Assembly (NCBI RefSeq): GCF_000384115.1
Contig: NZ_KB913029.1
Location: 3,943,057-4,007,056 of the forward strand
Direction: 5' to 3'
Source: Sporichthya polymorpha DSM 43042
GTDB lineage: Bacteria > Actinomycetota > Actinomycetes > Sporichthyales > Sporichthyaceae
Length of the DNA: 64,000 bases
How positions within the stretch are numbered: the stretch's first letter is position 1; every line of letters begins with the position of its first letter. Below the pieces are notes generated by a model. It searched no databases, was not told the origin of the DNA, and worked only from the letters and a program-made list of their open reading frames with translations. Positions 1 through 64,000 of the stretch are shown here, one piece after another. The position numbers were made by a program, and so were the translations under genes.

Positions 1-278
1 AAGCGCAGCGGCCCGCACCCGTCCCGGTCGGCGAGGGCGACGGCGGTGGCGATCGTCGCGTGCCCGCAGAACGCGACCTCGGCCTGCGGGCTGAAGTAGC
101 GGATCGGGCGCGATTCGCCGTCGCCCGGGAGGACGAACGCCGTCTCCGAGTAACCGACCTCCGCCGCGACGGCAAGCATCTGAGCCTCGGTCAGCCCGGT
201 TGCGTCGAGCACCACCCCGGCGGGGTTGCCCCCGACTCCGTCGGTGGTGAAGGCGGCGTAGTGCAGTACCTCGGTCAT
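1..278 (-). CDS. PhzF-family protein, N-terminal part (cut by window edge)
   Basis: The visible 92 residues are the N-terminus of a PhzF-family protein (diaminopimelate-epimerase-like fold); the rest lies left of the window. Seen: GGNPAGVVLDA near residues 16-26, YSETAFV near 44-50, whose Glu is the catalytic acid in characterised PhzF, and FCGHATIATAVAL near 70-82, the family signature. The ATG at 278 gives the usual family N-terminus. PhzF-like proteins outside phenazine loci mostly have unknown substrates, so no reaction is assigned. It sits 28 bp downstream of the rhodanese gene on the same strand and is probably co-transcribed with it. Confidence 0.85.
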   Translation of the reverse strand, partial: MTEVLHYAAFTTDGVGGNPAGVVLDATGLTEAQMLAVAAEVGYSETAFVLPGDGESRPIRYFSPQAEVAFCGHATIATAVALADRDGCGPLR

Positions 279-306
279 GCGTCCATCCTCCCGGTCGTCC
301 GGGCGA

Positions 307-645
307 TCAGGCGACCAGTGCCGACTCGGTCGGCAGGCCGGCCTCGACCCAGTCCTGGATCCCGGCCTCGTAGGTGCGGACGTCGGTGTACCCGAGCGCC
401 TCGAGGCCGCGCGCCACGGCCCGGCTGTTCGGGCAGGCGGTGTTGGCGCAGTACGTCACGACGGTCTCGTCGCGCTGGGGGAGGAGCTGCGCGGCGAGCG
501 CCGCGACGTCGTCCTCCACCAGGTTGACCGCCCCGGGGAGGTGCTCCTGGTCGAAGTAGCCGGACGGCAGGGCGTCGACCAGGTGGACCGGCCGGTTCGA
601 GGCCAGGAGGAGCAGCAGCTCGGTGCGGGAGATGTTCGTAGCCAT
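307..645 (-). CDS. single-domain rhodanese-like sulfurtransferase
   Basis: 112-aa cytoplasmic protein consisting of one rhodanese domain. Typical features are the early LLLLASNRPVHLVDALP strand-helix, an EHLPGAVNL motif near residues 34-42 and the active-site loop YCANTACPNS near 65-74, whose first Cys would carry the persulfide. No signal peptide or second domain. It is the first gene of a leftward pair with the PhzF-like gene and is divergent from the MarR regulator at 752; the operators between them suggest MarR control. The family transfers sulfur to thiophilic acceptors; the acceptor here is unknown. Confidence 0.88.
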   Translation of the reverse strand: MATNISRTELLLLLASNRPVHLVDALPSGYFDQEHLPGAVNLVEDDVAALAAQLLPQRDETVVTYCANTACPNSRAVARGLEALGYTDVRTYEAGIQDWVEAGLPTESALVA

Positions 646-668
646 GTCACGTTCCTTCGGTGGGTATG

Positions 669-730
669 TGCGTGTACACGCAAATTAGTAGCGGCCGAGG
701 GTTCGTCCTGTCAATGTGCGTGCACACGCA
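669..730. promoter_or_regulatory. two matching palindromic operators in the marR-rhodanese divergent region
   Basis: Two copies of TGCGTG-N2-CACGCA lie at 669-682 (fully palindromic, centre TA) and 717-730 (centre CA), 48 bp centre to centre. They fill the space between the rhodanese start (645) and the marR start (752). Paired palindromes in this position are the usual layout for an autoregulating MarR repressor that also controls the divergent operon. The binding assignment is inference. Confidence 0.65.
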
Positions 731-751
731 CGGATCAGTTAGGGTGGTCAC

Positions 752-1192
752 ATGGTTCGGAAGGACAGCGTCGGAGTCACCGCCTGGGCGGCCCTGCTGC
801 GGGCCCACGCGGCCGTGGTGCCGAAGCTCGCGAAGGAGGTCGCGGCCGCGGGGCTGCCGATCTCCTGGTACGACGTCCTGCTCGTGCTCAACGCGGCGCC
901 GGAACGGAAGCTGCGGATGTCGGACCTCGGCGCCGCCGCGGTGCTGAGCCGCGAGCAGATCAGTCGCGTCGTGAGCGAACTCGAGCGCGCGGGACTCGTG
1001 CAGCGCGTCCCGAACCCCGACGACAAGCGCTCGTCGTTCGCGACACTCACCGACGCCGGCCGCGAGCGGCTGCGCGCCGCGGCGCCGACGTACGTGGCCG
1101 CGATCGAGGCGCACTTCACCCAGCACCTGACCGCCGCGGAGATCGCCGCGGTCGGGTCCGCGCTCGCGAAGGTCGTTGCGGCGGAGGAGTGA
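752..1192 (+). CDS. MarR-family transcriptional regulator
   Basis: 146-aa winged-helix repressor-type regulator. The DNA-binding part is visible as KLRMSDLGAAAVLSREQISRVVSELERAG (about residues 50-78: helix-turn-helix then recognition helix) followed by the wing sequence VQRVPNPDDKRSSFATLTDAGRE, the hallmark of MarR proteins. Flanking N- and C-terminal helices form the dimer interface. Divergent from the rhodanese-PhzF pair, with two matching palindromes in between, so it probably controls both directions. The ligand cannot be predicted from sequence. Confidence 0.92.
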   Translation: MVRKDSVGVTAWAALLRAHAAVVPKLAKEVAAAGLPISWYDVLLVLNAAPERKLRMSDLGAAAVLSREQISRVVSELERAGLVQRVPNPDDKRSSFATLTDAGRERLRAAAPTYVAAIEAHFTQHLTAAEIAAVGSALAKVVAAEE

Positions 1193-1255
1193 ACGTGCAG
1201 GTCCACGCGGCGTGTCGCCGTCGATTCCGGAGGCGGATGCCCGATCCTTTCGAAT

Positions 1256-1474
1256 ATGACAACGACTCAGATTGACTGGACCCAGCTCGAGGCCCAGTTG
1301 AGCGAGGCTGCCGAGGTCCTGCGTGAGCACGTCGACGCCGAGATGGCCGAGGTGGACTCCGCGCTCCGTGCGCTCGCCGAGGACATCACGACCCAGTCCC
1401 GCGCGGCGCTCGCCGCCGTCGAGGCGCGCGGCGCCGGCTTCGTCGTCGCCCCGCGGCAGCCGCTCGAAGTCTGA
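1256..1474 (+). CDS. small acidic helical protein of unknown function
   Basis: 72-aa protein, rich in Glu and Ala, predicted almost wholly helical, with no membrane segment or signal peptide. I do not recognise the family. The ATG at 1256 is preceded by a short gap after marR on the same strand. Codon usage (G/C at third positions) fits its neighbours, which supports a real gene. It could be co-transcribed with marR, but the 63-bp gap leaves this open. Confidence 0.5.
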   Translation: MTTTQIDWTQLEAQLSEAAEVLREHVDAEMAEVDSALRALAEDITTQSRAALAAVEARGAGFVVAPRQPLEV

Positions 1475-1552
1475 CGCCGACCGCGTCACCTCCACCCGGA
1501 TCCCACACCCGGGGCACAGCCTGTTCACAAACGCCGATGTTCTGATGGTGCC

Positions 1553-2230
1553 GTGGACGTCTGGCGTTCTGACGCACGGTGGGGATCGGGGGCCGCGCTG
1601 GCCCTCGTCGCCGCCGTGTCCGGGCTGCTGACGCACCTCTCGCTGCGCGCCGACAGTGTGGGGCCCGCTCCCGCACTGTCGACGCTGGTGATCGGCGGCG
1701 CGGTGCTCACCGCCGTGCTGTGGCCGCTGGCGGCGCGGTCGACGGGCGTCGTCACGTTGGCGGCGGTGCTGCTCGTCGCCCAGTTCGGCACGCACGCGCT
1801 GACGCTGCTCGCGGCGGGCGCGCCCGTCGGCAACCCCCGCGGGCTGATCTGCTGTCCGCCGACCGAGGCGACCAGTGACGGCCTGGTCGGCCGGCTCACC
1901 GCGCAGGCGGGCTGGACGCTCGTCGCCGTCCAGGCGCTGGCGTGCCTGCTGCTTGCCGCCGTGATCCGCGGCAGCCGCGCCGGTGCCGACCTCCTCGCGA
2001 CGGCGTTCGCGCTCGTCACGTCCGTGTTCTCCGTCGCCGGCGTGCTCGCCGGCCGCGTCCTGCGGTGGCTGCGCCTGCTCGGCGCCCCGACCGCACCGGC
2101 CTGGGTGCGACCCGCGCCCTACGCCCGACCTTCCCGACTCCGCGACCCGGGCGCGCTCCTCGCGCGCTGCACCGGCCGCCGGGGCCCGCCGCGCCGGCCC
2201 GCCCCGGTCCTTTCCCTGGCTGCCGGCTGA
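1553..2230 (+). CDS. multi-pass membrane protein of unknown function
   Basis: 225-aa hydrophobic protein with about four membrane segments: residues about 10-30, 40-60, 65-85 and a long one near 115-165. It ends in an Arg/Pro-rich cytoplasmic tail. A His between helices (TLLAAGAPVG context) and a CCPP motif near residue 102 are noticeable. No family recognised with confidence. The GTG at 1553 is chosen as the first start giving a complete first helix. It lies 47 bp upstream of the MauE-DsbA fusion gene, so the two may act together in envelope redox chemistry; that is inference. Confidence 0.6.
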   Translation: MDVWRSDARWGSGAALALVAAVSGLLTHLSLRADSVGPAPALSTLVIGGAVLTAVLWPLAARSTGVVTLAAVLLVAQFGTHALTLLAAGAPVGNPRGLICCPPTEATSDGLVGRLTAQAGWTLVAVQALACLLLAAVIRGSRAGADLLATAFALVTSVFSVAGVLAGRVLRWLRLLGAPTAPAWVRPAPYARPSRLRDPGALLARCTGRRGPPRRPAPVLSLAAG

Positions 2231-2277
2231 CCGCGTGACGTGCGGGGCCGTGCCGCCCCTTCTCGTCGGAGTTGGTC

Positions 2278-3387
2278 ATGTCCGTTTCTGTCCCAGCACG
2301 TCCCGTTGCTCCTCGTTCGCTCCCGCCCCGCTTCGCCGGGGCCGCCGCGTGGGCCGCCGTGCCCGCCCGGTTGCTGCTCGCCGGCGTCTTCGGCGTCGCC
2401 GGTGCGCTCAAGATCGACGACCCCGCGGCATCGGTCCGCGCGGTCCGCGCGTACGACCTGTTGCCCGACTGGCTCGCCGTGGTCGTCGGCCGCGGTCTGC
2501 CCGCGTTCGAGCTCGCCCTCGCGGTCGCGCTGCTGCTCGGCGTCGCGCTCCGTCTGACCGCCGGGGTGGCGGCCGGGTTGCTGACGGTCTTTGTCGTCGG
2601 GATCTCGACGGCCTGGGCCCGCGGCTTGCAGATCGACTGCGGCTGCTTCGGGGGCGGCGGCGTCACCGACGACCCGCAGTACGGGCGTGAGATCGCCCGG
2701 GACCTCGCGGTGCTCGTCGTCGCCGTGGCGCTCGCCTGGTTCGGCCGCTCGCGTCTGACGATCAGTCAGCGTGTGGTTCCCGGCGTGGTCGCTGCGGCCC
2801 TGCTGGTCGCCGGCGGTGCGGGCGTCGTGGTCGCGGAGGCGACCGAGCCGGCCCCGCCGACGCAGATTCCGGTCGGCGTCACCGTCGCGGGCGGGATCGT
2901 GGTCGGGTCACCGGACGCGCCGCGCACCGTCGTCGTCTACGAAGACCCGCAGTGCCCGCACTGCGCGGAGTTCGAGCGCACCGGGGGAGTCGCCCTGCAC
3001 GACGCGGTCGAGGCGGGGCGCGTGAAGGTCGAGTACCGGATGCGCAGCTTCCTCGGGCCGGACAGCGTCCGCGCCGTCGCCGCCCTCGGCGCCGCCCAGG
3101 ACGCCGGAAAGTTCGACGAGCTCCGCACCGCGATGTTCGCGCACCTGCTGACCGGCGGCGGCTACAGCGTCGACCAGCTGCTCGCGCTCGGGGCGTCCGT
3201 CGGGCTCACCGACGCGGCGTTCGTCGACGCCGTCCGCGACCAGGTCTACGCCCCGTGGGCCCGCTCCGTCGACGACCGCGCCAGCAAGGACGGCAACACC
3301 GGCACCCCGGCGCTGTTCCTCGACGGCCACCCCGTCGACCCGGCCGTCGCCTTCGACGCCGCCGCCCTGGCCCGCGCGCTCGCTTGA
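2278..3387 (+). CDS. MauE/DoxX-like membrane domain fused to DsbA-like thioredoxin domain
   Basis: About 369-aa fusion. Residues 1 to about 175 form a four-helix MauE/DoxX-type membrane domain (LLLAGVFGVAGALKI, then helices near 75-95, 100-120 and 140-160) carrying a Cys pair in IDCGCFGGGG near residue 120. After another membrane helix (about 165-185) comes an extracytoplasmic thioredoxin fold of DsbA/Thioredoxin_4 type with VYEDPQCPHCAEFE near 220-233 (CPHC active site) and a cis-Pro loop NTGTPALFLDG. Likely role: disulfide oxidation or isomerisation outside the membrane, with the membrane domain possibly re-oxidising the DsbA part as VKOR does in VKOR-DsbA fusions (inference). ATG 2278 chosen over an in-frame TTG two codons upstream. 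Confidence 0.85.
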   Translation: MSVSVPARPVAPRSLPPRFAGAAAWAAVPARLLLAGVFGVAGALKIDDPAASVRAVRAYDLLPDWLAVVVGRGLPAFELALAVALLLGVALRLTAGVAAGLLTVFVVGISTAWARGLQIDCGCFGGGGVTDDPQYGREIARDLAVLVVAVALAWFGRSRLTISQRVVPGVVAAALLVAGGAGVVVAEATEPAPPTQIPVGVTVAGGIVVGSPDAPRTVVVYEDPQCPHCAEFERTGGVALHDAVEAGRVKVEYRMRSFLGPDSVRAVAALGAAQDAGKFDELRTAMFAHLLTGGGYSVDQLLALGASVGLTDAAFVDAVRDQVYAPWARSVDDRASKDGNTGTPALFLDGHPVDPAVAFDAAALARALA

Positions 3388-3392
3388 CGGCC

Positions 3393-3438
3393 AACGTCCG
3401 AAGAAGTGGTTGCTATTGCAGCCACTTCTTCGGACGTT
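3393..3438. terminator. perfect 17-bp inverted repeat between convergent genes (bidirectional terminator / REP-like)
   Basis: Arms AACGTCCGAAGAAGTGG (3393-3409) and its exact complement (3422-3438) flank a 12-nt loop. It lies between the stop of the MauE-DsbA gene and the stop of the convergent PPOX gene, so it probably ends both transcripts. A degenerate copy of the same element occurs at 30071-30114, which makes it a dispersed palindrome as well. Confidence 0.75.
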
Positions 3439-3447
3439 CGGGCATTG

Positions 3448-3924
3448 TCAGACGCGGACGGGGCCCTCGGAGCCGGCCTCGGCGCCGGCGGCAGCCTTCG
3501 TCAGGGCGAGGAGGCGTCCGATGGCGCCGCCGGGGGAGTCCCAGTACTCGCCGTAGTCGACGTCGACCGCGAGGACGCGGATGTTCGGGTCGTCCTTGCC
3601 GTCGAAGTACGCCCCGGCGGGGGCGGTCCACAGCGACTCGATCAGCGCGCGGTCGTTGAGCACGCGCGCCGAGCCCTGCAGGGCGACGTAGTCGTTCTTG
3701 CTCGGGTCGGAGAACGTCGTGGTGCACGGAGCGCTGCCGTTCCCGAGGGCCTGCACCCAGTCGGCGTCGGCGGCGACGAGGAAGTGCATCGTCGAGGAGT
3801 CCAGACCGGCCAGCGTCAGCGGCCGGGACTTCCAGACGTCCCCGTCCGGCGTGCCGACCATCGCGAAGTGCAGTTCTTCGAGAACCTCGGACAGGCTCCG
3901 GGCTTGAGTGTCGGTGGCAGTCAT
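3448..3924 (-). CDS. pyridoxamine-5'-phosphate-oxidase-fold protein (general stress protein 26-like)
   Basis: 158-aa split-barrel flavin-binding protein of the PPOX / general-stress-26 type. Visible: LEELHFAMVGTPDGDVWKSRPLT near the N-terminus, THMHFLV-like strand (STMHFLVAADADW), then DPSKNDYVALQGSARVL and the conserved trp-rich end (LWTAPAGAYFDGKDDPNIRVLAVDVDYGEYWDSP). Family members bind FMN, FAD, F420 or haem; which one here is not evident. Start ATG 3924 is used because a longer version (3960) would run into the upstream ku gene. It lies 32 bp after ku and is probably in its transcript. Confidence 0.85.
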   Translation of the reverse strand: MTATDTQARSLSEVLEELHFAMVGTPDGDVWKSRPLTLAGLDSSTMHFLVAADADWVQALGNGSAPCTTTFSDPSKNDYVALQGSARVLNDRALIESLWTAPAGAYFDGKDDPNIRVLAVDVDYGEYWDSPGGAIGRLLALTKAAAGAEAGSEGPVRV

Positions 3925-3956
3925 ACCGAAGAACTGCCCGCCATGGACCCCGCCAT

Positions 3957-4955
3957 TCACGACGCCTTGCGGGCGGGACGTTTGCTCGAACTCTTCTTGG
4001 CGGTGGTCTTCTTCGCGGCCGACTTCTTGGCCGTGGTCTTCTTGGCCGTGGTCTTCTTCGCCGCGGTCTTCTTCGCGGCGGTCTTCGACGACGACTTCTT
4101 CGCCGGTTTCTCGTCGTCCTCGTCGGCCTTACGGGTCTTCAGCTTCCCGGTGTCGGTGTTGCCGGCGCCCTTGCGGGACTTGGCGGCGTCGACGGAACGG
4201 CGGAGGGCCTCCATGAGGTCGAGGACCTCGGCCTCGGGCTCGGCGTCGTCGTCGTGCACGACCTCGCGGCCCTTGGCCTTGGCCTTCACCAGTTGCAGGA
4301 CGCGGTCGCGGTAGGTGTCGGCGTAGTTCTCCGGCTTCCACTCGGTGGTCAGGGCCTCGATGAGTCCGACCGCGGTCTTGAGGTCCTTGTCGGAGAACTT
4401 CGCCTTGCGGGGGATCGAGGGCAGTTCATCGGCGGGGTCGCGGACCTCGTCGCCGAAGTACATGGTCTCCAGCACCAGCACGCGGTCCTGCGGGCGGATC
4501 GCGGCGAGGTACTGCTTGCTGCGCATGACAAGCGTCGCGATGCCGATGCGCCCGGCCTTCTCCATCGCCTGCAGCAGCAGGCCGTACGGGCGCGCGGCGT
4601 CGTCGCTCGCGGGGGCCAGGTAGTAGGACTTGCGGTAGAACACGGGGTCGATGTCGGCGGCCTCGACGAAGTCGGTGATCTCGATCGTCGAGCTGCGGCC
4701 GGGCTCGACCTCCTCGAGCTCGTCGGGGGTGACGATCACGTGGCGTCCGTCACCGAGGTCGTAGCCCTTGACGATGTCGGAGTACTTGACCTCCTTGCCG
4801 GTGTCCTCGTTCACCCGCTTGTTGCGGACGCGGTCGTCGGTCCCCTTCTCGAACTGGTTGAAGTGGACGGTCTTGTCCTCGGTGGCGGAGTACAGCCCCA
4901 CCGGAACGTTGACCAGACCGAAGCCGATCGAGCCGGACCAGATCGCGCGTGCCAC
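3957..4955 (-). CDS. ku: Ku, bacterial non-homologous end-joining DNA-end-binding protein
   Basis: 332-aa bacterial Ku homodimer subunit that binds double-strand DNA ends and recruits LigD. The GTG at 4955 begins VARAIWSGSIGFGLVNVPV, the canonical N-terminus, and has GGGAGG seven bases upstream; this excludes the longer frame. Core motifs include VKGYDLGDGRHVIVTPDELE and FYRKSYYLAP. After the core (about residue 255) the tail has about ten AAKKT/TAKKS-type repeats, like the lysine-rich extensions of actinobacterial Ku that enhance DNA binding. No ligD is present in the window; the partner must be elsewhere. Confidence 0.95.
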   Translation of the reverse strand: MARAIWSGSIGFGLVNVPVGLYSATEDKTVHFNQFEKGTDDRVRNKRVNEDTGKEVKYSDIVKGYDLGDGRHVIVTPDELEEVEPGRSSTIEITDFVEAADIDPVFYRKSYYLAPASDDAARPYGLLLQAMEKAGRIGIATLVMRSKQYLAAIRPQDRVLVLETMYFGDEVRDPADELPSIPRKAKFSDKDLKTAVGLIEALTTEWKPENYADTYRDRVLQLVKAKAKGREVVHDDDAEPEAEVLDLMEALRRSVDAAKSRKGAGNTDTGKLKTRKADEDDEKPAKKSSSKTAAKKTAAKKTTAKKTTAKKSAAKKTTAKKSSSKRPARKAS

Positions 4956-5131
4956 GGACGACCTCCCGCTGCCAGGCCCTCCGAACGGGCCGTTGATAGG
5001 TGGGAAGTGCCCACGAACACACGTGCTCACCCGTGACAGCAGATTCGACCTCGAAAGTTCCCCGAAACGGGAAGTTCTACGGCATAGAGGGCGTTGCAAC
5101 GGATATCTGACGACAATCGTGTGGAGTATTC

Positions 5132-6046
5132 ATGACGTTCCGAACGCACGTCCTGTCCACCTGTGCCGCCGCCGGCAGCGCCGTCGTGCTCGCCGGGGCC
5201 CTGACGATTTCCCCGGCGCTGGCCTCCGACAAGCCGGCCGACAAGACCGCCGAGCAGCCCGCTGCGGGTGCCGCGTTGTTCGACACCGCCGGCACCTGGG
5301 CGCCGGCCGCGACGGCGAGCGTGCACCCCGGCGTCATGACGCAGACCGAGGGCGCCGGCCAGTGCACGGCGAACTTCGTCTACACCGCCGGCAGCAAGAC
5401 GGTCCTCGGCCAGGCGGCGCACTGCTCCGGTACCGGTGAGGCCACCGAGACCGACGGCTGCACGTCCGAGTCGCTTCCGCTCGGGACGCCGGTGAAGATC
5501 GTCGGCTCCGACGTGGTCGGCACGATGGTCTACAACTCCTGGATCACCATGCAGCGCAGCGGCGAGAAGGACCCCAACGCCTGCGCGTACAACGACCTCG
5601 CGCTGATCGAGCTCCCGGCCGACGCTTTGAACCAGGTCAACCCGTCCGTGCCGGTCTTCGGGGGTCCGGTGGGCGTCAACACCACGGGCACGAGCAACGG
5701 TGAGAAGGTCGTCTCGTACGGCAACTCGTCGCTGCGTCAGGGCCTGTCGATCGTCTCGCCCAAGACCGGCACGAGCTTCGGCACCGTCGGCGACGGCTGG
5801 TCGCACACCGTCTACACGCTGACGCCGGGCGTCCCGGGTGACTCCGGGTCAGCCTTCCTCGACAGCAACGGTTACGCCCTGGGTGACCTCTCGACGCTGT
5901 CGTTCGCGCCGATGCCGCTGAGCAACCAGGTCAGCGACCTCGCCCACGAGCTCGACTACGCCCGCGCCCACGACAGCAAGCTGTCCGACCTGCGCGTCGT
6001 GGCCGGCACCGAACCCTTCCTCCCGGGCGCGCTTCCGGTGGGCTGA
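5132..6046 (+). CDS. secreted trypsin-like serine protease
   Basis: 304-aa chymotrypsin-fold (S1) protease exported by an N-terminal signal peptide (hydrophobic core SAVVLAGALTIS, likely cleavage after ALA near residue 31). The catalytic triad is readable in order: His in GQAAHC (about 97), Asp in YNDLALIEL (about 154) and Ser in PGDSGSAFL (about 239). Four Cys (GQC, AHC, DGC, NAC) could form two disulfides. A linker near 32-55 may be a short propeptide. Substrate unknown. It is a single gene, followed by a strong hairpin at 6074-6110, and faces the convergent flavin reductase gene. Confidence 0.9.
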   Translation: MTFRTHVLSTCAAAGSAVVLAGALTISPALASDKPADKTAEQPAAGAALFDTAGTWAPAATASVHPGVMTQTEGAGQCTANFVYTAGSKTVLGQAAHCSGTGEATETDGCTSESLPLGTPVKIVGSDVVGTMVYNSWITMQRSGEKDPNACAYNDLALIELPADALNQVNPSVPVFGGPVGVNTTGTSNGEKVVSYGNSSLRQGLSIVSPKTGTSFGTVGDGWSHTVYTLTPGVPGDSGSAFLDSNGYALGDLSTLSFAPMPLSNQVSDLAHELDYARAHDSKLSDLRVVAGTEPFLPGALPVG

Positions 6047-6073
6047 TCCGCCCGACAGCCCGGCGCCCATCCG

Positions 6074-6110
6074 ACGGCCGTCACCGCTTCCCCCCAGCGG
6101 TGACGGCCGT
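6074..6110. terminator. bidirectional hairpin terminator
   Basis: Perfect 15-bp arms (6074-6088 and 6096-6110, sequence ACGGCCGTCACCGCT and complement) with a 7-nt loop rich in C. Located between the 3' ends of the protease gene and the convergent flavin reductase gene. Confidence 0.8.
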
Positions 6111-6140
6111 TCCTTGTCCGCCAGCCGTTCCGAGGGTCGC

Positions 6141-6671
6141 TCAGTCCTCGTCGGGGTCCGCGTCGTGCCCGGCGTCGAGGTGCTTGACGGACTGGAAGCC
6201 GAGCTGGCCCATCGGGTGGCCGGCGGACGACGCTGCGACCGGTTCGAGCAGGTAGCCCATGTGGTCGCCGACCTCGAGGCGGTCGAGGATGCGCCCGACG
6301 AACCAGCGGGTCACCTCGTCGAGGATCGGGACGCCGAGCGGGCCGTCGTGCCAGGTCTCGGGCGCGAGCTTGTCGACCTCGTCGCCGGTGCGGGTGCCGA
6401 AGCGGATCGCGAGGTCGATCTGGCCCGGGTCGGGGAGGTGCACCCCAAGCGCCTCGGCCTGCTCGGCGACGTCGAAGGTGTGGTTGTTCTTCGACAGGAA
6501 GACGAAGTAGCGCGGCGGGTGGATCGCGCACTGCGTCGCAAACCCGAGCAGGCACCCGTTCCGCTCGCCGTCGCGGGAGACCGCGGTCACGAGGTGCATC
6601 GGCCAGTCCAGCTGGCCCATGACGGCGTGGAAGTCCTCGACGGCGCTCCCCGGGATCGCCTCGGTGCTCAC
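6141..6671 (-). CDS. flavin reductase-like domain protein
   Basis: 176-aa FMN-binding split-barrel protein of the flavin reductase-like family. Visible: DFHAVMGQLDWPMHLVTA, then RNGCLLGFATQCAIHPPRYFVFLSKNNHT (about 38-66), the S/N-type flavin-phosphate region, and HDGPLGVPILDEVTRWFVGRI near 110-130. Family members reduce flavin with NAD(P)H for a partner monooxygenase, or act as stand-alone oxidoreductases; no partner gene is adjacent. The GTG start at 6671 overlaps the corA stop (GTGA), so it is translationally coupled to corA. Confidence 0.8.
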   Translation of the reverse strand: MSTEAIPGSAVEDFHAVMGQLDWPMHLVTAVSRDGERNGCLLGFATQCAIHPPRYFVFLSKNNHTFDVAEQAEALGVHLPDPGQIDLAIRFGTRTGDEVDKLAPETWHDGPLGVPILDEVTRWFVGRILDRLEVGDHMGYLLEPVAASSAGHPMGQLGFQSVKHLDAGHDADPDED

Positions 6672-7723
6672 TGCGGTCCTCCGATCCAGCCGCGGCGGTG
6701 GGCGGCGAAGACCGTCCCGGCGGCGATGGCGAACATCGTGCCGAGGACGATCCAGTACACGATGACGTTGGTGAAGAACCCGAGTTCGAAGTTCATGCCC
6801 ATCACACCGGCGATGACCGTCGAGGGCATCAGGACCGCGGAGATCACCGTCAGGATCTTCATGACGTCGTTGGTCCGCTGTGCGGTCCGGCTCATGAAGA
6901 CGTCGAGCGAACCGGTGATCGCGGACCGTGTGCTGTCGATGGAGCCCACGGCCGTCTCCAGCCGGTTCGTCAGCTCGGCGAAACGATGCGCCGACTCCGA
7001 GTTCGAGAGCACGATCAGTTCCGGGTCGGCCAGCCGCGTCAGCAGTTCGCGATGGTCGACGACCGTCCGCCGCAGCCGGCCCACGCGGTGGCGTAGGTCG
7101 ATCAGACGGTCCATCAGTTCACGGTCCTGGCGGTTGAACTCCGGGGAGATGAGCTTCTCGTCGAGGTCGTCGACCTCGCGGTCGAGCTGTTCGACCCGCT
7201 CGAAGAACGTGCTCAGGTGCCAGTCCATCAGGACGGCGAGGAAGCGTGGGCCGTCCATCCGTCCGAGGTCCGACTGCGAGCTGATCGGTTCGTTCAGCAG
7301 CTCGATCAGGTTGACCTGCTCGGTGTGCGCGGTGACGATCCAGCCCCGTCCGACCACGCAGCGGATCGCGACCGGGTCCGGGCCGTCGGCGTAGGCGAGG
7401 GCGCTGATCAGGATGTGGCCTTCGGCGTCCTCGGCGAGGGCGGCCTCGTCCCGCTCCTGCAGCCACTGGAATTCCTCGTCGTCGAGCAGGCCGTCGTGGA
7501 GTTCGCTGAGGAGTTTGGTGGTGGAGTCCTCGAGCCCGCCGTCGCCGAGGCACAGGTCCACCCAGAGCAGCTGGTTCCTGCTGATCCGGCCGAGGCGGTC
7601 CTGCTCGGGGTCGACCTCGTGGTCCAGGCCGTTCTTGTCGTAGAGGTACGCGCGCAGGGCGTTACCGGCGCGGCGCTCGGAGGCGTCGGCGGCGTCGGGT
7701 CTCGGTGGGGCGGGACGGGAAAT
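6668..7723 (-). CDS. corA: CorA-like magnesium/divalent cation transporter, probable ATT start
   Basis: About 351-aa inner-membrane channel of the CorA/MIT family. The cytoplasmic funnel includes LLWVDLCLGDG (start of the N-terminal domain) and long helices (FERVEQLDREVDDLDEKL and following). Two C-terminal membrane helices flank the signature GMN (GVMGMNFELGFF). No ATG, GTG or TTG precedes the essential LLWVDL region in frame; the only well-placed initiator is ATT at 7723, six bases after GGAGGT. Starting instead at the GTG inside LLWVDL (7561) would truncate the domain. A SigF-type promoter candidate lies just upstream. Co-transcribed with the flavin reductase. Confidence 0.85.
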   Translation of the reverse strand: MSRPAPPRPDAADASERRAGNALRAYLYDKNGLDHEVDPEQDRLGRISRNQLLWVDLCLGDGGLEDSTTKLLSELHDGLLDDEEFQWLQERDEAALAEDAEGHILISALAYADGPDPVAIRCVVGRGWIVTAHTEQVNLIELLNEPISSQSDLGRMDGPRFLAVLMDWHLSTFFERVEQLDREVDDLDEKLISPEFNRQDRELMDRLIDLRHRVGRLRRTVVDHRELLTRLADPELIVLSNSESAHRFAELTNRLETAVGSIDSTRSAITGSLDVFMSRTAQRTNDVMKILTVISAVLMPSTVIAGVMGMNFELGFFTNVIVYWIVLGTMFAIAAGTVFAAHRRGWIGGPQ

Positions 7724-7753
7724 GGGACACCTCCAGATCTCCGGAAGGTCGTC

Positions 7754-7778
7754 CTACCCGCCCGGGGGCGATTCACCC
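7754..7778 (-). promoter_or_regulatory. candidate SigB/SigF-type promoter of corA
   Basis: On the minus strand GGGT (7778-7775), 15 nt, then GGGTAG (7759-7754), fitting the SigB/SigF-group pattern GnnT-N14-16-GGGTA. It would give a leader of about 20 nt containing the GGAGGT ribosome site. The weakest of the set because the -35 matches only the loose consensus. Confidence 0.35.
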
Positions 7779-7815
7779 AGGACTGAACTGGTGGTAACCG
7801 CGGTAGGTACCAGGC

Positions 7816-8286
7816 GTGTCGCCCACCAACAAGCTTGCCGAAGAGATCGCCGCCCTGGCCGAGGAGCACGGCCACACCGTCGCCACCGCCGAGTCCCTGA
7901 CCGGCGGTCAGCTGACGGTGCAGCTCGCCGCGGCCCCGAACGCCTCGAGCTGGTTCCGCGGTGGCGTCGTCGCCTACAGCTCCGAGGTGAAGCGGGACGT
8001 GCTCGACGTCCCGCTCGGGCCTGTCGTGAGCAAGCCCGCCGCGATGGCCATGGCCTCCGGCGCGTGCCGGGTGCTCGGCGCCCGGATCGGCGTCTCCACC
8101 ACCGGGGTCGGCGGCCCTGGCGAGGAGGAGGGACAGTCCCCGGGCACGGTGTGGATCGGCCTGGCGTGGGAGGGCATCCCGATCGAGGCCTGGGAGTACA
8201 AGTTCGGCGGCGACCCCGACGAGATCTGTCAGCAGGCCTGCGAGGCCGCGCTGCAGGCGGTCCGGGACCGGATGCACATCGGTTGA
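7816..8286 (+). CDS. CinA C-terminal-domain amidase (NMN amidohydrolase type)
   Basis: 156-aa stand-alone CinA C-terminal domain (PncC type), which deamidates nicotinamide mononucleotide to nicotinate mononucleotide in characterised members. Signature strings: TVATAESLTGGQL (about 22-34), VAYSSEVKRDVLDVP (about 53-67) and STTGVGGPGEEEGQSPGTV (about 95-113). Length is normal for a solo domain lacking the COG1058 half. Start GTG 7816, divergent from corA. A close second start is not apparent. It is followed directly by the promoter candidate of the decarboxylase gene. Confidence 0.9.
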   Translation: MSPTNKLAEEIAALAEEHGHTVATAESLTGGQLTVQLAAAPNASSWFRGGVVAYSSEVKRDVLDVPLGPVVSKPAAMAMASGACRVLGARIGVSTTGVGGPGEEEGQSPGTVWIGLAWEGIPIEAWEYKFGGDPDEICQQACEAALQAVRDRMHIG

Positions 8287-8305
8287 CCCGCGGGACCCCG
8301 GGTAT
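8281..8305 (+). promoter_or_regulatory. candidate SigB/SigF-type promoter of the decarboxylase gene
   Basis: GGTT (8281-8284), 15 nt, GGGTAT (8300-8305). The -10 ends ten bases before the ATG at 8315, so transcription would start at or next to the start codon and give a leaderless mRNA. Confidence 0.5.
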
Positions 8306-8314
8306 CCCGGACTG

Positions 8315-9772
8315 ATGGACCACTCACGCGCGCCCGTTCTGGAAGCACTCGAAGAGTTCCGCCGTCGCGGGGACACCGTCTTCGGCCCGCCCGGACACAA
8401 GCAGGGGGCCGGGGCCGACCAGCGGGTGGTCGAGATCGTCGGCGAGGGCGTGTTCGCCTCCGACGTCCTCTCGCTGAACGGCCTCGACGACCGGCGCGAG
8501 TCGCAGGGCGTCATCACCCAGGCCGAGGAGCTGATGGCCGACGCCGTGCACGCCGAGCACGCGTTCTTCTCGACCTGCGGCAGTTCGCTGTCGGTGAAGA
8601 CCGCGATCATCTCCGTGGCCGGGCCGGGGGAGAAGCTTCTCGTCGCCCGGAACACGCACAAGTCGATCGTCGGCGGCCTGATCGTCGCGGGCATCCAGCC
8701 CGTCTGGATCCCCGCCCGCTTCGACACCGAGCGCCACCTTGCCCACCCGCCCGGTCTGACCGAGGTGGAACAGGCGCTCGCCGAACACCCCGACGCCAAG
8801 GGCGTCCTGATGATCAGCCCCACCGACTGGGGCTCCTGCGCCGACCTCGCCGGAACGGCGAAGGCCGCCCACGCCTACGGCATGCCGTTACTCGTCGACG
8901 AGGCGTGGGGAGCGCACCTGCCGTTCCATGAGGAGGTCCCTTCGTGGGGTATGGACGCCGGGGCCGACCTCGTCGTCACCAGCGTCCACAAGATGGGCGC
9001 GGCCATCGAGCAGAGCTCGGTGTTCCACCTGCAGGGTGACCTGATCGACAAGAACGTCCTGACCCTGCGCGAGGACATGCTCGGCACGACCAGCTCGTCC
9101 GGGCTCGTCTACGCCACCCTCGACGGCTGGCGGCGGCAGATGGTCGAGCACGGGCGGGACCTCATCGGCGTTCTGCTCGAGCTGGCGCAGCACGCCCGCA
9201 CCGGGCTCGCGCAATTCGACGGCCTCGACGTGATGGGGCGTGAGGTCGTGCGCGACGACGGTGCCTTCGACCTCGACCCGCTGCGCCTGACCGTCGACGT
9301 GCGCGGGCTGGGGACCACCGGTTACGCGGCCGCGGAGTGGCTGCGGGCGCGGTGCCACGTCGACGTCGGGTCGTCGGACTCGTGTCGCGTCAACGTGCAG
9401 ATCGCCCTGGGTGACGACGAGCGCACCGTCGCGCGCCTGATCCACTCGTTCCAGGCGCTGGTCAAGCACCGCGACGAGCTCGACCCGCGACCGGAGATCC
9501 CGATGCCCGACCCCGCCGTCTTCGACCGGCAGCCGACGATGACGCCCCGCGAGGCGTTCTTCGCCCCGGCCGAGCAGGTCGCGGTCGAGGAAGCCGCGGG
9601 CCGGATCGTCGCCGAGATGGTCAGCCCGTACCCGCCCGGCGTCCCGGTGCTGGTGCCGGGCGAGCGCATCGAGGAGGAGGTCCTCGCCTACCTCCGCGCG
9701 GCCGTGGACGCCGGCGCGCTCGTCCCGGACACCGTCGACGGCTCCCTGCAGACCCTGCGCGTGGTCGCCTGA
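8315..9772 (+). CDS. Orn/Lys/Arg-type PLP-dependent decarboxylase
   Basis: 485-aa fold-type I decarboxylase of the ornithine/lysine/arginine family. The major PLP domain begins with RRGDTVFGPPGHKQGAG (about 14-30). It continues with FFSTCGSSLSVKTAI, the cofactor region LLVDEAWGAHLPFHEE and the Schiff-base Lys in SVHKMGAA near residue 226. A C-terminal domain carries YPPGVPVLVPGERI (about 437-450). The substrate (arginine, lysine or ornithine) cannot be decided from sequence alone. Decarboxylation would consume protons and yield a polyamine precursor. The gene appears monocistronic with a stress-type promoter. Confidence 0.9.
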   Translation: MDHSRAPVLEALEEFRRRGDTVFGPPGHKQGAGADQRVVEIVGEGVFASDVLSLNGLDDRRESQGVITQAEELMADAVHAEHAFFSTCGSSLSVKTAIISVAGPGEKLLVARNTHKSIVGGLIVAGIQPVWIPARFDTERHLAHPPGLTEVEQALAEHPDAKGVLMISPTDWGSCADLAGTAKAAHAYGMPLLVDEAWGAHLPFHEEVPSWGMDAGADLVVTSVHKMGAAIEQSSVFHLQGDLIDKNVLTLREDMLGTTSSSGLVYATLDGWRRQMVEHGRDLIGVLLELAQHARTGLAQFDGLDVMGREVVRDDGAFDLDPLRLTVDVRGLGTTGYAAAEWLRARCHVDVGSSDSCRVNVQIALGDDERTVARLIHSFQALVKHRDELDPRPEIPMPDPAVFDRQPTMTPREAFFAPAEQVAVEEAAGRIVAEMVSPYPPGVPVLVPGERIEEEVLAYLRAAVDAGALVPDTVDGSLQTLRVVA

Positions 9773-9807
9773 CGGTTGCGGGGCGGGGAGCGGGGCAGAT
9801 CGAGGGC

Positions 9808-10254
9808 ATGGCACGCACCTCCCGGACGATGAACGGCCTGAGCCCGGCCCAGGTCTTCCTCGCGTTTCGCGACGGCTACACCTACGACCGCTGGGTGGTG
9901 GGGACGCGGAACATCCGCTCCGCCGACCCCGGGTGGCCGGCGCCGGGCACGGAGATCCACTACACGATCGGCTACGCCCCGCTGCGCAAGGACGACAAGA
10001 CCGTCGCCTGCTCCTACGAGCCGGACGTCAAGCTCGAACTCGAGGCCCACGCCTGGCCGGCCGGGACGGCGCGGATCGCCTTCACCGTCGAGGAGGTCGA
10101 CGGCGGGTGCGTCGTGCACATCGACGAGCACCCCCTGCGCGGCATCGCCGCGACCCTCCACAACCCGGTGCTGGATCTCCTGATCAAGGTCCGCAACGTC
10201 GAGACCCTCCGCCGCCTCGAGCAGCGCATCCGCCAGATGGTCGTCCACCGCTAG
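9808..10254 (+). CDS. SRPBCC (START/Bet v1-like) superfamily protein
   Basis: 148-aa helix-grip protein of the SRPBCC/polyketide-cyclase-like superfamily: N-terminal strand ARTSRTMNGLSPAQVFLAFRDGYTYDRWVVGTR, a beta-rich middle, EVDGGCVVHIDEHPLRGI and a long C-terminal helix (DLLIKVRNVETLRRLEQRI). These proteins bind hydrophobic ligands in a cavity; the ligand is unknown. Start ATG 9808. It converges on the CrtI-like oxidoreductase gene with only 19 bp between their stops. Confidence 0.8.
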   Translation: MARTSRTMNGLSPAQVFLAFRDGYTYDRWVVGTRNIRSADPGWPAPGTEIHYTIGYAPLRKDDKTVACSYEPDVKLELEAHAWPAGTARIAFTVEEVDGGCVVHIDEHPLRGIAATLHNPVLDLLIKVRNVETLRRLEQRIRQMVVHR

Positions 10255-10273
10255 CGCATCCCGCAGGAGAAGG

Positions 10274-11866
10274 TCAGGCGCGGCCCGAGGCGATGGCGCG
10301 GATCACGGCGGTCGCGAGGCGGCCGGAGGTCCCGGCCCGGAGGGCGGCGTGGGCGGCGTTGGCGCCGGGGGCGCCGTGGACCCCGCCGCCCGGGTGGGCG
10401 GACGCCGACGCGAGGTAGAGCCCGCGGATGTGCGTCTCCGGGCGGCCGAGACCGGGCAGCGGACGCAGGACGAGCTGCTGGTGCAGGCCGCTGGTCCCGG
10501 CGCTGATCGCGCCCTCGACGAGGTTCGCGTTCTCGGCCTCGAGGTCGGGCGGGAAGCTGACGGAACGGTTGATCACGAGGTCGGTGAACCCGGGGGCGTA
10601 CTCCTCCATGCGGCGGTCGACCGCGGCGAGCACGCGCTTCTGCAGGTCGGGGTCGCGCCAGCCGTCAATGCCGCCCGGCCGCGCCGGGACGTGCGTGTAC
10701 GCCCACGCCGACTCGGTGCCGGCGGGCGAGCGCGTCGCGTCGGCGGTGGTCATCTGACCCAGCAACAGGAACGGGTCCCGCGGGACGCGGCCCATCGCGA
10801 GCTCGTGGGCGAACTCCGAGAGCGCGTCGAAGTCCCCGCCGACGTGGACGGTGCCCGCCCCGACCACGTCGGGGTTCTTCCACGGGATCGGGCCGGACAA
10901 CGCCCAGTCGATCTTGATCGTCGCGTCGTCCCAGGAGAACCGGCGCAGGTCGTCGCGGAGTCGCGTCGGGACGAGGTCCGGACTGAGGAGGTTCAGGTAG
11001 AGGTCCGGCGCGGTGACGTCGGCGAGGACGGCGCGGGCGGAGAACGTCTCGCCGCCGGCCCGGACGCCGACGGCCCGGCCGTCCCGCACCAGCACCTGCT
11101 CGACGCGGACCCCGCAGCGGACCCGTCCGCCGCGGGAGTTCAGGCGGCGGACCATCGCCGCCGTCAGTTCGCCGGCGCCGCCGACGGGGACGGGGAACCC
11201 GACGTCCTGGCCGAGCATCGCGAGCAGCCAGCCGAAGACGGCGCTGCCGGCCTCCTCGGGGCCGAGGTCGGTGTGCATGGCGTTGCCGGCGATGAGCAGC
11301 GGACCGCCCTCACCGGCGAAGCGTTCCCGCCCGTAGGCGCGGACCGAGAGCAGGCCGAACCGGGCGAAGCTCAGCGCGCCGTGGACCTTGAGCTGCCGGG
11401 CCAGCCGGGCGCCCGCGCGGACGGGCGGGAACGGCTTGAGCAGCGCGTCCATCAGCGTCGGGCCGAGCTCGGTCCACTGGTCGACGAGCGCGCGCCAGGC
11501 GGCGGCGTCGCGGGGGTCGAAGGCGGCGAGGGACTCGGCGGTGATGTCGACGTCACGGTTCAGGACGACCGTGCGTCCGTCCGGCAGCGGGTGGGCGAGC
11601 GCGGTGGGGGCGTGGGTCCAGCGCAGGCCGTGGGCGGGCAGGTCGAGCGCCGCCAGGGCCGGGGAGGCCGCGCCGAGCGGGTAGAACGAGCTGAACCGGT
11701 CGTTCACGAACCCCGGGGCGACGTACTCGCCGCTGCGGACGGCGCCGCCGGGTTCGTCCTCGGCCTCCAGGACCAGGACGTCCCAGCCCGCGTCGGCGAG
11801 CAGATTGGCCGCGACGAGTCCGTTCGGGCCGGCGCCGATGACCACGGCGTCCAAGGAGGAGTTCAT
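10274..11866 (-). CDS. FAD-dependent oxidoreductase, phytoene desaturase (CrtI)-like
   Basis: 530-aa NAD(P)/FAD flavoprotein of the CrtI/phytoene-dehydrogenase-related group. The dinucleotide-binding motif VVIGAGPNGLVAANLLADAG is at residues 9-28, followed by DVLVLEAEDEPGGAVRS. A substrate domain and the C-terminal FAD-contact region RGLYLASASAHPGGGVHGAPG (about 483-503) complete the fold. No phytoene synthase or other carotenoid gene is near, so a carotenoid substrate is doubtful; many actinobacterial paralogues act on unknown lipids or polyprenyls. Divergent from the haem-oxygenase-like gene at 11918. Confidence 0.88.
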   Translation of the reverse strand: MNSSLDAVVIGAGPNGLVAANLLADAGWDVLVLEAEDEPGGAVRSGEYVAPGFVNDRFSSFYPLGAASPALAALDLPAHGLRWTHAPTALAHPLPDGRTVVLNRDVDITAESLAAFDPRDAAAWRALVDQWTELGPTLMDALLKPFPPVRAGARLARQLKVHGALSFARFGLLSVRAYGRERFAGEGGPLLIAGNAMHTDLGPEEAGSAVFGWLLAMLGQDVGFPVPVGGAGELTAAMVRRLNSRGGRVRCGVRVEQVLVRDGRAVGVRAGGETFSARAVLADVTAPDLYLNLLSPDLVPTRLRDDLRRFSWDDATIKIDWALSGPIPWKNPDVVGAGTVHVGGDFDALSEFAHELAMGRVPRDPFLLLGQMTTADATRSPAGTESAWAYTHVPARPGGIDGWRDPDLQKRVLAAVDRRMEEYAPGFTDLVINRSVSFPPDLEAENANLVEGAISAGTSGLHQQLVLRPLPGLGRPETHIRGLYLASASAHPGGGVHGAPGANAAHAALRAGTSGRLATAVIRAIASGRA

Positions 11867-11883
11867 GTCCTGGCCCTACCCAC

Positions 11884-11908
11884 GCTTTCCGCACGTTTAC
11901 CTGGGTAG
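11884..11908 (+). promoter_or_regulatory. candidate SigB/SigF-type promoter
   Basis: GCTT (11884-11887), 15 nt, GGGTAG (11903-11908). The -10 abuts the upstream ATG (11909), so the second ATG at 11918 is the more plausible start, on an essentially leaderless mRNA. Confidence 0.5.
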
Positions 11909-11917
11909 ATGCGCGTC

Positions 11918-12928
11918 ATGACGGTTACTGAGCTTCCCGCACGCCCGGAGGCCGTCGGCCCGCCGCTGCCCGCCGCCCGAGGGCCGATCTCGGCCCGCAT
12001 GCTCGACCTGATCTGCGGCCGCGCGACCGCGAACCCGCCTTCCGGCGCTGTCGGTGACGCCGATCCCTACGGCGACGACCTGCAGCTCGCGCTGTACATG
12101 GCCTACGAGCTGCACTACCGGGGCTTTGCGGGCGTCGACGACGACCGGGAGTGGGACGCCGACGTCCTCGCGCTGCGCACCGCGCTGGAGCGGCGCTTCT
12201 CCGGCGCGCTGCGCGACCGGATCACCCCGAGCGCCGACGTGGACGCCGCGATCGCCGACCTGCTCGCCGTCGACGGCGAGGGCGGGGTCTCGGACTTCCT
12301 CGCCCGCAACGGCACCCGCGCTCAGGTGCGGGAGATGCTCGTCCACCGCTCGATGTACCACCTCAAGGAGGCGGACCCGCAGGCGTTCGTGCTGCCCCGG
12401 CTCTCCGGGGCCACCAAGGCGGGCGTCGCCGCGGTCGAGTTCGACGAGTACGGGGGCGGCCGCGCTGCGCGCATGCACGCGGAGCTGTTCGCGTCGCTGA
12501 TGCGCGCCTTCGACCTCGACGCCCGGTACGGCGTCTACATCGACGTCGTGCCGGCGCCGATGCTCGCCGTCGTCAACTTCATGTCGCTGTGCGGCCTGCA
12601 CCGCGCGCGCCGTGGCGCGCTGCTGGGTCAGCTGGCCGCCGTCGAGATCACGTCCCCGCCCGGGTCGATGCGCATGGTCGCCGCGATCCGCCGCGCCGGG
12701 GGTTGCGAGATTGCTGAGGAGTTCTACGCCGAGCACGTCGTCGCCGACTCCGTCCACGAGCAGGTGATGCGCGCCGACGTTCTCGGCACCCTGCTGGAGC
12801 ACGAACCCCACCTCGCCGAGGACGTCGTCTTCGGCATCTGCGCCGCCGGGTACCTCGACACCCGGCTCGACGAGCACCTGCTGAGCTCCTGGACCGCCGG
12901 CCGCTCCAGCCTCCTGGGCCCGATCTGA
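11918..12928 (+). CDS. haem-oxygenase-like iron-containing redox enzyme family protein
   Basis: About 336-aa protein resembling the haem-oxygenase-like diiron oxidase group annotated as iron-containing redox enzymes. Helix-rich core with acidic/His motifs: YMAYELHYRGF (about 65-75), MLVHRSMYHLKEADP (about 140-154), VEFDEYGGG (about 172-180) with a following MHAELF, and late TLLEHEPHLAED. Such Glu/His sets bind two irons in characterised members. Substrate unknown. Start 11918 preferred over 11909 because the promoter -10 reaches the first ATG. Confidence 0.72.
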   Translation: MTVTELPARPEAVGPPLPAARGPISARMLDLICGRATANPPSGAVGDADPYGDDLQLALYMAYELHYRGFAGVDDDREWDADVLALRTALERRFSGALRDRITPSADVDAAIADLLAVDGEGGVSDFLARNGTRAQVREMLVHRSMYHLKEADPQAFVLPRLSGATKAGVAAVEFDEYGGGRAARMHAELFASLMRAFDLDARYGVYIDVVPAPMLAVVNFMSLCGLHRARRGALLGQLAAVEITSPPGSMRMVAAIRRAGGCEIAEEFYAEHVVADSVHEQVMRADVLGTLLEHEPHLAEDVVFGICAAGYLDTRLDEHLLSSWTAGRSSLLGPI

Positions 12929-12931
12929 CTC

Positions 12932-12952
12932 CTGCGGGATGACGTCCCGCAG
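12932..12952. terminator. bidirectional hairpin terminator
   Basis: Arms CTGCGGGA (12932-12939) and TCCCGCAG (12945-12952) around a 5-nt loop, between convergent 3' ends at 12928 and 12982. Confidence 0.6.
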
Positions 12953-12981
12953 AAACTGGCGCGATCAGAGACGAACGGCGC

Positions 12982-13236
12982 TCAGAGGCGGCGGTGGGTG
13001 CCGTCGCAAAGGGGGTAGCGGCCGCTCTGGCCGCAGGCGCAGATCGCGACGCGGAAGCGGTCGATCCGCTCGGGTGGTCCGTCGCCGACGCAGACCTCGA
13101 TCGGGCCGTCGACGAGGACCGGTCCGCCGCGGTTGCACGTGACGCGGCGGACCTCGGCGCCGCGGCGGGGGAACGCCTCGGACGCCAGGGTCTCGCCGGA
13201 CGCGGAGTCCGGGAGGGCCTCAGGCGCGAGTGCCAC
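12982..13236 (-). CDS. CDGSH-type iron-sulfur protein
   Basis: 84-aa small protein with a C-terminal CDGSH iron-sulfur motif. The ligands are readable in CACGQSGRYPLCDGTH (about residues 66-81), which fits C-x-C-x2-S-x3-P-x-C-D-G-x-H, with three Cys and one His binding a [2Fe-2S] cluster. The N-terminal part resembles the divergent CDGSH partner strand region (RVTCNRGGPVLVDGPIEVC). Likely an electron carrier. Its start overlaps the end of the upstream methyltransferase gene by 17 bp, so the two are coupled. Confidence 0.9.
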   Translation of the reverse strand: MALAPEALPDSASGETLASEAFPRRGAEVRRVTCNRGGPVLVDGPIEVCVGDGPPERIDRFRVAICACGQSGRYPLCDGTHRRL

Positions 13237-13870
13237 GGACGACCACCAGGGTCTCGGTGTTCTCGCCGGGGCCGATGAGGCCCTCGGCGCGCAGCCACGC
13301 CTCGCGGGAGCGCATGACGGGCCCGAAGGGGATCTCGTCCTTCTTCACGACCTCGGCGGTCAGGCCCTGCTCGCTCAGGAGTGCGACGGTGCGGCCCGGG
13401 TCGCAGAGGGCGGAGTGGACCAGCCAGAGCGATCCGCCCGGCGCGAGCCGACTCGGGGCGTCGCGGCAGATCCGGTCGAGGAGCGCGCGGCCGTCCCGGC
13501 CCGCGTCCCACGCGCGCGCCCGGCTGTGGGCGGGTGGGGGTCCGTCGCAGGTCGGCACGTACGGCGGGTTGGCGACGATCAGGTCGAACAGACCGGCGAC
13601 GCCGGAGAGCAGATCGCCGCGCCGCGCCCGCACGGGGAGGCGCCGCAGCATGGCGTTGATGCGGGTGCCGAGGATCGCGCGGCGCGCGATGTCGACGGCC
13701 ACGACCTCACCGGCGCCGGCGGCGGCCAGTTCGAGGGCGATGTGGCCACTGCCGGTCCCGAGCTCGCACACGCGAGCGTTGGGCGGCAGCGGCTCGGCAA
13801 GGACGGAGTTGAGGAGCAGGAGGGTGTCTTCCTGCGGGGCGTACACACCCGGAAGTCTCAGCAGCAGCAC
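13220..13870 (-). CDS. HemK/PrmC-like protein methyltransferase
   Basis: 216-aa class I SAM methyltransferase of the HemK2/MTQ2-like group. Motif I VCELGTGSGHIALELAAAG (about 33-51) binds SAM, acidic VVAVDIARRA follows, and the NPPY catalytic motif is in LIVANPPYVPT (about 98-108), diagnostic for glutamine or asparagine/adenine amide N-methylation. Without the N-terminal substrate domain of true PrmC it is of the short type, so a release factor or another protein could be the target. Start is GTG 13870. Operon with the CDGSH gene. Confidence 0.85.
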   Translation of the reverse strand: MLLLRLPGVYAPQEDTLLLLNSVLAEPLPPNARVCELGTGSGHIALELAAAGAGEVVAVDIARRAILGTRINAMLRRLPVRARRGDLLSGVAGLFDLIVANPPYVPTCDGPPPAHSRARAWDAGRDGRALLDRICRDAPSRLAPGGSLWLVHSALCDPGRTVALLSEQGLTAEVVKKDEIPFGPVMRSREAWLRAEGLIGPGENTETLVVVRGTRA

Positions 13871-13879
13871 GAGGCCGGA

Positions 13880-13904
13880 CTACCCGCAAACGCGCCGGAA
13901 ATGC
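13880..13904 (-). promoter_or_regulatory. candidate SigB/SigF-type promoter of the methylase-CDGSH operon
   Basis: On the minus strand GCAT (13904-13901), 15 nt, GGGTAG (13885-13880). The -10 ends nine bases before the GTG start at 13870, again implying a nearly leaderless transcript. Confidence 0.4.
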
Positions 13905-13931
13905 TGGACGCCAGCTGTGTCTGAGGGTGAC

Positions 13932-14180
13932 TCAGACCGCGAGTGGCGCCCCGGGCGGCAGCTCGAGGCCGCGCCGGGCCCGGTGCAGGGCGACGTCGAG
14001 GTGGTCGCGCGCGAGAACTCCGGCCCGGACCCAGACCAGGTCTTCGGACCCGCCGTTCAGTTGCTGGGCGACGTGAACCGCGTGGTCGACGGCGTGCGCG
14101 ACGGTCTCCGCGTCCAGGGCGGGAAACTCCGTCGAGAGCACGGCGACCATGTCGGCGCGCGAGCGAGGCGTGGGGGCCAA
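13932..14180 (-). CDS. small helical protein of unknown function
   Basis: 82-aa protein with two or three amphipathic helices (MVAVLSTEFPALDAETVAHAV near the N-terminus, then VWVRAGVLARDHLDVALHRA). The pattern resembles short actinobacterial three-helix proteins, but I cannot name a family. No membrane segment. A SigF-type promoter candidate lies about 60 bp upstream, and the gene stands alone between the methylase and topoisomerase IB genes. Confidence 0.5.
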   Translation of the reverse strand: MAPTPRSRADMVAVLSTEFPALDAETVAHAVDHAVHVAQQLNGGSEDLVWVRAGVLARDHLDVALHRARRGLELPPGAPLAV

Positions 14181-14237
14181 GGGACTCCGATTTCCGAGAC
14201 GTCGAGCAACCCCGGTTCTGGAGGTGGCTAACGTGAG

Positions 14238-14263
14238 TTACCCGCCGGAACGCCGTTTCAACC
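14238..14263 (-). promoter_or_regulatory. candidate SigB/SigF-type promoter
   Basis: On the minus strand GGTT (14263-14260), 16 nt, GGGTAA (14243-14238), upstream of the small gene starting at 14180. Confidence 0.4.
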
Positions 14264-14294
14264 CTGTCCGCGCCGGCGACTTCCGGACCGCGCG

Positions 14295-15305
14295 TCAGAC
14301 CGAGCGCAGCAGCTTGGTGACGGCTTCCTCGACGGGCCCGGCGGTCGCGAGCGAGCCGGGTTCGACGCCCTCGCCGAGGACGTCGAGGGCGCGGGTGACG
14401 GTGCGGCCGTCGTCGTAGCACTCGATGACCCGGGCGTCGATGTAGGACCGCCGGGCGACGGCGGGGGTGTTGCCGAGGTACTCGGCGACCTCGCGGACGG
14501 TCCGGGCCACGGCGCGCTTGCGGGCGGTCGGCGACGAGACCTGGTCCGAGACCGCGAGGCCGACGGCCGCGAGCACGGTCGCGTGCCAGGTGCGGAAGTC
14601 CTTGGCGGTGAAGTCCCCGCCCGAGATCTCCCGCAGGTAGGCGTTGATGTGGGCGGCCTTGACGTCGTGCCAGCCGTCGGAGTCGCGCCAGGCGAGCAGC
14701 TCGGGGTTGGCGTCCCGGCGGCGGCGGAGCCCCGTGATCAGGCGGCAGACCGCCTCGTCGGCGACCGCCTGCTCGCGCTGGATCCCGTGCTTGGCGGGGT
14801 AGTCGAACTCGACGACGCCGCGGCGGCACGTGACGTGCTCCCGCCGGACGGTCGCGAGCCCGAACGTCCCGTGCTCGACGGTGTACGCGTCGCTGCCGGA
14901 CCGGAAGAACCCGAGGTCCAGCAGCCGGACGGCCCCCGCGAGCACGCGCTCGCGCGGGAAGCCCCGCTGCTCCAGGTGCTCGGCGACGGTCTTCCGGATC
15001 TGCGGCAGCGCCTTGGCGAAGGCGAACATCCGGTCGTGCTTCGCCGCGTCCCGGACCGTCCGCCACTCGTCGTGGTAGCGGTACTGCAGGCGTCCGGCAG
15101 CGTCCCGGCCGGTGGCCTGCAGGTGGCCGCGGGCGTCGGGGCAGATCCAGACGTCCGTCCAGGCCGGCGGAATCACCAGGGCCTGGATGCGGGCGCGGTC
15201 CTCGGCGCTGACGGCGGATCCGTCGTCGTGGCGGTAACGGAACCCCTTTCCGCACCGGACCCGCCGGATCCCGGGCGCCGCGGGATCACTGCGGCGCAGT
15301 TCCAC
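14295..15305 (-). CDS. poxvirus/eukaryote-type DNA topoisomerase IB
   Basis: 336-aa type IB topoisomerase that relaxes supercoils through a 3'-phosphotyrosyl link without ATP. Visible: N-terminal GFRYRHDDGSAVSAED and ALVIPPAWTDVWICPD, then YHDEWRTVRDAAKHDRM, catalytic-pocket ISGGDFTAKDFRTWHAT (about 226-242) with an Arg of the active site, and the nucleophile Tyr in ARRSYIDARVIE near residue 288. Length matches bacterial members. Seventeen bases separate it from the upstream sigma factor gene on the same strand, so they may share a transcript. Confidence 0.93.
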   Translation of the reverse strand: MELRRSDPAAPGIRRVRCGKGFRYRHDDGSAVSAEDRARIQALVIPPAWTDVWICPDARGHLQATGRDAAGRLQYRYHDEWRTVRDAAKHDRMFAFAKALPQIRKTVAEHLEQRGFPRERVLAGAVRLLDLGFFRSGSDAYTVEHGTFGLATVRREHVTCRRGVVEFDYPAKHGIQREQAVADEAVCRLITGLRRRRDANPELLAWRDSDGWHDVKAAHINAYLREISGGDFTAKDFRTWHATVLAAVGLAVSDQVSSPTARKRAVARTVREVAEYLGNTPAVARRSYIDARVIECYDDGRTVTRALDVLGEGVEPGSLATAGPVEEAVTKLLRSV

Positions 15306-15323
15306 CGCGGCGCTCCCGAGGGT

Positions 15324-16139
15324 TCAGGCGTCGGCCAGCATGCCCTGGCGCAGCTGCGCGAGGGTGCGGGCCAGCAGCCGCGAGACGTGCATCTGGGAGA
15401 TGCCGAGCTCCTCACCGATCTGCGACTGCGTCTTCTCCTCGTAGAAGCGCAGGTGCAGGATGCGCTTGTCGCGCTCGCTCAGCTGCTCGATCAGCGGTCG
15501 GAGGGCCTCCATGTCCTCGAAGAGCTCGAAGCGGCCGTCGGTGAAGGCGACGGTGTCCGCGACGGTCTGGCCGTCCTCGTCGCTGCCGCTGACCGGGGAC
15601 TCCAGCGACGTGACCGAGAAGTGGTCCTCGGCGGTCATGGCCTCCAGGACCAGGTCCGGGCTGACGGCGAGCTTCTCGGCGAGCTCGTTGACCGTCGGGG
15701 CGCGACCGAGCTCGTGCGCGAGCGCCTCGGTTGCGTCCCGCAGGACCGCCTTGGTCTCCTGCAGACGGCGGGGGAGGCGGATCCAACGACGCTTGTCGCG
15801 GAAGTAGCGGCGGATCTCGCCCTGGATGGTCGGCTTCGCGTACGCCGCGAAGTCGGAGCCGTGGTCCGGGTCGAAGCGGCTGATCGCCAGGGCGAGGCCG
15901 ACGAACCCGACGGCCTCGAGCTCGTCGGTCTCGACGGCGCGGCCGGCGTAGCGGCTCGCGAGCCACTTGACCAGTCCGGCGTACCGGACGGCGATGAACT
16001 CCTGGATGCGCTCGCGCTCGGCGTCCTGGGTGGCGGCGCGGAGCGCGCGGAAGAGGTCGTCGTCAGTGCTGTCGGCGTTCACGGCGGCGCGGGTCAGGGT
16101 GGCCGCCGGGGCGGAGGTCATCGTGGGGGTCGCGTTCAT
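15324..16139 (-). CDS. sigF: SigB/SigF/SigG-type alternative sigma factor
   Basis: 271-aa group 3 sigma-70 factor. Region 2: YAGLVKWLASRYAGR, then ELEAVGFVGLALAISRFDP and FAAYAKPTIQGEIRRYFRD (about 75-120, the -10 recognition and core-binding part). Region 3: RLQETKAVLRDATEAL and following. Region 4: LSERDKRILHLRFYEEKTQ with the HTH TQSQIGEELGISQMHVSRLLARTL near 235-258. This is the stress/development sigma group regulated by anti-sigma RsbW-type kinases; none is adjacent. Several GnnT-N14-16-GGGTA sites in the window are candidate targets. Symbol given by group, not by proven orthology. Confidence 0.88.
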   Translation of the reverse strand: MNATPTMTSAPAATLTRAAVNADSTDDDLFRALRAATQDAERERIQEFIAVRYAGLVKWLASRYAGRAVETDELEAVGFVGLALAISRFDPDHGSDFAAYAKPTIQGEIRRYFRDKRRWIRLPRRLQETKAVLRDATEALAHELGRAPTVNELAEKLAVSPDLVLEAMTAEDHFSVTSLESPVSGSDEDGQTVADTVAFTDGRFELFEDMEALRPLIEQLSERDKRILHLRFYEEKTQSQIGEELGISQMHVSRLLARTLAQLRQGMLADA

Positions 16140-16253
16140 GACCGGAGGATTCCGTGTCTGACCAGCACCGAAACGAGGGGTGACTGTGATTCAGGACAAG
16201 CAATCCGAAGCGGGTTTCGGCATCCCCACGCTCGGCACGGGCAGTGTCCGTCC

Positions 16254-17438
16254 ATGAGAGCACTCACCTGGCAAGGTAAACGTGACGTACGCGTCGAAGA
16301 CGTGCCCGATCCCCGGATCGAGGCCCCCACGGACGCGATCATCCAGATCACCTCCACCGCGATCTGTGGCTCCGATCTGCACCTGTACGAGGTGCTCGGC
16401 CCGTTCCTGGAGCCCGGCGACGTCCTCGGCCACGAGCCCATGGGCGTCGTGCAGGAGGTCGGCCCCGAGGTGACGCACATCAAACCGGGCGACCGGGTCG
16501 TCGTCCCGTTCAACATCTCCTGCGGCACGTGCTGGATGTGCAGCAAGGCGCTCTACGCCCAGTGCGAGACGACGCAGAACACCGCGACCGGCAAGGGCGC
16601 CTCGCTGTTCGGCTACACCTCGCTCTACGGCTCCGTGCCGGGCGGGCAGGCCCAGTACCTGCGGGTGCCGCAGGCGCACTTCGGTCCGATCGTCGTCCCC
16701 GAGGGCGTCCCGGACGAGCGGTACCTCTACCTCTCCGACGTCGTCCCGACGGCGTGGCAGGCGGTCGCGTACGCGGACGTCCCGAAGGACGGGACGCTCG
16801 CCGTCCTCGGCCTCGGCCCGATCGGCCTGATGTGCACCCGGATCGCCAAGCACCTCGGCGTCGAGCGGGTCATCGGTGTCGACCTCGTCGACGACCGGCT
16901 CGCGCGGGCGAAGGCCGACGGCATCGAGGTCGTCGACTCGCGGGAGGTCGACGACGTCGCCGTCGCGCTGATCGAGATGACCTCGGGTCGCGGCCCGGAC
17001 GCGGTGATCGACGGCGTCGGCATGGAGGCCGCGCACTCGCCGCTGGAGAAGGCCGCGCACACGATGGTCGGCATGCTCCCGGACAAACTCGCCGAGCCGA
17101 TGATGGACAAGATGGGCATCGACCGCCTCGCCGCGCTGCACACCGCGGTCAAGTCCGTCCGGCGCGGGGGAACCGTCTCGCTGTCCGGCGTCTACGGCGG
17201 CGAGACCGACCCGATGCCGCTGATGGAGATGTTCGACCGGGGCATCCAGCTCCGGATGGGCCAGTGCCACGTCAAGCGCTGGATCGACGACATCCTCCCC
17301 GTCGTCGAGGCCGACGGTGACCCGCTCGGGCTGGAGGACTTCGCGACCCACCGGGTCCCCCTCGAGGACGCCCCCGCCGCGTACGAGATGTTCCAGAAGA
17401 AGACCGACAACTGCTTCAAGGTCGTCCTCAAACCCTGA
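16254..17438 (+). CDS. zinc-dependent alcohol dehydrogenase (formaldehyde-dehydrogenase-like)
   Basis: About 394-aa medium-chain dehydrogenase. Catalytic zinc ligands lie in STAICGSDLHLYE (about 33-45) and LGHEPMGVV (about 58-66), and structural-zinc cysteines in CGTCWMCSKALYAQC (about 88-102). The NAD-binding motif is AVLGLGPIGLMC (about 182-193). The long insert and overall length resemble glutathione-independent formaldehyde dehydrogenase relatives. ATG 16254 starts at the conserved MRALTW. Divergent from the sigma factor gene, ended by a strong hairpin at 17497-17540. Confidence 0.9.
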   Translation: MRALTWQGKRDVRVEDVPDPRIEAPTDAIIQITSTAICGSDLHLYEVLGPFLEPGDVLGHEPMGVVQEVGPEVTHIKPGDRVVVPFNISCGTCWMCSKALYAQCETTQNTATGKGASLFGYTSLYGSVPGGQAQYLRVPQAHFGPIVVPEGVPDERYLYLSDVVPTAWQAVAYADVPKDGTLAVLGLGPIGLMCTRIAKHLGVERVIGVDLVDDRLARAKADGIEVVDSREVDDVAVALIEMTSGRGPDAVIDGVGMEAAHSPLEKAAHTMVGMLPDKLAEPMMDKMGIDRLAALHTAVKSVRRGGTVSLSGVYGGETDPMPLMEMFDRGIQLRMGQCHVKRWIDDILPVVEADGDPLGLEDFATHRVPLEDAPAAYEMFQKKTDNCFKVVLKP

Positions 17439-17496
17439 CGCCCATCCGGCCGGCCGCTGACACCCCGGCCGGCCGGCCGCCGCTCCCGCTGTCAAG

Positions 17497-17571
17497 AAAG
17501 GGTGACACCCCTTACTCGTAAGTAAGGGGTGTCACCCTTTTCTGACGCCGCAACGGAGGGGTGTCACCCCT
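17497..17571. terminator. strong hairpin with a third copy of its core palindrome
   Basis: Perfect 19-bp arms at 17497-17515 and 17522-17540 (core GGGTGACACCCC) with loop TCGTAA and a T-run in the second arm, between convergent genes. A further 15-bp palindrome AGGGGTG-T-CACCCCT follows at 17557-17571, repeating the same core, so the core occurs three times in 75 bp. Confidence 0.75.
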
Positions 17572-17587
17572 GGTGAAACGGGTGGGG

Positions 17588-19081
17588 TCAGAGGGATTCC
17601 CGGGCCAGCGGGTGGACGGCGGGGCCCTCGAGGACGTTGCCGTCGACGTCGAAGCGGGAGCCGTGGCACGGGCAGTCCCAGCTGGTCTCGGCGGCGTTGA
17701 AGCGGACCAGGCAGCCGAGGTGGGTGCACCGCAGCGAGACGCAGTGGGCGGCGCCGGCCTCGTCGCGGTAGACCCCGACCTGCTTGTGGCCGGAGCGGAC
17801 GACGGCAGCGGTGCCGGGCTCCACGGCGTCGGGGGAGGAGACCTCGCCCGGGCGGAGACGGTCGCCGACGATGTCCGCGCCGACCTTCGCCTGCAGCCGG
17901 GCGAAGCTGTGCGCGGAGCGGAGGTTGAAGCGGGTCGGCCGGAACGTCTCCCCGTAGGGGCTCTGACGCCCCATCACCAGATCGGTGAGGATGCCGGCCG
18001 CGACGGTGCCGTTGCTCAGCCCCCACTTGCCGTACGCGGTCGCGACCCACAGCGAGTTCGAGCCGGGGACGTACGGCCCGATCATCGGGAGGTGGTCGGC
18101 GGACACCGGGTCCTGGGCCGACCAGCGGTACGGGACGTCGCGGACGTCGGTCCAGGCGCGGAGGTCGTCCTCCAGGGCCTCGAAGCGGTCGGGCCCGACC
18201 CCGCGGTCACCGGCGGCGTGGCCCTCGCCACCGAGGACGGCGATCCCGTCCACCAGCGCCCACGAGCGGGTCGGGGAGCCGGCGGTGATGGCGAGGGTCT
18301 GTCCGGTGTCCCCGGCGAGGGGACCGGCGACGCAGTAGGAGCGCTTGGCCTCCAGTCGCGCGAAGTACAGGCCGCGGTCGAACATCGGGTAGTGCGCGGC
18401 GACCACGACGTGGCGCGCGGTGATCTCGGCGTGCTCGGTGCGTGCCCGGTACGGGTCGCCGCCGCGCAGGCCGGCGACGCGGCTGTCCTCGAACAGGCGC
18501 GCCCCGGCGGCCTGGGCGGCGCGCAGCAGACCGCGGACGTACCGGACCGGGTGCAGCGTCAGCTGGTCCTCGAGCACGACGGCGCCGTAGCAGGGCAGGG
18601 GAGCGTCGACCGAGTCCGCGCGGGTGACGCGCAGCCCGGCGGCCCGGGCGGCCTGCAGCTCCTGCTCGATCGAGGGGACGTCGTCGACGGAGCCGGCCAC
18701 GGTCGCGGCGGGCCGGCGGGACAGCCCGGCGTCGGGGGCGAACTGTTCGGCGAGCTCGGCCACGGTCGCGACGCCGGCGAGGTTGGCGGCCGCGTACGAC
18801 GCCGCGGTGTCGGCGCCGTGACGGCGCGTCAGGGTCGTGTAGATGGTGCCCTGCAGTGCCGACACCTTCGCGGTGTTCAGCCCCGAGGTGCCGCTGACCG
18901 CGGTCGCGGCCTCGCAGATCACGACGTCGAGCCCGGCGCGGGCGAGCAGCAGCGCAGTGGTGACGCCGGTGATCCCGGCGCCGATCACCAGGACGTCGCA
19001 GGCGATCGCCCCGGACGCGGGGGGAGCGGTCCGGGTGGTGTCGGCGAGCCACGGGGAACCGGTGGCGGAGACGGTGGTCAT
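17588..19081 (-). CDS. FAD-dependent oxidoreductase with C-terminal Rieske [2Fe-2S] domain
   Basis: 497-aa two-domain protein. N-terminal DAO-type FAD domain: [22 protein letters not shown] (about 28-49 in total) and conserved [16 protein letters not shown]-terminal Rieske domain near 415-497 with ligands in CTHLGC and [11 protein letters not shown], giving two Cys and two His for the cluster. This architecture is common in bacteria as a putative electron-transfer oxidase of unknown substrate. The ATG at 19081 overlaps the stop of the upstream DUF72 gene (ATGA), so the CBS-DUF72-Rieske genes form an operon. Confidence 0.9.
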
Positions 19082-19827
19082 GGCGATCCTGTCGGTACGT
19101 CGGCCGTCGGTACGAGCCGGGCGAAGGTGCGGGCGTTGCGGACGGCGGCGCCGCCGGGGTCGTTGTTGAAGTAGACGTAGACGTCCTCGTCCACGCCGTA
19201 GGTCCCGCGGACGCGGTCGGCCCAGGAGTGCAGCGAGTGCCGGCCGTAGTTCGGCCACGGCTTGGCCCGGCCCTCGTGGAGCCGGACGTAGCCCCAGTCG
19301 GTGGTGCGCCACAACGGGTTGATGGGCTTCGAGTTGCGGTCGGCCCACACCAGGCACGCCTTACGCTCCGTCAGGAGGTCGCGCAGGTCGGGCGTCCACC
19401 ACGTCTCGTGGCGTGGCTCGACCGCGACCCGGATCTCGGTGGGGAACAGGCGCAGGCAGGCGTCGAGCTTGTCGAGGTCGGCCTTGAGGTTCGGCGGCAA
19501 CTGGAGCAGGACGGGCCCGAGGCGGTCGCCGAGGCCGGTGAGGCGGTCCATCATCCGCGCGACCGGTTCCTCCGGCTCCTTCAGACGCTTGATGTGGGTG
19601 AGGAACCGCGAGGCCTTCACGGCCATGACGAAGCCCGGTGGCGTCGCTTCGCGCCACCGGGCGAACGTCTCGGTCTCGGGCAGGCGGTAGAACGCGTTGT
19701 TGTTCTCCACCGTGCCGAACTGGCGGGAGTACTCCGCGAGCCAGCGCGGCGTCGGGCAGCGCGGCGGGTAGAGCACGCCGCGCCAGTCCTTGTACTGCCA
19801 GCCCGAGGTGCCGACGAGAACGGGCAT
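19078..19827 (-). CDS. DUF72-family protein
   Basis: 249-aa DUF72 protein (TIM-barrel fold, YecE-like). Signature [13 protein letters not shown] (about 4-16) and [31 protein letters not shown] (split between about 20-50) match the family, as do [15 protein letters not shown] and [16 protein letters not shown] near the end. Function is unknown; a nuclease or DNA-repair link has been proposed for relatives but is not shown. It starts two bases after the CBS gene stop and overlaps the Rieske gene start, the middle of a three-gene operon. Confidence 0.92.
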
Positions 19828-19829
19828 CC

Positions 19830-20246
19830 CTACGGCGCGGAGAGCGCCTCGACGAGGTCGCCGACGCGCTGGTCCGGCAACGCCCGGGCGACGTCGGCCT
19901 GCGCCACGATCCCGACGAGCGTGTGCCCGTCGATGACCGGGACCCGGCGGACCTGGTGCTGCCCCATCGTCTTCATCAGCTCGTCGATGGAGTCGTCGGC
20001 GCCGATCGTCACGGCCTCGCCCTGCTGGAACTCCCCGGCCAGGCAGGAGTTCGGGTCCTTGCCGGCCGCGACCACCTTCACGGCGATGTCCCGGTCGGTG
20101 ATCATGCCACTGAGCCGGTTGTCCTCGCCGCAGATGGGCAGCGCGCCCACCCCCAGCTCGGCCATCTTGCGGGCGGCCTCGGCGACCGTCTGGTTCTCGC
20201 GGATGCACTCCGCGTTCGGCGTCATGATGTCGCGTGCCTTGGTCAT
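19830..20246 (-). CDS. tandem CBS-domain protein
   Basis: 138-aa protein made of two CBS motifs: ARDIMTPNAECIRENQTVAEAARKM to ITDRDIAVKVVAAG (about 4-65) and TIGADDSIDELMKTMGQHQVRRVPVID to VGIVAQADVARAL (about 80-130). CBS pairs bind adenosyl ligands and sense energy state. The start ATG at 20246 has GGGAGGA upstream. First gene of the CBS-DUF72-Rieske operon, with a near-perfect SigF-type promoter candidate at 20291-20314. Such small CBS proteins are common in actinobacterial stress regulons. Confidence 0.93.
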   Translation of the reverse strand: MTKARDIMTPNAECIRENQTVAEAARKMAELGVGALPICGEDNRLSGMITDRDIAVKVVAAGKDPNSCLAGEFQQGEAVTIGADDSIDELMKTMGQHQVRRVPVIDGHTLVGIVAQADVARALPDQRVGDLVEALSAP

Positions 20247-20290
20247 GCGGTCCTCCCTCGTCCGTGGATGGAGATCGGCCTGATCTCGGA

Positions 20291-20314
20291 CTACCCGGCA
20301 CCAGGGCCGGAAAC
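20291..20314 (-). promoter_or_regulatory. candidate SigB/SigF-type promoter of the CBS-DUF72-Rieske operon
   Basis: On the minus strand GTTT (20314-20311), 14 nt, GGGTAG (20296-20291), the best -35 match to the SigF-group consensus in the window. It leaves a leader of about 40 nt with a good ribosome site. Confidence 0.6.
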
Positions 20315-20433
20315 GGGCGACGACTGAATCCGTCCGGTCTGTCTTCGGCCCTGCAGGTAGATCGACGGCACGTTCGAGCCGCTGCGGGCGGGGCAGACCT
20401 CCGGGGACGAGGACACCACCGAGGAGGTGCGCC

Positions 20434-20757
20434 ATGCCCGCAGGTTCGAGCCCGAAGCGTGAGCGGCAGTACGAGCACATCAAGGCCGGTCTGAAGAAGC
20501 GCGGCAAGTCGACCGACGTCGCCGAGGAGATCGCGGCGCGGACGGTCAACAAGGAGCGTGCCCGCTCCGGGGAGTCCAAGCAGGCGAGCCGGAGCTCGAC
20601 GAAGGACATCTCGTCGAGCCGTCGCGGTGGCCTGCGGTCGCACAGCGGCTCGGGCGGCCGGACGAAGGAACAGCTCTACAACGAGGCCAAGCGCAAGAAC
20701 ATCAAGGGCCGCTCGTCGATGAACAAGGCGGAACTCGAGCGCGCGGTCGGTCGCTGA
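20434..20757 (+). CDS. small basic protein with C-terminal SAP/Rho-N-like helix pair
   Basis: 107-aa basic protein. N-terminal SPKRERQYEHIKAGLKKRG and VAEEIAARTVNKERARSG are typical of small actinobacterial proteins often labelled plasmid stabilisation protein without evidence. A Ser/Arg-rich linker follows, then TKEQLYNEAKRKNIKGRSSMNKAELERAV (split near 78-105), resembling a SAP or Rho N-terminal nucleic-acid-binding helix pair. GGAGG precedes the ATG. Probably a nucleic-acid-associated protein. It lies just ahead of the epimerase and MscS genes on the same strand. Confidence 0.7.
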   Translation: MPAGSSPKRERQYEHIKAGLKKRGKSTDVAEEIAARTVNKERARSGESKQASRSSTKDISSSRRGGLRSHSGSGGRTKEQLYNEAKRKNIKGRSSMNKAELERAVGR

Positions 20758-20758
20758 C

Positions 20759-21784
20759 GTGCGAATCGCCATCACCGGAGCGTCCGGCAATCTCGGGACG
20801 GCGCTGATCCGCGCGCTGCGCGGCACCGACCCCGGCCTCGACATCGTCGGCATCTGCCGTCGCCCGCCGGCCGAGGGGCCGGCGGGGGAGTCGCTCGGCG
20901 CCGTCGACTGGCGCGCGATCGACCTGTCGAGGCCGGAGTGCGAGCCGGCGCTCGTGGCCGCGTTCGACGGGGTCGACGCGGTCGTCCACCTGGCGTGGGC
21001 GATCCAGCCCGTCCGTGAGGAGGAGCGCCTGTACGCCGTCAACGTCGGTGGGACGGCGCGGATGCTGCGCGCGGCCGCGGCGGCGAAGGTGCCGCACGTG
21101 GTGCACGGCTCCTCGCTCGCGGTGTACGCGCCGCACGAGACGAGCCCGGTCGACGAGACCTGGCCGACGACCGGTGTGAAGACGTCCTCCTACAGCCGGC
21201 AGAAGGTGGAGGCCGAGCGGCTGGTGGCCGAGGCCGAGCGCGCGAACCCGGAGATGACGTTCGCCTACGTCCGGCCGACGCTGGTCGTCCAGCGCAACGC
21301 CGCGGCGGAGATCGCGTCCTTGTTCGTGGGTGCGCGGCTGCCGATGAAGGCGCTGGCCGCGCTCCGGGGGCGGTTGCCCCTGCTGCCGCTGCCCGCGGGT
21401 CTGCAGATGCAGCTGGTCCACGCCGACGACGTGGCGGACGCGATCGTCCGGATCCTGGAGCAGAAGGCCGCCGGCCCGTTCAACCTCGCGGCCGAGGTGC
21501 TCGGCCCGCACGATCTCGGCGAGGTCATGGGCGGCGCGCGTCCGATCGGGGTCCCGCGTCAGGTGACGCGCGCCGCGGTCGGTGTGGCCTACAAGGCCCG
21601 CGCGATCCCGACCTCGCCCGGCTGGCTGGACATGCTGGTCACCGGCGCCTCGCTGGACTCCACGCGCGCCCGCGCCGAGCTCGGTTGGGAGCCGCGGTAC
21701 TCCTCGGCCCAGGCCGCGGCCGAGCTGCTCGACGGCTTCGCCGACGGTGCCCAGGGCCCGACGCCCGCACTCCAACTGGTTTGA
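20759..21784 (+). CDS. NAD-dependent epimerase/dehydratase (extended SDR)
   Basis: 341-aa extended short-chain dehydrogenase. The Rossmann motif GASGNLGTAL is at residues 7-16, and the catalytic pair is seen as YSRQKVEAE (Tyr-x3-Lys, about 147-155) after VVHGSSLAVY. Substrate, probably a nucleotide sugar or other hydroxy compound, unknown. Start GTG 20759, one base after the previous stop. The next gene (MscS) begins seven bases after its stop, so these three form a compact operon. Confidence 0.87.
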   Translation: MRIAITGASGNLGTALIRALRGTDPGLDIVGICRRPPAEGPAGESLGAVDWRAIDLSRPECEPALVAAFDGVDAVVHLAWAIQPVREEERLYAVNVGGTARMLRAAAAAKVPHVVHGSSLAVYAPHETSPVDETWPTTGVKTSSYSRQKVEAERLVAEAERANPEMTFAYVRPTLVVQRNAAAEIASLFVGARLPMKALAALRGRLPLLPLPAGLQMQLVHADDVADAIVRILEQKAAGPFNLAAEVLGPHDLGEVMGGARPIGVPRQVTRAAVGVAYKARAIPTSPGWLDMLVTGASLDSTRARAELGWEPRYSSAQAAAELLDGFADGAQGPTPALQLV

Positions 21785-21791
21785 TCGACGC

Positions 21792-22715
21792 GTGCGCTAT
21801 GGCTCCTCCCCGGCCCGGAACGCCGATCAGCTGACCGCGGCCGCCCAGACCGACGACCTGACCACCTGGGCGCGCGGCGACGGCCTCGAGATCGTGCTCG
21901 TCGTGCTCGGCGCGATCCTGGCCTGCCGCGCGGTCGCCGCGGTCGGGCACTACGCGACCCGGCGCATCGACGCCGCCGGCGGGGAACTCGACGACGTCGT
22001 CCGCACCGAGCGGGGCAAGCACCAGCACGCGCTGGTGCAGGTGCTGATCTGGCTCGGCAACGTCACCATCGTCTGCATCGCGATCGTGCGGTGCCTGACG
22101 CTGCTCGGGTTCTCGCTGACCGGCTTCGTCGCGCCGGCGGCCGTGCTCGGCGTCGCGCTCGGCTTCGGCGCGCAGCGGATCGTGCAGGACCTGCTGGCCG
22201 GGTTCTTCATCATCGCCGAGCGGCAGTACGGCTTCGGCGACCTCGTCCGGATCTCGACCCTCGGCTCGGAGACCGGCGTCACCGGCACGATCGAGGAGGT
22301 CTCGCTCCGCATCACCAAGATGCGGACGTTCACCGGGGAGCTCGTCATCGTGCCCAACGGGCAGCTCGTGCAGGTCACGAACCTCTCGCGCGACTGGGCC
22401 CGGGCCGTCATCGACATCCCGCTGTGGCCGAACTCCGACCTCGTCGAGGCGCAGCGGATTCTGCGTGAGGTCGGCGCGGACGTCTACCGCGACCCGAAGC
22501 TGCGGCCGCTGCTGCTCGACGAGCCGACGGTCATGGGCGTCGAGACGATCAGCACCAGCTTCGTGAAGGTCCGCATGGTGGCGCGCACCCTGCCCGACCG
22601 GCAGTACGAGGTCGGCCGGGCCCTGCGCGCGCGGGTCATCACCGCGTTCCGGGAGCAGGGCATCTCGCTGCCGACGGACACGATCATCGCCAGCTCGGCC
22701 CCGGGGACGCCGTGA
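21792..22715 (+). CDS. small-conductance mechanosensitive channel (MscS family)
   Basis: About 307-aa inner-membrane channel. Membrane helices near 20-45, 80-105 and the pore-lining TM3 GFVAPAAVLGVALGFGAQRIVQDLLAGFF (split around 110-140; Gly/Ala-rich packing and the GAQ signature). Then the beta domain with FGDLVRI and GTIEEVSLRITKMRTF, and NGQLVQVTNLSRDWAR. It opens under hypo-osmotic tension to release solutes. GTG 21792 is chosen because upstream sequence belongs to the epimerase gene. It overlaps the next gene by four bases. Confidence 0.92.
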   Translation: MRYGSSPARNADQLTAAAQTDDLTTWARGDGLEIVLVVLGAILACRAVAAVGHYATRRIDAAGGELDDVVRTERGKHQHALVQVLIWLGNVTIVCIAIVRCLTLLGFSLTGFVAPAAVLGVALGFGAQRIVQDLLAGFFIIAERQYGFGDLVRISTLGSETGVTGTIEEVSLRITKMRTFTGELVIVPNGQLVQVTNLSRDWARAVIDIPLWPNSDLVEAQRILREVGADVYRDPKLRPLLLDEPTVMGVETISTSFVKVRMVARTLPDRQYEVGRALRARVITAFREQGISLPTDTIIASSAPGTP

Positions 22716-23083
22716 ACCTGCCCCCCACGCTGTTCGGCGGCCGCGTCCGCACCTCGACGGTGGGGCTGATGGCTGCCTTCGTCGCCGTCCTGACGCTGTG
22801 GATCCTGATCCGCCCCGAGCCCCTCGACTACACCGAGGAGGTCGTGACGGTCCGCAAGACGCGCGCCACCCCGACCCCGCGGCCCGAGCCGACGGTCACC
22901 CCGGTCCCGGCCGCGACCCCGCGCCCGACCCCGGCCCCGCCCCGGACCCCGCGCCCCTCCGGCGCCCCCCGGGCCACCCCGACCCCGGTCCCGACCCCCG
23001 CCGGCGGCGTCGGCGACCTCTTCGCCACCCCCGAACCGACCCCGGAGCCCACCCCGACCCCGTCCCCGGTCGGACTGTTCTGA
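22712..23083 (+). CDS. single-pass membrane protein with Pro/Thr-rich extracytoplasmic tail
   Basis: 123-aa protein: short cytoplasmic start, one membrane helix (TVGLMAAFVAVLTLWILI, about 15-32), then EPLDYTEEVVTVRK and about 70 residues dominated by TPxP repeats, ending in VGLF. Such Pro/Thr tails span cell-wall layers. The GTG start overlaps the MscS stop (GTGA), so it is coupled to the channel and may anchor or regulate it at the envelope (inference). No domain recognised. Confidence 0.7.
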   Translation: MNLPPTLFGGRVRTSTVGLMAAFVAVLTLWILIRPEPLDYTEEVVTVRKTRATPTPRPEPTVTPVPAATPRPTPAPPRTPRPSGAPRATPTPVPTPAGGVGDLFATPEPTPEPTPTPSPVGLF

Positions 23084-23094
23084 CGCGGCCGGCC

Positions 23095-23835
23095 TCAGCC
23101 CGCCATCGTCAGGCCGCCGCTGACGGAGAGGACCTGGCCGGTGATGTAGTCCGACCGGTCGGAGCAGAAGAACAGGACGGCGTCGGCGATGTCCTTCGGC
23201 TCGGCGAGGCGGCGGAACGGGATCGACTTCACGAGGGCGGTCCGGATGTTCTCCGGGACCGAGGCGAACAGGGGCGTGTCGGTCGGGCCGGGGCAGACGC
23301 AGTTGACGTTGATCCGGTGCCGGGCCATCTCGCGGGCGAGGGACTTGGTGAACGCGATGACCGCGCCCTTGGTCCCGGAGTAGACGGTCTCGCCCATCGA
23401 GCCGACGCGGCCGGCGTCGGAGGAGATGTTGACGATCTTTGCGCGCCGATCGGCCGCGAGAATCGGCTGCAGGAACGCGTGGCACATCCGCACCGGGCCG
23501 AGGTAGTTCACCGCGGTCAGCGACTGCCAGAGCTCGTCGTCGTTCGCCAGAAACGGCTCGATGCGGTCGAACCCGGCCGCGTTGACCAGGACGTCGGGCA
23601 GCCCGTACCGGGCGACGACCTCGTCCCGGACGCGCAGGATCGCGGCCGGGTCGGCGAGGTCGACGACGAAGGCGTCGCCGCCGTGGGGAAGCGTCTCGGC
23701 GGTCGCGCGGGCGCCCGCCTCGTCGCGGTCGAGGACGGCGACCTTCGCGCCCGCCTCGCCGAGCGCCTGCGCGATCGCCCGGCCGATGCCGGAGGCGCCG
23801 CCGGTGACGACGGCGAGGCGGTCGCCGAGGTTCAT
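23095..23835 (-). CDS. short-chain dehydrogenase/reductase
   Basis: 246-aa classical SDR. TGGASGIGRAIAQALGEAG (about 11-29) binds NAD(P), NAAGF is in place near 87-91, and the active site is Ser in VNISSDAGRVG with Tyr/Lys in YSGTKGA (about 152-158). The end DYITGQVLSVSGGLTMAG is typical. It resembles 2-hydroxycyclohexanecarboxyl-CoA dehydrogenase-like SDRs, which would suit the neighbouring enoyl-CoA hydratase gene. Its ATG overlaps that gene's stop by one base (TGATG). Last gene of a three-gene leftward operon. Confidence 0.9.
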   Translation of the reverse strand: MNLGDRLAVVTGGASGIGRAIAQALGEAGAKVAVLDRDEAGARATAETLPHGGDAFVVDLADPAAILRVRDEVVARYGLPDVLVNAAGFDRIEPFLANDDELWQSLTAVNYLGPVRMCHAFLQPILAADRRAKIVNISSDAGRVGSMGETVYSGTKGAVIAFTKSLAREMARHRINVNCVCPGPTDTPLFASVPENIRTALVKSIPFRRLAEPKDIADAVLFFCSDRSDYITGQVLSVSGGLTMAG

Positions 23836-24656
23836 CAGATCCGCCGGGTGTCGGAGACGCTCGGGAAGTTCGGGGCGCGCTTCTCGCGGTGGGAGGCGAC
23901 GCCCTCGAGCACGTCGGGTCCGGTGAAGTTCAGAAACTCGAGGCCGAGCGAGGCGTCGAAGATCGGGCCCGCCTGTCGGTACCAGTGGTTGAGCGCGTGC
24001 TTGGTGAACCGCAACGCGGGCTGGGCCATCGCGGCGAGCTCGGTCGCGACCTCAAGGGCCTTGTCGTGGACGTTCTCGTCGTCGTCGACGCAGAGGGAGA
24101 CCAGGCCGATCCGCTCGGCCTCTTCGCCGGTGAGCGGCTTGCACGTCAGCAGGTAGTACTTGGCCTTCGCCATGCCGCACAGCAGCGGCCAGCAGATCGC
24201 GGCGTGGTCGCCGGCCGCGACGCCGAGGCGGGTGTGGCCGTCGATGATCTTGGCGCTGCGGTTGACGATCGAGATGTCCGCGAGCACACCCGCGACCAGC
24301 CCCGCGCCGACGGCCGGCCCGTGCATCGCCGAGACGATCGGCTTCGAGCAGTTGATGACGTTCATGACGAGGTCGCGTGCCTCGCGCATGACCTGGATGC
24401 GGGTGCCGTAGTCGGCGATCATCGAATCGATCAGGTCGAAGCTGCCGCCGGCGGAGAAGCCCTTGCCGGCGCCCTGCAGGATCGCGACGCGGGTCTCGGG
24501 GTCGCGGTCGACGTCGACCCAGACCTCGCCGAGCTCGCGGTGCCCGTCGGGCCCGACGGCGTTGAGCCCGGGGCCGTCGAGGGTGACGCGCAGGATGCCG
24601 TCGCCCGGACGGTCGAAGCGCAGCGAGGGGTAGGCGGCGGCGTAGTCGAACGGCAC
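23835..24656 (-). CDS. enoyl-CoA hydratase/isomerase family protein
   Basis: 273-aa crotonase-fold protein. The oxyanion-hole regions are visible as [15 protein letters not shown] (about 62-76) and [21 protein letters not shown] (split near 110-130), followed by [21 protein letters not shown]. Hydratase acid/base Glu residues are not both obvious, so isomerase or hydrolase activity is possible. GTG 24656 has AGGAGA nine bases upstream. Middle of the operon LLM oxidoreductase - hydratase - SDR, suggesting acyl-CoA or ring catabolism. Confidence 0.88.
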
Positions 24657-24682
24657 GGCGTGTCTCCTGATGTGAGGATGCG

Positions 24683-25717
24683 TCAGTTCTTGTGGTCGCG
24701 GACCGCGCGGGCGATCTCGCCCCAGCGGCCGAGGTTCTCGGGGTGGGCGGCGAGGTCGTCGACGGTCAGGTAGGAGATGACCCGCTCGGCGAGGTCGCCG
24801 TAGCGGGAGATCAGCGTGTCGGCGATCGAGTCCCACGGTCCGACGACGGCGTAGTGCTCCAGCATCTCGTCGGTGATGCAGGCCCGCAGCGCCTCCATGT
24901 CGTTGTTGCGGAGTGCGAGGCGGGCCTTCTCGGTCGTCCCCTCGTAGCCGAGGTCGTCGAACTGGAAGTGGTAGTTGGGCGTGGAGCCGTAGAAGCCGAT
25001 CTGCTGCTTGGCCTTCGCGGTCAGCGCGGCCCGCTCCTCGGGGGTGTCGCCGGGGACGATGAAGACCGGGATGAGCAGGTCCGTCGTCTTGCCCGCGCCC
25101 GCCTTCGCCTCGCCTTCCCGCACCTGCGGCAGCAGGCGGTTGGCGATGTAGTGCATCGAGTGCAGCGGGTGGACGTGGATGCCGTCCGCGTGCTCGCCGG
25201 CCATCCGGCACATCCACGGCCCGACCGCGGAGACGTCGATCCGGATGTCCCCGTGCTCGTGGGACGGCGGCGCCCACGCCGGAGGCAGGAGCGTCAGGTC
25301 GTGGTACTCGCTGTGGTGGTCGAGCTTCGTCTCGCCCCGGAACGCGGCGAAGATGTCGCGCACCGCGAGGACGTAGCTGCGCAGCCGCGGCCCCGGCGGG
25401 TCGTAGTCGACGCCGTAGCGGCGCTCGATGTGAGCCTTGATCTGACTCCCGAGTCCGAGGCGGAACCGGCCGCCCGTGTTGCCCGCGAGTTCCCACGCGA
25501 TGCCGGCGAGCACCATCGGGCTCGAGGGGAACGCGACCGCGATGCCCGTCGTGAAGTGCAGGGTCGGGGCGGCGGTCGCGGCGGCGGCGATCGACATCCA
25601 CGGCGTCTGCGTCGTGTCGGTGAAGGTCATGCCGGTGAAGCCGGCGCCCTCCAGGTCGCGCGCGAGCTGCGCGACCTCGTTCCAGGGGGTCGGCCCGACC
25701 ATCACGTCGATCTGCAC
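24683..25717 (-). CDS. LLM-class (luciferase-like), probably F420-dependent oxidoreductase
   Basis: 344-aa TIM-barrel protein of the bacterial luciferase superfamily. Conserved strings: [21 protein letters not shown] (split near 15-35), [22 protein letters not shown] (split near 57-78), [20 protein letters not shown] and [17 protein letters not shown]. This branch in actinobacteria usually uses F420 rather than FMN. Substrate unknown. GTG 25717 has GGAAGGAG just upstream. First gene of the operon with the hydratase and SDR. Confidence 0.85.
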
Positions 25718-25788
25718 GCGGACTCCTTCCGGGGGGACGGGGCCAGTCAACCAATGCCGAGCGGCCCGCGGCGTGGTGGGATGCCTGC

Positions 25789-26547
25789 GTGGCGTCCCTC
25801 GAAGACCTGATCCGCCCGGAGCGGTACCCGCGCTCGCTGAACTACGACCCGGCGTGGGTGGTCTCCCTCGACATGGGGCCGCACCCGCTCTGGCTCCTGG
25901 AGAACCTCGACCTCGACCTGCCCGCCGGCGCCCGGGTCCTCGACCTCGGCGCGGGCCGGGGTGCGACGTCGGTGTTCCTCGCCCAGGAATACGGCGCCGA
26001 GGTCGTCGCCGCCGACTGGTGGACGCCGGCCGAGGAGGTGCAGAAGGTCCTCCACGCCGCCGGCGTGGGGGAGTCGGTGACGGCGGTCCGCGCGGAGGCC
26101 CACGACCTGCCGTTCGAGCCGGAGTCGTTCGACGCGATCGTCAGCGTCGACGCTTTCGAGTACTTCGGCACCGACGACCACTACCTCGGCTACCTGACGC
26201 GGTTCCTCCGACCGGGCGGGATCCTCGCGGTCGCGACGCCGGGCATGACGAAGGAGATCCGGGAGCTCGGGGCGATCCCGCACTACATCGCCGAGTGTGT
26301 CGGCTGGGAGGCGCTCGCCTGGCACACCCCCGACTGGTGGAGGCGGAGCTGGGAGCTCACCGGGCTCGTCGAGGACGTTCAGGCCCGCCTCCAGCCCGAC
26401 GGCTGGGCCGACTGGTGGCTCTGGCACGACGTCACCTGCTCGCTCCGGGGCGAGGACCCTCACGCCGGCTCCGTCGGCCGGATGCTCGCCGCCGACGGCG
26501 GCCAGATGCTCTCCTTCACTCTTCTGACGGCCCGAAAGAAGGCCTGA
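25789..26547 (+). CDS. class I SAM-dependent methyltransferase
   Basis: 252-aa methyltransferase. Motif [22 protein letters not shown] (around residues 43-63) binds SAM, VVAADWW is the acidic motif II, and [15 protein letters not shown] with [14 protein letters not shown] gives motifs III-IV. The sequence resembles small-molecule methyltransferases rather than rRNA or DNA enzymes. Start GTG 25789. It is divergent from the LLM operon and convergent with the LysR gene, eight bases between stops. Confidence 0.87.
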
Positions 26548-26554
26548 CGGGCGG

Positions 26555-27472
26555 TCAGTTCTTCCGGCTCGGCTCCTCGGCGGGGAGCCAGGCGGCGGGG
26601 GAGTCGAGGCCGAGGGTGGCGGGGTCGACGGCGAGGGCGTCGACGGTCGCGAGAACCGCGGGCCGGGTCTCGTCGGCCCGCCAGACCAGCGACCACGTGT
26701 AGTACGGGGTCGGGTCGACGACCGGGCGCGCGGCGAGGTCGGCCGGGAGCGGCACGCCGTCGCCCTTCGGCGAGTTCAGCACCGGCCGACCGAGCCGGCG
26801 GACGTGCGCGAAGTACGCCGGGCCGGTGATGCCGCCGTCGTCGATGCGGACGACCTCGGCCCCGGTGTCGGCGCCGAACTCGGAGACGAAGACGTTCCAC
26901 GACTCCCAGTTGGCGGTGTCGGCGTCGACGAGGACGATGGTGTCGGCGGCGCGGACCTCACCGGCCTCCGGGGCCGGGCCGATCGCGTGCAGCCGGTGCG
27001 CGCCGACGAGCCGCGCGGCGAGGCCGAGGTCGGCGAGGTCGCTGGTGCGGATCCAGCAGACCGCGAGGTCGAGGCTGTGCTCGGCCACCCGCCGCGCCTG
27101 GGTGTGCGAGGGCAGGACCCAGGTGTCGACGTGGACGTCGGCCAACCCGAACACCCGCGCGGTGAGGTCGGCCGGCAGCCAGTGGACGTACCCGAGCCGG
27201 ACGGGCGCGCTCGCGGCCAGGCCCGCCGCCGAGCGGCGCAGGTCCTCGGCCTGGGCCAGCAGCGCGCGGGCCTTGGGGAGCAGCGCGGCGCCGCCCGGGG
27301 TGAGGGCGACCGAGCGGCGGTCGCGGTCGAAGAGCCGGACGCCGAGGTCGCGCTCGAGCGCCTTGATCTGCTGGGACAGGGACGGTCCGGCGATCAGCAG
27401 CCGCGCCGCGGCCCGGCCGAAGTTCAGCTCCTCGGCGACGGCCACGAAGTAGCGCAGCTGACGGAGCTCCAT
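26555..27472 (-). CDS. LysR-family transcriptional regulator
   Basis: 305-aa LysR regulator. The N-terminal winged HTH is canonical: [44 protein letters not shown] and [15 protein letters not shown] (residues 1-63). The remaining two-lobed domain binds an effector, unknown here. It is divergent from the MFS transporter gene at 27523 with only 50 bp between, the classic layout for LysR control of the neighbouring transporter. Confidence 0.93.
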
Positions 27473-27522
27473 CCGCGCAGGCTAACGCCCTGAGAGGCTG
27501 GGCCTATCAGCCAGGAGCAGAC

Positions 27523-28728
27523 GTGTCGTGGCCGTCGGGGGCGACCGGCCCCACCATCGGGAGCGTGGCGTTGACCGTGGAGCGCGAGCAGGTCGCGACC
27601 GCGGCCACCGTGCGGCCCTGGCTCCTCGTCGCCCAGGGGGCCGCCGCGATGGCGGCCGCGATGGGGATCGGACGGTTCGTCTACACGCCGATCCTGCCGT
27701 TGATGAACGCCCAGGCCGGGCTCTCGCCGACCGACGGCGCGCACCTCGCGACCGCGAACTACGCCGGGTACTTCGTCGGCGCCCTCGCGACGATGCTCGT
27801 CCCGGGCCTGGCCCGCTCGCTGTGGGCGTACCGGGCGGCACTGGTCGCGCTCGTCGCGTCGCTCGCGCTGATGCCGGCCTGGCCCGAGGTCGGGCCGTGG
27901 CTGGTGTTCCGCTTCGTCGCCGGTGCGTGCAGCGCGGTCATCTTCATCGTCTGCGCGGGCGCGGTGCTGCACACCCTCCGCGAGCACGCGCACCACTGGG
28001 TGGGCTGGGTGTTCAGCGGCGTCGGGACGGGGATCGCGCTGTCCGGCGCGCTCGTCCTCGCCCTGCGGACCCGCGGGACGTGGGAGCAGGCCTGGTGGTG
28101 GGCGGCGGTCGCGGCGGCGGTCTGCGCGGTCATTGCGTGGGCCCTGCCGGTGCCGAGGGGCAACGGTGCTGACGGTGGGTCAGCGCAGCCCGCGGTGCCG
28201 CGGCGGTGGTTCGTGGCGCTGGCGTCGGGATACGCGCTGGAGGGCGTCGGGTACATCATCGCGGGCACGTTCCTGGTCGCCGCGATCGAGCAGAACACCC
28301 CGGGCTCGGTCGGCACGTGGGCGTGGGTGCTGGTCGGCCTCGCCGCCGCGCCGTCGGCGGCGCTGTGGGCGTGGCTGGCCCGGTTCAGCCCGCGCTCGAC
28401 GCTGTTCGTCGCGGCCCTGGCAGTGCAGGCGATCGGCGTCGCGCAGCCGCCGATCTTCGGGGGAGCGGTCGCGGCGCTCGTGGCCGCGGTGCTGTTCGGT
28501 GCGACGTTCCTCGGCATCGCGATGATGGCCCTCGCGATCGGCAACCAGATGCGGATCCCGGGCGCGGTCGCGATCCTCACCACCGGCTACAGCATCGGGC
28601 AGATGCTCGGGCCGCTCGTCGTGACGCCGATGCTCGACTCCGGCTACCGGTCGGCGCTGTTCGTCAGCGTGGGGATCGTCGTCGCCGCGGCGGTCGCGAG
28701 CACCGGGATGCGCCGTTCGGGTGTCTGA
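27523..28728 (+). CDS. MFS transporter, YbfB/YjiJ-like
   Basis: About 400-aa twelve-helix transporter of the YbfB/YjiJ subfamily. The family start motif AAAMAAAMGIGRFVYTPILPLM (split near 38-59) is clear, followed by NYAGYFVGALATML, HHWVGWVFSGVGTGIALSGAL and a second half from about residue 220. GTG 27523 is the first start; an internal GTG about 12 codons later is also possible. Divergent LysR gene suggests inducible efflux or uptake of a small molecule. Confidence 0.9.
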   Translation: MSWPSGATGPTIGSVALTVEREQVATAATVRPWLLVAQGAAAMAAAMGIGRFVYTPILPLMNAQAGLSPTDGAHLATANYAGYFVGALATMLVPGLARSLWAYRAALVALVASLALMPAWPEVGPWLVFRFVAGACSAVIFIVCAGAVLHTLREHAHHWVGWVFSGVGTGIALSGALVLALRTRGTWEQAWWWAAVAAAVCAVIAWALPVPRGNGADGGSAQPAVPRRWFVALASGYALEGVGYIIAGTFLVAAIEQNTPGSVGTWAWVLVGLAAAPSAALWAWLARFSPRSTLFVAALAVQAIGVAQPPIFGGAVAALVAAVLFGATFLGIAMMALAIGNQMRIPGAVAILTTGYSIGQMLGPLVVTPMLDSGYRSALFVSVGIVVAAAVASTGMRRSGV

Positions 28729-28749
28729 CCCGGCGCCTAGGTTGACGGC

Positions 28750-29475
28750 ATGTACCTGGAGAACCTGGTCATCGACGCCCAGGAGCCGCAGCGATTGGGT
28801 GCCTTCTGGGAGGCCGCGCTCGGCTGCGAGCGGCTGACCGACGAGCCGGACATCTTCGAGACCCGCCTCGCCGTCGCGGGCGGGCCGGCGCTCGACCTGT
28901 GCTTCCAACGGGTCGCGGACCCGCCGTTCCCCTCGCCCCGGGTCCACCTCGACCTGCGGGGCGGGACGCAGCGGGACGCGGAGGTGGAGCGCGTCCTGGC
29001 GCTGGGGGCCCGTTCGCTCGACATCGGCCAGCGCGACGTGCCGTGGGTGGTGCTCGGCGACCCGGAGGGCAATGCGTTCTGCGTCCTGGAGGACCGCGCG
29101 GTGTACGCGGACACCGGCCCGCTGGCGGCGGTGGTGCTCCGGTCCGCGGACCCGCTGCGCGACGGGCAGTTCTGGGCGGAGCTGAGCGGCTGGACGCTCG
29201 TCGAGGACACCGAGTTCGCGTCGGTGCGCCACCCCTCCGGGCTCGGGCCGTGGCTGGAGTGGATCCCGGAGCGCGACCCGAAGGACGAGCGGAAGAACCG
29301 GCTGCACCTGGACCTGCGCCTCGAGGCCGGCGACGACGCCGACGCCGTCGCGGCCGACATCACCGAACGCGGGGGCCGGGAGGTCTTCCACCCGGAGTGG
29401 GGAGACCTGCCGTGGCGGTACTACCTCGACCCGTCCGGCAACGAGTTCTGCGCGCTGGCGGCGCGGACGTCCTAG
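28750..29475 (+). CDS. VOC superfamily (glyoxalase-like) protein with two domains
   Basis: 241-aa protein with two glyoxalase/bleomycin-resistance-like modules: residues about 1-115 (MYLENLVIDAQEPQRLGAFWEAALG, PWVVLGDPEGNAFCVLE) and about 120-241 (LRSADPLRDGQFWAELSGW, YYLDPSGNEFCALA). The paired D-P-x-G-N-x-F-C ends are the family mark. Metal-site residues are partly kept. Substrate unknown. Its stop overlaps the stop of the convergent lipoprotein gene by three to four bases. Confidence 0.88.
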   Translation: MYLENLVIDAQEPQRLGAFWEAALGCERLTDEPDIFETRLAVAGGPALDLCFQRVADPPFPSPRVHLDLRGGTQRDAEVERVLALGARSLDIGQRDVPWVVLGDPEGNAFCVLEDRAVYADTGPLAAVVLRSADPLRDGQFWAELSGWTLVEDTEFASVRHPSGLGPWLEWIPERDPKDERKNRLHLDLRLEAGDDADAVAADITERGGREVFHPEWGDLPWRYYLDPSGNEFCALAARTS

Positions 29476-30041
29476 CGGAGTTCGGTCGACACCGGCGCGA
29501 GCCGGATCAGGCAGCCCATCGTGTACTCGCCGACCTGCGCGACGACGTGGAGCCGGTCGCCGTTGCCGATCGAGTCGGGCACGTTGTCGCCGACCAGGTT
29601 CAGGTCGTCGAGCGTGACGTCGTGGAACTGGAACGACGGTCCGATCTCGGTGGCGGGCCCCCGGTCACCGGGGACGACGAGGATGTCGTAGAACCCCTGC
29701 CCGTCGTCGGGATCGGTTCGGTCGAGGATCGAGAGCCCGCCCGCCATCGCCGCGACCGAGGCGTCGAACTCGATCGTCCGCCCCGCGTACGCCGATGCGA
29801 ACGCCCCGACCTCGTCGTTGCAGGAGTCCGTCGCGCGCAGGACCGAGGCGAACGTGGGGTCGTTCTGGACCGTCACGGTGGGGCCGTCGGACGCGGTGCC
29901 GGTCGCGGTCGCCGTCGGGCTCGCCGTCGTCGCGACCGAGGCCGCCGGGGTCGGGGTGCGCGTGTCCTCGTCGTCGGCGCAGGCCGCCAGGCCGCCGAGG
30001 AGCGCAGCGACGGCAATGGCTCGTACCCACAGTCGGTTCAC
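29472..30041 (-). CDS. lipoprotein, DUF4839-like
   Basis: 189-aa exported lipoprotein. The GTG at 30041 starts a signal peptide with lipobox GLAAC (Cys near residue 21), followed by a Thr/Ser/Ala-rich linker (about 25-55). A C-terminal domain, with SFQFHDVTLDDLNLVGDNV and NGDRLHVVAQVGEYTMGCL, looks like the DUF4839 family. Two Cys in the mature domain (SCNDEV, MGCL) may pair. Function unknown. Divergent from the CMD/ECF41 operon over a REP-like palindrome. Confidence 0.75.
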   Translation of the reverse strand: MNRLWVRAIAVAALLGGLAACADDEDTRTPTPAASVATTASPTATATGTASDGPTVTVQNDPTFASVLRATDSCNDEVGAFASAYAGRTIEFDASVAAMAGGLSILDRTDPDDGQGFYDILVVPGDRGPATEIGPSFQFHDVTLDDLNLVGDNVPDSIGNGDRLHVVAQVGEYTMGCLIRLAPVSTELR

Positions 30042-30070
30042 CCGCCCACCCTGCCAGGTCCGCGCCCCGC

Positions 30071-30114
30071 AACGTCCGAAGGAGTGGCTGCGATAGCGAC
30101 CACATCGTCGGACG
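30071..30114. repeat. degenerate second copy of the 3393-3438 palindrome
   Basis: AACGTCCGAAGGAGTGG (30071-30087) and CCACATCGTCGGACG (30100-30114) repeat the element at 3393-3438 with a few substitutions, keeping the stem ends CGTCCGA/TCGGACG. Unlike the first copy it lies in a divergent promoter region, so it is not simply a terminator there. Confidence 0.65.
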
Positions 30115-30119
30115 CAACG

Positions 30120-30146
30120 TGTCACAAACGCCGGGCGGGGGGTGTC
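30120..30146 (+). promoter_or_regulatory. ECF41-type promoter of the CMD-sigma operon
   Basis: TGTCACA (30120-30126), 16 nt, TGTC (30143-30146). The published ECF41 promoter pattern is TGTCACA-N16-CGTC, so only the first -10 base differs. It lies upstream of the carboxymuconolactone decarboxylase-like gene and fits autoregulation by the sigma factor at 30744. Confidence 0.75.
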
Positions 30147-30177
30147 TCCATGCCGAAGCAACCACCGAGGAGGAGAC

Positions 30178-30747
30178 ATGACCCGCATCCCGCCCGCCGA
30201 GTTGACCGGACCGTACGGGGCTCTCGTCAAACGGATGGCCCGGAAGTTGACCGGGGAGGTGCCGGACGCGATCGGGGTCGCGTGGCACCACAGGAAGGTC
30301 CTGAACTTCGCGTTCGGGCTCGGTCGCAAGAGCAGGAAGTGGAACGCCTGCGACGACAGCCTCAAGGCGTTCGCGCACATGGCCGTGGCGTCCCACATCG
30401 GATGCGCGTTCTGCCTCGACCTCGGCTACTACACCGCGCACCACGAGGGGGTCGATCTCACCAAGGCACGCGAGGTGCCGCGGTGGCGTTCCTCGGACGT
30501 GTTCTCGCCGCTGGAGCGGGACGTCCTGACCTACGCCGAGGCGATGACCGCCACCCCGCCCACCGTGACCGACGAGCTGTCCGCGCGGCTGCTGAGCGCG
30601 CTCGGGGCGCCGGGGCTGGTCGAGCTGACGGCGTGGATCGCGCTGGCCAACTTCTACAGCCGCAACAATGTGGCGCTCGGCGTCGAGTCGGCGGGGCTCG
30701 CGGCCTCGTGCAGCCTGCCGCCGCTGGCCGTAGCCTCGGCGCGATGA
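30178..30747 (+). CDS. carboxymuconolactone decarboxylase / AhpD-like protein, ECF41 partner
   Basis: 189-aa AhpD-fold protein. The redox/active site is GCAFCLDLGYYTAHHEG (about 80-96, with Cys-x2-Cys and His) as in alkylhydroperoxidase-like members. ECF41 sigma factors are characteristically encoded beside such a carboxymuconolactone-decarboxylase-like, oxidoreductase or epimerase gene, which is their main target. The ATG has GGAGGAG upstream, its stop overlaps the sigma factor start (ATGA), and an ECF41 promoter match precedes it. Confidence 0.9.
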   Translation: MTRIPPAELTGPYGALVKRMARKLTGEVPDAIGVAWHHRKVLNFAFGLGRKSRKWNACDDSLKAFAHMAVASHIGCAFCLDLGYYTAHHEGVDLTKAREVPRWRSSDVFSPLERDVLTYAEAMTATPPTVTDELSARLLSALGAPGLVELTAWIALANFYSRNNVALGVESAGLAASCSLPPLAVASAR

Positions 30748-31619
30748 ACGATCCGTTCCTCGACCACCGGAACCTCCTGTTCACCGTCGCCTACGAGATG
30801 CTCGGCTCCGCGGCCGACGCCGAGGACGTGGTGCAGGAGACGTGGTTGCGCTGGGCTGGACTCGATGACGCGGTCCGGGCCGGGGTGCGCGACCCGCGGG
30901 CCTATCTCGTCCAGACCGTCACGCGGCAGGCGCTGAACCGGCTACGGACGCTGGCCCGGCGTCGGGAGGACTACGTCGGCGAGTGGCTGCCGGAGCCGCT
31001 GCTCACCAGCCCCGACGTGGCGGAGGACGTCGAGCTCGCGGAGAGCGTCTCGTTCGCGATGCTCACGGTGCTGGAGACCCTCGGCCCGGTCGAGCGTGCG
31101 GTGTTCGTGCTGCGGGAGGTCTTCGACGTCCCCTACGAGGAGATCGCGCCGGCCGTCGGCAAGTCGCCCGCGGCGGTGCGTCAGATCGCTCACCGCGCGC
31201 GGGCGCACGTCGCGGCCCGGCGGCCCCGGGTGGCGGTGAGCCGGCGCGAGCAGCAGCAGGTCGTCGAGCGGTTCCTCGCGGCGCTGCGGACCGGGGACGT
31301 CCTCGGGCTGATGGACGTCCTCGCGCCCGACGTCGTGATGGTCTCCGACGGCGGGGGCATCGCGCCGGCGCTCAAGCAGCCGGTGTCGGGGGCGGAGACG
31401 GTCGCGACACTGCTCAAGAACTTCACGCGGGTGGTCTCCGATGCGGACCTGGTGACGGCGCTGGTCAACGGCACGGTCGCGGTGCGGATCGAGCGGGCGG
31501 GCGGGCTCGACACCGTCGTCTCCTTCGCGTTCGAGTCCGGTCGGATCGCGCGGATCTTCGCCGTCCGGAACCCGCAGAAGCTCGAGCGACTGGAGGAGCC
31601 GGCGGAGCTGCGGCGGTGA
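30744..31619 (+). CDS. sigJ: ECF41-group (SigJ-like) sigma factor with C-terminal SnoaL-like domain
   Basis: 291-aa ECF sigma factor. Sigma region 2 (FLDHRNLLFTVAYEMLGSAADAEDVVQETWLRW, split across residues 5-40) and region 4 (LGPVERAVFVLREVFDVPYEEIA, then KSPAAVRQIAHRARAHV) are standard. The extra domain from about residue 175 is SnoaL-like with VSDGGG near 195 and NPQKL near 280, matching the DGGG and NPDKL motifs of ECF41 that replace an anti-sigma factor. Overlaps the CMD gene by four bases. Signal sensed is unknown. Symbol by group resemblance. Confidence 0.9.
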   Translation: MNDPFLDHRNLLFTVAYEMLGSAADAEDVVQETWLRWAGLDDAVRAGVRDPRAYLVQTVTRQALNRLRTLARRREDYVGEWLPEPLLTSPDVAEDVELAESVSFAMLTVLETLGPVERAVFVLREVFDVPYEEIAPAVGKSPAAVRQIAHRARAHVAARRPRVAVSRREQQQVVERFLAALRTGDVLGLMDVLAPDVVMVSDGGGIAPALKQPVSGAETVATLLKNFTRVVSDADLVTALVNGTVAVRIERAGGLDTVVSFAFESGRIARIFAVRNPQKLERLEEPAELRR

Positions 31620-31742
31620 TCGACTGAGTCCCAGTCAGATGACCATGATCGTCCGGGGATGTCGCGGATGTCCGAATGCTCCGCTCTCAAGGATTCGCAA
31701 TGTTCGCCGCGTCCGGTGATCGACTTCGGAACGATCACACGC

Positions 31743-33503
31743 ATGACCGAGCAGACGACCTCCCGCAGCTCCGCTCCCTTGAACCGGGCCGCGCGTACGC
31801 CGGCCCGTCCCGTGGCCGCTGAGGCGGTCCCGGCGCAGACGCGTCCGGTCTGCGCCATGCCGAACTGCATGCGGACCCCGGTCCCGAGCGCCGCGGACGG
31901 CGCCAACGGGGTGGCCCGCTACTGCGGCGACCCCGAGCACAACCCGGCCGCGGCCTGGAAGGCCCGCCAGGAGCTGAAGTCGAAACTGACGGGTGCTCCG
32001 ATCGACGAGCGTCCCGTCGACAGCGCGCGTGAGCGTGCGTCCGAGATCCGCCGTCAGGTCACCGGCATGGTGGAGCACCTGCTCGGCCAGTTCGGCGAGC
32101 TGAACGAGGCGCTGAAGCAGACCGCCGACCCCGAGGCCGCGGCCGCCCAGATGGAGGCCGTCTCCGCCGAGGCCGCGGAGAAGGTCGCCGAGGCGAACGC
32201 CCGCGTCGCCCGCGCCGAGCGCGCGCAGCTGCAGGCGGAGAACGAGCGCGCGCAGGCCGACGCCGCCGCGGTGGAGGCCGCGGCGCAGGCGGCCGCGCTG
32301 GCCGAGAAGGTCGAGCAGGCCCAGGTCGCGGTGCGGCTGATGTCGGCCGAGCGCGACACGATGCAGAAGGAGTTCTCGGCGCAGAACGAGGCGCTCGTCG
32401 CGGCGCTGAAGTCGGTGGAGGAGCTCACCGGCCGGCTGGACGCGACCGAGAAGGCCCTGACCGCCGAGCAGATGGCGCGCAAGGCGTCGGAGTCCGCGCG
32501 CCTCGCCGAGGTGGAGCGTCGCGTGAAGGCGACCGAGGCCGCGGCCGCGGACAAGGCCCGCGCCGACGAGGCCACCGCCGCTCTGACGGAGTCTCAGGCG
32601 GAGGCGCGTCGTGCCGCGGCGTCGCTGGCGTCGACCCGTCACCGCGTCGAGGCGCTGACGGCGCAGCTCGCCGCGCAGAAGTCCGAGGCCGAGCGTTCGA
32701 CGGCGGCCGCCGAGGCTGAGGCCGAGCGCCTGCTGGCCCAGATCTCCGAGCTCAAGGCCGCGGTGGTGGCGAGCGAGCAGGCCAAGTCGGTGGCCGAGAC
32801 CCGCGCCGAGGAGGTGCGTACCGAGGCGGCTCGCACCGTCGAGCAGGCGCGCACCGAGGCCGCGGCCGCGATCGACGCGGTGCGCAAGGAGTCCGCCGCG
32901 AAGATGGAGGGCGCTCGCATGGAGACGGCCCGCCTGATCGAGGCGGCGCGCGCCGACGCGGCGTCGAAGGTCGACGCGGCCCGGGCACAGACCCTCGCCG
33001 CGGCGACGGCCCACGCGCAGGAGTCCGCGGCCGCCGAGGCCGCCCTGAACGCCGAGATCGCCCGCCGCGAGGCCGCGGAGAAGACGATCACCGAGTTCAA
33101 GCAGCGGGCGCTCGAGGCCGAGGCCGCCGCAACCGAGTCCGGCGCCGCCGCCCGCGAGTCCGCCGCGACCGCGGCCGCGATCCGCGAGCGCATCGAGCTC
33201 CTCACCGCCGAGCGCGACGCCGCCGACCAGGCCAAGGCCGCCGTCGACGGCGAGAAGGACGCCCTCGCCGCGAAGCTCGAGGAGATGGCCGCGAAGCTCG
33301 CTCTCGCCGAGCGCGCCCGCGGCGCCGCCGAGGCCCGCGCCAAGGGCCTGGAGTCGGAACTGGTCAAGTCCGCGGACCGCGTCACCGCCGCGGAGGCTCA
33401 GATCGAGCGGATGCGGGAGCAGGTCGTCGAGCTCCGGTCCCAGTTCGCGGTCACCACCGCCGTCCTCGGCGGGGCTCAGTACACCGCCGCCGCGGACTCC
33501 TAG
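31743..33503 (+). CDS. large coiled-coil protein with N-terminal Cys/His putative zinc motif
   Basis: 586-aa protein. Residues about 35-75 hold CAMPNCMRTP and RYCGDPEHNP, giving C-x4-C and C-x4-H, a likely zinc knuckle. From about residue 95 to 575 it is an almost uninterrupted Ala/Glu/Arg/Lys helix with heptad spacing, a long coiled coil, and no membrane segment. It resembles KfrA-like or cytoskeletal/scaffold proteins in character only; no family is assigned. ATG 31743 is used because upstream codons are atypical; no clear ribosome site. Two hairpins follow its stop. Confidence 0.8.
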   Translation: MTEQTTSRSSAPLNRAARTPARPVAAEAVPAQTRPVCAMPNCMRTPVPSAADGANGVARYCGDPEHNPAAAWKARQELKSKLTGAPIDERPVDSARERASEIRRQVTGMVEHLLGQFGELNEALKQTADPEAAAAQMEAVSAEAAEKVAEANARVARAERAQLQAENERAQADAAAVEAAAQAAALAEKVEQAQVAVRLMSAERDTMQKEFSAQNEALVAALKSVEELTGRLDATEKALTAEQMARKASESARLAEVERRVKATEAAAADKARADEATAALTESQAEARRAAASLASTRHRVEALTAQLAAQKSEAERSTAAAEAEAERLLAQISELKAAVVASEQAKSVAETRAEEVRTEAARTVEQARTEAAAAIDAVRKESAAKMEGARMETARLIEAARADAASKVDAARAQTLAAATAHAQESAAAEAALNAEIARREAAEKTITEFKQRALEAEAAATESGAAARESAATAAAIRERIELLTAERDAADQAKAAVDGEKDALAAKLEEMAAKLALAERARGAAEARAKGLESELVKSADRVTAAEAQIERMREQVVELRSQFAVTTAVLGGAQYTAAADS

Positions 33504-33509
33504 ACCTGA

Positions 33510-33599
33510 CCGGCCGCCCGGGCCCCCTCCGGGCGGCCGGCCAGAACCCTGAGCCATCCCGGTCAGCCGGCGGCCCCCCTCCCTGGGCCGCCGGCTGAC
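33510..33599. terminator. two consecutive hairpin terminators
   Basis: First hairpin CCGGCCGCCCGG (33510-33521) with its complement (33529-33540); second with 15-bp arms GTCAGCCGGCGGCCC (33562-33576) and complement (33585-33599). Directly after the coiled-coil gene. Confidence 0.7.
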
Positions 33600-33647
33600 G
33601 CGCGTCCGGTCCCGGGCCCCAGCTTCTTCTCGCCGCTTCTCCCCGCA

Positions 33648-34125
33648 GCTTCACTGGCTGAGCCCCCGCTTCACTCGCCGGGCCGGGCTGGTGAAGCTGG
33701 TCCCGGCGAGTGAAGTGGTGCTGCGGCGAGGGAAGCGGTCGCCGCCGGTGCGGGCAGTGGCCGTGCGGCGGCGGCTGCAGCTTCACTGGCTGAGACCGTC
33801 TTCACCGGCCCTGCCTGACGGGTGAAGCAGGGCCTCGGCTGGTGAAGGCGTCGGGACGCCTGGTGAAGCCGGCGTCGGAGCGCCGGCGGCCTCGGGGCGC
33901 AGCTTCCGTCGGCGGGGTGCGGCTTCCCTCGTCCGATCCGGCGGGCGAAGTGGTGCTGCGGCGAGGAAGCGGTCGCCCGGCGCGGGCAGTGTGGCCGCGC
34001 GGTGGCGGGTGCAGCTTCACTGGCTGAGACCGTCTTCACCAGCCCTGCCTGACGGGTGAAGCAGGGCCTCAGCTGGTGAAGGCGTCGGGACGGCTGGTGA
34101 AGTCGGCGTCGGGACGGCTGGTGAG
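33648..34125. repeat. GTGAAG/CTTCAC repeat tract containing a direct repeat of about 160 bp
   Basis: Non-coding stretch with about 14 copies of GTGAAG or its complement CTTCAC, often about 20 bp apart (for example near 33802, 33822, 33841 and 33861). Inside it, a block of about 160 bp is duplicated: 33712 to about 33870 and 33947 to about 34105, starting GAAGTGGTGCTGCGGCGAG in both. Paired CTTCACC...GGGTGAAG arms can form hairpins. The last part consists of near-identical 21-24 bp units (CTGGTGAAG-n-CGTCGGGACG). No convincing gene lies in 33504-34150. Confidence 0.7.
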
Positions 34126-34150
34126 GGCGGCGGGGCGGGGCGGCGACGGG

Positions 34151-34810
34151 TCAGGTCGTCGCGCCGGGGTCGTCGGCGAGGATCAGGTAGAGGTCGCGGC
34201 GGGCCTTCTCGAGGACCTCGCGGGCGGCGGCGATCTGGGTGGGGGTGCCGGTGCGGCCGAGGGTCTTGCTCGCGACGGCGAGGCCTTCGAAGACGTCGCG
34301 GAGGCCGGTGCCCTTCTCGTCGGTCATGGCGGCGAAGGGGTCGGCGGGGGCGGTCGTCTCGTCCTCGACGTAGGCGCGGCCGGCGTCGGTGAGGACGACG
34401 AGCTTGCGGCCGCCCTCGGACTCGGTGCGGACGAGGCCCTCGTCCTCGAGCTGGGCGATCGTCGGGTAGATGGCGCCGGGGGAGACCCGCCAGCTGCCGT
34501 CGGTGCGCTCGGCGATCGCGTTCATCATCTGGTAGCCGTGCATCGAGTGCTCGGCGAGGAGGCGGAGCACCGCGGCGCGGACGTCGCCCCGCTGCGCGCG
34601 GCCGCGGTGGCCGCGGACGTGCGGGTGGCCGAGATCGGGTCGCCCGTCCCGGCGTGCGCGCGGTTCGCCGCGCTCGACGTCGCCGTCGCGGCCGCGGGGG
34701 CTCATGGCGCCCCGTCCGCCGCGCCGGCCGTAGCCGCGCTCGGACGGGTCCTCGGCGCGGTAGCGCCGGCCCGGGTGGCCGTAGGAACGGCCGTCGTGGA
34801 CGTCATGCAT
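34151..34810 (-). CDS. PadR-family transcriptional regulator with Arg/Gly/His-rich N-terminus
   Basis: 219-aa regulator. Residues 1 to about 80 are a low-complexity, Arg/Gly/His-rich tail. The PadR winged helix follows: DVRAAVLRLLAEHSMHGYQMMNAIAERT, then WRVSPGAIYPTIAQLEDEGLV and the wing GGRKLVVLTDAGRAYVE. A C-terminal dimer helix ends the protein. Start ATG 34810 is the first in frame after the operator-like palindromes. Divergent from the ERCC4 nuclease gene. PadR proteins usually repress themselves and a nearby transporter; none is adjacent, so targets are unclear. Confidence 0.87.
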   Translation of the reverse strand: MHDVHDGRSYGHPGRRYRAEDPSERGYGRRGGRGAMSPRGRDGDVERGEPRARRDGRPDLGHPHVRGHRGRAQRGDVRAAVLRLLAEHSMHGYQMMNAIAERTDGSWRVSPGAIYPTIAQLEDEGLVRTESEGGRKLVVLTDAGRAYVEDETTAPADPFAAMTDEKGTGLRDVFEGLAVASKTLGRTGTPTQIAAAREVLEKARRDLYLILADDPGATT

Positions 34811-34855
34811 TCGATTCTCCTTGGTTCCGACCCCTCCCTGGGGTCGATGCACTCA

Positions 34856-34879
34856 CGATATATCGAAACGTATCGCGAT
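34856..34879. promoter_or_regulatory. operator-like palindromes upstream of padR
   Basis: CGATATATCG (34856-34865) and ATCGCGAT (34872-34879), an AT-rich patch in GC-rich DNA just upstream of the PadR start. PadR family operators are AT-centred palindromes, so autoregulation is likely. Confidence 0.5.
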
Positions 34880-34922
34880 GCAACGGCGTGGTGCACGGAA
34901 CACCGACGCCGTAGCGAGCCGA

Positions 34923-34942
34923 AACGCTTCCGCGGAAGCGTT
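34923..34942. promoter_or_regulatory. perfect 20-bp palindrome upstream of the ERCC4 nuclease gene
   Basis: AACGCTTCCG followed by its exact complement CGGAAGCGTT, no spacer. It ends 18 bases before the GTG start at 34961, a position suited to a repressor operator. A binder (LacI/TetR type) is not identified. Confidence 0.55.
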
Positions 34943-34960
34943 CTCCGGTAGGAAGGGCGG

Positions 34961-35764
34961 GTGGAGCTGCTGATCGCGCGCAACCCCGACACCGACAGCT
35001 CCCTGCCGTTCCTGATCCGGGTCCCGGCCGGCCGGGAGGACCTCGTCTTCCGGACGAAGGACACGTGGCCGCGGACGAACGCGCTGTTCTGCTATCCCGT
35101 CCCGCTCGCGGAGTGGCCGGTTGAGCCGGACCTGGTCGAGACCGTCCCGCTCACCGCCTGCACCCGTCGCGGCGCGGCGATCGACGTCGTCGCCGACCGG
35201 ACCCGGGAGTCTCGCTCGCAGATCGTCTTCACCCGCGCCCGGGGGCGCGAGATGGTCTTCTGGCAGTCGCCCCGGACGCGCAAGCAGGCCCGGCCGGCTG
35301 TCAGCACCCCGACGGCGCGGGCCTCGGGTCTCGCGACGATGGAGATCGTCGTCGACGCCCACGAGCGGTACGCCTACAAGTTCGCGAACCAGCAGGTGAC
35401 GACGACCAAGCGCGCCCTGCCCTGCGGCGACTACGGCGTCGAGGCCGACGGCAAGCTGCTCGCGGTGGTCGAGCGCAAGTCCCTCGACGACCTCGTCAGC
35501 AGCGTGATGAACGGCAAGCTCCGCTTCGCGCTCGGCGAGCTGGCCGCCGTTCCCCGCGCGGCGGTCGTCGTCGAGGACCGCTACTCCCGCGTCTTCACTC
35601 TGGCGCACCAGCGGCCGTCCGCCGTCGCCGACGGGATCGCTGAACTACAGGTCCGCTACCCCGAGGTGCCGATCGTCTTCTGCGAGACCCGCAAACTCGC
35701 GGAGGAGTGGACCTACCGCTACCTCGCCGCGGCCCTGATCTGGACCGCCGAGCAGCCGGGGTGA
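34961..35764 (+). CDS. ERCC4-fold nuclease-domain protein
   Basis: 267-aa protein. The C-terminal half is an ERCC4/XPF-type nuclease domain: TMEIVVDAHERYAYKF, ALPCGDYGVEADGKLLAVVERKSLDDLVSS (Asp and V-E-R-K-S-x-x-D catalytic motif near 170-180), GELAAVPRAAVVVEDRYSRVF and a C-terminal helical part. The N-terminal about 120 residues are not recognised. XPF-fold nucleases cut structured or branched DNA, so a repair role is likely; helix-hairpin-helix motifs are absent. GTG start with AGGAAGG upstream. Confidence 0.82.
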   Translation: MELLIARNPDTDSSLPFLIRVPAGREDLVFRTKDTWPRTNALFCYPVPLAEWPVEPDLVETVPLTACTRRGAAIDVVADRTRESRSQIVFTRARGREMVFWQSPRTRKQARPAVSTPTARASGLATMEIVVDAHERYAYKFANQQVTTTKRALPCGDYGVEADGKLLAVVERKSLDDLVSSVMNGKLRFALGELAAVPRAAVVVEDRYSRVFTLAHQRPSAVADGIAELQVRYPEVPIVFCETRKLAEEWTYRYLAAALIWTAEQPG

Positions 35765-35808
35765 GGGCGCGAAATCCAACTGTCGGTGGGGACGGCAACG
35801 ATCCGGGC

Positions 35809-37002
35809 ATGGGGAGAAATCGGTTGGCGGAACTGGGCCTGTCCGGCCCGGAGGACGAGCGCGCAGCGGTCGAGCGATGGCTGGTGCGCGTCATGGTGGA
35901 TCCGGCGGCGGTCGACCTTGCCGTCGCGGATCTGATGCGCCGCGAGCCACGCCGGGTGGCGACGGTCGTGGCCGACGCGCTGAGCGCGCTGGTCGAACCG
36001 TTGACCTGCAACGGCTGGAATCCGGACGATCTGGGGCAGGTCCTGCGCCGGCGGGTCGGCTGTGGCGGTCCGGCGCTGATCGCCGGGCTGCTGCGGGCGC
36101 AGGCCCAGGCGTTCGACCCGTCCCGCATCGACGAGCGCTGGCAACGCGGCCTCGACGACCTGCCCCCGACCCTCGTGCCCGACCTCGGTGACCCCGTCGA
36201 CCTGGCACTGACCCTGCGCGTGGTGGCGGTCCTGCGCTTCGTCCCGCACATCGCCGTGACCGTGTCGCCGCCCGGCCAGGCCCGGGCCACCCGCGGAGCA
36301 TCGACCGGGCCCGACGCCGCGCGCCAACTGGCGAAGGTCCGCGCCCTGCTCGCGAAGGCCGAGTCCACGCAGTTCGAGGCGGAGGCCGAAGCCCTGACCG
36401 CCAAGGCGCAGGAACTCATCGCGCGCTACGCTCTCGACCGGTTGCTGACGCAGAGTCAGAACGGCCCGGCGACCGGCGGTGTCACGACGCGGCGCATCTG
36501 GATCGACGCCCCGTACGTCTGGGCGAAGGCCCTGCTCGTCACATCCGTCGCGCGGGCGAACCGGTGCCGCGTGGCGGTCAGCGAGGGACTCGGTTTCGCG
36601 TCGCTGGTGGGGGATCCGCACGACCTCGACGCGGTCGAACTGCTGGCCACCTCGCTCCTCGTGCAGGCCGACGCGGCGATGCTGCGGCACGGCCGCCGTC
36701 AGGACGGGGGTGGGACGTCGCGCACGCGTTCGTTCCGGCGCTCCTTCCTGATCTCGTACGCGCAGCGCATCGGCGAGCGGCTCCAGGCCGCGGACCGCGC
36801 GGCGCTGGCGGAGGCGCCGGACCGGGAGCGCCTGCTGCCGGTGCTGCGCGCGGTGAGTGCGGACGTCGAGCGCGAGTTTCAACGCGTGTTCCCGCGGCTG
36901 CGCACCAAGTCGACCGAGGTCAGCGACGTCGAGGGCTGGGCCGCCGGCCGCGCGGCCGCCGACCTCGCCCGCCTCGACGTCCGGGGCGAGATCGCGGGCT
37001 GA
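35809..37002 (+). CDS. DUF2786-domain protein
   Basis: 397-aa soluble protein. The DUF2786 signature is LAKVRALLAKAESTQFEAEAEALTAKAQELIARY (split around residues 175-210). N-terminal about 170 residues are helix-rich and unrecognised. The part after 230 contains a likely nuclease-like or zincin-like fold segment (YAQRIGERLQAAD region). Function of the family is unknown. ATG 35809 is 44 bp after the ERCC4 gene on the same strand, so the two may be co-transcribed. Confidence 0.8.
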   Translation: MGRNRLAELGLSGPEDERAAVERWLVRVMVDPAAVDLAVADLMRREPRRVATVVADALSALVEPLTCNGWNPDDLGQVLRRRVGCGGPALIAGLLRAQAQAFDPSRIDERWQRGLDDLPPTLVPDLGDPVDLALTLRVVAVLRFVPHIAVTVSPPGQARATRGASTGPDAARQLAKVRALLAKAESTQFEAEAEALTAKAQELIARYALDRLLTQSQNGPATGGVTTRRIWIDAPYVWAKALLVTSVARANRCRVAVSEGLGFASLVGDPHDLDAVELLATSLLVQADAAMLRHGRRQDGGGTSRTRSFRRSFLISYAQRIGERLQAADRAALAEAPDRERLLPVLRAVSADVEREFQRVFPRLRTKSTEVSDVEGWAAGRAAADLARLDVRGEIAG

Positions 37003-37100
37003 GGGGTCGGAAGCGACTCCGAATCGTCCCCCAAGGCCAGGTGAAGCCACGGTCGGTTCCCTGATCCTCGTGGGCCAGGGCGGCCCGAGGAGGAGGGCAC

Positions 37101-37481
37101 ATGAAGATCGGTCAGTACAGCCGTTCGGTCGGGCTGGTGGCGGCCGGCCTGGTCGCCGGGGGCGTGTTGTTCTCGGCGGTCGGGGCCGTCGCGGCGGACG
37201 AGCCGGCCGGGACACCGGCGCCGAGCAGTTCGCCGTCGGAGTCGTCGGAGTCGTCGGAGCCGTCGGGGGGCACCACCCCGACGGCGACCCCGGGGGCCCG
37301 CGGCGGGGTGGCGCCCGAAGGGGCGGCCCGGCAGCACCCGTGCCCGGACGACGAGGACGGCGGCCGCGGGCAGGGGACGGGTGGGGAGAGCCGTCGCGGC
37401 GTTCCGCCTGGCGAGCGGGGCGACGCGGCGGAGCAGGGCGCGAGCCCGGCGTCGTTCGTCCTCTCCGGCTCTCTGGCCTGA
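37101..37481 (+). CDS. small secreted Ser/Pro/Gly-rich protein
   Basis: 126-aa exported protein: signal peptide MKIGQYSRSVGLVAAGLVAGG with likely cleavage after AVA near residue 32, then a Ser/Glu-rich stretch (PSSSPSESSESSEPSGG) and a Gly/Arg-rich low-complexity end. GAGGAGGAG upstream of the ATG supports translation. No domain found. Only three acidic/Cys features (HPCPDDED) stand out. Could be a wall-associated spacer protein. Confidence 0.6.
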   Translation: MKIGQYSRSVGLVAAGLVAGGVLFSAVGAVAADEPAGTPAPSSSPSESSESSEPSGGTTPTATPGARGGVAPEGAARQHPCPDDEDGGRGQGTGGESRRGVPPGERGDAAEQGASPASFVLSGSLA

Positions 37482-37625
37482 CGCACCATCAGCTGGGCCC
37501 CGCGCGCGGCGGGCGGGGCCCAGCGCTCACCTCACCCGGCCACCGGTTCGACAACACCGGACCGCTACGCCGTCCGCGGCCGTCGCCTGACCGAGTCGCC
37601 GAGTCGCGGGCCGCGCTGAACTGCA

Positions 37626-37685
37626 CCGAGTGCGCAGATCGGCACGGGTTTCGGGGCGCGGACCGGGGCCGATCTGCGCACTCGG
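37626..37685. terminator. long inverted repeat between convergent genes
   Basis: 18-bp arms CCGAGTGCGCAGATCGGC (37626-37643) and exact complement (37668-37685), extendable by four to five bases with one mismatch, loop 24 nt. Lies between the 3' ends at 37481 and 37724. Nothing else is seen in 37482-37723. Confidence 0.65.
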
Positions 37686-37723
37686 CGCAGCTTGGCCCGC
37701 CCCCGGAGCCCCTGCGCGCCGCC

Positions 37724-38866
37724 TTACCCCGTGGTGGGAAGCCGGAAGTGCTTGCCGAGGGTCTCGACCTGGTTCTGGTAGTTGGAGCCGATGCCCTGGC
37801 CGTAGAGGCGCTCGGGCTCGGCGAGCATGCGCTCGAAGGTCAGTTTGCAGACGCCCTGGCGGTGCTCGATCATGAACGGGACGTCGTGGGCACGGACCTC
37901 GAGCGCGGCGGTGGAACCGGTGAGCGCGCCGGCGGGGTCGACGCCGAAGCCGGGGTCGAAGAACCCTGCGTAGTGGGTGCGGAGCTCACCGGAGGTCGGG
38001 TCGTAGGCGGTCATCTCGGCCGCGAGGCCGGACGGGATGCGGACCGCCTCGTACGACATCAGCAGGTAGAAGTCCTTCGGCGTGAGCACGATGCGGTTGC
38101 CCGGCTCGGGCTTGACCGGCTCCCAGAACTGCTCGGGGTCGGCCTCGCCGACGCGACTGAGGTCGAGCAGCGGCGCGTTCGGCCGGGCCCGGTAGCCGAC
38201 GCGGCCGACGTTGTTGGCGCGCAGGTCGAGGCCGAGGAACATGCCGTTGCCGAGGACGAGTTGCTCGGCGGGGACGGGAGCGCCGTCCGCGAACAGGATC
38301 GGCTCGATGCCGTGGTACTCCTGCAGCTCGGCGTCGCTCAGCTCCGCGCGGCCGACGGCGAGGCGCAGCTGGTTGAGCGTGAGGTCCTCGCGCACCCGGA
38401 TCGGGAACGAGAGCGGCACGACCTCCAGGTACAGCTGGCCGGAGTAGCCGGGGGCGATCTCGTCGAAGCGGTCCGAGCCGTCGGTGATGACGCGGGTGAA
38501 GACGTCCGCGCGGCCGGTCGAGCTCTTCGGGTTGGCCTTGCCGCGAATCCCGGGCGGGAGGCTGAGGGCTTCCTTGAGCGGGATCAAGTACGGGCGCCCG
38601 GTCTCGAGGACGACGCCCTCGCGGCGCAGGTCGAGCTCGTCGACGATCAAATCCTTGAGCCCGTGCTCCACGGTGTCGCGGTGGGGCAGGAAGCTGCACC
38701 GGATCCGGTACGCGACCTCGCCGAGCCGCAGGTCCAGGCTCGCCGGCTGGATGTTGGTCGCGGGGATCGTGAACCGCCCGGCGTCGATCACGCCCTCGGC
38801 GATCGCGGCCCGGAGGAACTGGTCGGGGAGGACACCCTCGCCGGTCGGGAGCTGCAGCACGGCCAC
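37724..38866 (-). CDS. dCTP deaminase/dUTPase-superfamily enzyme (long form)
   Basis: About 380-aa protein of the long 2'-deoxycytidine 5'-triphosphate deaminase type, essentially two dUTPase-like halves. N-terminal half: NIQPASLDLRLGEVAYRIRC, then PGIRGKANPKSSTGRADVFTR (split near 108-128; the SSTGR loop). C-terminal half: MFLGLDLRANNVGRVGYRAR and AEMTAYDPTSGELRTHYAGFFDPGFG. Likely role: pyrimidine deoxynucleotide metabolism (dCTP to dUTP). Start is uncertain between GTG 38866 and GTG 38857. Confidence 0.82.
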   Translation of the reverse strand: MAVLQLPTGEGVLPDQFLRAAIAEGVIDAGRFTIPATNIQPASLDLRLGEVAYRIRCSFLPHRDTVEHGLKDLIVDELDLRREGVVLETGRPYLIPLKEALSLPPGIRGKANPKSSTGRADVFTRVITDGSDRFDEIAPGYSGQLYLEVVPLSFPIRVREDLTLNQLRLAVGRAELSDAELQEYHGIEPILFADGAPVPAEQLVLGNGMFLGLDLRANNVGRVGYRARPNAPLLDLSRVGEADPEQFWEPVKPEPGNRIVLTPKDFYLLMSYEAVRIPSGLAAEMTAYDPTSGELRTHYAGFFDPGFGVDPAGALTGSTAALEVRAHDVPFMIEHRQGVCKLTFERMLAEPERLYGQGIGSNYQNQVETLGKHFRLPTTG

Positions 38867-39109
38867 CTCGTGCCTCGTCGGAACAATGGCCGATGGTATC
38901 GACCGCTCCGGGTTCGCCCGCGGGACGCCACAGCGCGGCGGCGCGCCGCGTCGCTCCGTGATGACCCGCCTGTGACAGGCGTTGTTCGTGGGGTCCCGGG
39001 TGCTCGGGCCGGGCCAAATCCGTTCCAAGTGGACCGGTCCGCGGGGGCGTCGCTCGTATCAAGGGAAGGTGGCCGACGACTGCGCCGGTCCATGCGTTGG
39101 GAGGCCCGC

Positions 39110-39592
39110 ATGAAGCGCTCACTCGCCCTGTCCACCGGCTCCGCCCTCGTCGCCACCGCGGTCGGGGTCACCGGCTTCCTCGTCGCCGGCGGGTCCGCCG
39201 GGGCTCAGGCCACGGCCCGCACGGAGGCCCGGGTAGCCGCCGCCGGTTCGGGCGCGGTGGTGGTGTGCCATCAGGGCCTGGGCAAGCACAAGGCTCTGAA
39301 CTCCGGAGTGGGCATCGAGTCCCTGGAGTCAGGAACCGCAATCAGCGGCACCTCGACCGAATACCGGCGCGCCCGCGGCTGCCGGGCGCTGGTCCGCGGA
39401 GTCGAGGAGCGCACGCGGGTCACCGCGTTCTACCGGGTGAAGTCACCGTTCCGACTGAAATCGGTGACCGTGAAGCAGACGGATGGGACGAAGGTGACGT
39501 TCAGGCACAACTCGCACGTCGCCCGGGTGCTGCTGGACGAGCGCGAGGACGTCACCATCACCTACCGCTGGGTCCGGCCGAAGCGGCGGTAG
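39110..39592 (+). CDS. secreted protein of unknown function
   Basis: 160-aa exported protein. Signal peptide MKRSLALSTGSALVATAVGV with cleavage probably after AGA near residue 32. The mature part is basic and beta-rich with two Cys (VVVCHQG, RGCRAL) that could pair; the end VTFRHNSHVARVLLDERED and TYRWVRPKRR is strongly charged. No family recognised. ATG 39110 is preceded by GGGAGG. It stands alone upstream of the 43-codon gene at 39683. Confidence 0.65.
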   Translation: MKRSLALSTGSALVATAVGVTGFLVAGGSAGAQATARTEARVAAAGSGAVVVCHQGLGKHKALNSGVGIESLESGTAISGTSTEYRRARGCRALVRGVEERTRVTAFYRVKSPFRLKSVTVKQTDGTKVTFRHNSHVARVLLDEREDVTITYRWVRPKRR

Positions 39593-39633
39593 CGCTTGGG
39601 TCAGGTGGAACGGGCCGAAGGGACTAGTGAAAT

Positions 39634-39649
39634 TGGTCCGAACGGACCA
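39634..39649. promoter_or_regulatory. palindrome upstream of the 43-codon gene
   Basis: TGGTCCG-AA-CGGACCA, a 7+2+7 palindrome 33 bp before the ATG at 39683; operator-like. Confidence 0.45.
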
Positions 39650-39682
39650 CGTCCGACGGGCGGGTCGATTCGTCTCATTGCC

Positions 39683-39814
39683 ATGACTGAGAAGAACGAG
39701 ACCACGCAGGCCACCCCGGGGACCGAGGGCGCGATCGCTCCGGCCCCGCAGCAGCCGGAGCTCCACGTCGGTGTCGGCGTGCTCCTCGGCCGGATGTCGA
39801 CCGAAGCCGCCTGA
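39683..39814 (+). CDS. 43-residue small protein
   Basis: ATG 39683 opens a 43-codon frame: a polar Thr/Glu-rich N-terminus followed by PQQPELHVGVGVLLGRMSTEAA. No family recognised. Evidence is modest: third-position GC, its own palindrome upstream, and a very strong hairpin 12 bp after the stop. The leader-like first half and hydrophobic Gly/Val core resemble RiPP precursors in general form only; no modifying enzymes are nearby. Confidence 0.4.
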   Translation: MTEKNETTQATPGTEGAIAPAPQQPELHVGVGVLLGRMSTEAA

Positions 39815-39825
39815 CCGAATTTCCT

Positions 39826-39877
39826 CGTAGCGTCAGCGGGATCGAGCGCAATAGCGCGCGATCCCGCTGACGCTACG
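39826..39877. terminator. very strong hairpin between convergent genes
   Basis: 19-bp perfect arms at 39826-39844 (CGTAGCGTCAGCGGGATCG) and 39859-39877; the loop contains a nested GCGC-AATA-GCGC stem, so nearly the whole 52 bp can fold. Between 3' ends at 39814 and 39886. Confidence 0.75.
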
Positions 39878-39885
39878 GGTGTTTC

Positions 39886-40305
39886 TCAGTTCAGCGAGGC
39901 CCCGGTGCCGTAGCGCTGCTTCCAGTACTCGGCGGCGGTCGCCTCGGAGACCGGGCGCAGCAGCTCGACCTGGGGGTCGTAGACGACGAGTCCGCGCTCC
40001 TCGGCCATCGAAGCGATGATCACGCTCCCGATCAGAGCCATGTCGTCGTCGAGGGTCAGCAGCAGCATCGGGCCCGACGCGTCGTCGAGGAGCGGGGTCC
40101 AGACCCAGGGCGAGGTGATCGAGGCCGGGTCGTCGGCGTCGTCGGACCACTGCGCGGTCAGCGCGTCGACGAAGGCGCGGATCCTCGCCGTCGGCGCGGT
40201 CTTGTCGCCGACCAGGTGCCGGCACACCATCTCCCGGCACTCGCGCCCGCCGGCGGCGTCGTCGGCCGGGCGCTCCCCTTCCCAGACGTAGAGCTGATAC
40301 GCCAT
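39886..40305 (-). CDS. conserved hypothetical protein
   Basis: 139-aa acidic soluble protein beginning MAYQLYVWEGERPADDA. The repeated pattern of Trp/Leu strands (SPWVWTPLLDDASGPMLLLTL, ERGLVVYDPQVELLRPV) recalls small immunity-type or SUKH-neighbour proteins that begin similarly, but I cannot assign a family. ATG 40305 is preferred over an upstream GTG extension. No ribosome site is striking (GGGAGGGG lies about 10 bases upstream). Confidence 0.6.
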   Translation of the reverse strand: MAYQLYVWEGERPADDAAGGRECREMVCRHLVGDKTAPTARIRAFVDALTAQWSDDADDPASITSPWVWTPLLDDASGPMLLLTLDDDMALIGSVIIASMAEERGLVVYDPQVELLRPVSEATAAEYWKQRYGTGASLN

Positions 40306-40398
40306 CGGATGTCCCCTCCCGTGTGTGGAGGGCAGAGACTGCCGGAATTCGCGCGCTTCCGCTCCGGGCCTGTGGACAACGCCGCGACCCAACCCCCG

Positions 40399-40417
40399 TT
40401 GGAGATGTCATCTCCAA
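40399..40417 (-). terminator. hairpin terminator
   Basis: TTGGAGAT...ATCTCCAA arms around GTC, flanked by complementary GGGT/ACCC runs, just after the stop of the membrane protein gene at 40428. Confidence 0.55.
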
Positions 40418-40427
40418 TGAGGGTGGG

Positions 40428-41096
40428 TCAGGCGGTGCGGAGCGAACCGCCGAGCAGACCTTCGTGGCGGGCGACCTTGGCGCTGAGCCAGACGGTCACG
40501 GCGGCGCCGCCGGCGATGAGGGCGGGGGCGAAGACGGTCTTCATCGCGACGTAGTCGTCGGTGGGCTGGGTGTGGAGCAGGTAGAGGGAGAGCGTCGCCT
40601 TGATGCCGACGATGACGGCCCACAGCAGCGTCAGCCGCCAGAACAGGCGCTGGACGCGGGCGCGGCCGTGGAGGTCGTCGTCCATCGGATAGAAGTCGTT
40701 CGCGAGGCGGGCGACGACGGGACGGGCGGTCAGCAGGGAGCCGAGGAACAGCGTCGCGACGACGACGTCCGAGAGCGCCGGCTGCAGGAAGTAGAAGTAC
40801 GTCGAACCGGTGGCGAAGGCGAAGATCGTCTTGCCCGTCAGGCCGATGATCGTCAGGTACAGCAGGATCGACGCCCGGCGCTTGGTGACCGAACGCCAGG
40901 CGGCGGCGCCGTAGCACCAGCAGAGGGCGACGGTCAGGGCGAGCCAGATGTTGCTCGCGAGCATGCAGGAGTAGAACAGCAGCCCCGGGATGATGTTGGC
41001 GGTCAGGATCGCCAGAGTCAGGTGCTTCACGACGGCGCCGAGGGACGGGCGCTCCGGGGCGTCGGTGGGTACAGCGGGGTCAGCCTCGAGCGGCAC
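40428..41096 (-). CDS. VC0807-type multi-pass membrane protein
   Basis: 222-aa integral membrane protein with about six helices (residues about 25-45, 48-65, 78-95, 103-120, 150-170, 185-205). Pattern and length match the VC0807 / septation-protein-A-like family: ILTANIIPGLLFYSC, IIGLTGKTIFAFATGSTYFYFLQP (split) and RARVQRLFWRLTLLWA. Family function is not known. Start GTG 41096 with an acidic N-terminus; divergent from the Cys-rich copper protein at 41302. Confidence 0.75.
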   Translation of the reverse strand: MPLEADPAVPTDAPERPSLGAVVKHLTLAILTANIIPGLLFYSCMLASNIWLALTVALCWCYGAAAWRSVTKRRASILLYLTIIGLTGKTIFAFATGSTYFYFLQPALSDVVVATLFLGSLLTARPVVARLANDFYPMDDDLHGRARVQRLFWRLTLLWAVIVGIKATLSLYLLHTQPTDDYVAMKTVFAPALIAGGAAVTVWLSAKVARHEGLLGGSLRTA

Positions 41097-41301
41097 AGAG
41101 TCTCCGGGACGGGATCAGCGCGGGTCGTGCAGGTCAGGTGGTGCGCACGGCGCCGCGTCCGCATCGACGCGAAGGACGTTCCTCCACGGTAGAGGCATCG
41201 GTCGGCGTGGCGCCGTGGTTGAGCCCACACGTGATCGATCTCTCCGGACGGGTACGTCAGAGCCGTCGGCCACCGCGGCCGCGGATCGATCGGAGGTCGT
41301 C

Positions 41302-41700
41302 GTGCTCGTCGCCGAGATGCAGGAAGCCCATCCCCGTCCGTTGGTCGGGATCGACGCCGACGCGCTGGCCGAGTGCATCGAGGCGTGCCTGGCCTGCGCG
41401 CAGGCCTGCACCTCGTGCGCGGACGCGTGCCTGCACGAGGAGATGGTCGCCGACCTGCGGCGCTGCATCCGCCTCAACCAGGACTGCGCCGACCTGTGCG
41501 ACGCCCTCGCCCGCATCCTGACGCGGGGGCCCGACACCGCGCCGGGGCTGCTGCGCGCGGCCGTCCGAGCCTGCGCGGACGCGTGCCGGATGTGCGGGGA
41601 CGAGTGCGCGACGCACGCGGAGATGCACGAGCACTGCCGGATCTGCGCCGAGGCGTGCCGGCGGTGCGAGCAGGCGTGCCTTGCGCTGAACCTGGGCTGA
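41302..41700 (+). CDS. Cys-rich four-helix-bundle copper-binding protein (DUF326/Csp-like)
   Basis: 132-aa protein with 18 Cys, nearly all spaced C-x3-C or C-x2-C along helices: ECIEACLACAQACTSCADAC (about 25-44), RCIRLNQDCADLC, RACADACRMCGDEC and HCRICAEACRRCEQAC. This is the DUF326 / copper storage protein pattern, where Cys line the inside of a four-helix bundle and bind many Cu(I). No signal peptide, so cytosolic. GTG 41302 is chosen because GGAGG lies six bases upstream. A His-containing tail of the bundle (HAEMHEH) is also typical. Confidence 0.9.
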   Translation: MLVAEMQEAHPRPLVGIDADALAECIEACLACAQACTSCADACLHEEMVADLRRCIRLNQDCADLCDALARILTRGPDTAPGLLRAAVRACADACRMCGDECATHAEMHEHCRICAEACRRCEQACLALNLG

Positions 41701-41705
41701 GCCAA

Positions 41706-41942
41706 CTAGCCGCCGAGCTCGACGACGGCGCTGTTGAGGCGCTGGGCGAGTTCTTCGACGGCGTGGTCGTCGCGGACGTTGCCGAGCAGGCCGGAGAGAT
41801 CCTCACGTCCGATGACGAGGTAGCCGTTGACCTCGCTGAACGGACCGGGCAGCACGAGCGCCCGGCCCTTGCTGATGACCAGCGCGGACCCTTCGGGGGC
41901 GGTGCTCAGAGCGCGGACGTGCTCGGCGGTGATGAGGTCCAT
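41706..41942 (-). CDS. small protein of unknown function
   Basis: 78-aa soluble protein: MDLITAEHVRALSTAPEGS, then beta strands ALVISKGRALVLPG and NGYLVIGREDLSGLL, and a C-terminal helix. Family not recognised. It sits between the Cys-rich protein (convergent, five bases between stops) and the divergent phosphoribosyltransferase gene. Ribosome site GGAAGGGAC precedes the ATG. Likely stress-cluster member by position only. Confidence 0.6.
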   Translation of the reverse strand: MDLITAEHVRALSTAPEGSALVISKGRALVLPGPFSEVNGYLVIGREDLSGLLGNVRDDHAVEELAQRLNSAVVELGG

Positions 41943-42003
41943 CGCGGTCCCTTCCTGCGTGGTCGTCTCCGACACTGCCCCGCCGGGCGTGGCGCATGCC
42001 CCG

Positions 42004-42029
42004 GTCTTTCCGGCGCGCCAGGTGGGTAG
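42004..42029 (+). promoter_or_regulatory. candidate SigB/SigF-type promoter of the phosphoribosyltransferase operon
   Basis: GTCT (42004-42007), 16 nt, GGGTAG (42024-42029), giving a leader of about 25 nt with GGGAGGA before the ATG at 42061. Confidence 0.5.
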
Positions 42030-42060
42030 GGGGAGCGGCAGAGCGTCCTCGGGAGGACCG

Positions 42061-42690
42061 ATGCGCTTCACGGACCGCCGCGACGCGGGACGCCGGTTGG
42101 CTCCACGCGTCGCGGCCCTGAACCTGACCGACCCGGTCGTGCTGGCCCTGCCGCGGGGTGGGGTGCCGGTGGCGGCCCCGATCGCGGCAGCACTGGCCGC
42201 TCCGCTGGAGGTGTTCGTGGCCCGCAAGGTGGGGCTGCCGGAGCAACCGGAGTTCGGGATCGGCGCGATCGCGGAGGGGCTGGCCGAGCCCGTCGTGTAC
42301 GCGCACGCGCCGCGGATCCGCGAGCGGACGTGGCGGGAGCTGACCGCGGCCGCGCGCACCGAGTTGGAGCGTCGCGTCGCGCGGTACCGGGGCGATCGCG
42401 CCCTGCCGCCGCTGGCCGGGGCGGAGGTCGTCCTGGTCGACGACGGGCTCGCGACGGGGGTGACGGCCGAGGCCTCGGTGCGTGGGCTGCGGTCGTACGG
42501 GCCGGCGCGGGTGGTGCTCGCGGTCCCGGTGGCGGCGCCGGACACGGCGGAGCGGCTGGCCGCGGAGGTGGACGACCTGATCGCGATCCTGACGCCCCGT
42601 CACTTCGAAGCGGTCGGGATCTGGTACGAGGACTACCGGCAGACGGGCGACGACGAGGTGCTCGCACTGCTTGCGGGAGCCGCGTCGTGA
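42061..42690 (+). CDS. phosphoribosyltransferase-domain protein
   Basis: 209-aa type I PRTase-fold protein. Starts MRFTDRRDAGRRLAPRVA, then VVLALPRGGVPVAAPIAAAL and the PRPP-binding loop VVLVDDGLATGVTAEA (about 121-136). These predicted PRTases are often coupled to a dienelactone-hydrolase-like gene, as here, and belong to stress regulons in several actinobacteria. Substrate base unknown. Its stop overlaps the GTG of the next gene (GTGA). Confidence 0.9.
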   Translation: MRFTDRRDAGRRLAPRVAALNLTDPVVLALPRGGVPVAAPIAAALAAPLEVFVARKVGLPEQPEFGIGAIAEGLAEPVVYAHAPRIRERTWRELTAAARTELERRVARYRGDRALPPLAGAEVVLVDDGLATGVTAEASVRGLRSYGPARVVLAVPVAAPDTAERLAAEVDDLIAILTPRHFEAVGIWYEDYRQTGDDEVLALLAGAAS

Positions 42691-43325
42691 CGGTGGCTCA
42701 GCAGGTCTCGATCGTCACGGATCGGGCCGCGGTGGCGGGTGACCTCGTCCTGCCCGAGCGCGCCGACGCGGTGGTGGTCTTCGCGCACGGGAGCGGGAGC
42801 AGCCGGCACAGTCCGCGGAACCGGATGGTGGCGTCGGTCCTGCAGGAGCGCGGGATCGGGACGTTGCTGCTCGACCTGCTCACCCCGGCCGAGGCGGAGA
42901 GCGCGTTCCCGGTGGGGCTGCTCGCGGACCGGCTCTACGACGCGGAACGCTGGCTGAGCAAGGAGATCGGGCCCGCGCGGGTCGGGTACTTCGGCGCCGG
43001 CACCGGTGCGGCGGCCGCGCTGGTCGCGGCGGCGCAGGCCCGGGGGCGGATCGGGGCGGTGGTCTCCCGCGGCGGGCGGCCGGAGCTGGCGGGGAAGGCG
43101 CTGGTCCGCGTCGCGGCGCCGACGCTGTTGATCGTCGGGGGCGAGGACATCCCGGTGCGCGAGGTGAACGAGCGTGCGGCGACGCTGATGCTGTGTCCGC
43201 GGCGCGTGGAGATCGTCGAGGGGGCGACGCACCTGTTCGCTGAGCCGGGCGCGTTGGAGGCCGTCGCCGGGCTCGCGGCGGACTGGTTCGCGACGTTACT
43301 GACGCCGGGTGGCGAGGTCGTGTGA
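42687..43325 (+). CDS. alpha/beta-hydrolase, dienelactone-hydrolase-like
   Basis: 212-aa alpha/beta-hydrolase-type protein. VVVFAHGSGSSRHSPRNRMVA (split around 30-50) holds the HGSG oxyanion motif. The expected nucleophile elbow appears as GYFGAGTGAAAALVAA (about 97-112), with Ala/Gly at the usual Ser/Cys site, so hydrolytic activity is doubtful. The late strands LLIVGGEDIPV and VEGATHLF carry acid and His positions. Coupled to the phosphoribosyltransferase gene by a four-base overlap; in some genomes both are one polypeptide. Confidence 0.85.
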   Translation: MTVAQQVSIVTDRAAVAGDLVLPERADAVVVFAHGSGSSRHSPRNRMVASVLQERGIGTLLLDLLTPAEAESAFPVGLLADRLYDAERWLSKEIGPARVGYFGAGTGAAAALVAAAQARGRIGAVVSRGGRPELAGKALVRVAAPTLLIVGGEDIPVREVNERAATLMLCPRRVEIVEGATHLFAEPGALEAVAGLAADWFATLLTPGGEVV

Positions 43326-43730
43326 TCAGGCGCTGCGCGCCGCGGCCCCGAAGAACCCGCTGAACAGGTTGGCGAAGCTGAGCCCGGATTCGGCGGAGAC
43401 GTAGGTCGGGGCGGAGCGCCGCGCCTCCCCGGCGACCTTGAGCACCGCGGTCGAGTGCGTGATCGCCGCGTGGCGGGGCACGCCCTCGCGCTCGGCGACC
43501 CGCGCGAAGAACTGCTCGATCGGGATCCGCGGGACCTCCGGGTCCGCGGCGGTCCGGCGCAGGTGATCCCCGATCTCGCCGGGGAGCTTGGACGCCAGAC
43601 TCACCGCCGCCGAGTTCGCCATCGCCTCCCCGAGCGTCTCCAGCGCCGCCGCGATCGCCCGCTCCACCTCGGACCGGGAGCTCAGCCGCGCCCGGATCCG
43701 CACCTGCTCGATGAACTCGTCCTGGTCCAC
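43326..43730 (-). CDS. DUF2267-family protein
   Basis: 134-aa helical protein of the DUF2267 family: FIEQVRIRARLSSRSEVERAIAAALETLGEAM near the N-terminus, SLASKLPGEIGDHLRRT, then IEQFFARVAEREGVPRHAA. The family is frequent in stress-related gene clusters; biochemical role unknown. It converges on the hydrolase gene with no gap between stops, and has a SigF-type promoter candidate about 30 bp upstream. Confidence 0.85.
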   Translation of the reverse strand: MDQDEFIEQVRIRARLSSRSEVERAIAAALETLGEAMANSAAVSLASKLPGEIGDHLRRTAADPEVPRIPIEQFFARVAEREGVPRHAAITHSTAVLKVAGEARRSAPTYVSAESGLSFANLFSGFFGAAARSA

Positions 43731-43757
43731 GCCGCCTCCGGTCCTGAGGCCGGAGGG

Positions 43758-43782
43758 CTACCCGGACCGGGGCCGGACATGC
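43758..43782 (-). promoter_or_regulatory. candidate SigB/SigF-type promoter of the DUF2267 gene
   Basis: On the minus strand GCAT (43782-43779), 15 nt, GGGTAG (43763-43758), about 28 bp before the ATG at 43730. Confidence 0.45.
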
Positions 43783-43904
43783 CGCCGTGCCGAGCCGCCC
43801 TGCAGCGGGTGCCGGGCGCGGGAGCTGTCCGCGGGGTGTGCGACGGTCCAGAATGGGGCTTCACCCGGGCGTCACCTCCGGCGCCCGGAGCGGAGGAGGA
43901 CCGG

Positions 43905-45848
43905 ATGTCGAACCGCCCGTCGAAGCGCCGTCGCCTCGCGGTGGTCGGGGAGGCGGGGGCGCCGGACCGGCCGAAGCTGCGGATGCGGCCGGCGAGTGAG
44001 AAGGAGTTCAAGAAGACGTCCGACGCGCTGGTCGCGGAGTTCGGGACCTGGGTCGCCGAGCACGGGCTGAGCGTCGACGTCGACGACGCGCGGCTGCTGC
44101 TCGACTGGCGCTTCCAGTACGACGACGGCGTGCTGGACGTGTGGACAGTCGCGTGGGTGCAGGAGTTCCTGCTGTGCTGGTGCCCGCGGAAGCTGTCCGC
44201 CACCGCGGAGCTGTGCGCGGACATGCCGGGCAACGTGGCGGCGTTCGTCGAGTTCCTGGCGCAGACGGGCCGGCTGGACCCGGCCTCGGACCGGCCCTCG
44301 ACGATCCGCTCGTGGTGCGAGCGCAACCAGGCGGAGTTCCTGCGCGAGATGTCCGACCCGGACAACTTCGGCATGGCGAAGAGCCTGTTCGCCGGCGTCG
44401 GGGGACTGCAGACCGGGCCGGAGCTGGACGACGCCGCACTCGCCGACCTCGCGGAGCGCGTGCTGGAGCTCGACGACGACACGGTCGCGGGGATCCTCGG
44501 CCGCGTGGAGCGTCGCAACGCGGGCGTGCCCAACACGTTCAACCCGGTCCGGATCCCGGACATCGAGGAGCGACTCGACGACGTGCAGTCGGCGCCGCTG
44601 CTGCTCCAGGTGCAGGCGCTGGCCGAGTTCTGCGCCGCGCCCGGGGCCTCGCTGACCGAGAAGGGCCACCTGCGCCTGGCCGACGCCCGCGAGCTGGTCC
44701 AGATGTTGGCCACGGGGGACGAGCTCGAGGGCGTCCGGTCCGCGACGGAGCTGGAGTACCTGGACCGGGTCGTGCGGATTGCGGTCACCGCCGGGGCGGT
44801 ACGGCGGTACCAGAAGAAGCTCGTCGAGGTGAAGAGTTTCGGCGAGCTCGACATCCTGACGGCCCATCAGCGCATCGTCGAGGCCGCGTTGGTGTCGGTG
44901 CCGCCGCGGGAGGGAGTCGTCGACTGGCTGCACGACCTGCGGCTGGGGTCGAGCGTCCTGCTGCTGGCCGCTCTCCTGCACACCGGCGAGGACGGGCTCG
45001 ATGGTGCCGAGCTGATCGACATCCTCGAGCGCTACGTCGCCGAGCGGCTGCCGGACCCGGCCAAACTCGTCGAGGAGATGCTGCCGGTCTGTGTGGACCT
45101 GGTTCTGGGCGACTTCGACGAGCTCGGTCTGGTCGAGATCGTCCCGGACGACGAGCCGTGCCCGGACTGCGACGACGAGCACTTCATCGCGCTGCTCACG
45201 CCCGCGGGCGTCGCGGCGGCGGTGGAGCTGCTGCGGGGTCAGGGGTTCGAGATCCCGGAGCGGCCGGACCCGGTCGGGGCGAGCGCGGCGGAGCTGGTGG
45301 CGCTGGCCGGTGTCGGACGCCCGGAGGACTGGCTGGCCGACGCGTGTGCGTGGCTTGACGCCTCGTCAGATCCGTCGGCGGCGCGGGACCTGCTCACAGC
45401 CGTGGTCGACGGTGGGGCGGACCGGCTGACGCTGATGCTCGCGATCGACGCCGTCGACGAGACCGTGCCGGAGAAACCGGCGGTGGAGGCGATGCGGAGC
45501 TTGCTCGACGGCCCCGGGGACGGGTTCGCGCTGCTGTGGCTGCGGGAGCGTGGGGCGGTGGGGCGTTCCGACGTCGCGAAGGAGCGGTGGAGCGGGGCGA
45601 TGGTCGACATCCTGTCCGTCAGCCTCGACGCCGGTGGCGAGGAGGAACTGGTGAGCTCGTTCGGCATCGAGTGCGTGCCGGAGCGGAACGAGCTGCTGGA
45701 CGAGATGTGGCGGCTGGACCATCCGCGGGTGGAGGAGGTCCTCGACGTCCTCGGGGCCCGGCACCCGGACAAGGCCACCGCGAAGCGGGCCCGCCGCGCC
45801 GCGGTGAAGCTCCGCACCCGGCTCGGCCAGGAGGCGGCGCGAGTCTGA
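43905..45848 (+). CDS. large hypothetical protein
   Basis: 647-aa soluble, acidic, helix-rich protein with no signal peptide or membrane helix. A basic start (SNRPSKRRRLAVVGEAG) is followed by VAEFGTWVAEHGLSVDVDDA, LLCWCPRKLSATAELCADMP and VAAFVEFLAQTGRLDP. Near residue 420 a CPDCDDEH motif could bind zinc. The C-terminal third (about 500-640) is made of helical pairs resembling HEAT-type repeats. I do not recognise a family. ATG 43905 has GGAGGA six bases upstream. Monocistronic. Confidence 0.75.
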   Translation: MSNRPSKRRRLAVVGEAGAPDRPKLRMRPASEKEFKKTSDALVAEFGTWVAEHGLSVDVDDARLLLDWRFQYDDGVLDVWTVAWVQEFLLCWCPRKLSATAELCADMPGNVAAFVEFLAQTGRLDPASDRPSTIRSWCERNQAEFLREMSDPDNFGMAKSLFAGVGGLQTGPELDDAALADLAERVLELDDDTVAGILGRVERRNAGVPNTFNPVRIPDIEERLDDVQSAPLLLQVQALAEFCAAPGASLTEKGHLRLADARELVQMLATGDELEGVRSATELEYLDRVVRIAVTAGAVRRYQKKLVEVKSFGELDILTAHQRIVEAALVSVPPREGVVDWLHDLRLGSSVLLLAALLHTGEDGLDGAELIDILERYVAERLPDPAKLVEEMLPVCVDLVLGDFDELGLVEIVPDDEPCPDCDDEHFIALLTPAGVAAAVELLRGQGFEIPERPDPVGASAAELVALAGVGRPEDWLADACAWLDASSDPSAARDLLTAVVDGGADRLTLMLAIDAVDETVPEKPAVEAMRSLLDGPGDGFALLWLRERGAVGRSDVAKERWSGAMVDILSVSLDAGGEEELVSSFGIECVPERNELLDEMWRLDHPRVEEVLDVLGARHPDKATAKRARRAAVKLRTRLGQEAARV

Positions 45849-45917
45849 CGCGTGTGTGCGTCGCGCGGGCGATCGGGTAGGGCTCTGAGAGCAAGGCCCG
45901 ATCGTCGAGGAGGACAC

Positions 45918-46109
45918 ATGCCGAATCCCGGAAGCCGTGCCTACGACACCCAGCGGGCGCGCCGCCGCGACGAGGCGGACAACCGCGGGATCCCGGACCA
46001 GAAGGCGAACGAGGTCGCGAAGCAGGAACTCGCCGACGCGGGGATCAGCGGCGGTCCCGACCCGGCCAAGGACACCGACCGTGCCCGCGGTCCGAAGGGG
46101 GAGCGGTGA
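45918..46109 (+). CDS. small charged protein
   Basis: 63-aa, highly charged, probably disordered protein (MPNPGSRAYDTQRARRRDEA, then QKANEVAKQELADAG). GAGGAGGA lies upstream of the ATG at 45918. Its stop overlaps the start of the DUF3140 gene, so both form one operon. A GGGTAG element at 45875-45880 with GTGT 17 bases upstream might be another SigF-type promoter, outside the usual spacing. Function unknown. Confidence 0.65.
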   Translation: MPNPGSRAYDTQRARRRDEADNRGIPDQKANEVAKQELADAGISGGPDPAKDTDRARGPKGER

Positions 46110-46462
46110 TGGCCCGCGTCTCCGCAAGCTCCGACGTCGACCTCGACACTCTCTGGCAGGCGTTTCACGACGCCGTGAACATGACCTCCCGCGAGCTGCG
46201 GGACTGGCTCCAGACCCAGAGCGCCTCCGAGGGGTCGGATGAGTTCGCCGACCAATCCGGCACCGACCTCGGCCGCGGCGTCCTCGCGGTGCTGGGGAAA
46301 CGGAAGACCGACCTCACCGACGACGACCTCGTCGTGATGCGCCGCGTCGTCGACCGGGTCGACTCCCTCCGTGGGGAGTCCGAGGAACCCACCCCCGGCG
46401 GCAACGACCGCTGGCGGCGCCGGCTCATGAACATCGGCCACGACCCGCTGAAGCCGGCGTAG
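46109..46462 (+). CDS. DUF3140-family protein
   Basis: 117-aa protein. The signature LWQAFHDAVNMTSRELRDWLQTQ (split near 15-37) and GRGVLAVLGKRKTDLTDDDLVVMRRVVDRV mark DUF3140. The end RWRRRLMNIGHDPLKPA is also conserved. The family is small, helical and of unknown role, found mainly in Actinobacteria and Proteobacteria. ATG 46109 overlaps the previous stop. Confidence 0.85.
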   Translation: MARVSASSDVDLDTLWQAFHDAVNMTSRELRDWLQTQSASEGSDEFADQSGTDLGRGVLAVLGKRKTDLTDDDLVVMRRVVDRVDSLRGESEEPTPGGNDRWRRRLMNIGHDPLKPA

Positions 46463-46781
46463 CTCTCGTCGGTCAGCGGCTGAACGAGGCGGTCGCGTCC
46501 TCGAACGGCGTGTCCGCGAAGGCCGGGCGAGATCGACGCGGACTGACCGGGAACGACCGCCGAACAGGCGCCGAAGGTGAACGGCAGTCCGTACTCGCCG
46601 GGCCGAGGCCGTCGCGCCCGGTGGTGCATCTTCAACGCGAACTCGGCGCCTCGCCCTCGCGGCATTCAATGGTGTCATCCACAACCGCAGAGGGGTGGTG
46701 ACAAGGCCGTCCGGTTTGTCTAGTGTGTGCCCTCGCGGGCGTCGCCGGGGGGTGGCGCGGCGAGGTGCTGGGGGGCACATC
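46463..46781. other. intergenic region without recognisable gene
   Basis: 319 bp. No frame with credible coding character; a minus-strand frame exists but shows no recognisable protein. The right end carries a likely housekeeping promoter (next entry). The base composition falls toward the right, as in the two genes that follow. Confidence 0.5.
46698..46726 (+). promoter_or_regulatory. probable housekeeping sigma promoter
   Basis: GTGACA (46698-46703), 17 nt, TAGTGT (46721-46726), matching TTGACA-N17-TAnnnT with one -35 mismatch, upstream of the secreted-protein gene at 46782. Confidence 0.5.
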
Positions 46782-47672
46782 ATGGGCCGACTGCGACGGA
46801 ATCTTCTCGTCATCAGCTTGATCGCCGGCGTGCTATCCGTTCCGGAAGGCACCGCTCAGGCCGCGGCGCGGCAGAGTGATGACCAGGACGTCATCTCGGC
46901 GATCAACTCGGTGGTTGTCGGGGGCAAGGCCGCGATCAACACGCGAACCGGTCAAGGGCGAGAGCTCGGACCCTTGCGCACAGTGCGCAGCCTTGTCGAT
47001 GCGGCTACTGACGATGTACTGGGCCCGGGCACCCTGCGTCTGGACGCTTCTACCGAGGGCCCCGCGGATCTCCGGAGCTGCATCAAGAACGGGGACAACC
47101 GGAAGCTGCAGACCTACGACCACTTCGATCGGTATGCCAACACAAGACGCGGCAGCATCCACTTCCAGTACCACCCGTATCGCATTACCGCGGCTCGCGA
47201 GGTTGAGGGGGCGCCGACAACTCAGTGGGAGGTCTGCTCGGTCGGTGGTGGTCAGTTGGCCGACCACCGCCTGCGCCGCATGGGCACCGGGATCGCGCTT
47301 GCCGATTCCGAGAATTTCCGCCGGATTGGCTATTCCTGGCGCACAGGGTCCACGCCCGAGAACTACACCCTCGGCCTGGGTTTCCAGGTCAAGAAGGGAC
47401 CCGTCGGGATATCAGCGTCGCTGACGCAGAAGCCGGCGGACAAGCTGCTGGGCTCTCATCGCGGTCCGTGGAACACATTCATGGACACATACGACCGCAA
47501 TGCAGTCAACGCGTGGTGGCAGGACAACTGCATCGGTCGCTGGTACCGCTGCTGGCCGAAGAGCGGTAGCCACGATTTCCAGGGCGCCATCGCGCACGGT
47601 CTGTGGGAGTTCCCGGCCGGAACCGAGCCTTCGGACGTCGCCTTCTACTTTGTTCTCTACGCCGGGGTTTGA
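46782..47672 (+). CDS. secreted protein of unknown function
   Basis: 296-aa exported protein: signal peptide MGRLRRNLLVISLIAGVLS with cleavage likely after AQA near residue 26. The mature protein is rich in Tyr, Trp, Asn and Arg with several Cys (SCIKNG, VCSVGG, NCIGRWYRCW), suggesting a disulfide-stabilised beta fold. No family recognised. Its codon use is less GC-biased than its neighbours, hinting at acquisition by transfer. Followed 15 bases later by a lipoprotein gene on the same strand. Confidence 0.7.
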   Translation: MGRLRRNLLVISLIAGVLSVPEGTAQAAARQSDDQDVISAINSVVVGGKAAINTRTGQGRELGPLRTVRSLVDAATDDVLGPGTLRLDASTEGPADLRSCIKNGDNRKLQTYDHFDRYANTRRGSIHFQYHPYRITAAREVEGAPTTQWEVCSVGGGQLADHRLRRMGTGIALADSENFRRIGYSWRTGSTPENYTLGLGFQVKKGPVGISASLTQKPADKLLGSHRGPWNTFMDTYDRNAVNAWWQDNCIGRWYRCWPKSGSHDFQGAIAHGLWEFPAGTEPSDVAFYFVLYAGV

Positions 47673-47687
47673 GTGAAGGGAACCGGG

Positions 47688-48620
47688 ATGCGTCGCTGGC
47701 CGGTCGGCGCCGTGCTGGCGGTGCTCGCGCTCATCGTGGTCGGCGGCTGCGGGGATGAGGACTCGCCCTCGGACCGTGCGTCGGCGGCAGCACCGACGCT
47801 GCATAGCTTCGACCTCTACGTGGCAGCGAGTGCGGACGGGGACGTCCTGTCCGCGGATCTGTACGGGATCACCTTCGATCCGCTGACTGTCCATCGGATC
47901 ACGACGGACAAGCGGATCTCGAACCTCGCCGCGGACCGGTCGACCGTCGTGGTGGTGGCGGCCGACGAGCAGCTGGACAAACTCGCGCTCGTGACCGAAG
48001 GTGGCGAACTTGTTCCGCTGCCAGGAGTTGGCCGTCCGCACGGCTTCTCTCCGGAGGTGCGGCCGAACGGTCGGATCCGGTTTGAGGACGACGGGCCCGA
48101 CAACGACCGGAGGGTCCTTGGTCGGCTCCTGGAGTACGACCCGCAGACCGAGCGGACGCGGGTGCTGTTCTCCTCGCGCCGGGAGATCAATCTGGCGGGG
48201 ACGCTGTCGGATGGGTTTCTCGAACTCGTCCATCGGGACAACGCCGACGACCAGGTCGCGATCGTCGGCGACGGCGCGCGGCGGGTTTTCCGGATCGCGC
48301 CCCGTATCGGCGATGCTCTCGTCGGCACCGGCTACGTCGCTGCCCGCGTCTACCCGGTCGACGATCCGACCGCGGAGCCGACGGACACGAGTCTGCTGGA
48401 CACGACGACGGGGAAGGCTGTCGTGGTCCGCGGCTGGTCCCCGCTCGCGTGGAGCCCAGACCGCACCCGACTGCTGGTGAAGCGTCGGCCGGCGGCCGGA
48501 GAGATGGAGACGGAACTCGGTCTCCTCGATGCTCGTCGCCCGAAGGACGTAACGCAGGTCGGCGTGGTCCCGGCCCTGGTGCTGTACAGCGGCGCCTGGG
48601 TGAGCGGCGAGGCCCTCTGA
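47688..48620 (+). CDS. lipoprotein, possibly beta-propeller
   Basis: 310-aa exported lipoprotein. Signal peptide with lipobox VVGGC (Cys near residue 20), linker DEDSPSDRASAAAP, then repeated strands with Asp/Gly turns (DLYVAASADGDVLSADLYG, ISNLAADRSTVVVVAADEQ, SPLAWSPDRTRLLVKRRP) suggestive of a WD40/TolB-like propeller. Function unknown. ATG 47688 has AAGGGA upstream; an in-frame GTG at 47673 is an alternative. Probably co-transcribed with the secreted protein. Confidence 0.75.
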   Translation: MRRWPVGAVLAVLALIVVGGCGDEDSPSDRASAAAPTLHSFDLYVAASADGDVLSADLYGITFDPLTVHRITTDKRISNLAADRSTVVVVAADEQLDKLALVTEGGELVPLPGVGRPHGFSPEVRPNGRIRFEDDGPDNDRRVLGRLLEYDPQTERTRVLFSSRREINLAGTLSDGFLELVHRDNADDQVAIVGDGARRVFRIAPRIGDALVGTGYVAARVYPVDDPTAEPTDTSLLDTTTGKAVVVRGWSPLAWSPDRTRLLVKRRPAAGEMETELGLLDARRPKDVTQVGVVPALVLYSGAWVSGEAL

Positions 48621-48628
48621 ACGCCGGG

Positions 48629-49762
48629 TCAGGACTGGTGGCTGGGGACGTCGGTGGCGCCGAGCTGACGGCGGACCAGGTCGATCGGGTACGCGAAGCC
48701 CCGGGCGCTGTAGGGGGTGCGCTGGAAGTGGTGGTGGAGTTTGTCGAGATCGAGCTGGGCCAGGCCGCCGTCGTTCCGGGCGATCCAGTCGCAACGGTTG
48801 GCGAGGTCGGTGAGAGAGCCGAGGACGCTGCGGTCCGCGGTCGTGGCGAGCTGGACCGCCGCGGGGTCGAGCGGGCCGAAGGTGTCAGCGGGGAGGTCCT
48901 CGCGCTGAAGCTCGGCCGCGAGGGCGGGGACGACGGCGGCGCCGAGGGGCCGGAGGTCCGCGACGCGGACGTCCGGGAGGAAGAGCGAGAACAGCGTGCC
49001 GGCGTGCATGGCGACGAGGCACTTGCGCCCGTCGATCCAGACCAGGTTGAGGTACCAGTCCTGGGGTGAGGGTGGGAGCTCGGGCAGGTCGGCCGGGCGG
49101 ACGCCGATCGCTTTCAGCAGCTTGCCGGTGCAGCGCAGGGTGAGGCCTGGCCCGGCGGGCTCGGGGTCGGGCACGACGTGCAGGGCGGCGGTCTTCCACG
49201 CGATGCGGGCGAGCGCGGCGTTGGTCGCGGCGAGGTGGAAGCTGTGCGGGTCGAAGGATCCGCCCCAATCGGTGTAGAACTCGTGCTCCTCGTGCTCGGG
49301 GTCGCGCAGTGCCTCGAGGAAGTTCTCGTACCCCGGGCTTCCTCCGACGTCCTCGGGCGGGCACGCCCGCGCCCCGTCCAGGCAGCGGGGGTAGGGGACG
49401 CCCGGTTCGGCGGGGTGGACGCTCTCGACGGTGAGGACGTGCTCCCAGCTGTCCCCGAAGTCGTAGAGGTACTCCAGCTGCGTGCCGGGTCTCGCGAACT
49501 GCTGGAGGTGGACGCGGGCCTCGTCGCCGACCTCCCCGACGTCCCAATCGGGTTCGGGGACCGCGTACCGAGCGCCGTCGACGTGGAAATCGTGCAGGTG
49601 ACTGTCCGTCCAGCCCATCGCGGCCTGCAGGACCGTGTGCAACTCAGCGAGGGTGGCAGCGGCCGGGACCTCGATGCGTCGCCAGACGGGTGGATCCACG
49701 TCCCGAAGCTGGACCGTCATCCGGACCACCGGGTCCCCGACCTTCATCGTCCGCCGCGCCAT
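48629..49762 (-). CDS. pRiA4b ORF-3-like domain fused to a DUF6933-like domain
   Basis: 377-aa protein. Residues about 8-190 form the plasmid pRiA4b ORF-3-like domain: VVRMTVQLRDVDPPVWRRIEVPA, TLAELHTVLQAAMGWTDSHLHDF, YLYDFGDSWEHVLTVE and PEDVGGSPGYENFLEALRDP. From about 210 the sequence LRCTGKLLKAIGVRPADLPE with DWYLNLVWIDGRKCLVAMHAGTLFSLFLPDV (split) resembles DUF6933. Functions of both are unknown; the first is often on mobile or accessory DNA. ATG 49762. Convergent with the lipoprotein gene, eight bases apart. Confidence 0.85.
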   Translation of the reverse strand: MARRTMKVGDPVVRMTVQLRDVDPPVWRRIEVPAAATLAELHTVLQAAMGWTDSHLHDFHVDGARYAVPEPDWDVGEVGDEARVHLQQFARPGTQLEYLYDFGDSWEHVLTVESVHPAEPGVPYPRCLDGARACPPEDVGGSPGYENFLEALRDPEHEEHEFYTDWGGSFDPHSFHLAATNAALARIAWKTAALHVVPDPEPAGPGLTLRCTGKLLKAIGVRPADLPELPPSPQDWYLNLVWIDGRKCLVAMHAGTLFSLFLPDVRVADLRPLGAAVVPALAAELQREDLPADTFGPLDPAAVQLATTADRSVLGSLTDLANRCDWIARNDGGLAQLDLDKLHHHFQRTPYSARGFAYPIDLVRRQLGATDVPSHQS

Positions 49763-49791
49763 GGCCCCAGCCTGCCAGGGCGGCGGGCCGG

Positions 49792-50097
49792 TCAGAGGGA
49801 GCAGTCCAGGTTGTAGGGCTTCATGAAGCCGAGGAACGCGTGGTCGTGCTCGGTGGCGACGCGGACCATCTCCCACGGGTGGCCGTGCGACCCGGCGACG
49901 ACGGTGCCGGCGTCGAGCTGGCGGACGATGCGGCTGTTCGGGTCCGGGTGCTCGTGGACCGGCGCCGCGTGCGGGATCACCCGGCAGTAGCCGCCGGCCT
50001 GGGCCGGGGTCGCGGTCAGCAGCGGCAGGCCGGTGAGCAGGGCCGCGGCGGCGGCTGCGGCGGCGAGGCGGGCAGTGGTCGCCCGGAGCGCGGTCAT
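49792..50097 (-). CDS. small secreted SH3-like protein
   Basis: 101-aa exported protein. Signal peptide (RLAAAAAAAALLTGLPLL, cleavage after AQA near residue 34), then an SH3-like strand pattern (YCRVIPHAAPVHEHPDPNSRIVRQLDAGTVV) with a C-terminal Cys (NLDCSL) that can pair with the first Cys. Bacterial SH3 domains of this kind often bind cell wall. Located 29 bp upstream of the pRiA4b-like gene on the same strand. Confidence 0.7.
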   Translation of the reverse strand: MTALRATTARLAAAAAAAALLTGLPLLTATPAQAGGYCRVIPHAAPVHEHPDPNSRIVRQLDAGTVVAGSHGHPWEMVRVATEHDHAFLGFMKPYNLDCSL

Positions 50098-50281
50098 GAG
50101 GTCCCCCGATCGGTAGCGTGGTGTGCGGTGTCGGGATCGAGCCTGGGCGGTGGCGCAGGGCGCTGACCAGGGGTGGGACGTCCCGTGGGACGCCGCGGCG
50201 TCCCGTGGGACGGCGTCTCGCGGGTGGCCCGGCCGCCGTGGCACGCTGGGGCCCGCGCGGGGACGTGGGGTGAGGTGAGCG

Positions 50282-51139
50282 ATGGACCGACCGGCGGGTG
50301 CGGACGGCTTCGCCGACCTGCTGCAGGAGCTGCGCGTCCGCTCAGGGCGCAGCTACGAGGACCTCGCCCGGGCGACGTTCACCAGCCGCTCCACCCTGCA
50401 CCGGTACTGCACGGGGGCGGGGCTGCCGGTCGACGACGACGTCGTGCTCCGCCTCGGGGAGGCCTGCGGCGCCGATGCCGGCGAGCTCGACGACCTCGTC
50501 CGGCGGTGGAAGACCGCCCTCGCGGACCGGGAATCGGGGGCGGTCCGCCCGGTCCCGGCGGACGTCGAGCCGGAGGAGCCGGCCGCGGCGCCGGTCGAGT
50601 CCGAGGGAGCGGAGGCGGACGGGCCCGCCCCGCGGCGCTCGCGGCGCCGGGCGGTGATGGCGGCGGCCGGGCTCGCGGTGGTGGTCCTCGCCGGGGCGGT
50701 GGTCGTCGCGGTCCGGGGCGGGGACGCGCCGGCGTCGGCGGGGCCGACCGGGGCGGCGGGGGAGGACGTGTGCGTGAACCGCTCCGACGTCCGCCGGGCC
50801 GACGGCCCGACCGGGGCGTTCGACGCCACCTGGACCGCCGATCAGCTCTGCCCGAACCAGCCCAACGTGCCGGTGTTCCTCACCCCGCTCGCCCGGGAGG
50901 ACGACCCGGGCGCCCAGGCCGGGACGCTGTACAGCACCGAGAGCTGGTTCGTCTGCTGGACCACCGGCCGCCTGCATTCCGGCGGGAATCGGATCTGGTA
51001 CTACACCCAGGGCGACGTCTCCCACCCCGACCACCGCGACCGCCGGGCGTGGGGCTTCGTCGCGGCTCACTACCTCGACACCGTCCTCGACCCAGACCCC
51101 GGGACACCCCAGTGCCCGGCGCTGCGGGGTCGTTCCTGA
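50282..51139 (+). CDS. membrane-anchored HTH protein with extracytoplasmic domain
   Basis: 285-aa single-pass protein. N-terminal XRE-like HTH: FADLLQELRVRSGRSYEDLARATFTSRSTLHRYCTGAGLP (split around 10-50) with DDVVLRLGEACGADAGELDDL, the form used by actinobacterial HTH proteins. A Pro/Glu linker (about 85-115), one membrane helix (AVMAAAGLAVVVLAGAVVVAV, about 124-144) and an outside domain with four Cys (EDVCVN, QLCPNQ, FVCWTT, PQCPAL) follow. The layout suggests an envelope sensor directly touching DNA; ligand and target unknown. ATG 50282 with a nearby GTG-rich leader. Confidence 0.75.
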   Translation: MDRPAGADGFADLLQELRVRSGRSYEDLARATFTSRSTLHRYCTGAGLPVDDDVVLRLGEACGADAGELDDLVRRWKTALADRESGAVRPVPADVEPEEPAAAPVESEGAEADGPAPRRSRRRAVMAAAGLAVVVLAGAVVVAVRGGDAPASAGPTGAAGEDVCVNRSDVRRADGPTGAFDATWTADQLCPNQPNVPVFLTPLAREDDPGAQAGTLYSTESWFVCWTTGRLHSGGNRIWYYTQGDVSHPDHRDRRAWGFVAAHYLDTVLDPDPGTPQCPALRGRS

Positions 51140-51350
51140 CCGATCGTCAGCCGGCCCGTTTAACCCAGGCCGCGCCGTAGATCGTGAAGCTCGGCAGGAC
51201 GCCGAGGGCTGGGGGCGGCTGAATTCCTGGGGTCGAGAAAGGGCGAGCTCGCTAGCTCGGGTATGCCGTGCGGCGGTCGAGGTCGCGCGCTCGCGTGTAC
51301 TGCCGAGCTTGGATGCGGGTCGCTGCCGTCAACGTCGAGCGGCGAGGTGT

Positions 51351-52283
51351 TTAGGACGCGATGGCTGGGTGGCGGAACACTTCACGCCGGTGCCAGGCGA
51401 GGTGATCCGCCGCGGGTAGGGGGCTGCCCGGTCGGGGCTGCAGGGCTCGCCCGTGCAGGTCGTAGAGGTGACGGCCGGCCTCGGTCCGGGCCGAGTAGTG
51501 CGTGGACACGACGATCGAAGCGCCCTCGTCCAGACCCAGCACGCCCCGGTCCAGCAGCTTGTGGTGAAGCGTGCACAGAGCGAGCCCATTGTCGAGCTCG
51601 TCTGGCCCGTCGTGCGTGAACCACCGGACGTGCGCGGCATCGATGCCCACCGCCTGTCCACCGAGTTGTCCGTCGAACCCACAGAAGGCGCACTGGCGGT
51701 CCCAGGCGGCCAGGACCGCCCTTGGCCAGTCTGAGGACCGGCGCCGTGCTTGATTCATGAGAGCAGGAGCAGATGTATCCGGATCGAATCCAACCGCGAT
51801 GAGGAGATCCGGCACGACGGTCGGGGGGAACTCGTCTTCCGCGAGCCGCCGCGCCAGACCGGCAATGTCGCCGGCGGTGATGATTGCGACTTCGAGCTCT
51901 GGGGTGAAGCGGCCGACCGGGTTCGAATCGCGGAGGGGAGTGACGTCGTCGTCTGGGACCGCTGCACTGAGGGTCCAGACACCATCGTTCCGGAGCCGGG
52001 TGAAGGGATACGCCGCGGACTTGACGGAAGCGGCCGTCGAAGGGGGACCAAACTCCGCTAGAAGTTGCGGCAGTTCCCTGGCCGCGTCAGACCAGACGAT
52101 TTGGCTGCTCCCGGTTCGCGCGAGCCGCCCAAGGGCGAGGAGCGTCAGTAGACGCTTGTGCGGAGACCTCGAACCGTCGGAGCGGCGGTTCTGGTTCAGC
52201 CGCATCAATCGTGCGATGGCGTCGGTTGGTGCGCTGCGCTGACGAGCGGGAGACTCCGCTCCGCGATCGTCATGTAACGACAT
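51351..52283 (-). CDS. HNH endonuclease, phosphorothioate-DNA-dependent restriction type
   Basis: 310-aa protein matching the SBD-HNH (ScoMcrA-like) restriction enzymes that cut phosphorothioated DNA. N-terminal part: HKRLLTLLALGRLARTGSSQIVW, LPQLLAEFGPP, YPFTRLRNDGVW and GRFTPELEVAI, the sulfur-binding-domain region. C-terminal HNH: CAFCGFDGQ, then DAAHVRWFTHDGPDELDNGLALCTLHH (split near 215-250) with zinc Cys pairs. No dnd modification genes are in the window, as expected for an enzyme that attacks incoming modified DNA. It borders the IS3 element. Confidence 0.85.
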   Translation of the reverse strand: MSLHDDRGAESPARQRSAPTDAIARLMRLNQNRRSDGSRSPHKRLLTLLALGRLARTGSSQIVWSDAARELPQLLAEFGPPSTAASVKSAAYPFTRLRNDGVWTLSAAVPDDDVTPLRDSNPVGRFTPELEVAIITAGDIAGLARRLAEDEFPPTVVPDLLIAVGFDPDTSAPALMNQARRRSSDWPRAVLAAWDRQCAFCGFDGQLGGQAVGIDAAHVRWFTHDGPDELDNGLALCTLHHKLLDRGVLGLDEGASIVVSTHYSARTEAGRHLYDLHGRALQPRPGSPLPAADHLAWHRREVFRHPAIAS

Positions 52284-52425
52284 GTTTCGAGCCTACGGCG
52301 GCTCGTACCTGTAGCAGTGGATTGCTTGGATGTTGCGAGAACGCCGGCAAGCGCAGGGAGTGCACGATTAAATGAATCGCCCTGGGTTCCTTGGAGGCTC
52401 CTGACCTTGGAACGAGGATGGGGCC

Positions 52426-52767
52426 ATGGAGAACAAGGGGGCGTCGGGTAAGCCGTCGCAGCGTCGCTACACCGAGGCTGAGAAGCAGGGCGCGGTGCGC
52501 TTGGTCCGCGCGCTTCGTAAGGAGCTCGGCGGCACGCAGGGGGCGATCTCGCGGGTTTCGGCCCAGCTCGGGTACGGCTCGGAGTCGGTGCGTAAGTGGG
52601 TCCACCAGGCTGACATCGATGAGGGCATCGAGCCCGGCCTGACCTCGGCGGAGTCGGCGCGGATCAAGGAGCTCGAGCAGGAGAACCGTGAGCTGCGCCG
52701 GGCCAATGACCTGTTGAAGCGGGCCTCGGCTTTTTTCGCGGCGGAGCTCGACCGCCCATCGAAGTGA
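52426..52767 (+). CDS. IS3-family transposase OrfA
   Basis: 113-aa DNA-binding subunit: an HTH_Tnp_1 domain (SQRRYTEAEKQGAVRLVRAL, GYGSESVRKWVHQAD) and a C-terminal leucine-zipper-like coiled coil (IKELEQENRELRRANDLLKRA). Its stop overlaps the orfB start (GTGA). In IS3 elements OrfA is also made as a fusion with OrfB by ribosomal frameshifting. Confidence 0.92.
   Translation: MENKGASGKPSQRRYTEAEKQGAVRLVRALRKELGGTQGAISRVSAQLGYGSESVRKWVHQADIDEGIEPGLTSAESARIKELEQENRELRRANDLLKRASAFFAAELDRPSK
52731..52737 (+). promoter_or_regulatory. putative programmed -1 frameshift site
   Basis: TTTTTTC in the orfA end. The orfB frame is open from here into orfB, so a -1 slip would give the OrfAB transposase typical of the IS3 family. 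Confidence 0.55.
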
Positions 52768-54131
52768 TCGTCGCGTTCATCGACGACAACCGTGCAGAGT
52801 TCGGAGTCGAGTTCATCTGCAAGCACATGCAGGTGGCTCCGAGCACGTACTACGCCGCGAAGAAGCGCCAGTCCCAACCGTGTGCGCGGGCGGTTCGCGA
52901 CGCGGTGATGATGCAGATCTTGCTCGCGTTGTGGATCGCCAATCGGAAGGTCTACGGGGCCCACAAGCTCTGGAAGGCCGCCCGCCGCGCCGGCCACGAC
53001 ATCGGCCGTGACCAGGTCGCCCGCCTCATGCGGGAACTCGGCATCGAGGGCGTTTCCCGGCTGCGCAAGAAGGTCTTCACCACCCGAGCGGACCCGGACG
53101 CCACCCGGGCTCCGGACCTGGTCAACCGGCACTTCAAGGCTGACCGTCCCGATGCCCTGTGGGTCACCGACCTCACTTACGTCCCGACCCGGTCGGGGAT
53201 GGCCTACGTGTGCTTCATCGTCGACGCGTTCAGCCGGCGCATCGTGGGCTGGCGGGTGGCGTCGAACATGAAGACCGAGATGGTCCTCGACGCTTTGGAG
53301 ATGGCCCGGGCCTCGCGCGGCGGGCACCGGCTCATCGGCCTGGTGACACATTCTGATGCAGGATCACAATTTACCTCGGTGCGCTTCACCGAGCGGCTGG
53401 ACGAGATCGGTGCCAGGCCCTCGATCGGGACCGTCGCCGACTCCTACGACAACGCTCTGGCCGAGACGACCAACGGGCTCTACAAGACCGAGTGCGTCTA
53501 CGGGCCTGATACCCGTGGTTGGGAGGACGTCGAGGACCTCGAACTGGCGACCCTGTCCTGGGTGCACTGGTTCAACGAACAGCGGCTGCACGGGCACTGC
53601 GGCGACCTTCCGCCGGCGGAGTACGAAGCAGCGTTCTACGCTGGCCAAGACTCCAACCCGGTCGGATTGGAATCCAATAAGAAGAGCCGCCATCAGACCC
53701 AGGGCGATTCACCGGTCGGTGGATCCGGGCTTAGGTCGCCGTGCAGCTGTCTCGCCTATTCATGTGGCACCAGCGCCAGCGCAACGAAGTCGTCGTCGCG
53801 CTTCGCGGCGATGCCGTGCCGGGCCAGGACGGCGAGCATGTCGGACTCGCGTGCCGGCGGGATCTGCAGGTACCAGCCGTTGAGCGTCGTGTCCTCGAGG
53901 GTGGCCCCGGCGTCGGTCCGGAGTGCGGCGATGATCGGACCCTTCGGATCGAACAGCTCCAGGGTGTTGGCGGTGGCCATCGGCGGCCAGTCCCCATCCG
54001 CGACGCCGGGTAAGTCAGTGGGGCTAAACGGATCGGTCATGTATTCGAAGTCCTCCGGCTCAAACCCGACGAAGTTGTGCTTCAACGAGGGCTGGAAAGC
54101 GAGGAATTCGTCCAGGGTCGTGCAGGCGTAG
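52764..54131 (+). CDS. IS3-family transposase OrfB, reading through the right IS end
   Basis: 455 codons. HTH_21 part (NRKVYGAHKLWKAARRAGHDIGRDQVARLMRELG, split) and an rve integrase core: DALWVTDLTYVPTRSG (first Asp), THSDAGSQFTS (second Asp), then AETTNGLYKTECVYG (Glu), the DDE triad intact. The recognisable protein ends at PAEYEAAFYAG near 53640. The frame then continues through the right inverted repeat (53697-53711) into flanking DNA up to 54131, giving about 150 unrelated extra residues. Overlaps the antisense gene at 53756-54241. Confidence 0.85.
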   Translation: MIVAFIDDNRAEFGVEFICKHMQVAPSTYYAAKKRQSQPCARAVRDAVMMQILLALWIANRKVYGAHKLWKAARRAGHDIGRDQVARLMRELGIEGVSRLRKKVFTTRADPDATRAPDLVNRHFKADRPDALWVTDLTYVPTRSGMAYVCFIVDAFSRRIVGWRVASNMKTEMVLDALEMARASRGGHRLIGLVTHSDAGSQFTSVRFTERLDEIGARPSIGTVADSYDNALAETTNGLYKTECVYGPDTRGWEDVEDLELATLSWVHWFNEQRLHGHCGDLPPAEYEAAFYAGQDSNPVGLESNKKSRHQTQGDSPVGGSGLRSPCSCLAYSCGTSASATKSSSRFAAMPCRARTASMSDSRAGGICRYQPLSVVSSRVAPASVRSAAMIGPFGSNSSRVLAVAIGGQSPSATPGKSVGLNGSVMYSKSSGSNPTKLCFNEGWKARNSSRVVQA

Positions 54132-54241
54132 ATCGCACGCCATTCGGCGGCGAGTTCGCGGGCCCGCTCGGCCTCGTACAAGGCAAAGCTGTCGTGGTAC
54201 TCGACGTAGCCGTAGACGACGACGAACGGGGCGGATGACAT
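53756..54241 (-). CDS. hypothetical protein beside the IS
   Basis: 161-aa soluble acidic protein: FVVVYGYVEYHDSFALYEAERARELAAEW, LDEFLAFQPSLKHNFVGFEPEDFEY, then DGDWPPMATANTLELFDPKG. Family not recognised. ATG 54241 begins the frame; its 3' end is only 45 bp from the IS right end. Its composition is more credible than the opposite-strand extension of orfB, so it is taken as the real gene. May belong to the defence-like island. Confidence 0.6.
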   Translation of the reverse strand: MSSAPFVVVYGYVEYHDSFALYEAERARELAAEWRAIYACTTLDEFLAFQPSLKHNFVGFEPEDFEYMTDPFSPTDLPGVADGDWPPMATANTLELFDPKGPIIAALRTDAGATLEDTTLNGWYLQIPPARESDMLAVLARHGIAAKRDDDFVALALVPHE

Positions 54242-54419
54242 GGGAGCAGCGTAGGGCTCGACACCGACACTTTCGTGGCTTGCGGGTGATCCATCGACGC
54301 CCCGTCGACCGTCGGGTCGAGCAGGCTAACGGTCACCAGCGCCGTGGTGTAGGAACGTCGACGTGAACGTGATTGCCCGGCGGTCGCCGGGATGGACCTG
54401 AGTCTTGGAGGCGATCGCG

Positions 54420-54545
54420 ATGGTGCTGTGCCTGCCCACGGAGCCGAAGGTCACGGCGCATGCGGGGAAGGCCGCCTTGCAAGCGCTCAAGACCCAGATG
54501 CGTCCGGATGACAGGCGGATCACCAACCTCCGCCATGAGCGGTGA
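54420..54545 (+). CDS. 41-codon ORF coupled to the helicase gene
   Basis: Starts MVLCLPTEPKVTAHAGKAAL and ends ITNLRHER. GGAGG lies eight bases before the ATG, and its stop overlaps the GTG of the large helicase gene (GTGA). It may be a small coupled protein or simply a leader that sets helicase translation. No family recognised. Confidence 0.4.
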   Translation: MVLCLPTEPKVTAHAGKAALQALKTQMRPDDRRITNLRHER

Positions 54546-57500
54546 CCTCTGTGGATGACCTCCCGGTCGGCCTGTACGAAGCCCTGGTCACCGAGCGGCT
54601 GGCCGCCCGCCTCCGCGACCTCGCCGATGACCTTGTACAGCAGACAGGGCCGCTGCTCGCTGCGGAGGCGCCGGACCGGCTTGCCTGGCATGTCGCCCGC
54701 GAAGTCGAGCGCGCGATCGCCCACGTGCCGGATACCGAGCGGGTCGGCACTGGCGTAGCGACCGTCCGAGCTCTGCTTCAGGAGTTAGCGGCCACGGCCG
54801 GGGCCGAGGCGGCCGACCTCCCGGTAGAGACCGGCGACGTCCTGCGGGCCATCCGGGCCCGCAACCTGGACGGGACCGCCAGAGAGGTCGCTTCCCCGCT
54901 GGTCCCGCTGCTCGACACCACCCTGCTCACCAACGCCCCCGGCGAACCCAACCTGTGGGCCCAGCTGATCTCCGAGGTCGACTCCGCCGCCGCCATTGAC
55001 GTCGTGATGGCCTTCATCCGGCGCAGCGGCATCGCGCCCCTGCTGGAGCCGCTGCGCCGGCACTGTGAGTCGGGGAAGCCGCTGCGGGTCCTGACCACCA
55101 CGTACACCGGCTCCACCGAGGCCGAGGCCCTGGACCTGCTGGCCGACCTCGGCGCGGATGTGCGCGTCTCCTACGACCTCACGACGACCCGGCTGCACGC
55201 CAAAGCGTGGATGTTTCACCGACCTGGTGGCTACTCCACCGGTTACATCGGGTCGTCGAACCTCACGCGGTCGGCCCAGGTCACCGGCCTGGAGTGGAAC
55301 GTGCGTCTCTCCGGTGCCCGCAACCCTGACGTAGTCGCGAAGTTCGCCGCGATGTTCGACGGTTACTGGAACAGCGGCGACTTTCTGCCCTACGACCCGG
55401 CCCAGTTCGACGATCAAATGGCCCACGCTCGCCGTGACGCCGGTCCGCACGTGTTCCTCAGCCCGGTGGAGATCACGCCGACCCCGTTTCAAGATCGGCT
55501 GCTGGAGCTGCTCGAACTGGCCCGAAGCCGCGGGCAGCACCGCAACCTACTGGTCGCGGCGACCGGGACCGGGAAGACTGTGATGGCGGCGCTGGACTAC
55601 GCCCGCCTGCGCGCGGTCTTGCCGCGAGCCAGGTTGCTCTTCGTCGCGCACCGGCAGGAGATCCTCGACCAGAGCATGGCGACCTTTCGGCATGCGCTGC
55701 GCGATGCCAGCTTCGGGGAGAAGTGGGTGGGCGGGTCACGGCCCGTCGCGTTCGAGCACGTGTTCGCCTCCATCCAGAGCCTCAACGCCGCGGACCTCGA
55801 GCGGCTGCCGACCGAGCACTTCGACGTCGTCATCGTCGACGAGATCCACCACGGCGCGGCCCCGTCCTACGCGCGCCTGCTCGACCGCATCCAGCCGGCC
55901 GAGCTGCTGGGTCTCACGGCAACGCCGGAGCGCAGTGACGGGCTTCCGATCCTGCACTGGTTCGGCGACCGCATCACCGCCGAACTGCGGCTCTGGGACG
56001 CCATCGACCAGCAGTACCTGGCGCCGTTTACCTACTTCGGCATCCACGATGGCGTTGACCTGCGGGATGTTCCCTGGAGGCGTGGGCGCGGTTACGACAC
56101 GCATGCCTTGAGTTCGATCTACACCTCGGCCGACTCCTGGGCGCGGTTGGTCATCAAACAGGTCATGGCCCACGCTGACGTGACCGCTATGCGATGTCTC
56201 GGCTTCTGCGTCGACATCGAGCACGCCCACTTCATGGCCCGACATTTCCGCGCCCACGACATCGACGCGGTGGCGATCGACGCGAGTACCCCACCCGCTG
56301 AGCGGCAGGCCGCCCTGCGTGATCTGGCCGACGGCCGGGTCCGTGCGGTGTTCTCCGTCGACCTGTTCAACGAGGGCGTGGACGTCCCGGTCGTCGACAC
56401 GGTGCTTATGCTGCGCCCGACCGAGAGCCCCACCCTGTTCCTGCAGCAGCTGGGGCGTGGTCTGCGCAAGGCCCCGAACAAGGCAGCGTGCACGGTGCTT
56501 GACTTCGTCGGCACGCATCGGCGCGAGTTCCGCTTTGATCGGCGCTTCCGGGCGCTGCTCGGTGGATCCCGCAAGGACGTCGAACGGGCCGTTCAGCAGG
56601 GGTTCCCCTACCTCCCGGCGGGTTGTCACATGCACCTGGATCGGGTTGCCACCGACGTCGTGCTGGCGAGTTTGCGGAATGCGTTGCCGTCGCGGTGGCC
56701 AGCGAAAGTCGAGGAGCTTCGCTCGCTGCGGGTCGAGCGACCGGATCTGGGTCTGGCCGGCTTTCTCGACGAGTCTGGGCTGGACCTCGACGACGTGTAT
56801 CAGGGCGGACGGGGTTGGTCTGACCTGCAAGCTGCCGCCGGAGTCGTCCTCGAACACGACGGTCCGCACGAGACTGCGTTGCGCCGGGCGATCGGGCGTC
56901 TCCTGCACGTTGACGATGCTGAGCGCCTTGATGCCTACCGGGAGCTGTTTGCTGACGCCGAGCCGCCCGACGTGAGCCAGCTGCCGGCGCGTCGGCGCCG
57001 GTTGTTGGCGATGGTGGTCGCCGTGGTGGGTGAGTCGGTTTTGGCCAAGGATGCGTCGCTGCAAGCCGGGGTCGACCTGCTGTGGCAACATCCGCAGGTT
57101 CGGGCTGAGGCGCGCGAGTTGTTGTCCGTGCTTGACCAGCGTGTGGATCACGTGTCGTTCCCAATTCCGAGCCATCCTGACGTCCCGTTGGAGATTCACG
57201 CGCGGTACAGCCGGATCGAAATTTTCGCGGCGACCGGGGTCAGCGAGTCGGCCAAGATGCCGCCGTGGCAGACCGGGGTCTACGACGCCAAAGACATCGC
57301 CGCCGACCTGCTCGCGATCACGATGGACAAGAGCGGCGAATCGTTTTCCCCGACCACCCGATACCGCGACTACGCGATCAGCCGGACCTTGCTGCACTGG
57401 GAGAGCCAATCGGTTACCCGTGCGGACAGCCCGACGGGCAGGCGCTACCAGCAGCACGCGGAGATGGGGCGCTCGATCTTCGTCTTCGCCCGGCTCAAGG

Positions 57501-57640
57501 AGACCGACCGGGCGTTCTGGTTTCTCGGACCCGCCACCTATCGCTCCCACGAGGGGGAGCGACCGATGGCCATCACATGGGAGCTGGAATACCCCCTGCC
57601 CGGTGACCTGTACGCGAGCTTCGCCTCGGCTGTGGCGTAG
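54542..57640 (+). CDS. PLD-nuclease / SF2 helicase / DUF3427 protein
   Basis: 1032-aa multidomain protein. Residues about 130-285: phospholipase-D-type nuclease domain with RLHAKAWMF near 217 and GSSNLTRSA near 238 (HKD-like H-x-K plus downstream N). About 310-680: superfamily 2 helicase with Walker A AATGTGKTVMAAL (about 339), VDEIHHGA Walker B (about 433), GLTATPERSDG (motif III) and QQLGRGLRKAPNK motif VI (about 633). About 885-1030: DUF3427 (PPWQTGVYDAKDIAADLL to FWFLGPATY). This architecture processes or degrades DNA and is common in accessory, defence-associated loci. GTG 54542 overlaps the 41-codon ORF. Confidence 0.9.
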   Translation: MTSVDDLPVGLYEALVTERLAARLRDLADDLVQQTGPLLAAEAPDRLAWHVAREVERAIAHVPDTERVGTGVATVRALLQELAATAGAEAADLPVETGDVLRAIRARNLDGTAREVASPLVPLLDTTLLTNAPGEPNLWAQLISEVDSAAAIDVVMAFIRRSGIAPLLEPLRRHCESGKPLRVLTTTYTGSTEAEALDLLADLGADVRVSYDLTTTRLHAKAWMFHRPGGYSTGYIGSSNLTRSAQVTGLEWNVRLSGARNPDVVAKFAAMFDGYWNSGDFLPYDPAQFDDQMAHARRDAGPHVFLSPVEITPTPFQDRLLELLELARSRGQHRNLLVAATGTGKTVMAALDYARLRAVLPRARLLFVAHRQEILDQSMATFRHALRDASFGEKWVGGSRPVAFEHVFASIQSLNAADLERLPTEHFDVVIVDEIHHGAAPSYARLLDRIQPAELLGLTATPERSDGLPILHWFGDRITAELRLWDAIDQQYLAPFTYFGIHDGVDLRDVPWRRGRGYDTHALSSIYTSADSWARLVIKQVMAHADVTAMRCLGFCVDIEHAHFMARHFRAHDIDAVAIDASTPPAERQAALRDLADGRVRAVFSVDLFNEGVDVPVVDTVLMLRPTESPTLFLQQLGRGLRKAPNKAACTVLDFVGTHRREFRFDRRFRALLGGSRKDVERAVQQGFPYLPAGCHMHLDRVATDVVLASLRNALPSRWPAKVEELRSLRVERPDLGLAGFLDESGLDLDDVYQGGRGWSDLQAAAGVVLEHDGPHETALRRAIGRLLHVDDAERLDAYRELFADAEPPDVSQLPARRRRLLAMVVAVVGESVLAKDASLQAGVDLLWQHPQVRAEARELLSVLDQRVDHVSFPIPSHPDVPLEIHARYSRIEIFAATGVSESAKMPPWQTGVYDAKDIAADLLAITMDKSGESFSPTTRYRDYAISRTLLHWESQSVTRADSPTGRRYQQHAEMGRSIFVFARLKETDRAFWFLGPATYRSHEGERPMAITWELEYPLPGDLYASFASAVA

Positions 57641-57677
57641 GTCGCGGCCGGCCGCGGCGCCAGGGCAGAGTGGGTAT

Positions 57678-57990
57678 ATGCACCTCGACGGCTGGCAGCT
57701 CGTGCTTAGCCCGACCGACGTCACCAAGCACCTCGCGTGCGCGCATCTCACGGCCCTGGATCTGGCCGCCGCTCGCAGGATCGTCGACGCCCCCGAAGCG
57801 GACGACGAGGCGCTGGAGCTGATCTTCCGCCTCGGCATGGAGCGCGAGGCCGACTACTCGCCGCGCTGCGGGCGCAGGGTCGGTAGGCCGGCGAGATCCC
57901 GGACGACCGCCGTTGTCTATCGGGTGGACGCTCCGAACCGCGCGCTCCCGCAGTTCAGCGGGTTAGTGCGTGCCACTGCTAACAACGGTG
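57678..57990 (+). pseudogene. remnant of a TM0106-family RecB-like nuclease
   Basis: From ATG 57678 about 60 residues (MHLDGWQLVLSPTDVTKHLA, then CAHLTALDLAAARRI, LIFRLGMEREADY) match the N-terminus of TM0106-type RecB-like nucleases. Near 57857 the frame shifts: the continuation (LAALRAQGR) is in another frame and meets TAG at 57884-57886, after which EIPDD is still recognisable. The remaining several hundred residues are missing. Inactive. Once probably in the helicase operon. Confidence 0.75.
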
Positions 57991-57999
57991 AACTCCACG

Positions 58000-58287
58000 T
58001 CTCTGACAAGACGGAGTCCACGGACACGCCGGGGCTGCAGCCAGTCTGGTCTGAGTGTTCGTCAGGTGGCGGCCGATGTATCCGATGTACACAGCGCCGG
58101 ACTTGGCCCAGTGGTCGAGGTAGTAGAGTCGCGGGGTGACCATCCCGTGCTTTCCTAGCTTAAAATGCGCCTGCATCTCGATCTTGCACGACGGGTCGAC
58201 AATCGCTGGGACGGGGAAGATCCGTTCGTCGCCATAGGCCGACATGGTGGTCGAGGACTCCAGAGGAGCGTGACGCTTCACGGTCAT
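58000..58287 (-). pseudogene. fragment of a conserved hypothetical protein
   Basis: About 75 residues from the start near 58287 (GDERIFPVPAIVDPSCKIEM, AHFKLGKHGMVTPRLYYLD, AVYIGYIGRHLTNTQT) look like the C-terminal part of a conserved actinobacterial protein that normally ends close to HLxNTQT. Here the frame runs on into unrelated sequence, and the usual N-terminal part is absent. Likely a truncated remnant joined to the nuclease remnant near 58050. Function of the intact family unknown. Confidence 0.5.
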
Positions 58288-58530
58288 CGGGCGGAAGCCC
58301 TCGCCCTGGCCCGCGCGGCCGACCCGATCGCGATCACTGAGTCGGTGATCGGGGCCTGGGCCCGGCTCGTCGCCGACTGCCGCCAGGGCGGGATCACCCG
58401 CACCGTGAAGCTGATCGACGCCCTCATCGCCGCTACCGCAATCGACCTCGGGTTACCCGTCGTCACCCAGGACGACGATTACGACCGGATGGCCGAGGCC
58501 CACCGCCCGCTCCGCGTGATCAAGGTCTGA
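58270..58530 (+). pseudogene. C-terminal fragment of a PIN-domain (VapC-like) toxin
   Basis: About 80 residues (ARAADPIAITESVIGAWARL, RTVKLIDALIAATAIDLGLPVVTQDDDY) correspond to the second half of a VapC PIN domain with its acidic residues (DALIAATA, TQDDDY). The first strand with the essential N-terminal Asp is missing, as are a start codon with ribosome site and an antitoxin gene. Overlaps the opposite-strand fragment. Judged inactive. Confidence 0.65.
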
Positions 58531-58661
58531 CCGGCCCTCAGGTCACTGCGCAGACCCCAAACTGTCAGACCCCCTCTCTACGGTCTTGCTCATCAGGGCA
58601 CCGGACGTGGTGGGGAGCCGCTCCGGGTGCCGATGTCTTCCACTGACCCGGGGGGTCTTCC

Positions 58662-59342
58662 ATGAGCACGACCAACGTCGAATCCGCCGGCCTGCCGCAG
58701 GCCGGGTACGTCCAGCCCGTCGTCGTGATGAACGGACCCGGCCGCCAGGGCCCGGCGATCACCAGCCTGGTGCTGGGCATCGTCGCGGCGGTGTTCTGCC
58801 TCATCCCGATCGTCGGGATGATCTCGCTCGTCCTCGCCCCGATCGGGCTGGTGTTCGGCGTCGTCGGGTGGCGCGGCGCCGCCGTGGGACGCCGGGCCGG
58901 CAAGGGCAAGGCGATCGCCGGGGTGGTGCTCGCGATCCTCGCGGGCATCGGGGCGATCGCCTCCACCGTCGCGGTCGCGACCGCGGTCGACGAGGCGGGC
59001 AAGTCCATCGACCGGGCCGTCGGCAACGCGACCGACGACGTCCTCGCGAACGACCTCGGCGTCGCAATCGGCACGTACACGGCCAAGGACCTCGGCTTCG
59101 GTCTGACCGACGGCAAGCTGACGGTGACCTTGACCAACAAGTCGAGCAAACGTCAGTCCTTCGACGTCAAGGCCGAGGCACTCACGCCGTCCGGCACACG
59201 CATCGCCACCGACACCGCGTTCGTCTCGGCTCTCGGTCCGGGCCAGTCCGACGAGGTCGCGATGTTCGAGTTCGTCTCCGGCGACGAAGCCGCGCAGCTC
59301 AAGCGCGCGACCTTCCGGGTCATCCAGGCCTCGGCCTACTAG
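58662..59342 (+). CDS. DUF4190-type membrane protein
   Basis: 226-aa protein. N-terminal Gly/Pro-rich cytoplasmic part, then a DUF4190-like pair of membrane helices: PAITSLVLGIVAAVFCLIPIVGMISLVLAPIGLVFGVVG (split around 30-68) and GKGKAIAGVVLAILAGIGAIAS (about 80-101). The C-terminal extracytoplasmic domain from about 130 (GTYTAKDLGFGLTDGKLTVT, KSSKRQSFDVKAEAL, SDEVAMFEFV) resembles FxLYD/immunoglobulin-like folds. ATG 58662. A hairpin separates it from the vWA gene 75 bp downstream. Confidence 0.75.
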   Translation: MSTTNVESAGLPQAGYVQPVVVMNGPGRQGPAITSLVLGIVAAVFCLIPIVGMISLVLAPIGLVFGVVGWRGAAVGRRAGKGKAIAGVVLAILAGIGAIASTVAVATAVDEAGKSIDRAVGNATDDVLANDLGVAIGTYTAKDLGFGLTDGKLTVTLTNKSSKRQSFDVKAEALTPSGTRIATDTAFVSALGPGQSDEVAMFEFVSGDEAAQLKRATFRVIQASAY

Positions 59343-59352
59343 GACCCGCGAC

Positions 59353-59383
59353 GGCGCCCGGCCCGATCCGCGGACCGGGCGCC
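59353..59383 (+). terminator. hairpin between DUF4190 and vWA genes
   Basis: GGCGCCCGG (59353-59361) and complement CCGGGCGCC (59375-59383) with a 13-nt loop; may attenuate or end the first transcript. Confidence 0.5.
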
Positions 59384-59416
59384 CTGCCGACCCACCGTGA
59401 CGTGATGGAGGATCAC

Positions 59417-60691
59417 ATGAAGCTCAACGCAATGCTCGACGTCGCGGTGGTCGCGCACGAGGCCGAGGACGAGGTCACCGTCCTCGTCGACCTCGAGGCG
59501 CCCGCGGCGCCGGTCGACACCACCCGCGCCCCGGCCTCGCTGCAGGTCGTCCTCGACCGCAGCGGCTCGATGGCGGGCCCGCCGCTGGAGGGGGCCAAGG
59601 CCGCGCTCGTGGCGCTGATCCGCCGCCTCGAACCGACCGACAACTTTGGGCTGGTCACCTTCGACGACTCCGCGCAGGTCGTCGTCGCCGCCGGCCCGCT
59701 GACGGACAAGGAGGGCGCGATCCGCGCCGTCGAGTCCGTCCACTCGGGCGGCACCACCGACCTGTCCGCCGGGTACCTGCGCGGCCTCCGCGAGCTCCGG
59801 CGGGTCGCCGCGAGCGGCACCGTGCTTGTCGTCTCCGACGGGCACGTCAACGCCGGGCTGAGCGACGTCGACGAGTTCGCCGCCGTCACCGCCAAGGCCT
59901 ACGCCGACGGCGTCGTCACCTCGACCCTCGGCTACGGGCGGGGCTACGACGAGACGCTGCTCGCGGCGATCGCCCGCGCGGGTAGCGGCAACCACGTCTT
60001 CGCCGACAACCCCGACGCCGCGGGTGCGGCGATCGCCGGCGAGGTCGACGGACTGCTCAACAAGGTCGTCCAGGCGGCGTCGCTGATCGTCACCGTGGAG
60101 GATCCGGTCGTCCTCGCCCACCTGTACAACGACTTGCCGACGCGTCAGATCTCGGCCAACCAGCTGATGATCGAGCTCGGCGACTTCTTCGGCGCCGAGG
60201 GCCGCCGCGTGCTGATGAAGTTCCGCGTCCCCGGGATGGCCGCGCTCGGCCCGGCCCGGATCGCGACCCTGGAGCTCGCGTACGTCGAGCTGCCCGGCCT
60301 GATCGAGCACGTCGTGACGCTGCCGATCAGCGTCAACGTCGTCCCGGGGGACGAGGCCGCCGGCCGGGTCCCGCACCCGACGGTCCGCTCCGAGGCGCTG
60401 TTCCAGGAGGCGCAGGAGAGCAAGCGCCGCGCCTCCGAGGCGCTCGAGCGCGGGGACGTCGGCGCCGGCGAGGCGCTGTTCGAGGAGGCCCGGGCCCGGC
60501 TCCACGAGGCGCTCCCGATCGCCCCCGCCGGCCTCGACCGGGACATCCGCGCCGAGCTCGACACCGTCGACGCGATGGGCGGGATGGTCCACGACCTCGG
60601 TTCCGCCTACGTCGCCAAGCTCAGCCGCGACTCCCACCACCAGATGAACCGCAAGCGTGGTCGGGCCCCGCGGATGGGGTCTTCCGAGTAG
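59417..60691 (+). CDS. von Willebrand factor type A domain protein
   Basis: 424-aa vWA protein, no signal peptide. The MIDAS metal site is complete: DRSGSMAG (about 47-54), the Thr in GGTTDLSAGY (about 112) and Asp in VVSDGHVNAG (about 140). C-terminal part from about 200 (VVQAASLIVTVEDPVVLAHL, LIEHVVTLPISVNVVPGDEA, then a long helix SKRRASEALERGDVGAGEAL) resembles bacterial vWA/VIT-like stress proteins. ATG 59417 is chosen over 59405 because GGAGG lies properly upstream of it. Probably a metal-dependent protein-interaction scaffold. Confidence 0.87.
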   Translation: MKLNAMLDVAVVAHEAEDEVTVLVDLEAPAAPVDTTRAPASLQVVLDRSGSMAGPPLEGAKAALVALIRRLEPTDNFGLVTFDDSAQVVVAAGPLTDKEGAIRAVESVHSGGTTDLSAGYLRGLRELRRVAASGTVLVVSDGHVNAGLSDVDEFAAVTAKAYADGVVTSTLGYGRGYDETLLAAIARAGSGNHVFADNPDAAGAAIAGEVDGLLNKVVQAASLIVTVEDPVVLAHLYNDLPTRQISANQLMIELGDFFGAEGRRVLMKFRVPGMAALGPARIATLELAYVELPGLIEHVVTLPISVNVVPGDEAAGRVPHPTVRSEALFQEAQESKRRASEALERGDVGAGEALFEEARARLHEALPIAPAGLDRDIRAELDTVDAMGGMVHDLGSAYVAKLSRDSHHQMNRKRGRAPRMGSSE

Positions 60692-60840
60692 GTCCACTTC
60701 TGCTGGACAGAACGTCGACCGATTTCTGGTACTGGTGACGGTGGGTCAGCTGGCCTCGCCTGCGGATTCGATCGCCGGGCCCAAGCTGTCTGATCACGAC
60801 CGACTGGGAGACCTGGTCGTCGGGGGCCGTCTGCTTCCTC

Positions 60841-61239
60841 CTAGGGCCCGAGGATTGCCGGCGTGATGTCGGTCTGGCGGAAGTCCTCGCCCTTGAACAG
60901 CAGCACGTCGCCCGTGGCGTGCGCGAGTGCGTAGGCGAAACAGTCGCCGAGGTTCAGACCGGCAGGGTGGCGACCCTTGCCGAATCGGCGCCAGGCGTCG
61001 ACGGCGAATCGAACGTCGTCAGGACCGACGGGCCGGACCCCGACCTCGGCCGTGTCGAGCAACAGGTGGAGGTCGCGTGCCGCTTCCGGGCCGTGGCGCG
61101 CTTCCACCACGATGCTCGCTTCGACCGCGTTGACGGCCGAGATCCACGATTCCGCACTCGTCTGGAGCGCCTGGACGTAGCGCTCGGCGTCGGCCTCGCC
61201 GAGGACGACGGCCACCAGCGCTGAGGTGTCGACGACCAC
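60841..61239 (-). CDS. vapC: VapC-type PIN-domain toxin
   Basis: 132-aa PIN ribonuclease toxin. Acidic catalytic residues are in place: MVVDTSALVAVVLGE (Asp4), NAVEASIVVEAR (Glu near 40), LNLGDCFAYALA (Asp near 99) and FKGEDFRQTDI (Asp near 118). It would cleave specific RNAs when freed from VapB. Encoded two bases downstream of its antitoxin gene in the usual order. Closest in pattern to the VapC30-like branch. Confidence 0.93.
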   Translation of the reverse strand: MVVDTSALVAVVLGEADAERYVQALQTSAESWISAVNAVEASIVVEARHGPEAARDLHLLLDTAEVGVRPVGPDDVRFAVDAWRRFGKGRHPAGLNLGDCFAYALAHATGDVLLFKGEDFRQTDITPAILGP

Positions 61240-61241
61240 GG

Positions 61242-61496
61242 TCAGGCCGGGATGCCGTCGGGTCCGTACCCGAGGATCTCGTCCTCGCCGCGGCTGTCGA
61301 CCACCGCACGTGCGCGTCCCCGGCGGATGATCTCGGTGAGGACGTCGGACGTCGTTGCGGCCGCGTTGCGCCGACGGACACGCGCCAGCCGCTCCTCCAC
61401 GGCCACCCGAATGGCGACCGTGATCGACTCTCCGGTCGCGGCGGCCAGTTCGCGGACGACGCGGTCGGTGCCGGCGTCCTTGATGTTCAACACCAT
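61242..61496 (-). CDS. vapB: VapB-type antitoxin
   Basis: 84-aa antitoxin of the Rv0623/PSK transcription-factor type: MVLNIKDAGTDRVVRELAAATGES (DNA-binding start), ITVAIRVAVEERLARVRRR, and a C-terminal toxin-binding tail ending LGYGPDGIPA. It neutralises the adjacent VapC and represses the operon. Upstream of the ATG an unusually A/T-rich, purine-rich stretch (about 61500-61545) probably contains promoter and operator. Confidence 0.9.
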   Translation of the reverse strand: MVLNIKDAGTDRVVRELAAATGESITVAIRVAVEERLARVRRRNAAATTSDVLTEIIRRGRARAVVDSRGEDEILGYGPDGIPA

Positions 61497-61569
61497 GGAT
61501 AAAGATTGCCTTCTTTCCTTCTTCCTGTCCAGGTAGATATCGGGCGGCTCGGCACCGCGATGCGTCGCG

Positions 61570-62205
61570 TCACGACGCGGCGTCGAGGAAGGCGGGTGGG
61601 AGGTGGAAATCGACCATCCCGTCCTCGTCCATGGTGACGACCGGGGTGAGGACGCCCTCGTGCCACCAGTAGGTGACCGGGCTCAGGGGCCGGCGGCTCT
61701 GCTCGTAGGTCATCAGGGTGTACCGGGCGAGGTAGAGCAGGGTCGCGGGGAGGTCGCCGGCGACCGGGGCGCACACGAGTTCGTGCGGGGTCGGCACCGA
61801 GACGAGCAGCCCGGCGGGGGTCTCGGTCGCGACGCCGAGCACGGACCGCAGGACCTCGGGCAGCAGGACGAGCTTGCCCGCGGTGAGCTCCGTCGCCCCG
61901 CGGAGGACGTGGAACTCCCCGCCGTCCTGCTGCACGCACTCGGAGCTCTCGAACGGAAGCAGCCGCAGCCGCTCGCGGGCCAGCGTGAACAGCTCGGCCG
62001 CACCGACCGTCGCGACCTCGTCGTCGTGCAGCAGCCGCAGGTCGTCGCCGTCCCGGTGCGCCAGGAACTCGACGAGGTCCTCGCCGACCGGGCGGGCGTA
62101 GGTGAACCCGGGGCGGCCCTTGGTCCCGCGGTCGGTCACGGCGAGCAGCAGCGGATAGGTGTGGTCGCGGAGCTGACGCGGCGTCAGAGCGGTGGTCTCA
62201 GGCAT
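61570..62205 (-). CDS. hypothetical protein, paralogue of the upstream gene
   Basis: 211-aa soluble protein. Shares with the 62235-63188 product the start ALTPRQLR, the pattern VEFLAHRDGDDLRLLHDDE / IELLAHRRDDMVRWLRDED, FHVLRGATELTAGKLVLLPEV / FHVVRGESGFIASKLLVLPDL and the end RPLSPVTYWWHEG / GPLSPYLYWWRDG. It is therefore a tandem duplicate lacking the N-terminal third. The order of motifs loosely recalls DUF1444 (YtpQ) but I do not assert it. ATG 62205, 29 bp after its partner. Confidence 0.75.
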   Translation of the reverse strand: MPETTALTPRQLRDHTYPLLLAVTDRGTKGRPGFTYARPVGEDLVEFLAHRDGDDLRLLHDDEVATVGAAELFTLARERLRLLPFESSECVQQDGGEFHVLRGATELTAGKLVLLPEVLRSVLGVATETPAGLLVSVPTPHELVCAPVAGDLPATLLYLARYTLMTYEQSRRPLSPVTYWWHEGVLTPVVTMDEDGMVDFHLPPAFLDAAS

Positions 62206-62234
62206 GGCGATCCTTCGGTAGTTGGTTGGAGGAG

Positions 62235-63188
62235 TCAGGCGGCGCCGGTGATCCCGTCGGGGTCGTAGCGCTCCACAAGGGCTTCGTAGGCGGGGTTGGG
62301 GTAGAGGTGGCCGTTGCCGTCGGGCCCGAAGTAGCTCAGCTGGGTGACCCGACCGTCCCGCCACCAGTACAGGTACGGGCTCAGCGGCCCGGCGCGGTGC
62401 GCGCAGGCCCACGCCGCGTAGGACCACAGCCCCGCGGTGCCGCCGAGGATCCCGGGGCCGACGGGCGCGAACGCGATCTCGTAGCGGGACGGCACCGCGA
62501 CGGCGACCCCCTCGGGCCAGGACCGCCGACCGAGGACGTCGGCGAGCAGGTCCGGGAGGACGAGCAACTTCGACGCGATAAAGCCCGACTCCCCGCGGAC
62601 CACGTGGAAGCGCAGCTTGCCTTCCTCCACGATCACGTGCTCGTCCGGTTCGACGGCTCGGACGTTGGCCAGTCCGACCTCACGGAGCCGTTCGGCGCCG
62701 TGGGGCTCCAGGTCCTCGTCCCGGAGCCAGCGGACCATGTCGTCCCTCCGGTGCGCGAGCAGCTCGATCAACCCGCCCCCGATACGTCGGACGTAGCGGT
62801 AGTGCGGGTGCCAGTCGCGGGGGAGCGCCTCCTCGACCTGCAGCCGGACGAAGGTGTTCGCCTCCAACTCGTCGGCGGGCACCACGCCCGGGTCGGCCCC
62901 GTCGGGGAACGCGTCGAGCAGCGCGTCGAAGTGGAGCCGCACGACCTCGTCCCAGAGTTCGACGGGCAGCCCGCTCGTCCGGCACTTCGAGATCAGGTTG
63001 TGCAGCCCGAACGTTCGCCCGTCCAAGGTCTTCAGGTGGTCGGCGTAGATCGCCGCCTCGATCCCGCGATCGGCGAGAGCTGCCCGCGTCAGTGACCGGA
63101 CCTTCCGCAACTGACGTGGTGTCAGCGCATCGGTCGGCGTCTCCCGACGATTCAGTGCCTCGAACGATCTGACCGTCCGCTCGTCCAT
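62235..63188 (-). CDS. hypothetical protein, longer paralogue
   Basis: 317-aa soluble protein, no signal or membrane helix. N-terminal extra region (about 20-110: RQLRKVRSLTRAALADRGIE, IYADHLKTLDGRTFGLHNLI) followed by the part homologous to the downstream gene. ATG 63188 is used; a longer in-frame start exists at 63218 but lacks a ribosome site. First gene of the two-gene operon. Function unknown; no catalytic motif is obvious. Confidence 0.75.
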   Translation of the reverse strand: MDERTVRSFEALNRRETPTDALTPRQLRKVRSLTRAALADRGIEAAIYADHLKTLDGRTFGLHNLISKCRTSGLPVELWDEVVRLHFDALLDAFPDGADPGVVPADELEANTFVRLQVEEALPRDWHPHYRYVRRIGGGLIELLAHRRDDMVRWLRDEDLEPHGAERLREVGLANVRAVEPDEHVIVEEGKLRFHVVRGESGFIASKLLVLPDLLADVLGRRSWPEGVAVAVPSRYEIAFAPVGPGILGGTAGLWSYAAWACAHRAGPLSPYLYWWRDGRVTQLSYFGPDGNGHLYPNPAYEALVERYDPDGITGAA

Positions 63189-63314
63189 CCGTCCCCCCAG
63201 TGGTGTGAAGTGGCGCAACTGTGCCCGGGGGAGAGGGCGAGGGGAAGGGGGTCGGCAGAGCTGTGGATAACCGTCGGCCGCCGGACCAGGAGACGGCCGG
63301 GGCGACCAGTTAGT

Positions 63315-63336
63315 CGTATGAAGGTACTACCATACG
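63315..63336. promoter_or_regulatory. operator-like inverted repeat before the antitoxin gene
   Basis: CGTATG (63315-63320) and CATACG (63331-63336) separated by 10 nt, ending three bases before the ATG at 63340; suited to autorepression by the antitoxin-toxin complex. Confidence 0.5.
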
Positions 63337-63339
63337 GCC

Positions 63340-63633
63340 ATGGCACCCAAGACGAAGGTGACGCTGACGCTCGACTCGGAGCAGCTGGAGGAACTGCGCG
63401 CTCTGGTGGGAGCAAGGAGTCTGTCGGCCGCCGTGGATTCGGCCGTCGCCGCGTACCTGACGCGGGTCCGGCACCTCGCGGCCGTCGACGACTGGCTCGT
63501 CGAGCTCGAACGGGAGCACGGGCCCGTCCCGACCGAGACTCTCGCCTGGGCCGCGGACCTTGTCGAAGCATGGGACGCCTCGCGGGCGTCCGCGTCGAAG
63601 ACCGCCCCTCGCCGTCGCCGCCGGGCCGGGTGA
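63340..63633 (+). CDS. ribbon-helix-helix-type antitoxin
   Basis: 97-aa protein: KTKVTLTLDSEQLEELRALV with ARSLSAAVDSAVAAYLTRV is a short strand followed by two helices, the ribbon-helix-helix pattern of many antitoxins. The middle part (DDWLVELEREHGPVPTETLA) would contact the toxin, and the end is Arg-rich. Three bases separate it from the PIN-domain gene. Unrelated in sequence to the VapB at 61242. Confidence 0.8.
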   Translation: MAPKTKVTLTLDSEQLEELRALVGARSLSAAVDSAVAAYLTRVRHLAAVDDWLVELEREHGPVPTETLAWAADLVEAWDASRASASKTAPRRRRRAG

Positions 63634-63636
63634 GCG

Positions 63637-64000
63637 GTGCTCCTGCTGGACAGCGAGGCCCTCTCGTCCATCGCGAACGGCCCGGCCGACCGGCGCGACC
63701 GCGTTCGTGCGCTTGTTGGCGAGATGCGCCGCCGCGAACTTCCCGTTGCGACCGTCGCTGCGGTCCTCGCGGAGGTCGTGCGCGGACGTTCCCAAGACGC
63801 TGCCGTCTTCGCCGGTCTCCGCCGCGAACGCGTCGAGGTGCACGCGGTCGACAGCCGTGTCGCGGTTCGTGCGGGTCAATTGCTCGGGGCCTGCAGGGCG
63901 GACTCCACGCTGGCGATCGACGCGTTCCTCGTCGCGGTGGCCGACCTCTCCGCCGGCGCCATCATCGCGACGGGAGACCCGAAGGATCTGCGGCGCCTGG
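63637..64000 (+). CDS. PIN-domain toxin, cut by window end
   Basis: 121 residues visible from GTG 63637. PIN features: VLLLDSEALSSIAN (Asp5), VAAVLAEVVRG (Glu near 49), STLAIDAFLVAVAD (Asp near 92) and IIATGDPKDLRRL (Asp near 114). Nearly the whole domain is present; only the last strand may be missing. Forms a toxin-antitoxin pair with the preceding gene. Confidence 0.85.
   Translation, partial: MLLLDSEALSSIANGPADRRDRVRALVGEMRRRELPVATVAAVLAEVVRGRSQDAAVFAGLRRERVEVHAVDSRVAVRAGQLLGACRADSTLAIDAFLVAVADLSAGAIIATGDPKDLRRL

Follow-up and report, generated by a model that had tools for sequence, protein, structure and literature searches.

A worn accessory island of Sporichthya polymorpha carrying two predicted modification-dependent restriction enzymes at a putative defence hotspot

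We analyzed a window of 64,000 nucleotides, corresponding to positions 3943057-4007056 of the single-contig, 5.5 Mb genome of Sporichthya polymorpha DSM 43042 (NZ_KB913029.1). Within this window, an island lies between an HTH-domain gene on the left and two conserved genes on the right. Its features are given below in window coordinates, with G001 denoting a sister genome of the same genus.

50282-51139: HTH-domain gene, left flank of the island
51140-51350: left junction of the island; blastn similarity to G001 stops at 51154
51351-52283 (-): predicted SBD-HNH phosphorothioate-dependent restriction endonuclease, 310 aa, apparently intact (NF045808, HNH_2, sulfur-pocket residues)
52373-53711 (+): IS3-family element, with orfA at 52426-52767 and orfB from 52764
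53756-54241 (-): hypothetical 161-aa protein
54420-54545 (+): 41-codon ORF, an apparent relic of the 5' end (~38 codons) of a NERD-UvrD gene
54542-57640 (+): predicted SauUSI-type type IV restriction enzyme, 1032 aa, apparently intact; the start may be 54551
57678-~57875 (+): relic, 5' end (~65 codons) of a TM0106-family RecB-like nuclease gene
57979-58287 (-): probable relic; ORF with similarity to hypothetical genes from actinobacterial plasmids
58298: right junction of the island, where similarity to G001 resumes
58321-58530 (+): relic, last 69 codons of vapC
58662-59342 and 59405-60691: two conserved right-flank genes

Every component that an earlier note on this DNA had listed was found where that note had placed it. 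The probable gene relic on the minus strand at 57979-58287 is an extra component, absent from its list.

The island has a GC content of 0.66-0.68, below the 0.71-0.72 of its flanks. We compared the site across the genus, for which the sample comprised three genomes including S. polymorpha. By blastn, G001 matches the window at 93-97% identity up to base 51154 (C32:22520), and the match restarts at base 58298 (C35:22499), continuing rightwards at 93-97% identity. Between these two points, DNA-level similarity to G001 is limited to part of the helicase gene, at 64%. The left-flank gene had no match in the third genome of the genus, and the HNH gene, the 161-aa gene, and the RecB-like piece were not found in the other four genomes of the order that were searched. 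At the same site, G001 carries other, clearly defence-type cargo: a type IIG RM enzyme (1479 bits), a DrmD/SNF2-type helicase, a McrBC-like pair (assigned by visual reading of its sequence), an AAA_11/AAA_12 helicase of MkoA-like type, a dCTPase-like protein, a match to PADLOC candidate PDC-S29, two DruE-like helicases, UvrD-type proteins that include one NERD-UvrD, and a SauUSI-type enzyme. The G001 island would span at least 40 kb, provided that its two contigs (C32 and C35) are neighbours; the site comparison uses this one sister genome, with flanks split over the two contigs. Since the HNH gene, the 161-aa gene, and the RecB-like piece are missing from the other genomes of the order and G001 holds different cargo, these comparisons identify the interval as accessory and its chromosomal site as a predicted defence hotspot. 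This bears out the accessory defence-type island proposed in the earlier note, and the different content of G001 rules out a region of conserved core genome. Between the same flanking genes, two related species hold unrelated defence cargo, with a SauUSI-type enzyme of a separate clade in each.

The HNH protein matches NF045808 (phosphorothioated DNA-binding restriction endonuclease) over residues 26-304 with 227.4 bits, above the curated cut-off of 180 bits, and contains the Pfam HNH_2 domain. Residues H-K/R and (Y)P line the sulfur pocket of SBD proteins (PMC6224610, PMC7461809), and reading the sequence against these descriptions revealed the corresponding HK and YP. The protein thus shares with the SBD-HNH endonucleases SprMcrA and EcoWI a full-length family match, the HK/YP sulfur-pocket residues, and a C-terminal HNH. 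Its identity to the nearest annotated plasmid relatives of the family is ~33-35%; phmmer against the PDB gave no credible match, and no viral homologues were found. A check for phosphorothioation genes, made with dndC, gave no match in the S. polymorpha genome, as would be expected, because SBD-HNH enzymes seldom sit beside dnd genes (PMC7461809). The proposal of a phosphorothioate-DNA-type HNH restriction enzyme stands, and we classify the protein as a predicted stand-alone phosphorothioate-dependent enzyme, a new member of the known SBD-HNH family.

The adjacent IS3 element has terminal inverted repeats, with the ends TGAATCGCC...GGCGATTCA. The island had been described as interrupted by this element; the IS3 does lie inside the island, but it sits between two genes and breaks no ORF. 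No target-site duplication flanks it, the bases immediately outside being AAA on one side and CCG on the other. A second copy elsewhere in the genome, 85% identical, has CTGG on both sides. Given the missing duplication, the sequences to the left and right of the island IS3 were probably joined by deletion or recombination.

In the large helicase ORF, PLDc_2, ResIII, Helicase_C, and DUF3427 follow one another in this order, each above its Pfam cut-off. The PADLOC mREase_IV model, for methyl-directed type IV enzymes, matches residues 117-1028 with 828 bits and is covered nearly whole; among solved structures, SauUSI (PDB 7clg) is closest in sequence. SauUSI is a single chain with a PLD nuclease, an SF2 ATPase, and an SRA-fold target domain (PMC7913695; PMC3874153). 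The protein resembles it in combining a PLD nuclease, an SF2 ATPase, and a C-terminal DUF3427 in one chain, and in its HxK, GSSN, and ATPase motifs; HxK, GSSN, Walker A, DEIH, TAT, and motif VI (QQLGRGLR) are conserved through 63 aligned homologues. Unlike SauUSI, it has ~120 extra N-terminal residues, common to its close homologues, and a diverged target domain, whose alignment to the SauUSI counterpart scores a weak 15.8 bits. At the E position of the SauUSI HxK(x)4E motif it has H, as do 54 of the 63 homologues. The weak target-domain alignment and the H for E suggest that the modification recognized may differ from that of SauUSI. From its domains and motifs, we classify the protein as a predicted complete SauUSI-type type IV restriction enzyme, a one-polypeptide system and a new member of a known family (SauUSI relatives, PADLOC mREase_IV). 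Enzymes of this type would be expected to cleave only DNA bearing 5mC or 5hmC, in an ATP-dependent reaction.

Homologues at ~60-71% identity are scattered over Acidimicrobiia, mycobacteria, planctomycetes, myxobacteria, and other groups. The SauUSI-type copy of G001 is only 48% identical and groups with copies from Nocardioides, Serinicoccus, and Brachybacterium. As the two genes belong to different clades, the two species most likely gained their SauUSI-type genes separately. The ATPase core also matches RadD (106.8 bits; PDB 6jde), which could point to a DNA-repair enzyme like RadD rather than a restriction enzyme. We consider this extremely improbable: the RadD model has a cut-off of 720 bits and the match is confined to the ATPase, whereas the PLD nuclease domain, the DUF3427, and the near full-length match to the type IV model fit restriction, as do the scattered occurrence in distant phyla and the exchange of cargo at this site within the genus.

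Directly ahead of the SauUSI-type gene lies the 41-codon ORF, which the earlier note had read as coupled to the helicase. It aligns without gaps, at 45% identity, to the first 38 residues of a G001 protein in which a NERD domain (residues 14-124) precedes UvrD-type helicase sequence, and the alignment score was reached in none of 5000 shuffles. The homology ends just ahead of the helicase start, which indicates that the ORF is a cut-off gene beginning. Judged by this alignment, it is no gene in its own right but the beginning of a NERD-UvrD gene whose remainder has been lost. With the ORF a relic, we rejected operon coupling to the helicase; the GTGA overlap of the two reading frames is most likely accidental, and would be abolished were the helicase to start at 54551 instead. 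On three plasmids, relatives of the NERD-UvrD protein come after a DUF1998 gene and a helicase gene, in DISARM-like order. Compared with the NERD-UvrD helicases of such loci, only the first 38 residues are represented here.

Downstream of the helicase, the piece at 57678-57875 matches five proteins encoded on plasmids, in each case at the N-terminus; four carry the annotation TM0106 RecB-like nuclease, and the fifth is unannotated. The first ~65 residues of this nuclease family are present, and the other ~1000 are missing. The helicase, the small ORF, and the RecB-like nuclease could once have formed one DNA-degrading system from which the nuclease has since been lost, a distinct module of the kind the earlier note had raised. 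The three pieces lie in a row on the same strand, the 41-codon ORF overlaps the helicase start, and on one Rhodobacter plasmid a TM0106 gene is found ~10 kb from a DUF3427 helicase. We clustered the neighbouring genes, up to four per side, of 80 homologous helicase loci (53 with 3 kb upstream and 53 with 3 kb downstream). No gene family recurred in more than 4 of the 80, and the families that do recur look generic (transporter, dehydrogenase, P450, and MutT-like; names assigned by eye). Full-length TM0106 nucleases matched a single locus of the 80, at its edge and on the opposite strand. A conserved RecB-like partner, as the module would predict, is therefore not seen among these loci, where the helicase homologues occur in varied contexts without nuclease partners. 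Moreover, the 41-codon ORF derives from a truncated NERD-UvrD gene, and SauUSI itself works as a single-chain enzyme (PMC7913695). We regard the module as already largely refuted and very improbable. The RecB-like remnant is real and of TM0106 type, but its role as a functional partner of the helicase did not hold up; on the survey evidence, the helicase is predicted to stand alone, with no partner subunit. The apparent coupled gene and the apparent nuclease partner are broken gene ends, and the locus supports no new module.

Further relics lie towards the right junction. The ORF at 57979-58287 has its matches among hypothetical genes carried by plasmids from Streptomyces and further actinobacteria. 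Next to it, the PIN toxin remnant recognized earlier corresponds to the C-terminal 69 aa of VapC and shares 94% identity with the toxin of G001, where vapBC is complete (C35:22079-22731) with VapB preceding VapC. Compared with this intact toxin-antitoxin pair, the right end of the island has lost VapB and the first half of VapC.

Taking domain content, motif integrity, the replacement at the site in G001, the truncation of the relics, and the lack of a recurring partner together, we favour, with a probability of roughly 85%, a reading in which the island is the worn remainder at a hotspot, where two independent modification-dependent restriction enzymes survive among debris. The SBD-HNH enzyme would cut phosphorothioated DNA. 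The SauUSI-type enzyme would bind modified DNA via its C-terminal DUF3427 (SRA-like) domain, translocate by its ATPase, and then cut with the PLD domain. Each would most likely act on its own to counter modified DNA entering from phages or plasmids. The NERD-UvrD start, the TM0106 RecB start, the plasmid-type gene, the VapC end, and the IS3 would be debris left behind by successive rounds of gain, deletion, and IS activity. For both enzymes, we infer the substrates, the expression, and the defence function. It is improbable, though less so than the RadD-like or module readings, that both enzymes are silent or inactive and that the cell gains no protection from the island. In favour of this reading, the island contains several broken genes, and the HNH start has the IS3 ~90 bp upstream, where the HNH promoter would be expected; yet both large ORFs have remained full length with their catalytic motifs kept, despite decayed neighbours.

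Among the island parts, only the 161-aa protein stays unexplained. Its predicted fold has a pLDDT of 64, with no PDB or viral match at an E value below 0.2, and no relatives were found in plasmids, phages, or viral contigs. Across 396 genomes of the phylum we found one relative, a weak match (E 2e-5, 35% identity over 80 aa) whose score was reached in none of 5000 shuffles. In genome G282, the gene of this relative immediately follows a NERD-UvrD gene on its downstream side, and in S. polymorpha the 161-aa gene adjoins the NERD-UvrD relic in divergent orientation. Inspection of the annotation around NERD-UvrD genes on six plasmids showed no evident gene of this kind beside them. The shared neighbourhood, seen in these two genomes (S. 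polymorpha and G282), hints at a functional link. The 161-aa protein could conceivably be a dedicated accessory subunit of the NERD-UvrD helicase in a DISARM-like system, outliving the helicase here, a tentative proposal that we consider rather unlikely. If true, it would be an undescribed DISARM-like accessory subunit.

At the site matching the S. polymorpha island, the same-genus sister genome G001 carries a large defence island on two contigs, C32 (L120) and C35 (L122), with the following content:

C32:1-22500 / C35:1-22500, type IIG enzyme, SNF2 helicase, McrBC-like pair and MkoA-like helicase
C32:1-22500 / C35:1-22500, further content: dCTPase-like protein, PDC-S29 protein and two DruE-like helicases

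The genes for the DruE-like helicases (2134 aa and 1647 aa) enclose two others, one for a UvrD protein and one for a protein of 1178 aa that is unassigned. Together these four genes might make up a DruE-type system not described before. Left of the S. polymorpha island, a gene pair encoding 296 and 315 aa was found at window 46782-48620. As a diverged second copy of this pair adjoins the right flank in G001 (C35:20209-22053), the defence site may have expanded in the interval that separates the duplicates of this pair.

In G282, the genome with the one distant relative found of the island's 161-aa protein, this relative accompanies a NERD-UvrD gene (G282:C3, L135:985-10246). Next on the same strand come three more genes, the first of 264 aa, the second for a UvrD-type helicase and the third helicase-like with 1075 aa, and these genes may form a single defence operon.

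Within the island, the IS3 orfB (window 52764-54131) lacks its own stop and extends beyond the element's right end. This read-through is not seen in the second genomic IS3 copy (L130), a difference that suggests a small indel close to the 3′ end.

Two additional toxin-antitoxin-like pairs, recognized by eye, lie right of the island:

Window 60841-61496, small antitoxin-like gene and PIN-like gene
Window 63340-64000, small antitoxin-like gene and PIN-like gene
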